Assembly (NCBI RefSeq): GCF_005405405.1
Contig: NZ_BJDZ01000030.1
Location: 1 to 37,715, forward strand
Source: Lactiplantibacillus plajomi
GTDB lineage: Bacteria > Bacillota > Bacilli > Lactobacillales > Lactobacillaceae
Reading direction: 5' to 3'
DNA length: 37,715 bases
Shown: one piece after another, positions 1 to 37,715 of the stretch
How the letters are laid out: each line of letters opens with the position of its first letter
Position numbering within the stretch: the first letter of the stretch is position 1
Notes under the pieces: model-generated
Seen by the model: only the letters and a program-made list of their open reading frames with translations
Databases searched by the model: none
What the model was told of the DNA's origin: nothing
Made by a program: the position numbers and the translations under genes

Positions 1-99
1 AAGGATACACCTGTTCCCATGTCGAACACAGAAGTTAAGCTTCTTAGCGCCGAGAGTAGTTGGGGGATCGCTCCCTGCGAGGGTAGGACGTTGCCATGC
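1..99 (+). rRNA. rrf: 5S ribosomal RNA, 3' part
   Basis: The window opens inside a 5S rRNA gene. The stretch from the first base through about 99 matches the conserved Firmicutes 5S core, including the CCCATGTCGAACACAGAAGT segment and the GGGGGATCGCTCCCTGCGAG loop. The 5' end (roughly the first 18 bases) lies outside the window. A terminator hairpin follows directly, so this is the end of an rrn operon. The exact 3' end is uncertain by one or two bases. Confidence 0.93.
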
Positions 100-104
100 A
101 ATTT

Positions 105-132
105 GGAATCAACTACGGTTGGTTCTTTTTTT
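105..132 (+). terminator. rrn operon terminator
   Basis: GGAATCAAC and GTTGGTTCT form a stem around a TACG loop with one G-U pair, followed by a run of seven T. It closes the rRNA operon before the separately promoted tRNA. Confidence 0.75.
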
Positions 133-154
133 ATACCATTATGCGGTCAACCTT

Positions 155-181
155 TTGTCACGGCTAATAGTTTGGTATACT
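155..181 (+). promoter_or_regulatory. probable promoter of tRNA-Thr
   Basis: TTGTCA at 155-160 and TATACT at 176-181 lie 15 bases apart, 14 bases before the mature tRNA. The spacer is short, but the -10 is good and the rrn terminator upstream means the tRNA needs its own start. Confidence 0.5.
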
Positions 182-195
182 AGACAAAGAATTTT

Positions 196-268
196 GCCGT
201 TTTAGCTCAGGAGGTAGAGCGTTTCCATGGTAAGGAAGAGGTCAGCAGTTCAAATCTGCTAAACGGCT
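196..268 (+). tRNA. tRNA-Thr (anticodon GGT)
   Basis: A complete cloverleaf can be drawn. The acceptor stem GCCGTTT (196-202) pairs with AAACGGC (261-267), the D stem GCTC pairs with GAGC, and the anticodon stem TTTCC pairs with GGAAG around the loop ATGGTAA, with anticodon GGT at 229-231. The T arm is AGCAG/CTGCT around TTCAAAT. The discriminator base is T at 268. CCA is not encoded. It reads the threonine codons ACC and ACT. Confidence 0.95.
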
Positions 269-298
269 TTAAAGTAATGAAATTAAGGCACACTAGCC

Positions 299-352
299 AA
301 AAAACCGGGACGCACACCGTTAGTGATAAAGCTAACGGTGTGCGTCCCGGTT
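299..352 (-). terminator. long perfect hairpin, terminator of the marR transcript
   Basis: A perfect 21-bp inverted repeat (303-323 and 332-352) with an 8-base loop. On the minus strand it is followed by six T, so it most likely ends the marR transcript. On the plus strand a weaker TATTTT follows, so it may also stop the tRNA transcript. Confidence 0.75.
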
Positions 353-439
353 GCTATTTTGACTGAGTATTAATACTTACCAGCGGAAGTATCAGAATGG
401 CACTGCTAGTGCTTCAGGCCGGCTTGTTAATCAGTAAGG

Positions 440-913
440 TTAGTGTTCGGTTGACCGGTCGCTCTTTTGATAGGCCGGAACAATAATCTGGCGGGTAAAG
501 TCACCGAGCAAGCTAAGGAGGCTATTGATCCGGCGCTTACCCAATTTTTTGGTCCACTGACTAAAAATCGTTTGCATGGCGCCGGTTAAGACGTTGTCGA
601 TTTCTTTCCCCTGTTCAGTAAGTAGTAAACTTTTTTGACGCCGATCATTCGGGTTGGAAACTTGATAAACGTAGTCGTATTTCAATAAAATACTGATTTG
701 CCGTGAAATGGCGCTGCGCGAGACGTGGTGACTGTTGGCGATGTCCATTAATAAGATGGGCCTAACGCTAGTCGCAATCTCGTGCATGATGAGAAACGTG
801 TCAAAGGTGAGGTGATACTCACTGAGTGGTGCTGCGATCTGTTGATTCATGTAACGCAAGACGGTTGCGTAGTCTCTTAAAAAATCATCGAATACGGGTG
901 TGATGCTTTCCAT
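440..913 (-). CDS. MarR-family transcriptional regulator
   Basis: A 157-residue winged-helix protein of the usual MarR length. The recognition segment around residues 62-75 (HHVSRSAISRQISIL) and the wing (YQVSNPNDRRQKSLLLTEQG) are typical of the family; the DRR and LLTEQG motifs are diagnostic. The protein should act as a cytoplasmic dimer that represses nearby promoters until a ligand is bound. The start ATG has AGGAGG eight bases upstream. It lies downstream of the amino-acid permease on the same strand, but a strong terminator separates them, so it has its own promoter; a palindrome at 962-973 could be its autoregulatory operator. The ligand cannot be told from sequence. Confidence 0.88.
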   Translation of the reverse strand: MESITPVFDDFLRDYATVLRYMNQQIAAPLSEYHLTFDTFLIMHEIATSVRPILLMDIANSHHVSRSAISRQISILLKYDYVYQVSNPNDRRQKSLLLTEQGKEIDNVLTGAMQTIFSQWTKKLGKRRINSLLSLLGDFTRQIIVPAYQKSDRSTEH

Positions 914-961
914 GGTTAAACCTCCTTAATCGCAATCAGTGCTTACATTTTAAGTGTTAAA

Positions 962-973
962 ACCGTTAACGGT
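962..973. promoter_or_regulatory. palindrome, candidate MarR operator
   Basis: ACCGTTAACGGT is a perfect 12-base palindrome about 50 bases upstream of the marR start. On the minus strand it sits just upstream of TAAAAT, where a -10 element could be. MarR proteins often bind such repeats in their own promoter. No binding evidence beyond position and symmetry. Confidence 0.4.
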
Positions 974-1082
974 AATGAAACCGATATCAACCTAGATAAT
1001 AACGCAAAATTAGTGCGAATGGTAAAATAACGATTGTCGCTTATAAAAATATTAATAAAAGTTATTATTTGAATCGTTACTT

Positions 1083-1130
1083 AAAAACAAAAAGAAGCTT
1101 CTAGAATAATCTTCTAAAAGCTTCTTTTTG
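1083..1130 (-). terminator. permease terminator
   Basis: A 19-bp stem with a single mismatch (1088-1106 with 1112-1130) and a 5-base loop, followed on the minus strand by a T run. It lies directly after the permease stop. Confidence 0.85.
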
Positions 1131-1135
1131 TTGGG

Positions 1136-2569
1136 TTAGGCTTTCGCCCGGCCCCGGCGTGCGATTAACGGTAAAATCATCCCTAAGGCAATGAAAACTA
1201 ATGGGGTAATAATATTTAAGGTTAATTGGAACCACCAGCCGCTTGGGTTGGCTGAAAGAGAAGTCTTTGGTACCATCCCGAGGATGCAGGCAAAGGCGGT
1301 GAAGAAGAAACACCAAGCCCCAACGATTTTCCCGGTGAGTGGGTTCTTCAAGAACATGTATTCACTCTTAAACTGTTTGAGGTGCTGGTTCAATAAGATG
1401 TACGCGAGGAATACCCAGAGGTAGCGCATCGGCATGACGATCGAGTTAAGATTTAATAACCAGTTATATAATTCGTTCATGTTGCCAATACCGAGGGCCG
1501 GAATTACAATCAGGATGCTGACTAAAATTCCCGTCATTAAGTAACCGTTGACCGGCACGTCCTTTTTGTTCATCTTACTTAGTTTCTTCGGAATGAATTC
1601 TGGGTCGGCATCACCCAACAAAATCTTCAGCGGTGCGTCGATTGAAAAGGCTAGAGCGGAAACTTGGGCCAGAACGTTTGCAAACGCGTAGAGAATCATG
1701 AAAAAGTTACCAACGTGGTAGAAGGCACCGAGGCGTTGGAATGCGTAGTAGGCACCGTTTGCCATCAAATCTTCGGGAATGTTGTGTGAGTTGAACAGGA
1801 TCCCCATGGCAAAGGAACCAAGTAACGCGCAGACCGCAACCATCCCGGCGAGAACTAACATGCCGAGCGGGAATTCACGGCCCGGATTTTTGGTCTTATT
1901 CACGTACGGGGAGATTTTTTCGGAACCCCCCACGGCGAAGACCAGCATTGAAATCGTGGTGAAGTAGGCAAAGTCAAATTTTGGTAAGTACGACTTGATG
2001 GAGGTCATGTTCGGGGTTTGAACGGTTGCCTTGGTCATTAATGGTGCTGATACGGCTAAAATAATGAATAGAATCGACATGATGAACATTCCGGTACCGG
2101 CAACGCTCCCGATTCGTTTCAGAGTCGTTAACCCCAAGGATGCGATCCAAAGGAAGAATAGAAAAAGTGCTAAACAAATACCTTGGACCACAATTGCCGG
2201 AACGGTGTTAACAAAGTTCCCGTTACCGCGGAAAAGCCAACTAAAGGCAATTAGAATCCCCTGAGGCTTTTGTGCCAAGTAGGGAATGTGGACGATCCAG
2301 TACGTCCAGGCGGCGTAGTAGGCTAACTTCTTAGTACTAGTTGCCCGGATCCACGAAGACACGCCCCCTTCAGCTTCCTTAAAGGTTGAACCAAGCTGAC
2401 CCACAATCAGCGTGTAGGGAATGAAGTAGATGATCATGATCAAAATCCACGAGGTGATCACGGACAGTCCCTGTAACGCAAAGTTATTAACCACGTTACC
2501 GAGTCCCCAGACCGAGACGAAGGCGATTAATGCGATGTTTGACCATCGGAGCTGCTTTTCAGTTTTCAT
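1136..2569 (-). CDS. yjeM: APC-superfamily amino-acid permease, YjeM-like
   Basis: A 477-residue polytopic membrane protein with about twelve hydrophobic segments. The N-terminus (LRWSNIALIAFVSVWGLGNV) carries the unwound first-helix glycine motif of the APC fold, and the overall pattern fits the glutamate/GABA-antiporter branch, closest by eye to YjeM-type transporters. The substrate is not determined by sequence; amino-acid uptake or exchange is the family role. It starts at ATG with AGGA close by. The promoter on the minus strand overlaps a perfect cre box, so expression should fall in rich sugar. It is divergent from the AroD-like gene. Confidence 0.8.
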   Translation of the reverse strand: MKTEKQLRWSNIALIAFVSVWGLGNVVNNFALQGLSVITSWILIMIIYFIPYTLIVGQLGSTFKEAEGGVSSWIRATSTKKLAYYAAWTYWIVHIPYLAQKPQGILIAFSWLFRGNGNFVNTVPAIVVQGICLALFLFFLWIASLGLTTLKRIGSVAGTGMFIMSILFIILAVSAPLMTKATVQTPNMTSIKSYLPKFDFAYFTTISMLVFAVGGSEKISPYVNKTKNPGREFPLGMLVLAGMVAVCALLGSFAMGILFNSHNIPEDLMANGAYYAFQRLGAFYHVGNFFMILYAFANVLAQVSALAFSIDAPLKILLGDADPEFIPKKLSKMNKKDVPVNGYLMTGILVSILIVIPALGIGNMNELYNWLLNLNSIVMPMRYLWVFLAYILLNQHLKQFKSEYMFLKNPLTGKIVGAWCFFFTAFACILGMVPKTSLSANPSGWWFQLTLNIITPLVFIALGMILPLIARRGRAKA

Positions 2570-2602
2570 TTTCCTGACCTCTTTTTTGTGTTAAGATAAC
2601 TA

Positions 2603-2632
2603 ATTTTAAAACGAAAATGGAAGCGCTGACAA
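2603..2632 (-). promoter_or_regulatory. promoter of the permease
   Basis: On the minus strand TTGTCA (2627-2632) and TAAAAT (2603-2608) are 18 bases apart, about 35 bases before the permease start. Confidence 0.55.
2617..2631. promoter_or_regulatory. cre box (CcpA site)
   Basis: ATGGAAGCGCTGACA fits the consensus WTGNAANCGNWNNCW at every position and overlaps the -35 and spacer of the permease promoter, a position expected to give CcpA repression. Confidence 0.65.
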
Positions 2633-2708
2633 TAACTATTTTTCAATTTGAGAAAGTGCTTAAAAATTCGCGTGAAAAATGAATTATAGCTGATAAAACG
2701 GCGAAAGT

Positions 2709-2736
2709 TTGCTATTGTTAAATAGAATAGTAAAAT
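2709..2736 (+). promoter_or_regulatory. candidate promoter of the AroD-like operon
   Basis: TTGCTA at 2709-2714 and TAAAAT at 2731-2736, 16 bases apart, 68 bases before the TTG start of the AroD-like gene. Confidence 0.45.
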
Positions 2737-2803
2737 TACCAACGTTACGCATACCAGCCAGCGAGGGTGGCGTGCTAAACTGATTAAGAAAGCAGGAATC
2801 ATT

Positions 2804-3556
2804 TTGAAAACAGTCACGATTGGGACGGTCGACTTATCTTCAGGAACACCTAAAGTGGGGGTCGTCATTGCGGCAGCTGACCGCCAAACTTTGATGGGAC
2901 AGGCTGGTCAAGTTTTGACCTCCGCTGCTGAAATCGTTATTTGGCAACTGGGGGCTTACCAGGAGCTGGATAACCGGGCGGAGTTAATTAACACGGCTAG
3001 CCAGTTGCGGCAAGTTTTGGGGACGATTCCGGTCGTGGCGGCGTTTAAACATCCGGCGACGACCATGTCCGCTGAGAAGTACTACCAGACTTGTCTGACA
3101 CTGATCAATAACCGGGCGGTCGTTGCGTTAGACGTTGACTTTGAAATGATCAGTCAGTTGGATTACGGGACGCTGACTCACCAGATGCGGGCAAACGATG
3201 TAAAACTGTGCATTAGCCAAACGTTACCCGATAGCGCGACGGCACCAGAAATGGTGACAGCCTACCGGCAAATGGCCGCGGCGGGAGCCGACGTTGCCCG
3301 GGTCACGATTGCGGGCCAGTCTACCGCGGCTATTTTGGCGTTAATGACGGCGACTGCTACGGCTCGTGACCAGTTAGCGTTACCGGTCGTGGCTAGTGCT
3401 AGCGGCGCCCTAGGCCGGTTTAACGCCGTCTGTGGTCAGTTGACGGGTTCGGCCATTGCGATTGGGCGGGTTGGTCACGCCGGTCCTGGTAATCAGTTAC
3501 CCGTTAGCAAGTTGAAACAAGCAATTCAGACGTTGGCAACGACAGAAGGAGTATAA
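2804..3556 (+). CDS. type I 3-dehydroquinate dehydratase-like protein lacking catalytic residues
   Basis: A 250-residue protein with the length and strand/helix pattern of AroD, the (beta/alpha)8 enzyme that dehydrates 3-dehydroquinate through a Schiff-base lysine. The fold is recognisable: GADVARV matches the GADI-K segment, and SGALGRFNAVCGQLTGSA aligns without gaps to the Gram-positive MGPLGR-SR-GS segment. The key residues are replaced: Glu46 by Ile, Arg48 by Gln, Arg82 by Lys, His143 by Thr140, Lys170 by Arg166 and Arg213 by Ala208 (Salmonella AroD numbering first). It is therefore unlikely to be a working dehydratase and is best called an AroD-fold pseudoenzyme. The start is TTG with AGGA seven bases upstream. 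It shares a transcript with the small membrane protein that follows four bases after its stop. Confidence 0.75.
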   Translation: MKTVTIGTVDLSSGTPKVGVVIAAADRQTLMGQAGQVLTSAAEIVIWQLGAYQELDNRAELINTASQLRQVLGTIPVVAAFKHPATTMSAEKYYQTCLTLINNRAVVALDVDFEMISQLDYGTLTHQMRANDVKLCISQTLPDSATAPEMVTAYRQMAAAGADVARVTIAGQSTAAILALMTATATARDQLALPVVASASGALGRFNAVCGQLTGSAIAIGRVGHAGPGNQLPVSKLKQAIQTLATTEGV

Positions 3557-3559
3557 AAA

Positions 3560-3781
3560 ATGAAGTGGCATTCGATTTGGCGCCATACCCGTTATATCTT
3601 AAATACCCTAATCGTCTATTTTTTATTGATTCAGGGGCCTTACGACTTATGGATCGGCAAAACCGGTTACCACTTTTGGACTTACTTACTAGCGACGGTG
3701 GAGATCACGGTCCTGTTCTTTATTGTTGAAGCCGGATATAACTATTGTCGCCAGTGGTGGTTGACACGGAAAAGTAAGTAA
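3560..3781 (+). CDS. small two-TM membrane protein, unknown
   Basis: A 73-residue protein with two likely membrane segments (about residues 12-30 and 40-58) separated by a short polar loop, and a basic aromatic-rich C-terminus ending WWLTRKSK. No family is recognised. It starts four bases after the AroD-like stop, with its AGGAG inside the end of that gene, so the two are co-transcribed and probably translationally coupled. A strong terminator follows. A role linked to the AroD-like protein is inferred from position only. Confidence 0.75.
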   Translation: MKWHSIWRHTRYILNTLIVYFLLIQGPYDLWIGKTGYHFWTYLLATVEITVLFFIVEAGYNYCRQWWLTRKSK

Positions 3782-3786
3782 ATCAA

Positions 3787-3826
3787 AGCCCCGGATTTGC
3801 ACACGCAAATCCGGGGCTCGTTTTTT
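3787..3826 (+). terminator. terminator of the AroD-like operon
   Basis: A perfect 14-bp GC-rich stem (3787-3800 with 3805-3818), loop ACAC, then CG and six T. It sits between convergent genes and may also serve the flavodoxin on the other strand. Confidence 0.9.
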
Positions 3827-3834
3827 ACTAATGA

Positions 3835-4281
3835 CTAGGCTTGGGCCTTAACCAGTTGTTCGGTAAAGGCGTCAAGGTGTTCAATATCTTCAGCAGTGGG
3901 GGCCAGGTTGACGAAGACGTCACTGGCTCCCTGAGTGGCACCGGCCTTTTTGAAGGCGGCGCTGAAGTCGGTCACGGCACGACAATAGTCTTCTTCATAG
4001 AAGGTGTCACCAGAACCGGCACAGCCGAAGATTTTGCCACTCAGGTCAAGTTCTTGAAGGTCGTCATAGAAGTCGAGGCCTTCTTCGGGAAGGGCACCCT
4101 GATCGTAAGTGTAAGGAACTACGACGCAAATATCAACGTCTTCGAATTCCGTGGCATCTGCCTGAGAAATTTCCTCTTTAGTGACGTCCACGCCCAACTG
4201 TTCAAACTTTTCCGTAATAATATCGGCAACGTCTTCATTGTTACCCGTAATCGTTGCAAAAATAACCTTGGCAGTAGCCAT
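3835..4281 (-). CDS. flavodoxin
   Basis: A 148-residue acidic protein of the length of a short-chain flavodoxin. The FMN phosphate loop (ATITGNNED, about residues 9-17) is present. The two aromatic loops that cover the isoalloxazine ring correspond to PYTYDQGALPE (about 56-66) and CAGSGDTFYEEDYC (about 87-100). It should be a soluble single-electron carrier; its partner reductase is not in this window. The ATG has GGGGA upstream. It is a single-gene unit, convergent with the AroD-like operon. Confidence 0.9.
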   Translation of the reverse strand: MATAKVIFATITGNNEDVADIITEKFEQLGVDVTKEEISQADATEFEDVDICVVVPYTYDQGALPEEGLDFYDDLQELDLSGKIFGCAGSGDTFYEEDYCRAVTDFSAAFKKAGATQGASDVFVNLAPTAEDIEHLDAFTEQLVKAQA

Positions 4282-4403
4282 ATTAAGTCCCCACTTTCAA
4301 TCTTTGGATAACCCGATTATAGCAGAAGACGCGCTGAATATTAAGCGCTCCCGGTAGGATTATGAAAAGCGGACTGACTAACGTGCCGAACCAATCGATT
4401 CCA

Positions 4404-4412
4404 TGCTATAAT
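4404..4412 (+). promoter_or_regulatory. extended -10 promoter of the MapZ-like gene
   Basis: TGCTATAAT is a full extended -10 element about 82 bases before the TTG start. The -35 region (4384-4389) is poor, which the TG extension can compensate. A small hairpin CGTTC-GTTAA-GAACG lies near the expected transcript start. Confidence 0.6.
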
Positions 4413-4494
4413 TTAAAGTATATCGTTCGTTAAGAACGGCGCGGTAAACGCCAGCGCCGGCAGCGAACTGAACAATGGGCAAGGAGCGGGGATA

Positions 4495-6093
4495 TTGGCA
4501 AAAGATGACAAACAATCGCATTTAGGTAAGCGGCTATGGCGGTCAATGACCGAGCCGTTGCCAGATGATAATGATGATGACACACAAGCAGTAACTAAGA
4601 ATGATAACCAGCCACCGAAAAAGGATTCGGTCAATAAAACGCAGCAACCGGCTAGTGACGATGAAATTCCGCTGGTTTACGACGTGAAGGAAGAAAGTGA
4701 GCATTCAACGACTTCGGCCGCGGCTAAAGCGAACGATGTTATTAAGGTGCCACATCACGAACAAGCGGAGACGTCGCAAGCCCCGATTAAAGTTGAGCCG
4801 GTCAGTGCGGCGCGGCGCTCGGCGCCCGCTTCGGCAGCGTCAGCAGCGCCGACGACTTCGGAAGTCCCGGTTCCGCCGATTCGGGTTCGCGGGGTCGAAT
4901 CTACGTATAACGATGAGGACACGCCGGAATTGCCGTTGTCCCGCGAAGCGTTGTACGGTGATCAGCAGCCCAACGGTGGCGTTGATCCAAATAAGAAAAA
5001 GCGGGCACCGGAAAGTGAGCAAGCAACGCAACCGACGCCGGCCCAACCCGAACGTACGCCGCGGCGTGAAGATCAGAATCCGCATTTAAAGCGAAAAGCA
5101 ACGGAAATCCGTGGTCACCAGAAACCCAGCCGTTCTAGTTGGAAATGGGTACTTACGGGCTTAGCGATTTTAGTCATTGCTTTTGCGGGGGCATTACTAA
5201 TGTGGAGTAACGCTAAGCGTCAGCAGGCGAGTGCCAAGGCCGATGCCGAGCGGTTGATCAGCAAGATTTACGTTTCTGACGACCAACGCGACATTCGGGC
5301 GAGCGTCACGACTAAGCAGGTCCAACAATTGCAGACCGACATTGACGGGCTTAAGGAATCCAGTGATAAGGATTCACTGCAACAACAGCACGACTACGCC
5401 CAGAAAATGTTGGCAGTGCGGACGCGCTACCAGAATTTGCGGAACGATAACGGCCTGATCAACGCCAAGGTAACGATGGATACGATCACTAAGGGCCGGC
5501 AAAGTTTGGCGGTTGCGGGGTTGACCAGTAGTAAGACCTACTTTACGAAGAAGTACGATCGTAAGTTTGAAGCGACCGGAAAAATCGTTAAGAAGGTCGT
5601 TAAGTATCACCAAGACTTTAAGGCGCTCTACACTAAGGCCGGTAAGTTAAACCCGGAAACGCCGTCTAGTCAAGTCGACACGGTGCTTGCAAACTTAAAA
5701 GCGTACCGGAAGAAATCGCAACTGGCGGCCGATGATTATAAGCAGCTGACGACTGACCGTAAGGCGTTAGCTGACCAAAATAGTGCGGCGGCCAGCAGCA
5801 CGGCGGCTGAAAGCGACAGCAGTTCGACTTATTCTGAAAGTTCCGAATCAAGCGTTGCAGCGTCCAGCAGCGTCACGGCTACTTCCAGTGCGGACAGTTC
5901 TAGCACGACGACCACCGACAGTACCCAAACGAGTTCGGCTAATAGTGCCGCAACGGGTTCGGCGCAACCGGCAACCCAGTCAAGTACGCCGACTGGAAGT
6001 ACCGGAACGACCGATGGGACGACTAACGGAACCACCGCTGGCAATCAAACCGGTCAAGCAGCGGACCAGCAAACTGGTACGGCTAATAATTAA
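4495..6093 (+). CDS. single-pass envelope protein, MapZ-like
   Basis: A 532-residue protein in four parts: a highly charged, proline-rich cytoplasmic region (1-215); one membrane segment (about 216-238); an extracellular helical region (about 240-425) rich in Lys, Gln and Asp; and a Ser/Thr/Ala-rich low-complexity tail (about 430-532). This layout matches MapZ/LocZ-type proteins that mark the division site and bind peptidoglycan, except that no folded domain follows the Ser/Thr stretch. The start is TTG with AAGGAG eight bases upstream. It is a single-gene unit with its own promoter and terminator. MapZ identity is inferred from architecture; a different envelope or cell-wall stress protein is possible. 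Confidence 0.45.
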   Translation: MAKDDKQSHLGKRLWRSMTEPLPDDNDDDTQAVTKNDNQPPKKDSVNKTQQPASDDEIPLVYDVKEESEHSTTSAAAKANDVIKVPHHEQAETSQAPIKVEPVSAARRSAPASAASAAPTTSEVPVPPIRVRGVESTYNDEDTPELPLSREALYGDQQPNGGVDPNKKKRAPESEQATQPTPAQPERTPRREDQNPHLKRKATEIRGHQKPSRSSWKWVLTGLAILVIAFAGALLMWSNAKRQQASAKADAERLISKIYVSDDQRDIRASVTTKQVQQLQTDIDGLKESSDKDSLQQQHDYAQKMLAVRTRYQNLRNDNGLINAKVTMDTITKGRQSLAVAGLTSSKTYFTKKYDRKFEATGKIVKKVVKYHQDFKALYTKAGKLNPETPSSQVDTVLANLKAYRKKSQLAADDYKQLTTDRKALADQNSAAASSTAAESDSSSTYSESSESSVAASSSVTATSSADSSSTTTTDSTQTSSANSAATGSAQPATQSSTPTGSTGTTDGTTNGTTAGNQTGQAADQQTGTANN

Positions 6094-6110
6094 GTAGTTA
6101 GGGATTATTT

Positions 6111-6153
6111 AAACCAGTTCGTCCGCAGCCTTAGCGGAACGGACTGGTTTTTT
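6111..6153 (+). terminator. terminator of the MapZ-like gene
   Basis: AACCAGT pairs with ACTGGTT, and the inner CGTCCGC pairs imperfectly with GCGGAACG, followed by a T run. Confidence 0.75.
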
Positions 6154-6181
6154 AAAATTAATGATGAAACGGGGAATAGCG

Positions 6182-7132
6182 ATGCCAACGATGTTAATGA
6201 TTCAAACACTCAAACCAGCCGATGCAGCAACTTTAAAAGCGCATTACGCTGACTGGCAGTTTAAAACCGTCAGCGAATTAACGCCGGCGGATTACGATGA
6301 TGTTCAGGTGGTTTTTGGCTACGATCCAATTGTCACGACGATTTTAGCCCGGCCCACCAACCAGCTGAAATTCGTTCAGACGATTTCTGCCGGGGTCGAC
6401 AAGTTGCCCTTAGCAGCCCTTAAAGCGAACCAGACGTTGGTGGCCAATACCAGTGGAATTCACGCTGACGCAATTGGTGAAAGCGTCCTGGGTGGGATGT
6501 TAATGTTCGTCCGCGGGTACCAAGCCGCGTTGCGTAATCAACTGGGCGCCCGTCAGTGGGCGTTGCCGGTCAAGACGACGACCCTGACCGGCCGGCAATT
6601 ACTGGTCTTTGGGACCGGTGCGATTGGCCAGTCGGTCGCCAAAAAGGCCGCGGTCTTTCAAATGAACGTGACCGGGGTCAACACCACTGGTCACCCGGCA
6701 GCGGGTTTCAAAACGACCGTCGCGTTGGGCGCCCATCAGGCGGCGGTTGCACAAGCCGACTTTATCGTCAACGCCCTGCCGCTGACGCTGACCACGAGGG
6801 GGCTGTTTGCCGAATCACTGTTTAACGCGGCGACTAAGCAGCCAATTCTAATCAACGTTGGTCGGGGCCCCGCGGTGGTGACCGCGGACTTGGTCACGGC
6901 GCTGGATCGACATCAATTAGGTGGTGCCGTGCTGGATGTGACCGATCCGGAACCACTGGCTGCGGATGACCCGTTATGGCAACGCGACGACGTCATTATC
7001 ACGCCGCACGTTTCCGGTCAGATCGCCCACTTTAAAACCACGGTCTTTAACATTTTTTACGCGAACCTGACGCAGTGGTCGCAAACCGGCACGTTAGCCA
7101 GCCACCAGGTTGACCTGCAGCGTGGTTATTAA
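6182..7132 (+). CDS. D-2-hydroxyacid dehydrogenase family protein
   Basis: A 316-residue NAD-dependent dehydrogenase. The Rossmann motif GTGAIGQS lies near residue 145. The catalytic triad is visible in order: Arg in LINVGRGPAVV, Glu in DVTDPEPL, and His in ITPHVSGQ. Such enzymes interconvert 2-ketoacids and D-2-hydroxyacids in the cytoplasm; the substrate is not predictable here. An ATG 21 bases upstream (6161) is in frame but sits on the preceding terminator without a ribosome site, so the ATG at 6182, with GGGGA six bases upstream, is chosen. Single gene, followed by a terminator. Confidence 0.85.
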   Translation: MPTMLMIQTLKPADAATLKAHYADWQFKTVSELTPADYDDVQVVFGYDPIVTTILARPTNQLKFVQTISAGVDKLPLAALKANQTLVANTSGIHADAIGESVLGGMLMFVRGYQAALRNQLGARQWALPVKTTTLTGRQLLVFGTGAIGQSVAKKAAVFQMNVTGVNTTGHPAAGFKTTVALGAHQAAVAQADFIVNALPLTLTTRGLFAESLFNAATKQPILINVGRGPAVVTADLVTALDRHQLGGAVLDVTDPEPLAADDPLWQRDDVIITPHVSGQIAHFKTTVFNIFYANLTQWSQTGTLASHQVDLQRGY

Positions 7133-7143
7133 CCTGAATAAGT

Positions 7144-7186
7144 AAAACCGCCTCCCAATCATTTGATTGAGGGGCGGTTATTTTTA
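7144..7186. terminator. terminator between convergent genes
   Basis: AACCGCC pairs with GGCGGTT, with an inner CAATC/GATTG pairing, followed on the plus strand by TATTTTT. It separates the dehydrogenase from the convergent DMT transporter. Confidence 0.7.
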
Positions 7187-7196
7187 GTTTACAAAG

Positions 7197-8135
7197 TTAA
7201 GAGGATTCCCGGGACCGCTTGCGGCGGAAGTTGGCCTTTGTACGGTCATTTGGGGCTTGGCCGATAGCCAAGATGAAGACCGTGCTGATAATCAGAATAC
7301 TACCAAGCAGGTCTAACCAACCGAAGCTGACGCCGAGGACTAGCACCGCTAAAACCGTTGCGGAGAGCGGTTCAAAAGCGTCAAGTAAGCTGACGACGGT
7401 CGGCCGGATGTACTGGAGACTTTGTAAGAAGAACAGGAAGGCGAGGAGCGTTCCGAATAGGATCACGAACGCCAACTTGCTAACGTTGGTCACGGTCATC
7501 GGCACCTGAATCGTCCAGACTGGTTGGACTAGGTTGAACAGGATGCCACCCAGAATCATCGACCAGGTGTTGATTGCCATCGGGCTGTACTTGGTCAATA
7601 ACTTGGCCGGAATCAGCGTATTGGTGGCCGAGGTGACGCCTGAAAGCAGGCCCCAAAGTAAGGCCCAGACGGAAATGACTAGGGTGGCCGGGTTACCGTG
7701 CGTGACTAATAAAAACGCGCCGAGTAACGCCAATAAAATGGCTAGGCCTTCCGATCGCGTCGGTAGTTGCCGGTGTGCGACCACCATCCATAGGGCGATA
7801 AAAACCGGGCCGGTGAATTGTAAGATCGTGGCGGTCGCCGCGTTACTAGCTTCCACGGCTAGAAAGTAGGTGAACTGGACCGGCATCAGCCCGAAGAGCG
7901 CGTAGGCGACAACTTGAAAACAATCGCGCGGGTGGCGCCAAATCGTCCACAAATCAACGTGGGTGACTAGGCTGATGATGAATAACCCGATACCGGCGCC
8001 GCCCATGCGGATTCCGGTCAACCAGACCGACGTGATATCGGTCGTATCAAAAAGTGTTTGGGCAATTGCACCAGCAACGCCCCAAAACGTGGCGCTGACA
8101 CTGGCGAGCAGGATGCCCTTTAACTGACGGTTCAT
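7197..8135 (-). CDS. DMT-superfamily transporter (EamA type)
   Basis: A 312-residue protein with about ten membrane helices arranged as two EamA repeats: the first begins LLASVSATFWGVAG, the second ALLWGLLSGVTSATNTLIPA, and each ends in a long hydrophobic pair. The C-terminus is basic and cytoplasmic. Family members export amino acids or metabolites, or act as drug/metabolite carriers; the substrate is unknown. GGGAGGG lies 11 bases before the ATG. It follows panE on the same strand with only 74 bases between and no terminator, so it may be read from the T-box-controlled transcript, which would fit amino-acid-linked export. Confidence 0.85.
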   Translation of the reverse strand: MNRQLKGILLASVSATFWGVAGAIAQTLFDTTDITSVWLTGIRMGGAGIGLFIISLVTHVDLWTIWRHPRDCFQVVAYALFGLMPVQFTYFLAVEASNAATATILQFTGPVFIALWMVVAHRQLPTRSEGLAILLALLGAFLLVTHGNPATLVISVWALLWGLLSGVTSATNTLIPAKLLTKYSPMAINTWSMILGGILFNLVQPVWTIQVPMTVTNVSKLAFVILFGTLLAFLFFLQSLQYIRPTVVSLLDAFEPLSATVLAVLVLGVSFGWLDLLGSILIISTVFILAIGQAPNDRTKANFRRKRSRESS

Positions 8136-8209
8136 AATGTGGCGACCCTCCCTAAGTCAATCATTATCCATCCATTGTACCTGATTTGGACTTAGAAAGG
8201 AAAGTTTGG

Positions 8210-9199
8210 TTACGCACTGGCTTCCTGGGTCGGTGCCGCGGCGGTCTGGGCCGCGTTTGCCTGGCGGGTGGTTTCGGCCAAGTGGACCAGGTGGGTCAAA
8301 AAGGCGTGGGTCTTGGCGTCGTAATGATACTTACGGCCCAACTTAACCAGGTAGCCGTTGATGTAGTCGACTTCGGTCGGCCGGTTGTGGCTCATGTCTT
8401 GGTACATGGACGGGTAGTGGAGCGGGTTGGCCACCTTGCTGACGTAGTTGACCGAGTCTAACTCTTCGGCCCGCGTGTTGAGCATCGTCACGCCGTCGCG
8501 TTCACAAACGTCGTAGGCTTCGTTGATCAGTTGGCGACTCAGATCATCAGCACCCGGGTAGGCGGCAAATTCCCCCATCGTGATCTCAAAGAGGGTGCAC
8601 AACGTGTTGACGACCGAATTGAACACCACCTTGGCGAGCAGGGTACCCCGGAAATTGGTGGTTAAATTTGGGTGGAACTGACACTTTTCCAGTTCAGCCA
8701 CGATCCGGTGGGTCATGTCGTCCGGTTGTTCAGTATAGTTGGCCAGGTTCATGGTACCAGCACCGCGGGCACCGATAAAGTCAACGTCGCCGGGGCCGTT
8801 TAAGACGGTCGCGACCAGCGCGGTACCGGCCAATAATTTTTCCGGTTGGAAGTAGTTCAGCAGTTTTTCAACGTGGCCCATCCCGTTCATGCAGGTCAGG
8901 ACGTATTGGTTCTGGTTGAACGCGTGGGCGGTGCGGGTCAGGAAGTCCGCCAACTGCATCTGCTTCGTGAAGACCACCCAAACGTCCGGATCATCATGGT
9001 AGTCTTCGGGCAACACGACTTTTACCGGAACCAGGTGACGGTTTGCGTGGTCGCGTGAGACGTAAACACCGCCCTGTTGGTGAATCCGGTCAACGTTGGC
9101 CTGCCAAGTATCGACAAAGTCGACCTGGTTGCCAGCTTCCTGTAATAAAACCCCGTAACGTAATCCCATGGCACCTGCGCCGAGTACTGTAAAATGCAT
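8210..9199 (-). CDS. panE: ketopantoate reductase / 2-ketoacid reductase, PanE/ApbA family
   Basis: A 329-residue NADPH-dependent reductase. The nucleotide motif GAGAMG is at residues 7-12. The catalytic lysine and paired asparagines are seen in LLAKVVFNSVVNTL (Lys190, Asn194, Asn198), and the C-terminal NRPTEVDYINGY motif is typical. PanE makes pantoate from ketopantoate, but lactococcal members of this family reduce branched-chain ketoacids to D-hydroxyacids. The T-box leader upstream ties expression to an uncharged tRNA and favours an amino-acid-linked role. An ATG 12 bases upstream overlaps the AGGATGG ribosome site, so the second ATG (9199) is chosen. The DMT transporter follows. Confidence 0.85.
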   Translation of the reverse strand: MHFTVLGAGAMGLRYGVLLQEAGNQVDFVDTWQANVDRIHQQGGVYVSRDHANRHLVPVKVVLPEDYHDDPDVWVVFTKQMQLADFLTRTAHAFNQNQYVLTCMNGMGHVEKLLNYFQPEKLLAGTALVATVLNGPGDVDFIGARGAGTMNLANYTEQPDDMTHRIVAELEKCQFHPNLTTNFRGTLLAKVVFNSVVNTLCTLFEITMGEFAAYPGADDLSRQLINEAYDVCERDGVTMLNTRAEELDSVNYVSKVANPLHYPSMYQDMSHNRPTEVDYINGYLVKLGRKYHYDAKTHAFLTHLVHLAETTRQANAAQTAAAPTQEASA

Positions 9200-9241
9200 A
9201 TGTATGACCATCCTTTAATATGAATTTAATTAATTTTGATA

Positions 9242-9516
9242 AAAAAGCGCCCGGCAGACCGAAGCCTGCCGGGCGCTGACGCGTGTTACCACCGGTAATT
9301 CATCAAGCCATTGCGGACTTGACCTTGTGCGGACCAATCATGATCCGGCGCACGGTAATGGGTGCGGGCCAGCCCAGGTTACGCTAGTTCACCCGGACCG
9401 TTCACAGTGGATATTCGCGTTAGCGCCGGTTGTCTGCTCGCACCGTTCCAGACTCGCTTGAACCATGATGGCTAACGTTACTAACTGATCACACGTTTAT
9501 CATCAAATATTAATTG
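9242..9516 (-). promoter_or_regulatory. T-box riboswitch leader of panE
   Basis: Read on the minus strand, the leader has the expected parts in order. AGTTAGTAA opens the specifier loop at about 9481-9490; CGTTAGC and GCTAACG close the helix above it. The distal arm contains GCGAGTCTGG and GGTGCGAGC. The specifier strand GAATATCCACT lies at about 9408-9418. A T-box-like GGTGGTAACACGCG lies at about 9279-9293, followed by a 12-bp terminator stem (9246-9257 with 9266-9277) and six T. The specifier is best read as ATC (Ile); TCC (Ser) or TAT (Tyr) cannot be excluded. Uncharged tRNA should favour read-through into panE. Confidence 0.8.
9246..9277 (-). terminator. regulated terminator of the T-box
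   Basis: AGCGCCCGGCAG pairs perfectly with CTGCCGGGCGCT around an 8-base loop and is followed by six T on the minus strand. Its 5' arm region is shared with the antiterminator that would form with the T-box bulge. Confidence 0.85.
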
Positions 9517-9522
9517 TTCTTT

Positions 9523-9551
9523 AATCTACCCGCCTTGCGCGTAATTGTCAA
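9523..9551 (-). promoter_or_regulatory. promoter of the T-box/panE transcript
   Basis: On the minus strand a perfect TTGACA (9546-9551) and TAGATT (9523-9528) are 17 bases apart. Transcription would begin near 9516, giving a leader of about 315 bases. Confidence 0.7.
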
Positions 9552-9657
9552 TTATTTTTAAAAATCATTAATAATCTTTCGTTAACTGTTAAATAAATGG
9601 TCATAAAAGTTGGATTTAACTTTACTTTCTTCAGATTGAAGAAAAGCCGCACTCGTT

Positions 9658-9672
9658 TTGAAAGCGATTTCC
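9658..9672. promoter_or_regulatory. cre-like box upstream of the HAD gene
   Basis: TTGAAAGCGATTTCC matches WTGNAANCGNWNNCW at 14 of 15 positions (last base C). It lies directly upstream of, and overlapping, the -35 region. Confidence 0.5.
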
Positions 9673-9697
9673 ATTCTGAGTGTGAATAGCGTACAAT
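9669..9697 (+). promoter_or_regulatory. candidate promoter of the HAD phosphatase gene
   Basis: TACAAT at 9692-9697 with TTCCAT at 9669-9674, 17 bases apart, about 31 bases before the ATG. The -35 is weak. Confidence 0.45.
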
Positions 9698-9727
9698 TAT
9701 AAGTGTAAAATTGTGGGAGGGTTAGAC

Positions 9728-10561
9728 ATGCCAAATTACCTAGTCTTTATGGACATTGATGGGACCTTATTAACGGACCATCAATACGTATCAAAACGAA
9801 CCAAGGCGACCATTGAGCGCCTGCAACAACGGGACGTTCAGTTCTACATTGCGACCGGGCGGATGTATAAATTAGCCGCAACGGTCCGCGACAAGCTCAA
9901 CGACGACGTGCAGCTGGTCACTTCCAACGGGGCGGTTTTTGACGGAATCGCTGGCCGCGAAGTGACTAAGCTGGGGGGCGCGGCGGTCGAATTAGCCTAC
10001 TTAGTGGCGCGGCGCGATAACTTACCAATGATGCTCTTTACGCCGGACAAGGCCTACTATACGGAACAGATTCCACGCTTTATTGCCCGCAACGCCGCTA
10101 ACTTTGATGCCGGGGTCGCGGCGATCGGTTATGAAGAAATTAAGAGTTTTAGCCAGCTTGCCCGAATTGAAGATGAAATCACGAACGGGGTCATTTTAAG
10201 TCGGGAAGACATTTCCCGCTTGGACGCGGCCCGTGAAAAGTTAGTCGGTAGTAAGCTCTTGCGGGTGTCTTCCTCGAACCCCAGCAACTTGGAATTAATT
10301 CCGCTGGGCGTTGATAAGGGGACGGCGATCAAGCAGATTCAACGCGAACTCAGCGTTGACGCCGCCCACACCTTTGTCTTCGGTGATGGGATGAACGACG
10401 TGGGCATGATGGCCGAAGCCAACTATTCCGTGGCGATGGGCAACGCCTTGCCGCAAGTAAAAAAAGTGGCTAATTATGAAACTGATACCAACTATAACGA
10501 CGGGTTAGCAAAATTCTTAGAAAATTATTTTGAAGGGCAACCGGAAGAACAAAAAAATTGA
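9728..10561 (+). CDS. Cof-type HAD hydrolase
   Basis: A 277-residue phosphatase of the Cof/YidA type. HAD motif I is FMDIDGTLLT (nucleophile Asp near residue 9), motif II is the threonine in YIATGRM, and motif IV is VFGDGMNDVGMM near residue 222. The C2 cap lies between. These enzymes dephosphorylate sugar phosphates, FMN or PLP in the cytoplasm; the substrate is open. A GTG 15 bases upstream is part of the GGGAGGG ribosome site, so the ATG at 9728 is the start. A cre-like box at its promoter suggests carbon control. Confidence 0.87.
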   Translation: MPNYLVFMDIDGTLLTDHQYVSKRTKATIERLQQRDVQFYIATGRMYKLAATVRDKLNDDVQLVTSNGAVFDGIAGREVTKLGGAAVELAYLVARRDNLPMMLFTPDKAYYTEQIPRFIARNAANFDAGVAAIGYEEIKSFSQLARIEDEITNGVILSREDISRLDAAREKLVGSKLLRVSSSNPSNLELIPLGVDKGTAIKQIQRELSVDAAHTFVFGDGMNDVGMMAEANYSVAMGNALPQVKKVANYETDTNYNDGLAKFLENYFEGQPEEQKN

Positions 10562-10580
10562 GCGATTGATTCGGTAACCA

Positions 10581-10617
10581 AACTAAAAGGGCGCGCGCTA
10601 AGCGGGCCCTTTTAGTT
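10581..10617. terminator. terminator after the HAD gene
   Basis: AACTAAAAGGGC pairs with GCCCTTTTAGTT (12 bp) around a GC-rich loop; the T run is part of the stem. Confidence 0.6.
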
Positions 10618-10743
10618 GTTAATAAGTTTGTAAGATTCCCGCAATTTGTGGGGTGGATAATTGACTTTTGAATAAAATTTGGCAAACTAAGTAAGGGTGC
10701 CGTTGGGCTCAGTGTCCCACGAGCAGTGTTTTTAGGAGTGATG

Positions 10744-11238
10744 ATGTTGAAAATCGATCTTTTACCGGCGCGGGTGGCGACCCCGTTAGCCATTTTATCC
10801 ATGACTAACTTGGATAATCGGGAACTCAACCCGGCAATCGAAAAACAACTTAGTATGCAGGCGATTCCGGTCGCCCAGCCCCAGAGCGCCTTGGCAGACT
10901 TACTGCAGTTAATCGGTAGTCGCCACGCAATTTCGATGCAGGCTTGGGATATGGCGGCCTTAGGCGGAACGACGGTTCAGGTTAAAGTCACGCCGGATAA
11001 GCTGGCGTTACAAGACTTGACCGCCAATCCGTTGCCCGCTAATTTGAATAAAAAGAGTAGCCGGGTACTTGTGATTATCGGCCAACAGGGGGGCAGTGAC
11101 GAAGTCGTTCACGCGACCGCCCAGGAACTTCAGCGTAAAATCAAGGCCTTCTTTGGAATTCAAGCGCGGTTGCAGTTCCGGACTTGTTATCAAACGGCCC
11201 AGACCTTAGAAACCACTAGGTCCGACGAGTCGGCGTAA
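10744..11238 (+). CDS. hypothetical protein
   Basis: A soluble protein of about 164 residues with no family that I recognise. It has an N-terminal segment rich in hydrophobic residues and prolines (IDLLPARVATPLAIL), a middle with VQVKVTPDKLALQDL, and a beta-strand SSRVLVIIGQQGG followed by a long helix. GTG, ATG, ATG and TTG codons cluster at the start; AGGAG at 10732-10736 fits the ATG at 10744 (or the TTG at 10747) best. Its 3' end overlaps the convergent phosphatase gene by 23 bases. Codon use resembles its neighbours, so it looks real. Confidence 0.65.
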   Translation: MLKIDLLPARVATPLAILSMTNLDNRELNPAIEKQLSMQAIPVAQPQSALADLLQLIGSRHAISMQAWDMAALGGTTVQVKVTPDKLALQDLTANPLPANLNKKSSRVLVIIGQQGGSDEVVHATAQELQRKIKAFFGIQARLQFRTCYQTAQTLETTRSDESA

Positions 11239-11887
11239 CGTTAATATCCACTAACTGGAACCCTGAGGCCGTGTAGTCGACCCGACTAACACTCGTATTT
11301 TTCAATAGCCGAGCTGGCAGTTCGCGCGGGCTGATCTGGTATAGAAAGGCGCTCAGAACTAGACCGTGTGCGACGACCAGAACGTTCTTATCGCGGCCGT
11401 CCTGTTGTTCGTAAAGGCTGATTCGGCGCAGGGTGCGACTGATCCGGTCGGTCACGCCGACTAAGGTTTCGGCACCACGGGTCCGGTCCAGCGAGTTGAA
11501 GACCCACAGTAAGGTCGCAAAGCGTTCGCGGCTGAGTACCAGCTTTACGAAAGTACCAATGCCGAGCTGTTTGCGGACCTGGTTAACGATCCAACGATTC
11601 TTAGTGCCTTCAAGGCCACCAAAATTGAATTCACGTAAACCGACGTCAATCGTCGGTTTTTTTATTTCGGGGTGGAGGTCGGTGATGATGCGGGCCGTCT
11701 GTTGGGCCCGCCCCAAATCACTGGTGTAGGCCGCGTCAAAGTGGACCGGTGCCAGCATCCGCGCTAACCGTTGTGCGGAACGGACGCCGTTCGGGGTTAA
11801 GGGTGAGTCGTAAATGCCTTGCAGGCGTCCGGCCGCGTTAAGTTCGGTTTCGCCGTGTCGGACGAGGTATAAGTGAATCGTTGCCAC
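11216..11887 (-). CDS. histidine phosphatase (phosphoglycerate mutase-like)
   Basis: A 223-residue protein of the histidine phosphatase superfamily. The phosphohistidine motif LVRHGETELN is near residue 8, a glutamate-bearing segment LREFNFGGLEG is near 83, and the second catalytic histidine is in VVAHGLVLSAF near 173. Family members range from cofactor-dependent mutases to broad phosphatases; the short length and divergent middle favour a phosphatase over glycolytic mutase. The start is GTG with AAGGAGG seven bases upstream. It is convergent and overlapping with the unknown gene at 10744. Confidence 0.87.
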   Translation of the reverse strand: MATIHLYLVRHGETELNAAGRLQGIYDSPLTPNGVRSAQRLARMLAPVHFDAAYTSDLGRAQQTARIITDLHPEIKKPTIDVGLREFNFGGLEGTKNRWIVNQVRKQLGIGTFVKLVLSRERFATLLWVFNSLDRTRGAETLVGVTDRISRTLRRISLYEQQDGRDKNVLVVAHGLVLSAFLYQISPRELPARLLKNTSVSRVDYTASGFQLVDINVTPTRRT

Positions 11888-12004
11888 GCGGATTCCTCCT
11901 TTGAAAAGTAATCTAGCTTAATTGTAAGGCGGGCGTGGGGATTGAACAAGCCTTTAATGATGAATAATGGTGGGTCCGTTTATTACGGGGTATCCAGCCA
12001 GTAC

Positions 12005-12493
12005 CTAAAACCAGCGTTTATATAATAGAAACCCGGTCCCAACGAACAGGTGGCCCGAATGATCGTCCGAAGCGACGGTGTAACCCTTAAAATGCTGGCC
12101 GGCAACTTTGCCACTGGTCCGCGCTAAGGTCCAGTGAATGGTTGACTGGTGAGCCGGTTTTAAGGTGACAACGTTCTTAGTTAACGTCCACTTAAACGCT
12201 GTGACCCGCTTGCTTTGAACGATTTTACCGGTCCCATTATGGTAAAAAATGACGTGGGCCTGCGCGTGACGCGTGCGACCACCATCGCTAGAAAAGAGCC
12301 GGTCCTTGGCTGTGGCCGTCGTATCGTTCATTTTTAAGGTGACGGTAGTGTCGTCAAAGAGGTACCAGTTTTTGGCCACTAATCGTTCGCGCAAGCTCGG
12401 CCGGTTGATAATTAGGATAATCAGTAGCAGCAACAGCGCACCACCGGCAATCAGAAAGTAACTCAGTTTGTTTTTATGACCCGGTGTTTTCAT
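12005..12493 (-). CDS. membrane-anchored extracellular protein, unknown
   Basis: A 162-residue protein: short basic cytoplasmic start, one membrane segment (about 11-30, rich in Leu and Ile), then an extracellular beta-rich domain. The domain repeats a theme of lipocalin-like strands (NWYLFDDTTVTLKMN, GHLFVGTGFLLYKRWF) common in small lactobacillar surface proteins, but I cannot assign a family. An upstream in-frame ATG would add 24 residues without hydrophobic character; the start at 12493 has AAGGGA six bases upstream and puts the TM segment near the N-terminus. A perfect cre box lies 90 bases upstream. Confidence 0.7.
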   Translation of the reverse strand: MKTPGHKNKLSYFLIAGGALLLLLIILIINRPSLRERLVAKNWYLFDDTTVTLKMNDTTATAKDRLFSSDGGRTRHAQAHVIFYHNGTGKIVQSKRVTAFKWTLTKNVVTLKPAHQSTIHWTLARTSGKVAGQHFKGYTVASDDHSGHLFVGTGFLLYKRWF

Positions 12494-12584
12494 GGGAATC
12501 CCTTCTTTCGCAGTAGGTGGGCGACGGGCAACCACCGCCGTCATTAGCGGTTCTCTAATTAGCATAGCATAGTTAACGTTGCTA

Positions 12585-12599
12585 ATGAAACCGTTTTCA
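12585..12599. promoter_or_regulatory. cre box (CcpA site)
   Basis: ATGAAACCGTTTTCA fits WTGNAANCGNWNNCW at every position and is nearly palindromic. It lies upstream of the membrane-anchored protein gene on the minus strand, after the glycosyltransferase terminator. Confidence 0.65.
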
Positions 12600-12607
12600 A
12601 AAGTAGC

Positions 12608-12656
12608 AAAAAAATCCGGAACAAAGCCACGACAGGTGTCACGGTTTTATCCCGGG
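12608..12656 (-). terminator. terminator of the glycosyltransferase gene
   Basis: On the minus strand CCGTGACA and TGTCGTGG form an inner stem, flanked by CCGGGA and TCCGG, then seven T. Confidence 0.65.
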
Positions 12657-12671
12657 GGTTGGTATTGGCTA

Positions 12672-13400
12672 TTATTTCAAATCGTCGTCGGGAACGGCGG
12701 TCGGTTGTTGCTTCAATAGTTTGAGCATCTTGCGGCGCGCCACGAAAAAAGGAATCCCGAAATGCGCCAGGTTACTCCGGAACCGCCACCGGTAATGGTA
12801 CGTTTTGGTTGCGATGTAGGGTGCTTGGTGCACATAGTTGGCATATTGAAAAGCAAATAATTGATCTTCAAGAAAGTCGATGGTTTCGTTGAATTTAAGT
12901 TGATGGTCCGTGATGATTTCACGGATGAAACACTTATTCCACGCAAAGCCGCCGACCGTGCCGAAGTTAATGTTGTCAATTAGCTGTTTTTGATTGTAAA
13001 CTTTGGACTTGCTCGGGACGGACAGGTAGCCGTAATGGTCACAAATTACGAGTTGGCTACCGGGGTGGTCACGGTAAGCCGCTTGGAAGTTGGCGAGAAA
13101 GTTGGTGTCGACCCAATCGTCACCGTCGATGAAGCAGAGGTACTGACCGTGTGCTCGTGCCATTCCCGAGTTTCGAGCAGCGGAAACCCCGCGGTTATGG
13201 GCGTGCGCAACCAGGTGAAAACGGTTGTCACGGGCCACAAAAGCGGCAATCTGGTCGGCGGTATCGTCGGTCGAACAATCGTCCACCACGAATACTTCGA
13301 AATCGGTCACCGTTTGGTTTTGCAGGCTCTTCAAGCAACTATTAATAAATTTATGTTGGTTGTACGCGGGAACAACCACGGAAAAAAGGGGTGCTGACAA
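12672..13400 (-). CDS. GT2 family glycosyltransferase
   Basis: A protein of about 243 residues with a single GT-A domain. It starts FSVVVPAYNQHKFI, has the nucleotide-binding VVDDCSTDDT and NRGVSAARNSG segments, and the metal-binding FIDGDDW near residue 96. It should transfer a sugar from a nucleotide donor to a cell-envelope acceptor. No membrane segment is seen. The longer ORF reaches 13454, but the best ribosome site (GGAGG) sits seven bases before a TTG at 13400, leaving SAPLFSVVVP at the N-terminus as usual for the family. It follows the GntR gene by 86 bases and is followed by a terminator. Confidence 0.85.
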   Translation of the reverse strand: MSAPLFSVVVPAYNQHKFINSCLKSLQNQTVTDFEVFVVDDCSTDDTADQIAAFVARDNRFHLVAHAHNRGVSAARNSGMARAHGQYLCFIDGDDWVDTNFLANFQAAYRDHPGSQLVICDHYGYLSVPSKSKVYNQKQLIDNINFGTVGGFAWNKCFIREIITDHQLKFNETIDFLEDQLFAFQYANYVHQAPYIATKTYHYRWRFRSNLAHFGIPFFVARRKMLKLLKQQPTAVPDDDLK

Positions 13401-13486
13401 ACGAATTCCTCCATCACAAAATGAGATACTCCCACCATTATAACCATAAATCACCGTTAAATTATAGCGTTAGCCTTAAATTCTCG

Positions 13487-14194
13487 TTAATTATTCGCAA
13501 GGTTGGTCGTGTGGAAATACAGTGCTAGGTCCGGATAAACAAAAATGGTGTGTGAGAAGTTCAATAAACCGTTATTTTTATAATAGTTGGCCGAATCGAG
13601 GGCCATGTAAGTGGCGCCCTCCTCGAGGTCCATCAAAAGGGCCTCTTCCTTAGTCAGCCTTGCCAGTGAGAGGTAGTCATCGCTGTTAGCCACACCGATG
13701 CCGTACGCCTCACTCAGAAAATCCCAAATGGAGGAGTTGACCGCTTCGGGCGACAGGTAGGGGACAACGGACCGTAAATAGTAGGCTTTTTCAAGGCAGT
13801 AAAGTTGGTCGTGCCAATACCGCAAGCGGGTGACCCGGTAAAGCTCTTCGTCGGTCGGAATCCCGTACTGGCGGCTGAACGTCGTGTTGCTTTTGACCGT
13901 GTCGAACGTTAAGACTTGTGATTCCAAGTCGCGGGGGTGCAAGTTGCTGTTATAAAGTGAACGGGCGGATAAGTTGACCACCGTTTTGTGCCGCAACTGA
14001 ATGTTCGTAATGTAGTAGCCACTTCCCTGAACCCGGCGCAGAAGTCCTTGTTGGTAAACGAGGTCGATGGCCTTGCGAATCGTATTTCGGCTGGCGTGGA
14101 ACCGTTCCATTAACTGAGCTTCGGTCGGCAACTTGGTCTCAAATTGGCCGTCTTGAATGGCGTTAACAAGTTTGGTCGCAATGTCGCGATACAT
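13487..14194 (-). CDS. GntR-family regulator with UTRA domain, beta-glucoside cluster
   Basis: A 235-residue HutC-type GntR regulator. The N-terminal winged helix (about 5-65) shows LPTEAQLMERFHASRNTIRKAID and the wing GSGYYITN. The C-terminal UTRA domain senses a small effector, usually a sugar phosphate. It is divergent from the PTS and 6-phospho-beta-glucosidase genes, so a phosphorylated beta-glucoside is the likely effector. Two inverted copies of ATGGGTAC-AATT between the genes are its probable operators, one over its own promoter. AAGGAAG precedes the ATG by about nine bases. Confidence 0.88.
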   Translation of the reverse strand: MYRDIATKLVNAIQDGQFETKLPTEAQLMERFHASRNTIRKAIDLVYQQGLLRRVQGSGYYITNIQLRHKTVVNLSARSLYNSNLHPRDLESQVLTFDTVKSNTTFSRQYGIPTDEELYRVTRLRYWHDQLYCLEKAYYLRSVVPYLSPEAVNSSIWDFLSEAYGIGVANSDDYLSLARLTKEEALLMDLEEGATYMALDSANYYKNNGLLNFSHTIFVYPDLALYFHTTNLANN

Positions 14195-14228
14195 GGATCG
14201 TTCACTTCCTTTTTTTGATTAAATATTT

Positions 14229-14241
14229 ATGGGTACCAATT
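14229..14241. promoter_or_regulatory. GntR operator copy 1
   Basis: ATGGGTACCAATT, inverted copy of the element at 14279-14291 (one mismatch in 13). It overlaps the region where the gntR promoter is expected on the minus strand. Confidence 0.6.
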
Positions 14242-14272
14242 CAATAAATCGGTCTGAATTCATTAATAACGC

Positions 14273-14301
14273 TTGTCAAATTTGTACCCATGACTTATAA
14301 T
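14273..14301 (+). promoter_or_regulatory. promoter of the PTS / phospho-beta-glucosidase genes
   Basis: TTGTCA (14273-14278) and a perfect TATAAT (14296-14301), 17 bases apart. The spacer contains the second operator copy. Confidence 0.8.
14279..14291. promoter_or_regulatory. GntR operator copy 2
   Basis: AATTTGTACCCAT lies inside the spacer between -35 and -10, ideal for repression. Centre-to-centre distance to copy 1 is 50 bases, close to five helical turns. Confidence 0.65.
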
Positions 14302-14311
14302 TCTAATTGTA

Positions 14312-14326
14312 ATGAAAGCGGTTTAT
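14312..14326. promoter_or_regulatory. cre-like box after the promoter
   Basis: ATGAAAGCGGTTTAT matches WTGNAANCGNWNNCW at 14 of 15 positions. It starts just after the expected transcript start, a roadblock position for CcpA. Confidence 0.6.
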
Positions 14327-14381
14327 TAAAGCAACCGCTTGCCACAATTAATTTTTTAAACTATCTAGGAGCGTGTTTATT

Positions 14382-14696
14382 ATGGCCGAAAAAACAATTA
14401 TGTTAGTATGCTCTGCCGGAATGTCAACTTCACTGTTAGTTTCAAAGATGCAAAAGGCTGCGGAAGCGGACGGTGTTGACGTTGAAATTTTTGCAACCGC
14501 TGCCAGCGATGCGGATGGCAAGATTTTAGAAAAAGATCCCGACATTTTAATGCTTGGACCGCAAGTCCGCTACATGCTTAGTGATTTTCAAAAGCGCGTG
14601 GACATCCCAGTTGAAGTCATCAACATGCAGGATTACGGCATGATGAACGGTGAAAAAGTGTTACGGGAAGCCCAAGCCGCGTTAGCCAAGAAATAA
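14382..14696 (+). CDS. PTS lactose/cellobiose-type EIIB
   Basis: A 104-residue soluble PTS component. The phosphorylated cysteine lies near the N-terminus in MLVCSAGMSTSLLV (Cys10), as in the cellobiose family. It passes phosphate from EIIA to the sugar bound in the membrane EIIC. A GTG nine bases upstream touches the AGGAG site, so ATG 14382 is chosen. First gene of the cluster; an inverted repeat separates it from EIIA. Confidence 0.93.
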   Translation: MAEKTIMLVCSAGMSTSLLVSKMQKAAEADGVDVEIFATAASDADGKILEKDPDILMLGPQVRYMLSDFQKRVDIPVEVINMQDYGMMNGEKVLREAQAALAKK

Positions 14697-14712
14697 GTTT
14701 AGGCGGTTGCTT

Positions 14713-14757
14713 GCTATCAGACCACGATAATTAACCACGCCGGCCTGATAGCCTTTT
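14713..14757 (+). repeat. intercistronic hairpin between EIIB and EIIA
   Basis: GCTATCAG and CTGATAGC can pair (8 bp) over a 24-base loop, followed by CTTTT. It may be a weak terminator or an mRNA-processing/stability element that sets the EIIB:EIIA ratio. Confidence 0.5.
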
Positions 14758-14788
14758 AATTTAAATTCATAAACGAGGATGAAGTGGA

Positions 14789-15142
14789 ATGTCAGAAAAA
14801 CAACAAGCGCCGCAAGAAACTGAGGCCAGTCTAGAAACTATTATGGGCCTAATCGTAAACGGTGGCAACGCTAAAAGTTCCGCCTTTGAAGCCATCAAGG
14901 CAGCCAAAACCGGTGACTTCGAAACGGCGGATGCCAAGCTAAAGGAAGCCGATAACTTCTTGACGGAAGCACATAACTCACAAACGGCCATGTTGACGGC
15001 CGAAGCGCAGGGAGATCACACCCACGTTTCGCTGTTACTGGTCCATTCACAAGACCACATGATGAACGCCATCACGTTCCGTGATTTAGCGGGCGAAGTG
15101 GTCGACGTTTATCGACGGCTAGCCGCTGTCGAAGCAAAGTAA
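14789..15142 (+). CDS. PTS lactose/cellobiose-type EIIA
   Basis: A 117-residue helical protein of the EIIA-Lac family. The family pattern is visible: IVNGGNAKSSAFEAIKAAKTGDF, the conserved AD-KLKEAD segment, and the phosphorylated histidine in LLLVHSQDHMMNA near residue 82. The N-terminal extension (about 12 residues) is polar. It donates phosphate to the EIIB encoded upstream. No EIIC gene occurs between it and the glycosidases; a terminator follows. Confidence 0.92.
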   Translation: MSEKQQAPQETEASLETIMGLIVNGGNAKSSAFEAIKAAKTGDFETADAKLKEADNFLTEAHNSQTAMLTAEAQGDHTHVSLLLVHSQDHMMNAITFRDLAGEVVDVYRRLAAVEAK

Positions 15143-15155
15143 GCGTCCTGACTGG

Positions 15156-18167
<3,012 letters not shown>

Positions 18168-18193
18168 GCTTAAAGTTACTAAACTGAATGATC

Positions 18194-18231
18194 AAACAGG
18201 ACGGTTCACAACGGTGGGCCGTCCTGTTTTT
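18194..18231 (+). terminator. terminator of the glycosidase pair
   Basis: AAACAGGACGG pairs with CCGTCCTGTTT (11 bp) around a 14-base loop, followed by T run. Confidence 0.87.
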
Positions 18232-18466
18232 GCGGTTTGGCGCCCTGTCGCAGGACTTAGATGTGTCAGTTGCCCAACTAACGCTAAGGTGGTTTTTCGG
18301 CGGACGGCTGTAAAACGTTTACTGACGGGCTTCAACCGCTGAATGGGGGGGATCAGTGCGGATGTCGGGGCTTGTCGGCGTACTTGGAATGTGGTTAAAT
18401 GCGGGCATGAATAAGTGTGAGAAAAGCTGACATGACTAACTGCGAACTAAAAAGGATGGGACGACG
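18232..18466. other. intergenic stretch before dsdA
   Basis: About 235 bases without a convincing gene. It holds a candidate promoter (TTGTCG at 18372-18377, TTAAAT at 18395-18400, 17-base spacer) and the partial palindrome GTAAAACGTTTAC at 18310-18322, which resembles but does not fit a cre box. Nothing else stands out. Confidence 0.5.
18372..18400 (+). promoter_or_regulatory. candidate dsdA promoter
   Basis: TTGTCG and TTAAAT, 17 bases apart, about 66 bases before the ATG. Confidence 0.45.
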
Positions 18467-19774
18467 ATGGAAACACAACCCTTGATTGATGAGTATCCTC
18501 AAATTAAAGACTTAATGGCCGCCAAACCGCTAGTATGGCAAAACCCGGACTACGGTGCACCGGCGCACTTGCCGCTCGGACGGGCGGATATTTTTGACGC
18601 GGTCGCCCGCTGGCAACGCTTTGCCCCGTACTTAGCGAAGGTCTTCCCCGAAACGCGCGCCACCCACGGGGTAATTGAGTCCCCACTCGTGCGTATTCCA
18701 AAGATGCAGGATGCGTGGGCGGAATTAAATCACCAGTCGTTAGCCGGCCAACTTTTTTTGAAGGCCGACAGTGAGCTACCGGTTTCGGGGTCGATCAAGT
18801 CGCGCGGTGGCATTTATGAAGTTCTGAAGTTTGCCGAGCAAGTCGCGCTCGCCCACACCGATTTAACCTACATGGACGATTACGCCGTTTTGGCCACACC
18901 GCATTATCACCGACTCTTTTCCCGTTACCGGGTGATCGTGGCGTCGACCGGTAACCTGGCGCTCAGTGTGGGGATTGCCGCGGCCAGCTTTGGTTTTCAA
19001 ACGACCGTCTACATGTCGCACGACGCCCGCGATTGGAAGAAGGACCGCTTGCGAGCAAACGGCGTGACCGTCAAGGAATTCAAGACCGATTTTTCCAGCG
19101 TCATCCCGATGGCGCGGCAGGCTGCGGCGCAAGATTCCCACTGTCACTTCATTGATGACGAGGGCTCGACCGACCTCTTCCTAGGTTACGCGGTTGCGGC
19201 GGTGCGGCTGCAACACCAGTTTAAACGCCAGGGGATTCGGGTCGATGCCGAGCACCCGGTAGTCGTCTACCTACCAGCCGGTGTTGGTGGTAGTCCCAGT
19301 GGGGTGGCCTTTGGCTTGAAGATGATCATGGGCGCAAACGTGCACCCGGTTTTCTGTGAACCGACCCACGTGCCCTCGGTAACGCTCGGGATGATGACCA
19401 AGTTGAATAACAAAATTTGTGTTCAAGATATTGGGTTGGACGGGTTGACGGCGGCCGATGGGCTCGCGGTCAGCCGGCCGTCGCGGATTGCCGGAAAGCT
19501 CATGCGCACGCTGCTGCTTGCCGGGGTGACCTTCAACGATGACGACCTGTTCGCGTACGTCAGCGCGTTGCTCGACACGGAACAGTTGATGGTCGAACCT
19601 TCCGCCGCCGCTGGTTTTACCGCGCTACGCCCGTTAACGACGGCGTTTCCGCAATTTGCGGGTCGGACCGTCACCCACGTGGTCTGGGCAACCGGTGGCG
19701 AAATGATGCCGCCAGAAGAACGCCGCCGTGATTACCAACGTGGAGCCCAGTTATTAGCCCGTGAAGGCTGGTAG
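18467..19774 (+). CDS. dsdA: D-serine ammonia-lyase (D-serine dehydratase)
   Basis: A 435-residue fold-type II PLP enzyme that turns D-serine into pyruvate and ammonia. The N-terminal NPDYG and the PLP-lysine motif LPVSGSIKSRGGIYEVL (Lys near 108) are characteristic of DsdA. The phosphate-binding glycine loop appears as PAGVGGSPSGVAFGLK, with two serines where many homologues have glycine. Length fits the family. GGATGGGA lies before the ATG. It stands alone between terminators, with no DsdC-type regulator or D-serine transporter next to it. It could protect from, or feed on, D-serine. Confidence 0.9.
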   Translation: METQPLIDEYPQIKDLMAAKPLVWQNPDYGAPAHLPLGRADIFDAVARWQRFAPYLAKVFPETRATHGVIESPLVRIPKMQDAWAELNHQSLAGQLFLKADSELPVSGSIKSRGGIYEVLKFAEQVALAHTDLTYMDDYAVLATPHYHRLFSRYRVIVASTGNLALSVGIAAASFGFQTTVYMSHDARDWKKDRLRANGVTVKEFKTDFSSVIPMARQAAAQDSHCHFIDDEGSTDLFLGYAVAAVRLQHQFKRQGIRVDAEHPVVVYLPAGVGGSPSGVAFGLKMIMGANVHPVFCEPTHVPSVTLGMMTKLNNKICVQDIGLDGLTAADGLAVSRPSRIAGKLMRTLLLAGVTFNDDDLFAYVSALLDTEQLMVEPSAAAGFTALRPLTTAFPQFAGRTVTHVVWATGGEMMPPEERRRDYQRGAQLLAREGW

Positions 19775-19813
19775 GCTGAATTGCGCTGTAAGAAACCCAG
19801 TTAAGCGCCGACT

Positions 19814-19862
19814 AACGCCCGGTTATGATCAACGATGAGTTGACGATAACCGGGCGTTTTGG
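19814..19862. terminator. bidirectional terminator dsdA / pncB
   Basis: AACGCCCGGTTAT pairs perfectly with ATAACCGGGCGTT (13 bp); the loop itself contains TCAAC/GTTGA. It lies between convergent genes. Confidence 0.85.
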
Positions 19863-19869
19863 TTTGTAG

Positions 19870-21297
19870 TTAAGCTTTAACGGTGGCGCGTTGGAGCAGT
19901 TCGGCTTGTAAGCGGCTCAACGCGGCGGTCATGTATACCGGATAAATATCAGGATTTACCAGTCGCTGGGTTGCTCGTGGTAATTCGGAGAGCTGCCGTT
20001 GACTAGTTGCCCGCAGCGTTTTGACGCTAATCGCCGTCGTATCAATGGTCACCGGTTCGAGTAGCGCGCGGGCGTCGAAGTCGCTCAGGGTGTGGGCGTG
20101 ATCGACGCTGAGCGGATCACTATTAAAGACGGCCAAGGTATCCGTCGTGGTTACCGGTTCGTCCTCTAAGGCGATCAGGTCGGCAAAGGCCGTTTTGGTG
20201 CCCTTGCGGTATAGGCGGTAAACTTGTTTCCGGCCGGGAATCGTTAACTTTTCGCGGCTGGCGCTGACTTTGATTTTTGGTTCAACGTGACCGTTTAATT
20301 CGGTAGCAGCAAGTTTATAAACCCCGCTGAGGACCGGCGTGGAAGCACTAGTAATCAGCTTTTCGCCAATCCCAAAGTTATCAATTGGCGCGCCCTGTTG
20401 AATCAGGGACGTGATGATGGTTTCATCAAGCGCGTTGGAAATCGTAATTTTAGCCTCCGGAAAACCAGCGTTGTTCAGCATCTTACGGGCTTGTTGCGCC
20501 AATATCGTGACGTCGCCGGAATCAATCCGGATGCCAACCGGCTGGTGCCCGGCCCGCTTGAGTTCTTTAAAGACGGTAATGGCGTTAGGCACACCGGAGT
20601 TAAGCACGTCGTAGGTATCGACTAACAAGGCGCTATTGTCCGGGTAGCGGGCGGCCCACTGGCGAAAGGCGGTCAGTTCGTCGGGAAAGGCTTCGATCCA
20701 ACTGTGCGCCATCGTACCGGCCGCCGGGATGTCGAACAGTTTCGCCGCCAGCACGTTCGAGGTACTCTTCGCGCCACCGATAACGGCCGCCCGGGTCCCG
20801 TAAATGGCACTGTCGGGCCCCTGGGCACGGCGGGCACCGAACTCCATGATTGGCCGGCCGGCCGCGGCGAAGGTCAGTCGCCGTGATTTCGTGGCAATTA
20901 ACGACTGGTGATTTAAGATGTTCAGAATCACCGTTTCGAGTAACTGGGCCTGTTCAATTGGACCGGTGACCGTCAGGAGCGGTTCGCGCGGAAAAACCGG
21001 CGTTCCTTCCGCGACGGCTTGAAGGGTGCAGTCTAATTTAAAATTAGCGAGGTAATCTAAAAAGTCAGCGTCCCACAAGCCTAGCTGGCGAAAGTAAGCG
21101 AGGTCGCTGTCATCAAAGTGAAAGTCGCGGACGGTTTCAATGACTTGTTGTAAACCGGCGGCGATCACAAAACTGCCGGCGTCCGGGACCCGACGATAAA
21201 AGACGTCGAAAGTGGCGTTGGTGGTCGGCAGGTCGTGGTGAAAACCGTTAGCCATCGAAAATTCGTATAAGTCGGTTAATAATGACAAATTACGCAT
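19870..21297 (-). CDS. pncB: nicotinate phosphoribosyltransferase
   Basis: A 475-residue enzyme that joins nicotinate and PRPP to nicotinate mononucleotide, the entry step of the Preiss-Handler NAD salvage route. The N-terminus LLTDLYEFSMANGF, the central FGARRAQG segment with its catalytic-site arginines, and the RIDSGDVTILAQQARKML PRPP/Mg segment are typical. The ATG has AAAGGA seven bases upstream. It is divergent from niaR, and a perfect inverted repeat lies between the two starts, so niacin-dependent repression is expected. Lactobacilli commonly depend on external niacin, which makes this an essential salvage gene. Confidence 0.94.
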   Translation of the reverse strand: MRNLSLLTDLYEFSMANGFHHDLPTTNATFDVFYRRVPDAGSFVIAAGLQQVIETVRDFHFDDSDLAYFRQLGLWDADFLDYLANFKLDCTLQAVAEGTPVFPREPLLTVTGPIEQAQLLETVILNILNHQSLIATKSRRLTFAAAGRPIMEFGARRAQGPDSAIYGTRAAVIGGAKSTSNVLAAKLFDIPAAGTMAHSWIEAFPDELTAFRQWAARYPDNSALLVDTYDVLNSGVPNAITVFKELKRAGHQPVGIRIDSGDVTILAQQARKMLNNAGFPEAKITISNALDETIITSLIQQGAPIDNFGIGEKLITSASTPVLSGVYKLAATELNGHVEPKIKVSASREKLTIPGRKQVYRLYRKGTKTAFADLIALEDEPVTTTDTLAVFNSDPLSVDHAHTLSDFDARALLEPVTIDTTAISVKTLRATSQRQLSELPRATQRLVNPDIYPVYMTAALSRLQAELLQRATVKA

Positions 21298-21324
21298 GAG
21301 TTAATCCTTTCCTGATTCCGATTA

Positions 21325-21338
21325 GGTGTCTTGACACC
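21325..21338. promoter_or_regulatory. NiaR operator
   Basis: GGTGTCTTGACACC is a perfect 6-2-6 inverted repeat 28 bases upstream of the pncB start, just after a possible promoter (TACACT near 21356-21361 on the minus strand). The GTGTC-N2-GACAC form agrees with what is known of NiaR sites in Firmicutes. Confidence 0.75.
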
Positions 21339-21500
21339 CCTGATAATTGAAATTAGTGTAGCACAGTTTCGGACTTGTGAAAAGTTAGGCAGGCGCTTAT
21401 TTTTCTTTTTTATCTTTAGTTGGGGGCTCAAATTGTTCGCTGAGTAGCTGATGCGGGCTAAAAGCGGTAAAATAAAGCCATTCAGTGAGGAGGAAACGAT

Positions 21501-22010
21501 GTGACCGGTTCAGAACGACGAACACAAATTGAAGCGACTTTATCGACCGCGACCGCACCGGTCAGTGCCAGTACGCTGGCGCGGCAACTGGGAGTCAGTC
21601 GTCAAACGGTGGTCGGGGACATTTCGTTATTGCGGGCCAACGGGCTCACCGTAATTGCCACCTTACGCGGTTACCAGTTGGAAACGGCCACCCAGCCGAC
21701 GGTTTTAGTCGTTTGTCGGCACCGACCGGAGCAGGCCGCCGACGAGCTGACCCGCATCATCAACGCCGGTGGGGTGGTCAAGGACGTGGCCGTGGAACAC
21801 CCGCTGTACGGGCGGCTAACCGGCCAGTTAGAACTACAAACGGTCGGTGATGTCAACCTCTTTATGGGACGTTTACGCGAACAACACGGCCGTCTCTTAT
21901 CCGAGTTGACCGGTGGCGTGCATACCCACACGATCGGCTACCAGACCACGCAGCAATTAGCTGCCATTCGGGCAACGCTGCGGGCGGCGGGCTACTTATA
22001 CGAAAATTAA
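21501..22010 (+). CDS. niaR: niacin-responsive repressor NiaR
   Basis: A 169-residue repressor. The N-terminal HTH_11 winged helix (about 5-60) shows STLARQLGVSRQTVVGDISLLRANG. The C-terminal 3H domain, which binds nicotinate and a metal, keeps its histidines in VEHPLYG and GGVHTHTIGY. The start is GTG with AGGAGG nine bases upstream. With nicotinate bound it should block pncB and other uptake genes. Its place divergent from pncB and the operator between them support the assignment strongly. Confidence 0.9.
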   Translation: MTGSERRTQIEATLSTATAPVSASTLARQLGVSRQTVVGDISLLRANGLTVIATLRGYQLETATQPTVLVVCRHRPEQAADELTRIINAGGVVKDVAVEHPLYGRLTGQLELQTVGDVNLFMGRLREQHGRLLSELTGGVHTHTIGYQTTQQLAAIRATLRAAGYLYEN

Positions 22011-22111
22011 GCGAAAGCGCGTGTGCCTAGCGTTGTGTTCCCAACGCTCAAGTCGCTGCAGGACCAACCGGCAAGGCGGAAGGTTGTCACGGTTGGGGCT
22101 TGGCTAATTGT

Positions 22112-22149
22112 AGAAAAGAAGCTGCGACATGAGTCACAGCTTCTTTTCT
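22112..22149. terminator. bidirectional terminator niaR / acetyltransferase
   Basis: AGAAAAGAAGCTG pairs perfectly with CAGCTTCTTTTCT (13 bp) around a 12-base loop, between convergent genes. Confidence 0.8.
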
Positions 22150-22179
22150 GTTTCTAAATATTGGTAGCCAAAACGGGCG

Positions 22180-23361
22180 CTAAAAGTAATCTAGTAAAGC
22201 TGGCGGGGTATTGACTAACGCTTGGTCCAAAACTTGTGCGGCATCCTGTGAACCGCTTAGCTGGCCGTGTGCCAGTGCGTGGGTCAGCGACTGCGTGCCG
22301 AAGACGGCCTTGGTGAGTTGCTGAATCGTCAGTTGTAAGTCACTGGCACCAGTCAGTTCGGCGCTAACGCGGTTGCAGGTTAGCCGGCCGTTTCTGCGCG
22401 AGATGGCCCAAATTCCTTGGTTGGTTAACAGGAGTGGATCGCTGATTGCCAACCGGAGTGAATCGAAGTCCTGCCGGAACGGGTAGCGGGCGAGAAAGTC
22501 GTGCAGCAGCACGATCCGGGCCATCATGTATGGTTCCACGTGCACGTCCAAGCTGTAAGGGTCGGCCAATAGGGCGAACTCGTTCTCAGCGTCGGGCGCC
22601 GTATAGCTGAACTGCTGGAAGGTCGTCGCGTGCTTGGTCACAAAGTTAGCCAGCCGGTTAAAGGCCGTGGCGGTACTGGTTGCCCAGTCCTGAATGGCAA
22701 AGGTCGTGGCTTGGCGGTCGTAAATTAAGTAACCCTCAATGACTTGGGCAGCGTTACGGTAAATGGCAACGGACCAAGTATGTTTGAGTGTTAAGTAGTG
22801 CCACCACCAGTCGGGACGGACGAGCCCGCCACGGTGATTGCGGGGGTGGGCGGTGTAAAAATGCTTGATCAGGGCTAAGCCCTCGTTGCCGTAACGGGTG
22901 ACGCTGCCGCTAGCATCAGAAATCTTAACGCGCGGCAACGCGGTGGCTGCGATGACCTGTTGACTACGATTAAAGACGTGTTCGTAACCGAAGCGGCGGT
23001 AATAACCATAGGCGAACGGCGCGAGGTAGGAAAGTGGCACCCGTTTTTCCGCCATTTCGGTTAACGCGGCCGTCAGCAGCTTACCGGCACCGCCCTGACC
23101 CGCGTATTCTGGCGCGGTCATCACGTCACCGATGCCGTTCATCGGGTAGGTCACGCCGTGAAAGTTGACGGCTAACGGCAAACTATAAAGACCACTGACG
23201 AGTTGCCCGTAATCATGCAGGCCGTAAATCCAGCCGTGCTGGTAACGGTCCATGAAAAAGGGCCGCCGTTGCGGACTATCCTGGTTATTAAAGGCGTACT
23301 GGTAAAGTTGGTAGAAGGCTTCGCGGTCGTGGTCACTCGTTAAGCGGTAAGTTGAAGCCAT
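22180..23361 (-). CDS. Eis-like GNAT acetyltransferase
   Basis: A 393-residue protein with the architecture of Eis: an N-terminal GNAT domain with the acetyl-CoA loop TAPEYAGQGGAGKLL near residue 87, a second degenerate GNAT half, and a C-terminal SCP2-like domain. The segment APFAYGYYRRFGYEHV is typical of the family. Members acetylate amines such as aminoglycosides or protein lysines; the substrate here is unknown. It follows the MupG-type gene by 22 bases on the same strand, so the two form an operon. Confidence 0.85.
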   Translation of the reverse strand: MASTYRLTSDHDREAFYQLYQYAFNNQDSPQRRPFFMDRYQHGWIYGLHDYGQLVSGLYSLPLAVNFHGVTYPMNGIGDVMTAPEYAGQGGAGKLLTAALTEMAEKRVPLSYLAPFAYGYYRRFGYEHVFNRSQQVIAATALPRVKISDASGSVTRYGNEGLALIKHFYTAHPRNHRGGLVRPDWWWHYLTLKHTWSVAIYRNAAQVIEGYLIYDRQATTFAIQDWATSTATAFNRLANFVTKHATTFQQFSYTAPDAENEFALLADPYSLDVHVEPYMMARIVLLHDFLARYPFRQDFDSLRLAISDPLLLTNQGIWAISRRNGRLTCNRVSAELTGASDLQLTIQQLTKAVFGTQSLTHALAHGQLSGSQDAAQVLDQALVNTPPALLDYF

Positions 23362-23383
23362 GTGGATTCCCCCTTAAGACAAA

Positions 23384-24472
23384 TTATTCAGCTTGTAATT
23401 GAAAGTCGGCCCACGGTTGTAACAGTGCCAGGCAAGCACGATCACTCGTGCTAACGTGACCGACGACGTTGATGCGTCCGGAGTTCTTAAAGTCGCGGCG
23501 GGCGATTTGAAGTTCACCCTTATACTGACCAAAATCGTTGTTGGCAATTAGCACGTCGCCAGCGTGCACGTCGTCGGTGTGGTGGGCCGGGAAGTCGGCA
23601 TCTTTATAGAGGACCCGCGTCATTGAGGAGCGGATGACGTAGTCCGAAAAGTCGCCACGGTAAGTTTGTGGTTGGGCGAACAACGCCTTAGTTTCGGCGG
23701 GGGCGAGGTCGCTGACCGTCTGAACGTGCAGAATTGGGTAAGGACTGAAGAAGACGTCGCTGACGGCCTTTAATTCGGCTTCACTGGCGTAGGCGTTGCC
23801 AATCAGCACGTCGTCGATCAGGCCGGTCATTTTAAGGTGTTGTGCCTGGGCAGCTACTGCCATGCCCCGGTGTTGTTCTAACGTGCACAGGCCGTCTTGA
23901 ATCGGCCACGGGCCATAGGTCGCCGCGTTGGAAGAGACGAAGGCGGCGGTATTGATACCGTACTGCCGGTATTGTTCAGAAGCCTGAACAAAGTAGTCGT
24001 AACCTAGGCCGGTATATTCTTGGGGGTAGAAGTTATGCGAACCCAGCAGGTTATCCTTTTCGGGGGAGTAATCCATAATCGTGTCCACGTAATGGGTGCC
24101 TTTGGACATATTGACTTCAATTTTAAGGCCGAACGGGTTATGGGTCATGCGGGCTTCTTCCTGCCCCGTGAACCCGAGGTCTAAGCGGACGCCCCACGCG
24201 CCTAAATCGTGGAAAAAGCTGAGGTCATCGTAGGAAACGCCGAGTTGCTTGAACAGGTCGGGATTCACGTCGACCATGACTTGCATGCCCAGTTGGTTGG
24301 CGTGGCCGATGACGTGCTTGAAGTTGCTGACAACTTCTTCTTGGTTGCCCTTGATTTCTAGTAGCGACGTAAAAACGCGTTGATAGCCGTACTTAGCGGC
24401 TAAATCCAAGTAAGCCGCGTCCTTTTCAAATGTTGATCGTTCGGGATAAACCGAAACACCTAGTTTACTCAT
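23384..24472 (-). CDS. MupG/DUF871 family protein (6-phospho-N-acetylmuramidase-like)
   Basis: A 362-residue protein of the DUF871 family: an N-terminal TIM barrel starting KLGVSVYPERSTFEKDAAYLDLAAKYGY and a C-terminal cyclophilin-like small domain. The family prototype MupG cleaves 6-phospho-MurNAc-GlcNAc taken up by a PTS during cell-wall recycling. No MurQ or MurP lies nearby, so the substrate could also be another phosphorylated disaccharide. GGAGG precedes the ATG. First gene of a two-gene operon with the acetyltransferase; an extended -10 (TGCGATAAT on the minus strand) lies about 45 bases upstream. Confidence 0.82.
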   Translation of the reverse strand: MSKLGVSVYPERSTFEKDAAYLDLAAKYGYQRVFTSLLEIKGNQEEVVSNFKHVIGHANQLGMQVMVDVNPDLFKQLGVSYDDLSFFHDLGAWGVRLDLGFTGQEEARMTHNPFGLKIEVNMSKGTHYVDTIMDYSPEKDNLLGSHNFYPQEYTGLGYDYFVQASEQYRQYGINTAAFVSSNAATYGPWPIQDGLCTLEQHRGMAVAAQAQHLKMTGLIDDVLIGNAYASEAELKAVSDVFFSPYPILHVQTVSDLAPAETKALFAQPQTYRGDFSDYVIRSSMTRVLYKDADFPAHHTDDVHAGDVLIANNDFGQYKGELQIARRDFKNSGRINVVGHVSTSDRACLALLQPWADFQLQAE

Positions 24473-24518
24473 AAGTCATATCCTCCGTGAATGAGATTAG
24501 TTTTCTGTATTCGCTTAC

Positions 24519-24527
24519 ATTATCGCA
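24519..24527 (-). promoter_or_regulatory. extended -10 promoter of the mupG-like operon
   Basis: On the minus strand TGCGATAAT; no good -35 is seen. Confidence 0.45.
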
Positions 24528-24576
24528 CATTCAATTGGTCCATACCAGCATAAAAACCGATTTGTTGGTACGAATT

Positions 24577-24607
24577 TTGCCGCTGTTACTTACCCGCCGA
24601 TTATGAT
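24577..24607 (+). promoter_or_regulatory. candidate promoter of the Tad2-like operon
   Basis: TTGCCG at 24577-24582 and TATGAT at 24602-24607; the 19-base spacer is long. It lies 34 bases before the first ATG of the operon. Confidence 0.4.
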
Positions 24608-24640
24608 AGGATTTGTGTAAACGACACGGGAGGAAATCAC

Positions 24641-24862
24641 ATGACATTTGAAGCAATTTTACCGCAATTAAAGGCCGGCAAGAAGGCCGTACGGACCGGT
24701 TGGGAGGGCACCGAACTATTCGTTGCGTTACAAGCGGCCACTACGTTTGACGGGGACCCGTTGAACCCCTATTTTTTAATCAAAACGGCGGATGAAGCCT
24801 ACAGTATGTGGTCACCAACCGACTGTGACATTTTAGCCACCGATTGGCAACTGGTTGACTAA
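24641..24862 (+). CDS. DUF2829 / Tad2-like small protein
   Basis: A 73-residue protein matching the DUF2829 pattern: FEAILPQLKAGKKAVRTGWEG at the start, PYFLIKTADEAYSMWSPT in the middle and DILATDWQLV at the end. Phage members of this family include Tad2, a sponge that binds the cyclic ADP-ribose signal of Thoeris immunity. This copy is in a chromosomal operon with no phage genes around it. GGGAGG lies seven bases before the ATG. Its stop overlaps the start of the SDR gene (TAATG), so the two are translationally coupled. Whether it binds a nucleotide is not shown by sequence. Confidence 0.8.
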   Translation: MTFEAILPQLKAGKKAVRTGWEGTELFVALQAATTFDGDPLNPYFLIKTADEAYSMWSPTDCDILATDWQLVD

Positions 24863-25608
24863 TGCAATTTACGGAATTTAAGGACCAAACCGTGCTGATC
24901 ACCGGGGCGGCTTCGGGAATCGGTCTCGCGCAGACGCGGGCGTTTTTAGCGCAGGGGGCGCGGGTGATCGCCGTTGACCGTCAGGACCTACCGGCACAAA
25001 TCGGTGACAACGCCGCTGTCAACTGGCAGCAAGCCGACGTCCGCGATGCGGCGGCGTTAACCAGTGCCATTCAGGCCGGGATGGCGGCGCTCGGTACGCC
25101 CCAGATTGTCTGCAATACGGCGGGAAAGTTGGACGGTTACCAGCCGACGCTGGCAACTGATTTAGCGGCTTGGCAAGACATCTTAGCGACCGACTTAACC
25201 AGCCAATACTTGGTGACCAACGCGACCTTGCCGGCGATGCTGGCACAGCACCACGGCGTCTTTGTCAACATGGCGTCGATTGCCGGATTAGTTGCGGGTG
25301 GCGGTGGCGCGGCTTATACGGCCGCTAAGCACGCAATTATCGGGTATACCAAGCAGTTGGATTTAGATTACGCTGCTAAGGGGATTCGCGCTAACTGCAT
25401 TGCCCCCGGTGCGATTGATACGCCGATGAACGCTGCCGACTTTGCCGGTGACGGTAAGATGGCCCAGTGGGTCGCGGAGCAAACGCCGGCGAAACGCTGG
25501 GCGCAGCCGGAAGAAGTTGCCGACCTAACGTTATTTTTGGCGAGTCGCCACGCGGCTTACCTGCACGGAACGGTAGTACCAATTGACGGCGGTTGGCTTG
25601 AGAAATAG
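24862..25608 (+). CDS. short-chain dehydrogenase/reductase
   Basis: A 248-residue classical SDR. TGAASGIG near residue 14 binds the dinucleotide; NTAG is near 90; the catalytic Ser, Tyr and Lys are in ASIAGLVAGGGGAAYTAAKHA (Tyr and Lys as YTAAK). It resembles 3-oxoacyl-ACP reductase-type SDRs, and ends IDGGWL. The acidic VDRQD after the second strand hints at NAD(H) preference. The substrate is open. Start overlaps the Tad2-like stop; the HIT gene follows after 11 bases. Confidence 0.88.
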   Translation: MQFTEFKDQTVLITGAASGIGLAQTRAFLAQGARVIAVDRQDLPAQIGDNAAVNWQQADVRDAAALTSAIQAGMAALGTPQIVCNTAGKLDGYQPTLATDLAAWQDILATDLTSQYLVTNATLPAMLAQHHGVFVNMASIAGLVAGGGGAAYTAAKHAIIGYTKQLDLDYAAKGIRANCIAPGAIDTPMNAADFAGDGKMAQWVAEQTPAKRWAQPEEVADLTLFLASRHAAYLHGTVVPIDGGWLEK

Positions 25609-25619
25609 CGGGTGAACTA

Positions 25620-25988
25620 ATGAAAGCGTGCGTGTTTTGTCAACCACAACCATACTTATTAGAAAATGAGCGGGCGGCGGCCTTCTACGACCAGCAACCG
25701 GTCAGTCCGGGCCACCTGCTGATTATTCCAAAACACCATTACCGGACGTTGTTCGACGTGCCCGCCGCCGATACCGCCGCGTTATGGGCGCTCGTGGCTC
25801 AGGCTAAACAGGTGTTGGACGCGCGCTGGCATCCGGCTGGGTATAACGTGGGTGTTAACGTCAGGCCAATCGCCGGACAGACCGTGATGCACTGTCACGT
25901 TCACCTGATCCCGCGCTACCCGGGGGACGTGGTCAACCCACGGGGCGGGGTGCGCAATCTAATGGTGTCGCAAACGACTGATTTTTGA
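25620..25988 (+). CDS. HIT family hydrolase
   Basis: A 122-residue histidine-triad protein. CVFC at the start and the triad HCHVHLIPR near residue 92 are diagnostic, with the helix-strand GHLLIIPKHHYRTLFD before it. HIT proteins hydrolyse or transfer nucleotide phosphoramidates and dinucleotide polyphosphates. Short spacing to the SDR before it and the Nudix gene after it places it in the same operon. The ribosome site (GGTGA) is weak, so translation may depend on coupling. Confidence 0.92.
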   Translation: MKACVFCQPQPYLLENERAAAFYDQQPVSPGHLLIIPKHHYRTLFDVPAADTAALWALVAQAKQVLDARWHPAGYNVGVNVRPIAGQTVMHCHVHLIPRYPGDVVNPRGGVRNLMVSQTTDF

Positions 25989-26005
25989 GATGAAGAGGGA
26001 TAACG

Positions 26006-26581
26006 ATGGTAGAATATTTTGAAAAAGCGGGGCGACCCGGCAAAGTTTTGAAGCAGACGCCGGTTTATCACGGCCCGATTTTTGACTTAGTTAAACAGGA
26101 AATTGAAACGCCAGACGGCTTGAAAGTCGAACGGGACTTGATCGACCACGGCAACGCCGTAACGATTTTGGCCATCACCGCGGATGACCGCGTCGTGTTG
26201 GGGTCCGAGTACCGGGTCGGTCGCAATGCCGAAACGATTAGTTTACCGGCCGGCTTGACTAACCCGGGTGAGGACCCGCTGACGGCGGCTAAGCGCGAAT
26301 TGCGCGAAGAGACTGGCTACATTGCCCGCCAGCCGCGGCTAATGACTAAGATTAGTTCTTCGGAAGGCTTTACCAACGAAACGGTCAACTTGATTTTGAC
26401 GCATATCGATCCAAGCGAGCACGGCGAGAAGCACTTTGACCACGACGAGTACGTCAATACCGCGTTGGTGCCGCTCACCCAAGTCATTGACTACTTGAAA
26501 ACCGGGCGGATTCATTCGGCGCAGGGCGTCTGCGCGTTGACTTGGTACCTCAACTTTATTCGCCCGGAGGAACGGGCATGA
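26006..26581 (+). CDS. nudF: Nudix hydrolase, ADP-ribose pyrophosphatase type
   Basis: A 191-residue Nudix protein. The full Nudix box is present (GLTNPGEDPLTAAKRELREE, then TGY, near residues 75-97). The N-terminal strand-rich region with DGLKVERDLIDHGNAV and the YRVGRNAETISLPAG segment before the box are typical of ADP-ribose pyrophosphatases, which split ADP-ribose to AMP and ribose-5-phosphate. AGAGGGATAACG precedes the ATG. The stop overlaps the next start by four bases (ATGA). Confidence 0.88.
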   Translation: MVEYFEKAGRPGKVLKQTPVYHGPIFDLVKQEIETPDGLKVERDLIDHGNAVTILAITADDRVVLGSEYRVGRNAETISLPAGLTNPGEDPLTAAKRELREETGYIARQPRLMTKISSSEGFTNETVNLILTHIDPSEHGEKHFDHDEYVNTALVPLTQVIDYLKTGRIHSAQGVCALTWYLNFIRPEERA

Positions 26582-27189
26582 ACTTAACCGAAAAGTTTCG
26601 TTACATGGCGACCGGTCAACCTTATCAGGATCAGGACGCCGAATTAGAAGCGCTGCGGGACACCGCAACGGATAAAACCAACGCCCTTAACGCCACCACC
26701 GACCGGACGGAGAAGGAACGGCTGCTGCGTGAGTTGATCGGGTCGGCCGGCGTGGCGCCGTTTGTTAACCCGAATTTTCGGGTCGAATTCGGCCGGAACG
26801 TCCACGTGGGCGACCACTTCTTTGCCAACTACGACTGCGTCTTGTTGGACGGCGCACCAATTAACATTGGTGACCACGTGCTGTTTGGACCGAAAGTTGG
26901 TTTGTACACGAGTAATCACATGATTGACCCGCAGGCACGTGTCGCGGGCGGTTGCGTGGCAAAACCGATTATGATTGGCGATTGCTGTTGGTTAGCGGCG
27001 AACGTCACGGTCTTACCGGGAGTGACAATCGGTAAAAACACGATAATTGGTGGCGGGAGTGTCGTGACCCACGATATTCCGGCCAACGTGTTCGCGGCGG
27101 GGAATCCGTGCCGGGTATTGCGACCGGTGACGGTGGTCGACCGGACCGGGTTTACCGGCGAAGACTTTAAATTAACGTCACTAAAATAA
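26578..27189 (+). CDS. hexapeptide-repeat sugar O-acetyltransferase (Maa/LacA-like)
   Basis: A 203-residue left-handed beta-helix acetyltransferase. The N-terminal cap (EKFRYMATGQPYQDQDAELEALRD) is the Maa domain. The hexapeptide coils run from about residue 60, with catalytic His in YTSNHMIDP and the C-terminal WLAANVTVLPGVTIG and GGGSVVTHDIPANVFAAGNPCRV. It acetylates maltose- or galactoside-type sugars. The ATG at 26578 follows GGAGG by six bases and overlaps the Nudix stop. Last gene of the operon. Confidence 0.9.
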   Translation: MNLTEKFRYMATGQPYQDQDAELEALRDTATDKTNALNATTDRTEKERLLRELIGSAGVAPFVNPNFRVEFGRNVHVGDHFFANYDCVLLDGAPINIGDHVLFGPKVGLYTSNHMIDPQARVAGGCVAKPIMIGDCCWLAANVTVLPGVTIGKNTIIGGGSVVTHDIPANVFAAGNPCRVLRPVTVVDRTGFTGEDFKLTSLK

Positions 27190-27204
27190 TTTTAAAAACT
27201 AAAA

Positions 27205-27241
27205 AACTGGTTGCCAGTCATTGCTGGCAGCCAGTTTTTTT
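27205..27241 (+). terminator. terminator of the Tad2-like operon
   Basis: AACTGGTTGCCAG pairs with CTGGCAGCCAGTT (13 bp, one G-U) around TCATTG, followed by T run. Confidence 0.88.
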
Positions 27242-27765
27242 CACGCTTGATCGCGGTAGGCGTCAATCCCCGCCGTTAGCTTTTGAACGCGAAAGTGCCG
27301 TAGTTGACTGGTCACGATGCGCAGGTCGTCGCCACTTAAAAACAGGTTATCCTTGAGGGCACTGTAGCTAGCTAAGAAACCGGGCGTGACCGTAATCGTC
27401 ACGTACTCGACTTTGAGCGGCAGCGTGCCGTAGTCGGTTTGCTGGTGGTAGGTGACGTCACCGATTTTAATGGTACGGATGTTTGACCACGGTAGGTGAA
27501 TCCGTTTGTGCCGGTTTAAGGTTCCGTAGTAGTAATCAATGCCGTCAGCGGTGACCGCCAGTACCACCGGATCACCAAGCAACCGGTAGCCAGCAATTAC
27601 CAGTACGGCAATGCCAGCCAACCCTAGGACCAGACCGAACAAGTGCAGCAGCCAAGAAAAGGACGGGCTCAGATTGAGAGCGCTGCCGACCAGTAATAGG
27701 CCGGCCCCCAACGTACCGTTGGTCAGTTGGGCTAAGCGGGAATAGTGAAATTGGTAGCGGGTCAT
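27241..27765 (-). CDS. two-TM protein with PH-like domain
   Basis: A 174-residue protein: basic N-terminus, two membrane helices (about 19-32 and 39-62), and a C-terminal soluble domain with LAVTADGIDYYYGTLNRHKRIHLPWSNI and VEYVTITVTPGF, the strand pattern of bacterial PH-like domains (compare STM3941-type proteins). No catalytic motif. GTGAGG precedes the ATG. Function is unknown; it is convergent with the Tad2-like operon. Confidence 0.7.
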   Translation of the reverse strand: MTRYQFHYSRLAQLTNGTLGAGLLLVGSALNLSPSFSWLLHLFGLVLGLAGIAVLVIAGYRLLGDPVVLAVTADGIDYYYGTLNRHKRIHLPWSNIRTIKIGDVTYHQQTDYGTLPLKVEYVTITVTPGFLASYSALKDNLFLSGDDLRIVTSQLRHFRVQKLTAGIDAYRDQA

Positions 27766-27856
27766 TGTTTTCGCCTCACTTTAATTAATAGTTTACCGTA
27801 AGTTGACACGAAAATACTTGGAAACTGTGACGTCCCAACATTAATTCACGGTGGTG

Positions 27857-28504
27857 CTATTTAACGTGGATTCCGTTAAAGTAGGCGGCTAGGTTAGCGG
27901 CTTGGTAAAGGTTGACGGTCATGCCGCGGGCCATCGCAGCTTCTAAGTCGAGCCGGTCGAAGGAACAGCTGCTGAGGTCGACCCCCTTTAGTTTCGTCTG
28001 GTTAAAGGCAACTTTGTCTAATTGACAATGGTCGAACTTAACGCGGGTGAAGTGGTCTTGCATGATGCTGGCATCGGTCAGCGCACATGCCGTAAAGTTG
28101 ACGACCTTCCATTTCATTTCGCAAAGAATGGCGAGGTCGAGCCGGCACTGGTCAAAACTGACGTTGTTGAGGACGGCTTTCGTCAAGTCGACGCCGATTA
28201 ATTTACAACCCGTAAAGCGGGTTCGGAAAATGCTGGCGCCCTCGAAGTGGCAGTTGGAAAAGTCACAACCGTCGAAAATGACGTCGGTCAATTCGAGGCG
28301 TTCAAAAGTCCGCCCGCTAAAGTTCACGTTTTTAAAGTAAACCTGCTCGAGCATCGGGTGAACGATCGGTGTAGCGGGAATGGTCGTATTTTCGACGCGA
28401 CAGTGACTGAGTAAGTGGTCATCATCCTGATAAATTTGCTCAAAGTCCGCCGCAATTAAGGTTGCGGGGGCTATACGTGGTTGGTCCAATAAAATCATCT
28501 CCAA
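27857..28504 (-). CDS. pentapeptide-repeat protein, Qnr-like layout
   Basis: A protein of about 215 residues with pentapeptide repeats from about residue 45 to 185 (for example FKNVNFSGRTFERLEL, IFDGCDFSNCHFEGASIF, LIGVDLTKAVLNNVSF) and a non-repeat end VNLYQAANLAAYFNGIHVK. Length and end resemble Qnr/MfpA-type DNA mimics that protect gyrase, but many repeat proteins have unknown roles. The start is uncertain: TTG 28504, ATG 28498 or TTG 28489; GGAG at 28499-28502 fits the last best. Confidence 0.75.
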   Translation of the reverse strand: MEMILLDQPRIAPATLIAADFEQIYQDDDHLLSHCRVENTTIPATPIVHPMLEQVYFKNVNFSGRTFERLELTDVIFDGCDFSNCHFEGASIFRTRFTGCKLIGVDLTKAVLNNVSFDQCRLDLAILCEMKWKVVNFTACALTDASIMQDHFTRVKFDHCQLDKVAFNQTKLKGVDLSSCSFDRLDLEAAMARGMTVNLYQAANLAAYFNGIHVK

Positions 28505-28758
28505 TGGTTAAAGGATACCAAGTTTCGTGATTAGTTAAATGAGAAAAAACTAAGCCGCTTAGTTGATCAAAATGGGATTGGCCCGGGCAATCCCGGGTGA
28601 ATAATCCGCAAAAGACGCCTGGGTCACAATGATGGGCCTAATTTATCACTAAAATTTTAGAAATCACCGGTTCAATCTATTTTAGCCCACCGTAGAAGCC
28701 GTCAGGACAACGGTTGTGAGCTGAGTGTTGGTTTGGTGGACGTGCAGGGTCAAGTAGG
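28505..28758. other. intergenic stretch upstream of the pentapeptide gene
   Basis: About 250 bases with no credible gene. It holds a small hairpin read on the minus strand (AACTAAG-CGG-CTTAG followed by T run, 28546-28564), which looks like a weak terminator or attenuator before the pentapeptide gene, and a second inverted repeat GGGATT/AATCCC at 28574-28594. No clear promoter was found. Confidence 0.4.
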
Positions 28759-28759
28759 C

Positions 28760-28790
28760 AAAAAGCTGTCGGCAACGCCGACAGCTTTTT
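28760..28790 (-). terminator. terminator of the teichoic-acid operon
   Basis: A perfect 14-bp stem (AAAAAGCTGTCGGC with GCCGACAGCTTTTT) and a 3-base loop, five bases after the tagF-like stop. Confidence 0.85.
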
Positions 28791-28794
28791 GAAT

Positions 28795-29961
28795 TTACTT
28801 TGAATTTTGGGTCTTCGGTGGTAGCGCATCCCCGAAAAAGGCGTTAACGACCCGCTCGCTGGCGTGGCCGTCTTCCCAGTTATTGAACCGGTGACTGAAG
28901 CGTTGGTAAGCATCGGCATACTCGCGCTTCAACGCGGGTAAGTCGTGTAGTGCGGCCATGACATCGTCATTGGTTTTTAACAGTGGGCCGGGGAGGTCGG
29001 TTGTCATATCAAGGTAGAATCCCCGTAATACGCCTTCGTACTTTTCGTAATCGTAAACAAAGTATAAAATCGGTCGCTTAAGAATAGCGTAGTCGAAGAA
29101 GACGCTAGAATAATCGGTAATCAGTACGTCAGAAATTAAGTAAAGTTCTGAAATGTCGTTGTAACTGGATTCATTAAAAACAAAATCGCCAAAGCCAGTT
29201 GTATCCAAGTGTTCAGTGATGAAATAGTGGGTTCTTAAGACTAGGACGTAATCGTCACCGAGCTCCCGCCGTAAACGGGCAATGTCTAATTTTAAGGTGA
29301 ATTTATAGTTACCGACACCGTAGTAATCATCGTCGCGCCAAGTCGGGGCGTACAGAATGATCTTTTTATCCAACGGAATACCGAGCTTTTGCTTGATGGC
29401 TTTCGCCCGGGCGTCCTTATCTGGTGCGTTGAGAATGTCATTGCGGGGATAACCTGATTTCAACATCCGTTCCTTCGGGTACATGAAGGCGTGCTCGAAG
29501 ACGTCGGCTGAAAACTGGTTGGCCGTGATCAAGTTATCCCATTGGCGTGACTGGTGGTAAAAGATTTGTTTGTACAGTGGGTTGGCACTAGCCACGTTGT
29601 CCATATCAAAGACCAAGTGCTTTAACGGCGTTCCGTGCCAGGTTGACAGGAACTTGGTTCCCGGCCGCTTAACGAACCATTTAGGTTGGCGCATGTTGAT
29701 AACCTGAAATTTAGTTGTGGCTAAGTAGTACATGTAGCGCCAGCCGAACCGTTTAACCACGATGGTGTTCGGGTTGTGTCCCGGGTTGGGGGTGACGCCC
29801 TTATTCATGACCCAGACGTGCTTAAACTGGCCAGGATAGGTGGCCTGTAAGTATTCGTAAATCGCCTTGGGGCTATCCGAATAGTTGCGTCCCAGAAACG
29901 ATTCGTAAAAAATCGTTTTGGGCTTAATTGGCAACTTCGTGAACCACCACTGGTATGCCAA
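28795..29961 (-). CDS. CDP-glycerol glycerophosphotransferase (TagB/TagF-like), probably detached C-terminal half
   Basis: A teichoic-acid polymerase/primase domain: FYESFLGRNYSDSPKAIYEYLQ, LSTWHGTPLKHLVFDM with the catalytic-type histidine, SGYPRNDIL, ILYAPTWRDD, LRTHYF and LITDYSSVFFDYAILKRPILYFVYD are the family blocks in order. It adds glycerol-phosphate from CDP-glycerol at the inner membrane face. The first start codon is the TTG at 29961 (388 residues) with a poor ribosome site. The frame is open a further 55 codons upstream, without ATG, GTG or TTG, to the TAA of the GT2 gene, which is in the same frame. The extension reads as a basic protein segment. Confidence 0.8.
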   Translation of the reverse strand: MAYQWWFTKLPIKPKTIFYESFLGRNYSDSPKAIYEYLQATYPGQFKHVWVMNKGVTPNPGHNPNTIVVKRFGWRYMYYLATTKFQVINMRQPKWFVKRPGTKFLSTWHGTPLKHLVFDMDNVASANPLYKQIFYHQSRQWDNLITANQFSADVFEHAFMYPKERMLKSGYPRNDILNAPDKDARAKAIKQKLGIPLDKKIILYAPTWRDDDYYGVGNYKFTLKLDIARLRRELGDDYVLVLRTHYFITEHLDTTGFGDFVFNESSYNDISELYLISDVLITDYSSVFFDYAILKRPILYFVYDYEKYEGVLRGFYLDMTTDLPGPLLKTNDDVMAALHDLPALKREYADAYQRFSHRFNNWEDGHASERVVNAFFGDALPPKTQNSK

Positions 29962-30126
29962 CTTGGTGCTTCCCCGGCCGCGGTGACGAATAACCCGATT
30001 TAACTCGCGTAACCGAACGAGCTGGTTAATTGCTCGTTGCGGGCATTGCCCACGTCGCTTGATTTTTATTAAAATTCGTCGACTTTGACCGTGAAGGGTT
30101 TGCTTGATTAAGTCGTCCGGAATTTG
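29962..30126 (-). pseudogene. in-frame linker between GT2 and TagF domains
   Basis: These 55 codons continue the tagF frame up to the TAA at 30127-30129. The translation is basic and helix-prone (QIPDDLIKQTLHG, ILIKIKRR, AINQLVRLRELNRVIR), as found between the domains of bifunctional GT2/TagF proteins. There is no start codon of the usual kinds. It is either untranslated relict of a fusion or reached by read-through. Confidence 0.6.
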
Positions 30127-31125
30127 TTACAACAAATTTTGCAAGGTTGCCATTAGCTCGTTGACTTGCTCAGTAGCTACCGTGCGGGTGTGGGTTGCTA
30201 ACGCGGCGTATAGGTAACAGTGCAAACGGTGTAGGCTGCGAATACTGATGGCGTTGAAGCCGGCAGAACCGGGTTCAAGTTGGGCTAAAGCGGCTTGCCA
30301 GTCCAGCACCCGTTTTGTCCATCGTTGCGGGTCATCGAGTTGATGAACGGATGGTGCGTTAATGGGATCGTTATGCTTAACACGAACGTAAGATGGCTTA
30401 CTTAAGCGCAACGTACTAGTGGTTAAACGGAGCACGTTTGCCATGAAGGCACCGTCGGGGTACAACGTGTTTTTTTCATCAAACTTCAAATCGTGGTCAT
30501 TGACCAGTTGGCGTGCAACGATTTTACCGGTGACTTTCAACTGGCGGTTGATGCCCGTCCAACGTTGATTACCGGTATGTTCATAATAACGATGTTGTAA
30601 CCAGTTTAAAACGACGGGATCTAGTTGTTGGGCCTGTGGAATGATGGCATTAGTGGCCATGCTAACGACGTGCCGTTTCGGCCGTTGACGCTTCAAGCCG
30701 CCCCATTTAGGCATGTCATCCTGAGCGTCACTGGTTTGGTGACTGGTTAAAAACGCGTCGTGGGGTTCGTAAGTTGGGTACTGGTTCAAATCGTATAAGG
30801 TCGCCTGTGAGCGAACCGGGATAATGGCTGCGACTTCACTCAGTGCGGCTGGTAGCAAGTAGTCGTCACTATCGATGAAGACTAACCAGTCGCCAGTTGC
30901 AGCTGCTATTGCAGCGTTTCTAGCCGCACCGATCGTTGTCGGTTGAAATTGGATTTGGCGAATTGGAAACGGGGCTTGCCAAGTCGAACTCGTTAAATCA
31001 AGTGGCTGATTGCAAGCAATTAGCCATTCAAAGTTATGGGTGATTTGGCGATTCAAATTCTCTTTAAGTGCATGTAACTGGGGTAATTCAGTTGGCAAGC
31101 AGGGGGTGATTAAACTGTACAGCAT
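30127..31125 (-). CDS. GT2 glycosyltransferase, N-terminal half of a likely GT2-TagF fusion
   Basis: A 332-residue GT-A protein. The start YSLITPCLPTELPQLHAL, the TTIGAARNAAIAAATGDW segment and the metal site FIDSDDYLL (Asp85, Asp87, Asp88) are all intact, as is YPDGAFMANVL in the acceptor half. It should act on wall teichoic acid or a related envelope glycan. GAGAGG precedes the ATG. It ends LMATLQNLL-TAA, and the next codon of the same frame is CAA, so a single base could restore an uninterrupted protein of about 775 residues with the TagF domain. Confidence 0.82.
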   Translation of the reverse strand: MLYSLITPCLPTELPQLHALKENLNRQITHNFEWLIACNQPLDLTSSTWQAPFPIRQIQFQPTTIGAARNAAIAAATGDWLVFIDSDDYLLPAALSEVAAIIPVRSQATLYDLNQYPTYEPHDAFLTSHQTSDAQDDMPKWGGLKRQRPKRHVVSMATNAIIPQAQQLDPVVLNWLQHRYYEHTGNQRWTGINRQLKVTGKIVARQLVNDHDLKFDEKNTLYPDGAFMANVLRLTTSTLRLSKPSYVRVKHNDPINAPSVHQLDDPQRWTKRVLDWQAALAQLEPGSAGFNAISIRSLHRLHCYLYAALATHTRTVATEQVNELMATLQNLL

Positions 31126-31151
31126 ATAGATTCCTCTCTAAATCGTAACGA

Positions 31152-31991
31152 TTAGGCTTCCATTTCGGGTGTCCGTTCTAACTGATTCGCTAGTTTTTGG
31201 CGCTGCGTATCAGTTAGGGGGGCGTCAGACTTATCATTAATTAGTTTTTTAAGTTGTGACCGGTAGTATTTCAGGTATTGTGGTTGCCAATCGGGAGTTA
31301 ACGGCACGGTCAGCGCGGCTTCTAACTGGGCAGCCCACTCTAGCGGAACGGTATGGAACCAACTTGTTAACTGAATTGTTGGAACGTGAAGGCGGATGAT
31401 TTCCGTTTGTTGATTTAAAAGTTGCAAGTTTTGTGATACGGCTGCTAGTGGGTAGGTCGTAGCTAACTGGTCAGCGGGTAAGATGATGCCAGTTGGCCGG
31501 AGCCGCTGGGATAGGTATTTAAAACTCTTTAGATTACCTTGAAGCGAATAGTTTTGTAGCCCCCAGAGTTGCGGCCAAACGTTTTCAGCGTTGCTCATGC
31601 GTAAGTAGGTATCTAACAGGAGATTGTCCGTGTGCCGGGCGAGGTAACTTTCTGCTTGCTCGGTAACCGGTGTGGCAGTATTGAAAGTCGCTAAGCTGAT
31701 GGCGGTGTGCGGGTGTTCAGTTAGAACGCTTTGCCATTGAGCAATCGCGCCGGGGAGTAGTCGATCGCTGGGACACAAGTTAAGGACGTAGGTTGTGGCA
31801 CTAGTGGGCCATTCGGTCGTTGGGTTAGTGACGAGTGCCTGACGTTGCTCATCGGTTAAAGCTTGCGCTAGGTCATCGGCTAGCTGAATTTTAACGTTAT
31901 CTGTTTGCTGGTGCCTAATCGACTGAACTAATTGATTCAGATTATTCCAGTCGAATGGCTCGACGCTCACGATGTTAATCAATAATTGCAT
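31152..31991 (-). CDS. GT2-like protein without metal-binding motif
   Basis: A 279-residue protein whose pattern follows the GT2 fold (strand-rich start LLINIVSVEPFDW, and YVLNLCPSDRLLPGAI at 69-82 where active enzymes have FIDSDDYLLPGA). The acidic DxD residues are missing apart from one aspartate, so sugar transfer is doubtful. It leads the teichoic-acid operon, 26 bases before the GT2 gene. It may be a scaffold or partner of that enzyme. AGGAG precedes the ATG by ten bases. The region is more AT-rich than the rest of the window. Confidence 0.65.
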   Translation of the reverse strand: MQLLINIVSVEPFDWNNLNQLVQSIRHQQTDNVKIQLADDLAQALTDEQRQALVTNPTTEWPTSATTYVLNLCPSDRLLPGAIAQWQSVLTEHPHTAISLATFNTATPVTEQAESYLARHTDNLLLDTYLRMSNAENVWPQLWGLQNYSLQGNLKSFKYLSQRLRPTGIILPADQLATTYPLAAVSQNLQLLNQQTEIIRLHVPTIQLTSWFHTVPLEWAAQLEAALTVPLTPDWQPQYLKYYRSQLKKLINDKSDAPLTDTQRQKLANQLERTPEMEA

Positions 31992-32082
31992 CTATAATTT
32001 CTCCTAAAAAATTAAATTATAAATATATACGTCTTCATTAACGCACAAAGCCGGATAACTGTAAAGATAATAAACAAACAAT

Positions 32083-32088
32083 ATTATA
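32083..32088 (-). promoter_or_regulatory. candidate -10 of the teichoic-acid operon
   Basis: TATAAT on the minus strand in an AT-rich leader, about 92 bases before the first gene; the -35 is poor. A second TATAAT closer to the gene (about 32018) with TATATT is also possible. Confidence 0.35.
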
Positions 32089-32118
32089 CATACTTGTTAG
32101 ATTCGCGGTATTTAATGG

Positions 32119-32167
32119 ACATAAAAAACGATCAAAACTGCATAAAATTTCCAGTTTTGATCGTTTT
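32119..32167 (-). terminator. terminator of the thrC-HAD operon
   Basis: A perfect 16-bp stem (32125-32140 with 32152-32167), 11-base loop, and T run on the minus strand, after the HAD stop. Confidence 0.9.
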
Positions 32168-32185
32168 AAAATATTAAAATAAAAA

Positions 32186-32992
32186 TTATAAATCGAAATA
32201 CTTTTCGAGGTAGACCGCAACCCCGTCGGCGTCGTTGCTAGCCGTCAAGGCGTTGGTAGCCGCTTTAACTTCTGGAATAGCGTTTTCCATCGCAACGCCG
32301 ACCTTAGCGGCGGTTAACATCCCGAGGTCGTTTTCTTCGTCACCAAAAGCCATCAGGTTCTCAAAGCTTTCACCGAAGTGCCCCAGCAGTGCTTTTAGCC
32401 CGCTGGCTTTATCCGTGTGCGGCGGTAAAAATTCGAGCAACGTCCGCCGGGAAGGCACCACGTGAAAGAAGTCGGTAATGGTTGCCGGGAGGGCTTCCTG
32501 AATGGTTTTGGCGTCCTTGCCGGCACTGACGATCTTACCAAAACGGTCGTCGGCGGGCAGGTCGGCAAAGGTCACGTTTTCAAACGGCATCAGGCCGTTC
32601 ATAAATTCTTCGTAGGGTGACTTACCGAGGTCGGTCAGGGAATAGACCCGTTGTAAGTCGATCACGTCCAAGTGGAAACCCTGGGTCTTAGCCTGTTCAA
32701 AGAGCGGTTGCAAGTCCGTTTTCGAAACGCTGGTCCGGGCTAATACGTCGTTAGTGGTATTTTGAATCACCAGACCACCGTTGAAGGTGATCGAGTAATC
32801 GTCGGCCTGGGTTAGCGCCAGTTGTTGTAAGAAGGGCTGAATCGCCTTGATCGGTCGGCCGGTACATAAGATGATCCGTTTGCCGGCGGCGTGTAACTGC
32901 TTGAGTGCCCGTTCGGTTCGTGGCGAAATCGTTTTTTCTGAAGTTAACAAGGTGTTATCTAAATCTAACGCAATGGTGGTAATCATGTGCAT
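32186..32992 (-). CDS. Cof-type HAD hydrolase
   Basis: A 268-residue HAD phosphatase. Motif I is IALDLDNTLLTSEK, motif II is the threonine of ILCTGRPIKA, and motif IV is MAFGDEENDLGML near residue 215, with a C2 cap between. Substrates are typically sugar or nucleotide phosphates. The first ATG is chosen because AGGAAG lies seven bases before it; a second ATG is two codons in. It starts 12 bases after the thrC stop and should be co-transcribed, though a metabolic link to threonine is not evident. Confidence 0.87.
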   Translation of the reverse strand: MHMITTIALDLDNTLLTSEKTISPRTERALKQLHAAGKRIILCTGRPIKAIQPFLQQLALTQADDYSITFNGGLVIQNTTNDVLARTSVSKTDLQPLFEQAKTQGFHLDVIDLQRVYSLTDLGKSPYEEFMNGLMPFENVTFADLPADDRFGKIVSAGKDAKTIQEALPATITDFFHVVPSRRTLLEFLPPHTDKASGLKALLGHFGESFENLMAFGDEENDLGMLTAAKVGVAMENAIPEVKAATNALTASNDADGVAVYLEKYFDL

Positions 32993-33004
32993 CCCGCTTC
33001 CTAA

Positions 33005-34498
33005 CTAATTGAGGTTTAAAATTGATTTGATGGTCGTCCCCATCGCGGCTGGGTCGGTCACGCGTTTATGGCGGACTGGCGCCGTACGTAAGGCTTCAAC
33101 GGTTGCCGGAATTGGGGTTTCAATCAACGCGTGTAGCTGGTCGACCGCACTTAACCCGTCGACCGTTACCGGGGCGCCGGTAATCGCCGTCAAAACGGCG
33201 TGGGGGAACTTGTACGGGCTGGCCGTCGAGACGATGACCATTGGCCGTTCGTCGCGGGTCGCTTGGCGGTACTGGTCAGCCACCGCCGTTGCGACCGCCG
33301 TATGCGGATCAATGGCGTAGTGGTGCGCATCGTACAGGTGGTGAATGGCGGCTTGGTCCTGTTTCTCGGTCACGAAGCCCGCCCAGAAATCGGTCAGGTT
33401 GGCGCGCATCGCCGGGCTGATCGTGTAGCTGCCGTTCGTCTGTAAGTCGGTCATCAAGCGCTTAGTGGCGACCGGGTCGCTACCGGTTAAGTAGAAGACG
33501 AGCCGTTCCAAGTTGCTGGAGACCAAAATATCCATTGACGGTGAACTGGTTAAGTAAAATTGACGGTTCTTGTCGTACGTGCCAGTGTTGAAAAAGTCGG
33601 TCAAAACGTTGTTCCGGTTCGAGGCACAAATCAGTTTGTGGATGGGTGTCCCGAGTTGTTTCGCGTAATAACCAGCTAAGATGTCGCCAAAGTTACCGGT
33701 CGGTACGCTAAAGTTGACGCTGGCACCGTTCTTGATCTGTCCCTGGTGAATCAATTGGGCGTAGGCGTAGACGTAGTAGGCCACTTGCGGGAACAGCCGC
33801 CCGATGTTGATCGAATTAGCACTGGAAAATTGGAACTGGTGGTTGGCGAGTTCGGCGTGGAGCTGGGAATCGTTCAATAGCTCCTTGACTTTGGTTTGGG
33901 CTTCGTCAAAGTTACCGTTGATGGCAACGACGTAGGTGTTATCCCCGACCTGGGTAACCATTTGCTGCTTTTGAATGGCACTAACGCCGTCTTTCGGGTA
34001 AAAGACGATGATCTTGGTCTGTTCGACGTCGGCAAAGCCAGCCATGGCGGCCTTACCGGTATCACCGGAGGTCGCGGTCAGAATCACCACGTCGCGGTCC
34101 AAATGATTTTTCTTGGCTGCGGTGGTCATCAGGTGCGGTAGGATTTGGAGTGCGAGGTCCTTAAACGCAATTGTTGGTCCGTGGAATAGTTCTAAGTAGT
34201 ATTGTTCACCGTGTTTCGTGACCGGTACGATGGCCGGATCATCGAACTGATCGCCGTACGCCGCGTCGATACAAGCGTGCAGTTCGGCATCGGTGTAGTC
34301 GGTGAAAAACAGTTTTAAAACCTCGTAGGCAACTTCGGGGTAGGACATGGTGGCGAGCTGGTCGAAGTCGAAGTTGGCTTGGGGCAGTTCGAACGGGACA
34401 AAGAGGCCGCCGTCCGGGGTCAGCCCCTGTAAAACGGCTTGTGAACTAGTCATGGTGTGGCTTGCAGTTTCACGAGTACTGCGATAGAGTGTTTCCAT
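33005..34498 (-). CDS. thrC: threonine synthase
   Basis: A 497-residue PLP enzyme that makes threonine from O-phosphohomoserine. It starts LYRSTRE, has the PLP lysine in FHGPTIAFKDLALQ (Lys113), the ATSGDTGKAA phosphate site, and VPTGNFGDILAGYYAK. The ORF is open 19 codons further, but AAAGGA lies about ten bases before the ATG at 34498, and the family begins ETLYRSTR. It is divergent from the GH13 gene. No homoserine dehydrogenase or kinase is adjacent. Confidence 0.93.
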   Translation of the reverse strand: METLYRSTRETASHTMTSSQAVLQGLTPDGGLFVPFELPQANFDFDQLATMSYPEVAYEVLKLFFTDYTDAELHACIDAAYGDQFDDPAIVPVTKHGEQYYLELFHGPTIAFKDLALQILPHLMTTAAKKNHLDRDVVILTATSGDTGKAAMAGFADVEQTKIIVFYPKDGVSAIQKQQMVTQVGDNTYVVAINGNFDEAQTKVKELLNDSQLHAELANHQFQFSSANSINIGRLFPQVAYYVYAYAQLIHQGQIKNGASVNFSVPTGNFGDILAGYYAKQLGTPIHKLICASNRNNVLTDFFNTGTYDKNRQFYLTSSPSMDILVSSNLERLVFYLTGSDPVATKRLMTDLQTNGSYTISPAMRANLTDFWAGFVTEKQDQAAIHHLYDAHHYAIDPHTAVATAVADQYRQATRDERPMVIVSTASPYKFPHAVLTAITGAPVTVDGLSAVDQLHALIETPIPATVEALRTAPVRHKRVTDPAAMGTTIKSILNLN

Positions 34499-34607
34499 GG
34501 ATGAACGTCCTTTCAATGTGATTTTGATTAAATGATACACTAAAATGCCATTCAACGGGTGGTTTTTTCATTAATCAAGTTGAATTGGTTATCATAATGA
34601 AGTTAAT

Positions 34608-34626
34608 GGTTACGATAATTGTAACC
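34608..34626. promoter_or_regulatory. inverted repeat upstream of the GH13 gene
   Basis: GGTTAC and GTAACC flank a 7-base spacer, 23 bases before the GH13 ATG. A related direct motif (TGGTTATCAT at about 34586, TGGTTACGAT at 34607) lies upstream. It could be an operator in the thrC/GH13 intergenic region; the regulator is not in the window. Confidence 0.45.
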
Positions 34627-34648
34627 GGTTTCTGGAGGAGTGAACAAC

Positions 34649-36361
34649 ATGATATTAGCTGGAATTGACCACCGTCCCGAAAGTGAAGACGTCGCCGTAG
34701 TGGCCGACCACCAAGTGATCATTCGCGTGAAGACGGCTCTCGATGACATCGATAAGGTTGAAATTCGGTACGCGGATATGTACCTTTGGCAGGAAGGCAC
34801 GCCGATGCAGACGACAACGATGCGCCAGGACTTGGCGACGCAAAGTAACCAGTACTGGTCGCTACACGTCACGGTGCCGACGAACCGCCTGATTTACGGT
34901 TTTCGCATCACGGATCGTGCGGGTAAGACGGTCGGTTACGGTGACGACGGCTTTTTTGACGATACGACCGATAATTGGACGGTTGCGGGGCACTATTTCC
35001 ACCTGCCTTACCTACACGTCAGTGACGCCGAACTGCCACCGGCCTGGGTCAAACAAACGGTGTGGTACCAAATATTCCCAGAACGGTTTGCTAACGGTAA
35101 CCCCCAAAATGACCCGGCAACGGTCGCACCGTGGGGCAGCGGGCCGGTTAACCGCGACTCGTTTTACGGTGGTGACTTACAGGGGATCACGGCGCACCTG
35201 GACGACCTTCAAGACCTCGGCGTTAACGGGTTATACCTGTGCCCAATCTTTACGTCGCCATCGAACCACAAGTACGACACGGTCGACCACTTTGAAATTG
35301 ATCCGCACTTTGGCACCAAGGCTGATTTTAAAGCCCTAGTTGACGGCGCCCACGCCCGCGGAATGCGGGTCATGTTGGACGCGGTGTTTAACCACTTTGG
35401 CGCCGAGTCGCCACAGTGGCTGGACGTCGTGGCAAACGGGCAGCAGTCGCGCTTTGCCGACTGGTTTCACGTTCACGGTTGGCCGGTGGGACGTGATTCC
35501 CAGACGGGCCGCTTGAATTACGAGACCTTTGCGACCGGGGCGGAAATGCCGAAAGTTAACACGCAAAACCCGGCGGTTCAGGATTACCTGATCAGTGTGA
35601 CCAAGTACTGGATCGAACAGTTCGGGATTGACGCTTGGCGTTTCGACGTGGCTGATGAGGTCGATCACGGCTTCTGGCGGCGACTGTGCGGTGAATTACG
35701 GGCCGTTAAACCGGACGTTTATTTACTCGGCGAAGCTTGGCACAGCAGTCAGGCCTTGGTCGGTAATGGCCAGTTCAACGCGGTGATGAACTACCCGTTG
35801 ACGACCCCGATTACCGCACTGTTTAACCACACGCTGAGCCCCGCGACCTACGTGGGTAAGACAAACTTACAGTTGAGCCAGTACCGTTGGCCAAATCAGC
35901 AGGTGATGTTTAACGCTCTGGATACCCATGATACGCCGCGGCTGCTGACCACTTTGCACGGGGACTTGGCCGCGACCCGCGCCGCGTTAGCGTTACTAAT
36001 AATGCTTCCGGGAAGTCCGTGCTTGTATTACGGAACCGAAGTGGCCTTAGCCGGTGGCGCGGACCCGGATAACCGGCGCTGCATGGATTGGCAGCCGGAC
36101 GCGACCGAGGCGGCCATGCGCGACTTTGTTAAGACGCTGATTGCCTTTCGCAAGCAGCACGCCGATTGTTTGGAAAACGGCACGATTAGCTGGCAAACGA
36201 CGGCGACCAGCGTGACGTTGATCCGGCAGTCGGCGCGGACGACGCTGACCGCCCACTTCAATTTGGGGGAGACGGCGCTGACGATAGCCGACGCAACGCC
36301 AAAACTTGCTAACGGTTGGCAGGATGGCCAGCTCGCCCCGCAAGGCTTTATGATTGAATAA
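34649..36361 (+). CDS. GH13 alpha-glycosidase (maltogenic amylase/neopullulanase type)
   Basis: A 570-residue cytoplasmic enzyme without signal peptide. An N-terminal CBM34-like beta domain (about 1-120) precedes the barrel, as in the GH13_20 subfamily. The four GH13 regions are visible: LDAVFNH (243-249), AWRFDVADE with the nucleophile Asp333, LLGEAW with acid/base Glu362, and LDTHDTPR with Asp428. It cleaves maltodextrins or cyclodextrins taken up by the cell. A GTG nine bases upstream touches GGAGG, so ATG 34649 is chosen. Single gene with a terminator. Confidence 0.9.
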   Translation: MILAGIDHRPESEDVAVVADHQVIIRVKTALDDIDKVEIRYADMYLWQEGTPMQTTTMRQDLATQSNQYWSLHVTVPTNRLIYGFRITDRAGKTVGYGDDGFFDDTTDNWTVAGHYFHLPYLHVSDAELPPAWVKQTVWYQIFPERFANGNPQNDPATVAPWGSGPVNRDSFYGGDLQGITAHLDDLQDLGVNGLYLCPIFTSPSNHKYDTVDHFEIDPHFGTKADFKALVDGAHARGMRVMLDAVFNHFGAESPQWLDVVANGQQSRFADWFHVHGWPVGRDSQTGRLNYETFATGAEMPKVNTQNPAVQDYLISVTKYWIEQFGIDAWRFDVADEVDHGFWRRLCGELRAVKPDVYLLGEAWHSSQALVGNGQFNAVMNYPLTTPITALFNHTLSPATYVGKTNLQLSQYRWPNQQVMFNALDTHDTPRLLTTLHGDLAATRAALALLIMLPGSPCLYYGTEVALAGGADPDNRRCMDWQPDATEAAMRDFVKTLIAFRKQHADCLENGTISWQTTATSVTLIRQSARTTLTAHFNLGETALTIADATPKLANGWQDGQLAPQGFMIE

Positions 36362-36366
36362 TTTGA

Positions 36367-36406
36367 ACAAAATCCCCGCTAAGCGATTGCTTAACGGGGA
36401 TTTTGT
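36367..36406. terminator. bidirectional terminator after GH13
   Basis: A near-perfect 18-bp stem (36367-36384 with 36389-36406) closed by GATT, between convergent genes. Confidence 0.88.
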
Positions 36407-36442
36407 TGGTTTAATCACGAAACTAAACCAGTTAGTTGAACT

Positions 36443-36760
36443 TTATTTTGCGGGTGCCGGTTTGATAGCCCGTCCCTGGATGAATTCAATCACAATCAGG
36501 ACAACGTAGCAGATCAACGTGATGCCCAGCAGGTTGGTGGTGTCGACCGTGCTGGAGAACCAGTAGTTTTGCCAGTCGGGGTTGTTGAAGACCCACCAAA
36601 CCAGTAGGCCGGCAAGCAACCCTAAGGTATTCATAATTGCAATAAAGAAAATGTTGCCGTTTTGTTTTTGGCTTGCCCAGTATGCGGATAAAATGGCCAT
36701 CCACACACCCCAGACAATCAGGCCAACCACTACGACCCAGTAAATCAGCGATGCGATCAT
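36443..36760 (-). CDS. three-TM membrane protein, unknown
   Basis: A 105-residue protein with three likely membrane helices (about 3-25, 37-58 and 74-93) and a short basic tail ending PAPAK. No family recognised. AGAAGGA lies six bases before the ATG. It shares the GH13 terminator from the other side. Nothing indicates a partner. Confidence 0.75.
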   Translation of the reverse strand: MIASLIYWVVVVGLIVWGVWMAILSAYWASQKQNGNIFFIAIMNTLGLLAGLLVWWVFNNPDWQNYWFSSTVDTTNLLGITLICYVVLIVIEFIQGRAIKPAPAK

Positions 36761-36887
36761 CGGTATTCCTTCTTTCTACAAGTTGATACCCTTATTTTAC
36801 CATGAATTCGGTTACATGGGGAGGGGCGGGTGATTTTTTTCACAAAATCCGTCAACTAAATTTTAGCGGGCATTTTAACGGGATTAC

Positions 36888-36916
36888 TTGTTATTTAGCC
36901 CGGAGTTATTTACAAT
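36888..36916 (+). promoter_or_regulatory. promoter of the gene at 36957
   Basis: TTGTTA (36888-36893) and TACAAT (36911-36916), 17 bases apart, about 40 bases before the ATG. Confidence 0.65.
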
Positions 36917-36956
36917 TAAACCATAATCACGCATTAGAGAAAGGGTTGGCCTATCA

Positions 36957-37601
36957 ATGACTTCTGCTTGGAACTGGATTGGAATCATTGCTTGGATTGT
37001 TGTTTTAGCACTGGTCGTGTGGGTATTTCATAATATTCGCGTGCGCCGGATCAAGATGATCGTGGAGCGTAAGCACACGTTTGAATGGCAAAGCCTAGCC
37101 ATCACGGTCGGTGAACTGATTGTGAGCTTCGGTCTGTTGATTGGCATGGGTTACGTCACTTTTAATCACCAGGTCGATCTTCAAGACAAGAAGGCCGTCA
37201 AGGTGACGTATAAGTACGAACCAATGGTCTTGCAAGTGGGTGCGGACGGCGCGTCTTCGTATTACATGGCCGTTGATCGTGGGACGACCAAGAAGCCCGT
37301 TCACATTTACCATTACTGGGTTAACGGGGCCAAGTACACGGTCTCCAGTAATAAGGCGACCGTGGTCAGCAGTTTGAAACAGGTCAAAATTGCGGATGCG
37401 GGGATCCCGTGGTCACAAAAGGCATTGGCAAAGCAGGACCGCGCGCACGAACGGGCCTACGTCGTCAAGATGACGGCCACTTACCAACCGTCCTTTATTA
37501 ATGGCTTGGGGATTCACGTGGGTCACCAAGCGATGACCCGCTGGCTGATTCGGGTACCAGCGCAGTCATTTATTAACACGACGGACATTCAAACGGAATA
37601 A
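36957..37601 (+). CDS. two-TM protein, possibly LVIS_2131-type family
   Basis: A 214-residue protein with two membrane helices (about 6-25 and 48-68) and a C-terminal extracytoplasmic domain of about 145 residues rich in beta strands (KAVKVTYKYEPMVLQVG, VHIYHYWVNGAKYTV, AYVVKMTATYQPSF). It reminds me of the LVIS_2131 family named from L. brevis; this is recall, not a search. No catalytic motif. AAAGG lies about 12 bases before the ATG. Single gene with its own promoter and terminator. Confidence 0.7.
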   Translation: MTSAWNWIGIIAWIVVLALVVWVFHNIRVRRIKMIVERKHTFEWQSLAITVGELIVSFGLLIGMGYVTFNHQVDLQDKKAVKVTYKYEPMVLQVGADGASSYYMAVDRGTTKKPVHIYHYWVNGAKYTVSSNKATVVSSLKQVKIADAGIPWSQKALAKQDRAHERAYVVKMTATYQPSFINGLGIHVGHQAMTRWLIRVPAQSFINTTDIQTE

Positions 37602-37654
37602 GGATTAAATGAATTCGGCTCTTTGTCAACCGGTGTTGATGAGGACTAATTTGA

Positions 37655-37688
37655 GAATCCAATTCATTTACGAATTGGGTTCTTTTTT
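37655..37688 (+). terminator. terminator of the gene at 36957
   Basis: GAATCCAATTC pairs with GAATTGGGTTC (11 bp, one G-U) around ATTTAC, followed by six T. Confidence 0.87.
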
Positions 37689-37715
37689 GTAATTTTGATT
37701 TTAAATGAGACTTGA

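Follow-up and report, generated by a model that had tools for sequence, protein, structure and literature searches.

The short Tad2-like gene that heads an operon in the 37,715-nt stretch of Lactiplantibacillus plajomi DNA analyzed here (hereafter, the window) is one half of a conserved pair. The conserved feature is the Tad2-like gene together with a gene for an SDR oxidoreductase, not the five-gene operon, and the two genes are nearly inseparable. Outside Lactiplantibacillus and apparent streptococci, this pair usually adjoins queT, the gene for a queuosine-precursor transporter (PF06177). Judging from gene content and protein sequence, we consider it quite likely that the pair acts in queuosine-precursor salvage, and we assign the explanation as a whole, that of a two-gene salvage module, a probability of roughly 0.6.

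Pfam and NF models agreed with the original prediction of five plus-strand open reading frames, encoding DUF2829, SDR, HIT, Nudix, and acetyltransferase proteins (Table 1). As had been proposed, the stop codon of the Tad2-like gene and the start codon of the SDR gene share a single base (TAATG), at 24862. The nearest named models for the Nudix hydrolase are of the NudE and AdpP types, both below cut-off (75 bits versus 169 for NudE), and the best start of the acetyltransferase gene is the ATG overlapping the Nudix stop codon (ATGA), not an upstream TTG. The terminator expected behind the operon is probable; a terminator scan picked up parts of this hairpin, with a total of 15 such sites in the region versus 15.6 in shuffles. 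The window operon carries no queT and, at E up to 1, no preQ1 riboswitch. The NAD-salvage genes noted nearby do lie ~2.6 kb and more upstream, with GNAT and MupG genes on the other strand between them and the operon, but NiaR/PncB fell inside the 7-kb flank in just 5 of 13 Lactiplantibacillus loci, and a NAD-salvage link through these genes was therefore rejected.

Table 1. Features of the window operon and of the NAD-salvage genes upstream of it
Feature	Position	Strand	Evidence
PncB	19870..21297		
NiaR	21501..22010		
Tad2-like small protein (DUF2829, PF11195), 73 aa	24641..24862	+	Pfam, 86.6 bits vs cut-off 25
SDR oxidoreductase, 248 aa	24862..25608	+	NF005118, 353 bits vs cut-off 270
HIT-domain protein, 122 aa	25620..25988	+	PF01230, 83 bits
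Nudix hydrolase, 191 aa	26006..26581	+	PF00293, 52.7 bits
Maltose O-acetyltransferase-like hexapeptide acetyltransferase, 203 aa	26578..27189	+	PF00132 and PF12464
Hairpin with T tract, probable terminator, usable on either strand	~27205..27241	+	Sequence

The short Tad2-like gene was present in all 21 Lactiplantibacillus genomes, that of the window included, and its occurrence there is thus not due to chance. It was rightly described as chromosomal with no phage genes nearby, as it is core to the genus and its immediate neighbors in the window are MupG, GNAT, NiaR, and PncB. An SDR gene lies directly 3′ of it in 48 of 48 named relatives (13 Lactiplantibacillus and 35 others), in 60 of 60 Lactobacillaceae loci outside Lactiplantibacillus (in one of them, L137, the SDR is in two frames), and in 29 of 29 loci of a class-wide sample, drawn from 41 strong non-window matches (the remaining 12 all belong to genus g42). 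The gap between the two genes has a median of -1 nt and ranges from -8 to +9 in 58 of the 60 Lactobacillaceae loci.

The HIT-Nudix-acetyltransferase tail, by contrast with the pair, was observed in Lactiplantibacillus only. A HIT gene occurs in all 13 Lactiplantibacillus loci with 7-kb flanks and in 0 of 35 other loci, so the DUF2829-SDR-HIT-Nudix order anticipated across Lactobacillaceae reduces to the pair alone. Nudix matches were within reach in 4 of those 35 loci; the four are all streptococcal, and the matches show 28-35% identity and lie 2.3-6.3 kb downstream. The tail is loose even within Lactiplantibacillus: L015 and L018 have no HIT gene, a gene of 437-445 aa is inserted ahead of Nudix in 4 of the 13 loci, and the acetyltransferase gene is found in 8 of the 13, once in two pieces.

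Among the 60 Lactobacillaceae loci outside Lactiplantibacillus, queT adjoins the pair in 52 and is not adjacent in 8; among the 35 named loci outside that genus, the corresponding numbers are 26 and 9 (5 of the 9 being streptococcal). In the class sample, queT stands beside the pair in 15 of 15 loci outside g42 (other Bacilli families) and is not adjacent in any of the 14 loci examined from g42. Both gene orders occur (37 queT-first and 15 queT-last loci), with a median gap of 13 nt between queT and the Tad2-like gene (n = 37). The QueTs of the two orders fall in different clades of a QueT tree built after removal of duplicate rows and of fragments shorter than 130 aa, and the arrangement of the pair and queT switches several times along the SDR tree; together, these observations argue against a single inherited accident. 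In addition, a preQ1-I riboswitch lies directly 5′ of queT in 26 of the 37 queT-first Lactobacillaceae loci, and a preQ1-II riboswitch 5′ of queT in 4 of the 15 queT-last ones. At gathering score, preQ1 riboswitches were found in 0 of 14 class-sample loci outside g42. Just 2 of the 10 named loci searched (out of 48) had one. The riboswitch is located at queT, and its control may be limited to queT translation.

The genomes that carry the pair are equipped for queuosine-precursor uptake. In a sample of 301 Lactobacillaceae genomes, QueT was present in 75 of 75 with the short Tad2-like gene versus 147 of 226 without it; given those 147 genomes, the pair is dispensable for uptake. TGT and QueA were both found in all 48 pair-bearing genomes searched. 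In the window's host, TGT and QueA lie at G000:C2:39680-40741 and G000:C2:40924-41940, and a further contig, C6, carries queT together with a PreQ1-I riboswitch of its own. QueF exceeded its cut-off in 0 of 80 genomes, which fits expectation for salvagers; weak, sub-cut-off matches to the QueF model in 34 of the 80 were read as FolE from length alone.

Tad2 has so far been described as a weapon of phages. The window protein shares its fold and its PF11195 membership with phage Tad2 (SPO1 gp34.65, Myroides ModTad2, and HgmTad2/AcrIIA7): the AlphaFold model has a pLDDT of 96.9, all 24 Foldseek matches in the PDB at E up to 0.001 are Tad2-family structures, and alignment with Tad2 structure 8v3e_B gave a TM of 0.89/0.88 and an rmsd of 2.0. 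Residues R18, W21, D63, D68, and W69 are common to both. The expected structural likeness to Tad2 thus holds for the fold but not for the pocket loops, which carry a different signature. Glu25 is invariant in the 109 aligned short, SDR-linked members, whereas none of the phage proteins compared has it, their residue at this position being Gly, Asp, or Asn; a P-T-x-C-D loop is nearly always present in the short group, and the window protein has both Glu25 and Cys62. At residue 25, SPO1 Tad2 and ModTad2 carry N or G, and at residue 62 they carry T or S; the phage pocket-loop motifs (N22-G-K and S-x-T/S-D) are absent from the window protein. At 73 aa, the window protein also lacks the insertion found after residue 40 in phage proteins. 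Structure alignments covered the window proteins plus 54 of 55 Tad2-like and 58 of 61 SDR representatives.

Longer or weaker members of the family behave differently from the chromosomal, SDR-linked window protein. Of 23 such matches, 20 were fetched for context, and none of the 20 has an SDR gene or queT beside it. Half of them could be aligned (12 rows, two being repeat fragments), the other 10 having no match to the short-type profile, and nearly all of the 10 aligned show N22-G23, mostly K24, and S-Q-T/S-D. A PHROG check of 10 proteins from 8 of the 20 loci placed 7 of the 8 in phage structural or packaging (prophage) modules, and separate long-type copies adjoin terminase genes in G007, G015, and G005.

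The SDR partner retains catalytic S139, Y152, and K156, and these residues, along with D39, are invariant in the representatives aligned. Asp at this position is typical of NAD-type SDRs. The NF005118 model is named 3-oxoacyl-ACP reductase, but the name is an annotation and the activity is predicted only. Both Foldseek and phmmer returned BacC dihydroanticapsin 7-dehydrogenase (5itv), an NADH ring-alcohol dehydrogenase, as the top PDB match at 33% identity; BacC shares the SDR fold and differs in genetic context, and the SDRs sampled here show a set of invariant residues of their own, as judged within the group alone. In the SDR tree (10 of 112 rows dropped as containing stops, short, or identical), the Lactiplantibacillus SDRs cluster with the Tad2-SDR-queT clade (95/92).

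We envisage that the Tad2-like protein and the SDR would form a complex in which the SDR uses NAD(H) to convert a 7-deazaguanine compound taken up by the cell, while the altered pocket of the Tad2-like subunit (Glu25 and Cys62) grips the base. In Lactiplantibacillus, the pair stands apart from queT and is followed by HIT, Nudix, and acetyltransferase genes. Because the bacterial Tad2-like protein is coupled to a single dehydrogenase and frequently to queT, which serves uptake of a vitamin used in tRNA modification, a housekeeping role in salvage is more probable for it than one in counter-defence. The most likely reaction, though as yet rather doubtful, would oxidize the cyclopentenediol of queuine (or queuosine) and so lead to release of preQ1 for TGT, as a counterpart of QueL, a radical SAM enzyme. 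It is a long shot, although conceivable, that an NAD-dependent SDR joins a host protein of the Tad2 fold in an unrecognized enzyme that turns salvaged queuine or queuosine into preQ1 without radical SAM chemistry, and that this housekeeping base-binding subunit has a common origin with, or gave rise to, the immune-signal sponges of phages. The oxidation reading is weakened because a review (PMC11625349) calls QueT an exclusive preQ1 transporter. The indirect queuine salvage by QueL and QueK likewise accompanies a queuosine-precursor transporter and a bacterial TGT (PMC11130926), and preQ1 riboswitches on queL and queK are a precedent (PMC12519234); that system pairs a lyase with a nucleoside hydrolase, whereas the candidates here are an SDR and a Tad2-like protein. 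The covered portions of open-licence papers contained no link between DUF2829 and queuosine; tables in two papers include DUF2829 proteins among those of Enterococcus faecalis and Streptococcus suis. If the salvage role is true, queuosine salvage would gain two candidate genes in lactic acid bacteria, enterococci, and some other Bacilli. A cellular branch of Tad2 that works with a metabolic enzyme would mean that the fold also serves housekeeping and may have originated there, and not every DUF2829 protein should be annotated as anti-Thoeris.

The reading with which the analysis began, that ADP-ribose-derived signals or damaged nucleotides are bound by a Tad2-like sponge and degraded by the HIT and Nudix hydrolases, now appears improbable. 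The window protein does have the Tad2 fold, the reported Tad2 ligands include gcADPR and other ADP-ribose compounds besides guanine-containing cyclic dinucleotides (PMC12043709, in part, and PDB titles), and HIT and Nudix share the window operon with the pair, but HIT accompanies the pair in Lactiplantibacillus only, the loops matching the gcADPR pocket bear the other signature, and the pair goes with queT in most other genera. The STALD domain of ThsA (PF18185) was found in 0 of 151 genomes and likewise in 0 of 14 control genomes. Could the Tad2-like protein instead be a cofactor-side subunit that binds NAD(H) or an NAD adduct and tunes an SDR acting on a queuosine precursor or on some other substrate? 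The NAD-type Asp39 of the partner and the start-stop overlap, which suggests matched production, are compatible with this idea, and NAD(H) is an ADP-ribose compound like the ligands reported for Tad2 (PMC12043709, same part, and PDB titles). We nevertheless find it unlikely, as by itself it leaves the queT linkage unexplained, and among 27 sampled queT loci whose genomes lack the short Tad2-like gene, 5 have an SDR of the same family next to queT with no Tad2-like partner beside it, an observation that also counts in favor of the salvage reading.

A pair metabolically unrelated to queuosine, with queT as a neutral inherited neighbor, would accommodate the streptococcal, Latilactobacillus-like, and Lactiplantibacillus loci that keep the pair without queT. 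The two gene orders with their distinct QueT clades, the repeated rearrangements along the SDR tree, the short queT to Tad2-like gaps, and the nesting of the pair in genomes bearing QueT, QueA, and TGT speak against neutrality, which we likewise hold to be improbable. Substitution of the pair for QueG/QueH, with reduction of epoxyqueuosine to queuosine, is scarcely credible: neither gene was found in 18 of the 48 pair-bearing genomes (the host and 17 others), as a substitute would permit, but QueG or QueH occurs in 30 of the 48 versus 5 of 32 other genomes (a weak, below-cut-off QueG match in G252 being left out of the count). This co-occurrence is the opposite of replacement, which was rejected. 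The 18 genomes with neither gene also count against the salvage module itself.

A search of plasmid and phage collections with the 73-aa protein matched 3 plasmid and 85 phage records. A 220-kb plasmid of Latilactobacillus curvatus carries the pair, with no queT within the 10 kb inspected, and a Klebsiella plasmid record is also among the three. Scanning viral contigs turned up 17 loci with a Tad2-like match; 7 of them stop at or ahead of the place expected for the SDR gene, and 6, all metagenome-derived, have no SDR there. In the other four (L248, L249, L250, and L252), an SDR adjoins a 55-58% identical Tad2-like copy, and these loci probably represent host DNA that was binned as viral.

The original prediction placed a gene for a Tad2-like protein (DUF2829, PF11195) at the head of a five-gene operon, and all five genes were found where predicted. 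The Tad2-like gene is carried by 21/21 genomes of the genus, Lactiplantibacillus, to which the window belongs. Similarity searches retrieved 48 relatives: 13 from Lactiplantibacillus (one a MAG labelled Lactobacillus sp.) and 35 from Companilactobacillus, Secundilactobacillus, Paucilactobacillus, Lacticaseibacillus, Ligilactobacillus, Loigolactobacillus, Agrilactobacillus, Enterococcus, Vagococcus, Globicatella, Facklamia, Aerococcus, Streptococcus, Kurthia, and one further MAG labelled Lactobacillus sp. An SDR gene directly follows the Tad2-like gene in all 48. A HIT gene accompanies this pair in 13/13 Lactiplantibacillus relatives versus 0/35 others, and a Nudix gene is near it in all 13 and in 4 of the 35, there as distant homologues 2.3–6.3 kb away. 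The order Tad2-like/SDR/HIT/Nudix is therefore not kept across Lactobacillaceae; given the limited distribution of the HIT/Nudix tail, the window operon represents a local extension of a wider two-gene unit.

Features located in the window
Feature	Position	Strand	Details
Five closely spaced genes	24641-27189	+	In order: Tad2-like (73 aa), SDR, HIT, Nudix, hexapeptide acetyltransferase
Hairpin-T element	about 27205-27241		Closes the operon
T-box leader-like match	9266-9500	-	61.2 bits vs gathering score 93; 333-aa ORF downstream

PF11195 was found in 88/301 Lactobacillaceae genomes. We examined 60 short-type matches outside the genus (a single match of 72–74 codons from each genome) along with 20 of the remaining 23 matches, which were longer, shorter, or weak. 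An SDR gene follows all 60 short-type genes (split over two frames at one locus, L137); the gap between the two genes has a median of -1 nt and falls between -8 and +9 nt at 58 loci. Neither SDR nor queT was seen near any of the 20 other matches within the stretch fetched, and phage terminase, portal, or head proteins lie beside 7 of the 8 non-short loci tested. Across a class-wide sample, the short-type profile matched in 48/398 genomes; an SDR is present at all 29 non-window loci examined, and two weak matches (L313 and L314) have neither SDR nor queT at the locus. Long-type genes adjoin terminase genes in three other Lactiplantibacillus genomes (loci L161, L165, and L166 in G015, G007, and G005), showing that short and long branches coexist in a single genome.

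Clustering of neighbors revealed a single recurrent one, QueT (PF06177, 125.6 bits), the S component of the queuosine-precursor ECF transporter. The overlapping genes of the pair are conserved and linked to queT in many genera: queT adjoins them at 52 of the 60 Lactobacillaceae loci outside Lactiplantibacillus (37 queT first, 15 queT last), at 26/35 named loci outside Lactiplantibacillus, and at 15/15 class-sample loci outside g42 (apparently Streptococcus), some in families beyond the order (f8 and f44). At g42 loci, queT was absent from the 1.5-kb flanks (0/14) and from flanks of about 4 kb at the four loci fetched wider. A preQ1 riboswitch is frequent at the head of queT-first operons, with Rfam PreQ1-I immediately 5' of queT in 26/37; preQ1-II lies between SDR and queT in 4/15 queT-last operons. 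Such riboswitches occurred at 2/10 named loci and 0/14 class-sample loci outside g42. In unrooted trees, queT-first and queT-last QueT partners fall into separate clades and the SDRs require several arrangement changes, a pattern suggesting that the link to queT was retained or re-formed again and again.

Lactobacillaceae carriers of the pair have QueT, as well as TGT and QueA where these were searched. QueT is present in all 60 pair-bearing and 15 Lactiplantibacillus genomes versus 147 of the remaining 226 (of 301), kinship being ignored in this by-eye comparison. A survey of 80 hand-picked genomes (48 with the short gene, 32 without) took in QueA, TGT, QueG, QueH, and QueF. Occurrence with versus without the short gene was 48/48 versus 20/32 for QueA, 48/48 versus 22/32 (two distant) for TGT, 16/48 versus 3/32 for QueG, 15/48 versus 2/32 for QueH, and 30/48 versus 5/32 for either QueG or QueH. 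QueF exceeded the cut-off in none of the 80; weak matches in 34 were taken for FolE, judging from ORF length. In the host, a single QueT gene with its own PreQ1-I riboswitch (51.8 bits) lies on contig C6, and contig C2 carries TGT and QueA; QueG and QueH gave no match in this genome. QueA and TGT are fragmented in two genomes (G181, with QueG and SDR pieces, and G302, with QueT pieces), reflecting pathway decay or sequencing errors. Several pair-bearing genomes encode two QueTs, one pair-linked and one unlinked. A useful precedent is the two C. difficile QrtT paralogues, reported to carry preQ1 only and preQ1, queuine, and queuosine, respectively (PMC11130926); against it counts a review passage stating that QueT transports preQ1 exclusively (PMC11625349).

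The AlphaFold model of the Tad2-like protein (pLDDT 96.9) has confident structure matches only within the Tad2 family (24 at E up to 0.001), including phage Tad2 8v3e_B (TM 0.89/0.88). The resemblance extends to the fold, but not to the pocket-loop motifs of phage members. M1, F3, R18, W21, E25, I47, P59, C62, A66, D68, and W69 are invariant in a 55-row alignment, and E25 and C62 do not vary across 109 short proteins. Ten aligned long proteins share R18, W21, D63, D68, and W69 but have N22-G23, usually followed by K24; their position 25 is Gly, Asp, or Asn, and in nearly all rows 59–63 reads A-S-Q-T/S-D. Glu25 occurred in 29/29 further short proteins versus 0/5 viral or long ones, three of which have Cys62, making Glu25 the cleaner short-type mark. 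The Tad2 gcADPR pocket, as outlined in a review, comprises the beta1-beta2 and beta3-beta4 loops, beta4, the beta4-alpha3 loop, and alpha3 (PMC12043709). By secondary structure of the model, residues 19–25 and 57–65 fall in or beside the matching elements; given the signature differences there, this pocket seems altered in the short type.

All 107 SDR rows linked to a Tad2-like gene, and five others, share S139, Y152, K156, and D39; the first three are the catalytic residues of SDRs. An Asp at the beta2 end of SDRs favors NAD over NADP. Among solved structures, the closest is BacC dihydroanticapsin 7-dehydrogenase with NADH (33% identity), and the database name 3-oxoacyl-ACP reductase is not evidence of substrate. 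The SDR family also adjoins queT at 5/27 queT loci sampled from genomes without the short gene (L210, L223, L225, L226, and L233, from two other Lactobacillaceae genera). These SDRs form one clade with N136 changed to Y/F and, in four, T163 to M, perhaps contact sites of the missing partner.

The original prediction read the operon as possibly binding and breaking down ADP-ribose-derived signals or damaged nucleotides. Ordinary as it looks, the operon holds a conserved, uncharacterized gene pair, for which we favor, with a probability of roughly three in four, a role in queuosine-precursor salvage. This would connect a Tad2-fold protein with that pathway, a link not found in the open-licence papers searched. 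Gene overlap and residue invariance suggest that the two proteins may form a complex, and gene context points to possible action on a 7-deazaguanine compound. Conversion of queuine to preQ1 would fit the missing QueF, the precedent of preQ1 riboswitches on queL and queK (PMC12519234), and ring-alcohol SDR chemistry; it is the weakest step and, in our view, doubtful. Unlikelier still, the pair might be a queuine/queuosine-to-preQ1 enzyme without radical SAM, with phage Tad2 sharing the ancestry of its Tad2-like subunit or recruited from that subunit. Both estimates were lowered because the passage in PMC11625349 calls QueT preQ1-exclusive. Counting against salvage, neither queT nor a preQ1 riboswitch was found in the window, the pair occurs without queT at streptococcal and Latilactobacillus-like loci, and it is missing from many genomes that have QueT. 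The SDRs of Lactiplantibacillus make up a single clade next to the Tad2-SDR-queT clade (support 95/92; unrooted tree), a position that would suit loss of a linked queT without proving it.

A Klebsiella pneumoniae 'plasmid' record (CP069369.1, L265, 27567-39785) holds a 56% identical Tad2-like gene, multi-frame SDR pieces, and QueT in the order of Gram-positive relatives, and is likely contamination or poor assembly. At three loci from one genus outside the order (L305, L306, and L315), the Tad2-like gene has a purine riboswitch close upstream, on the other strand.
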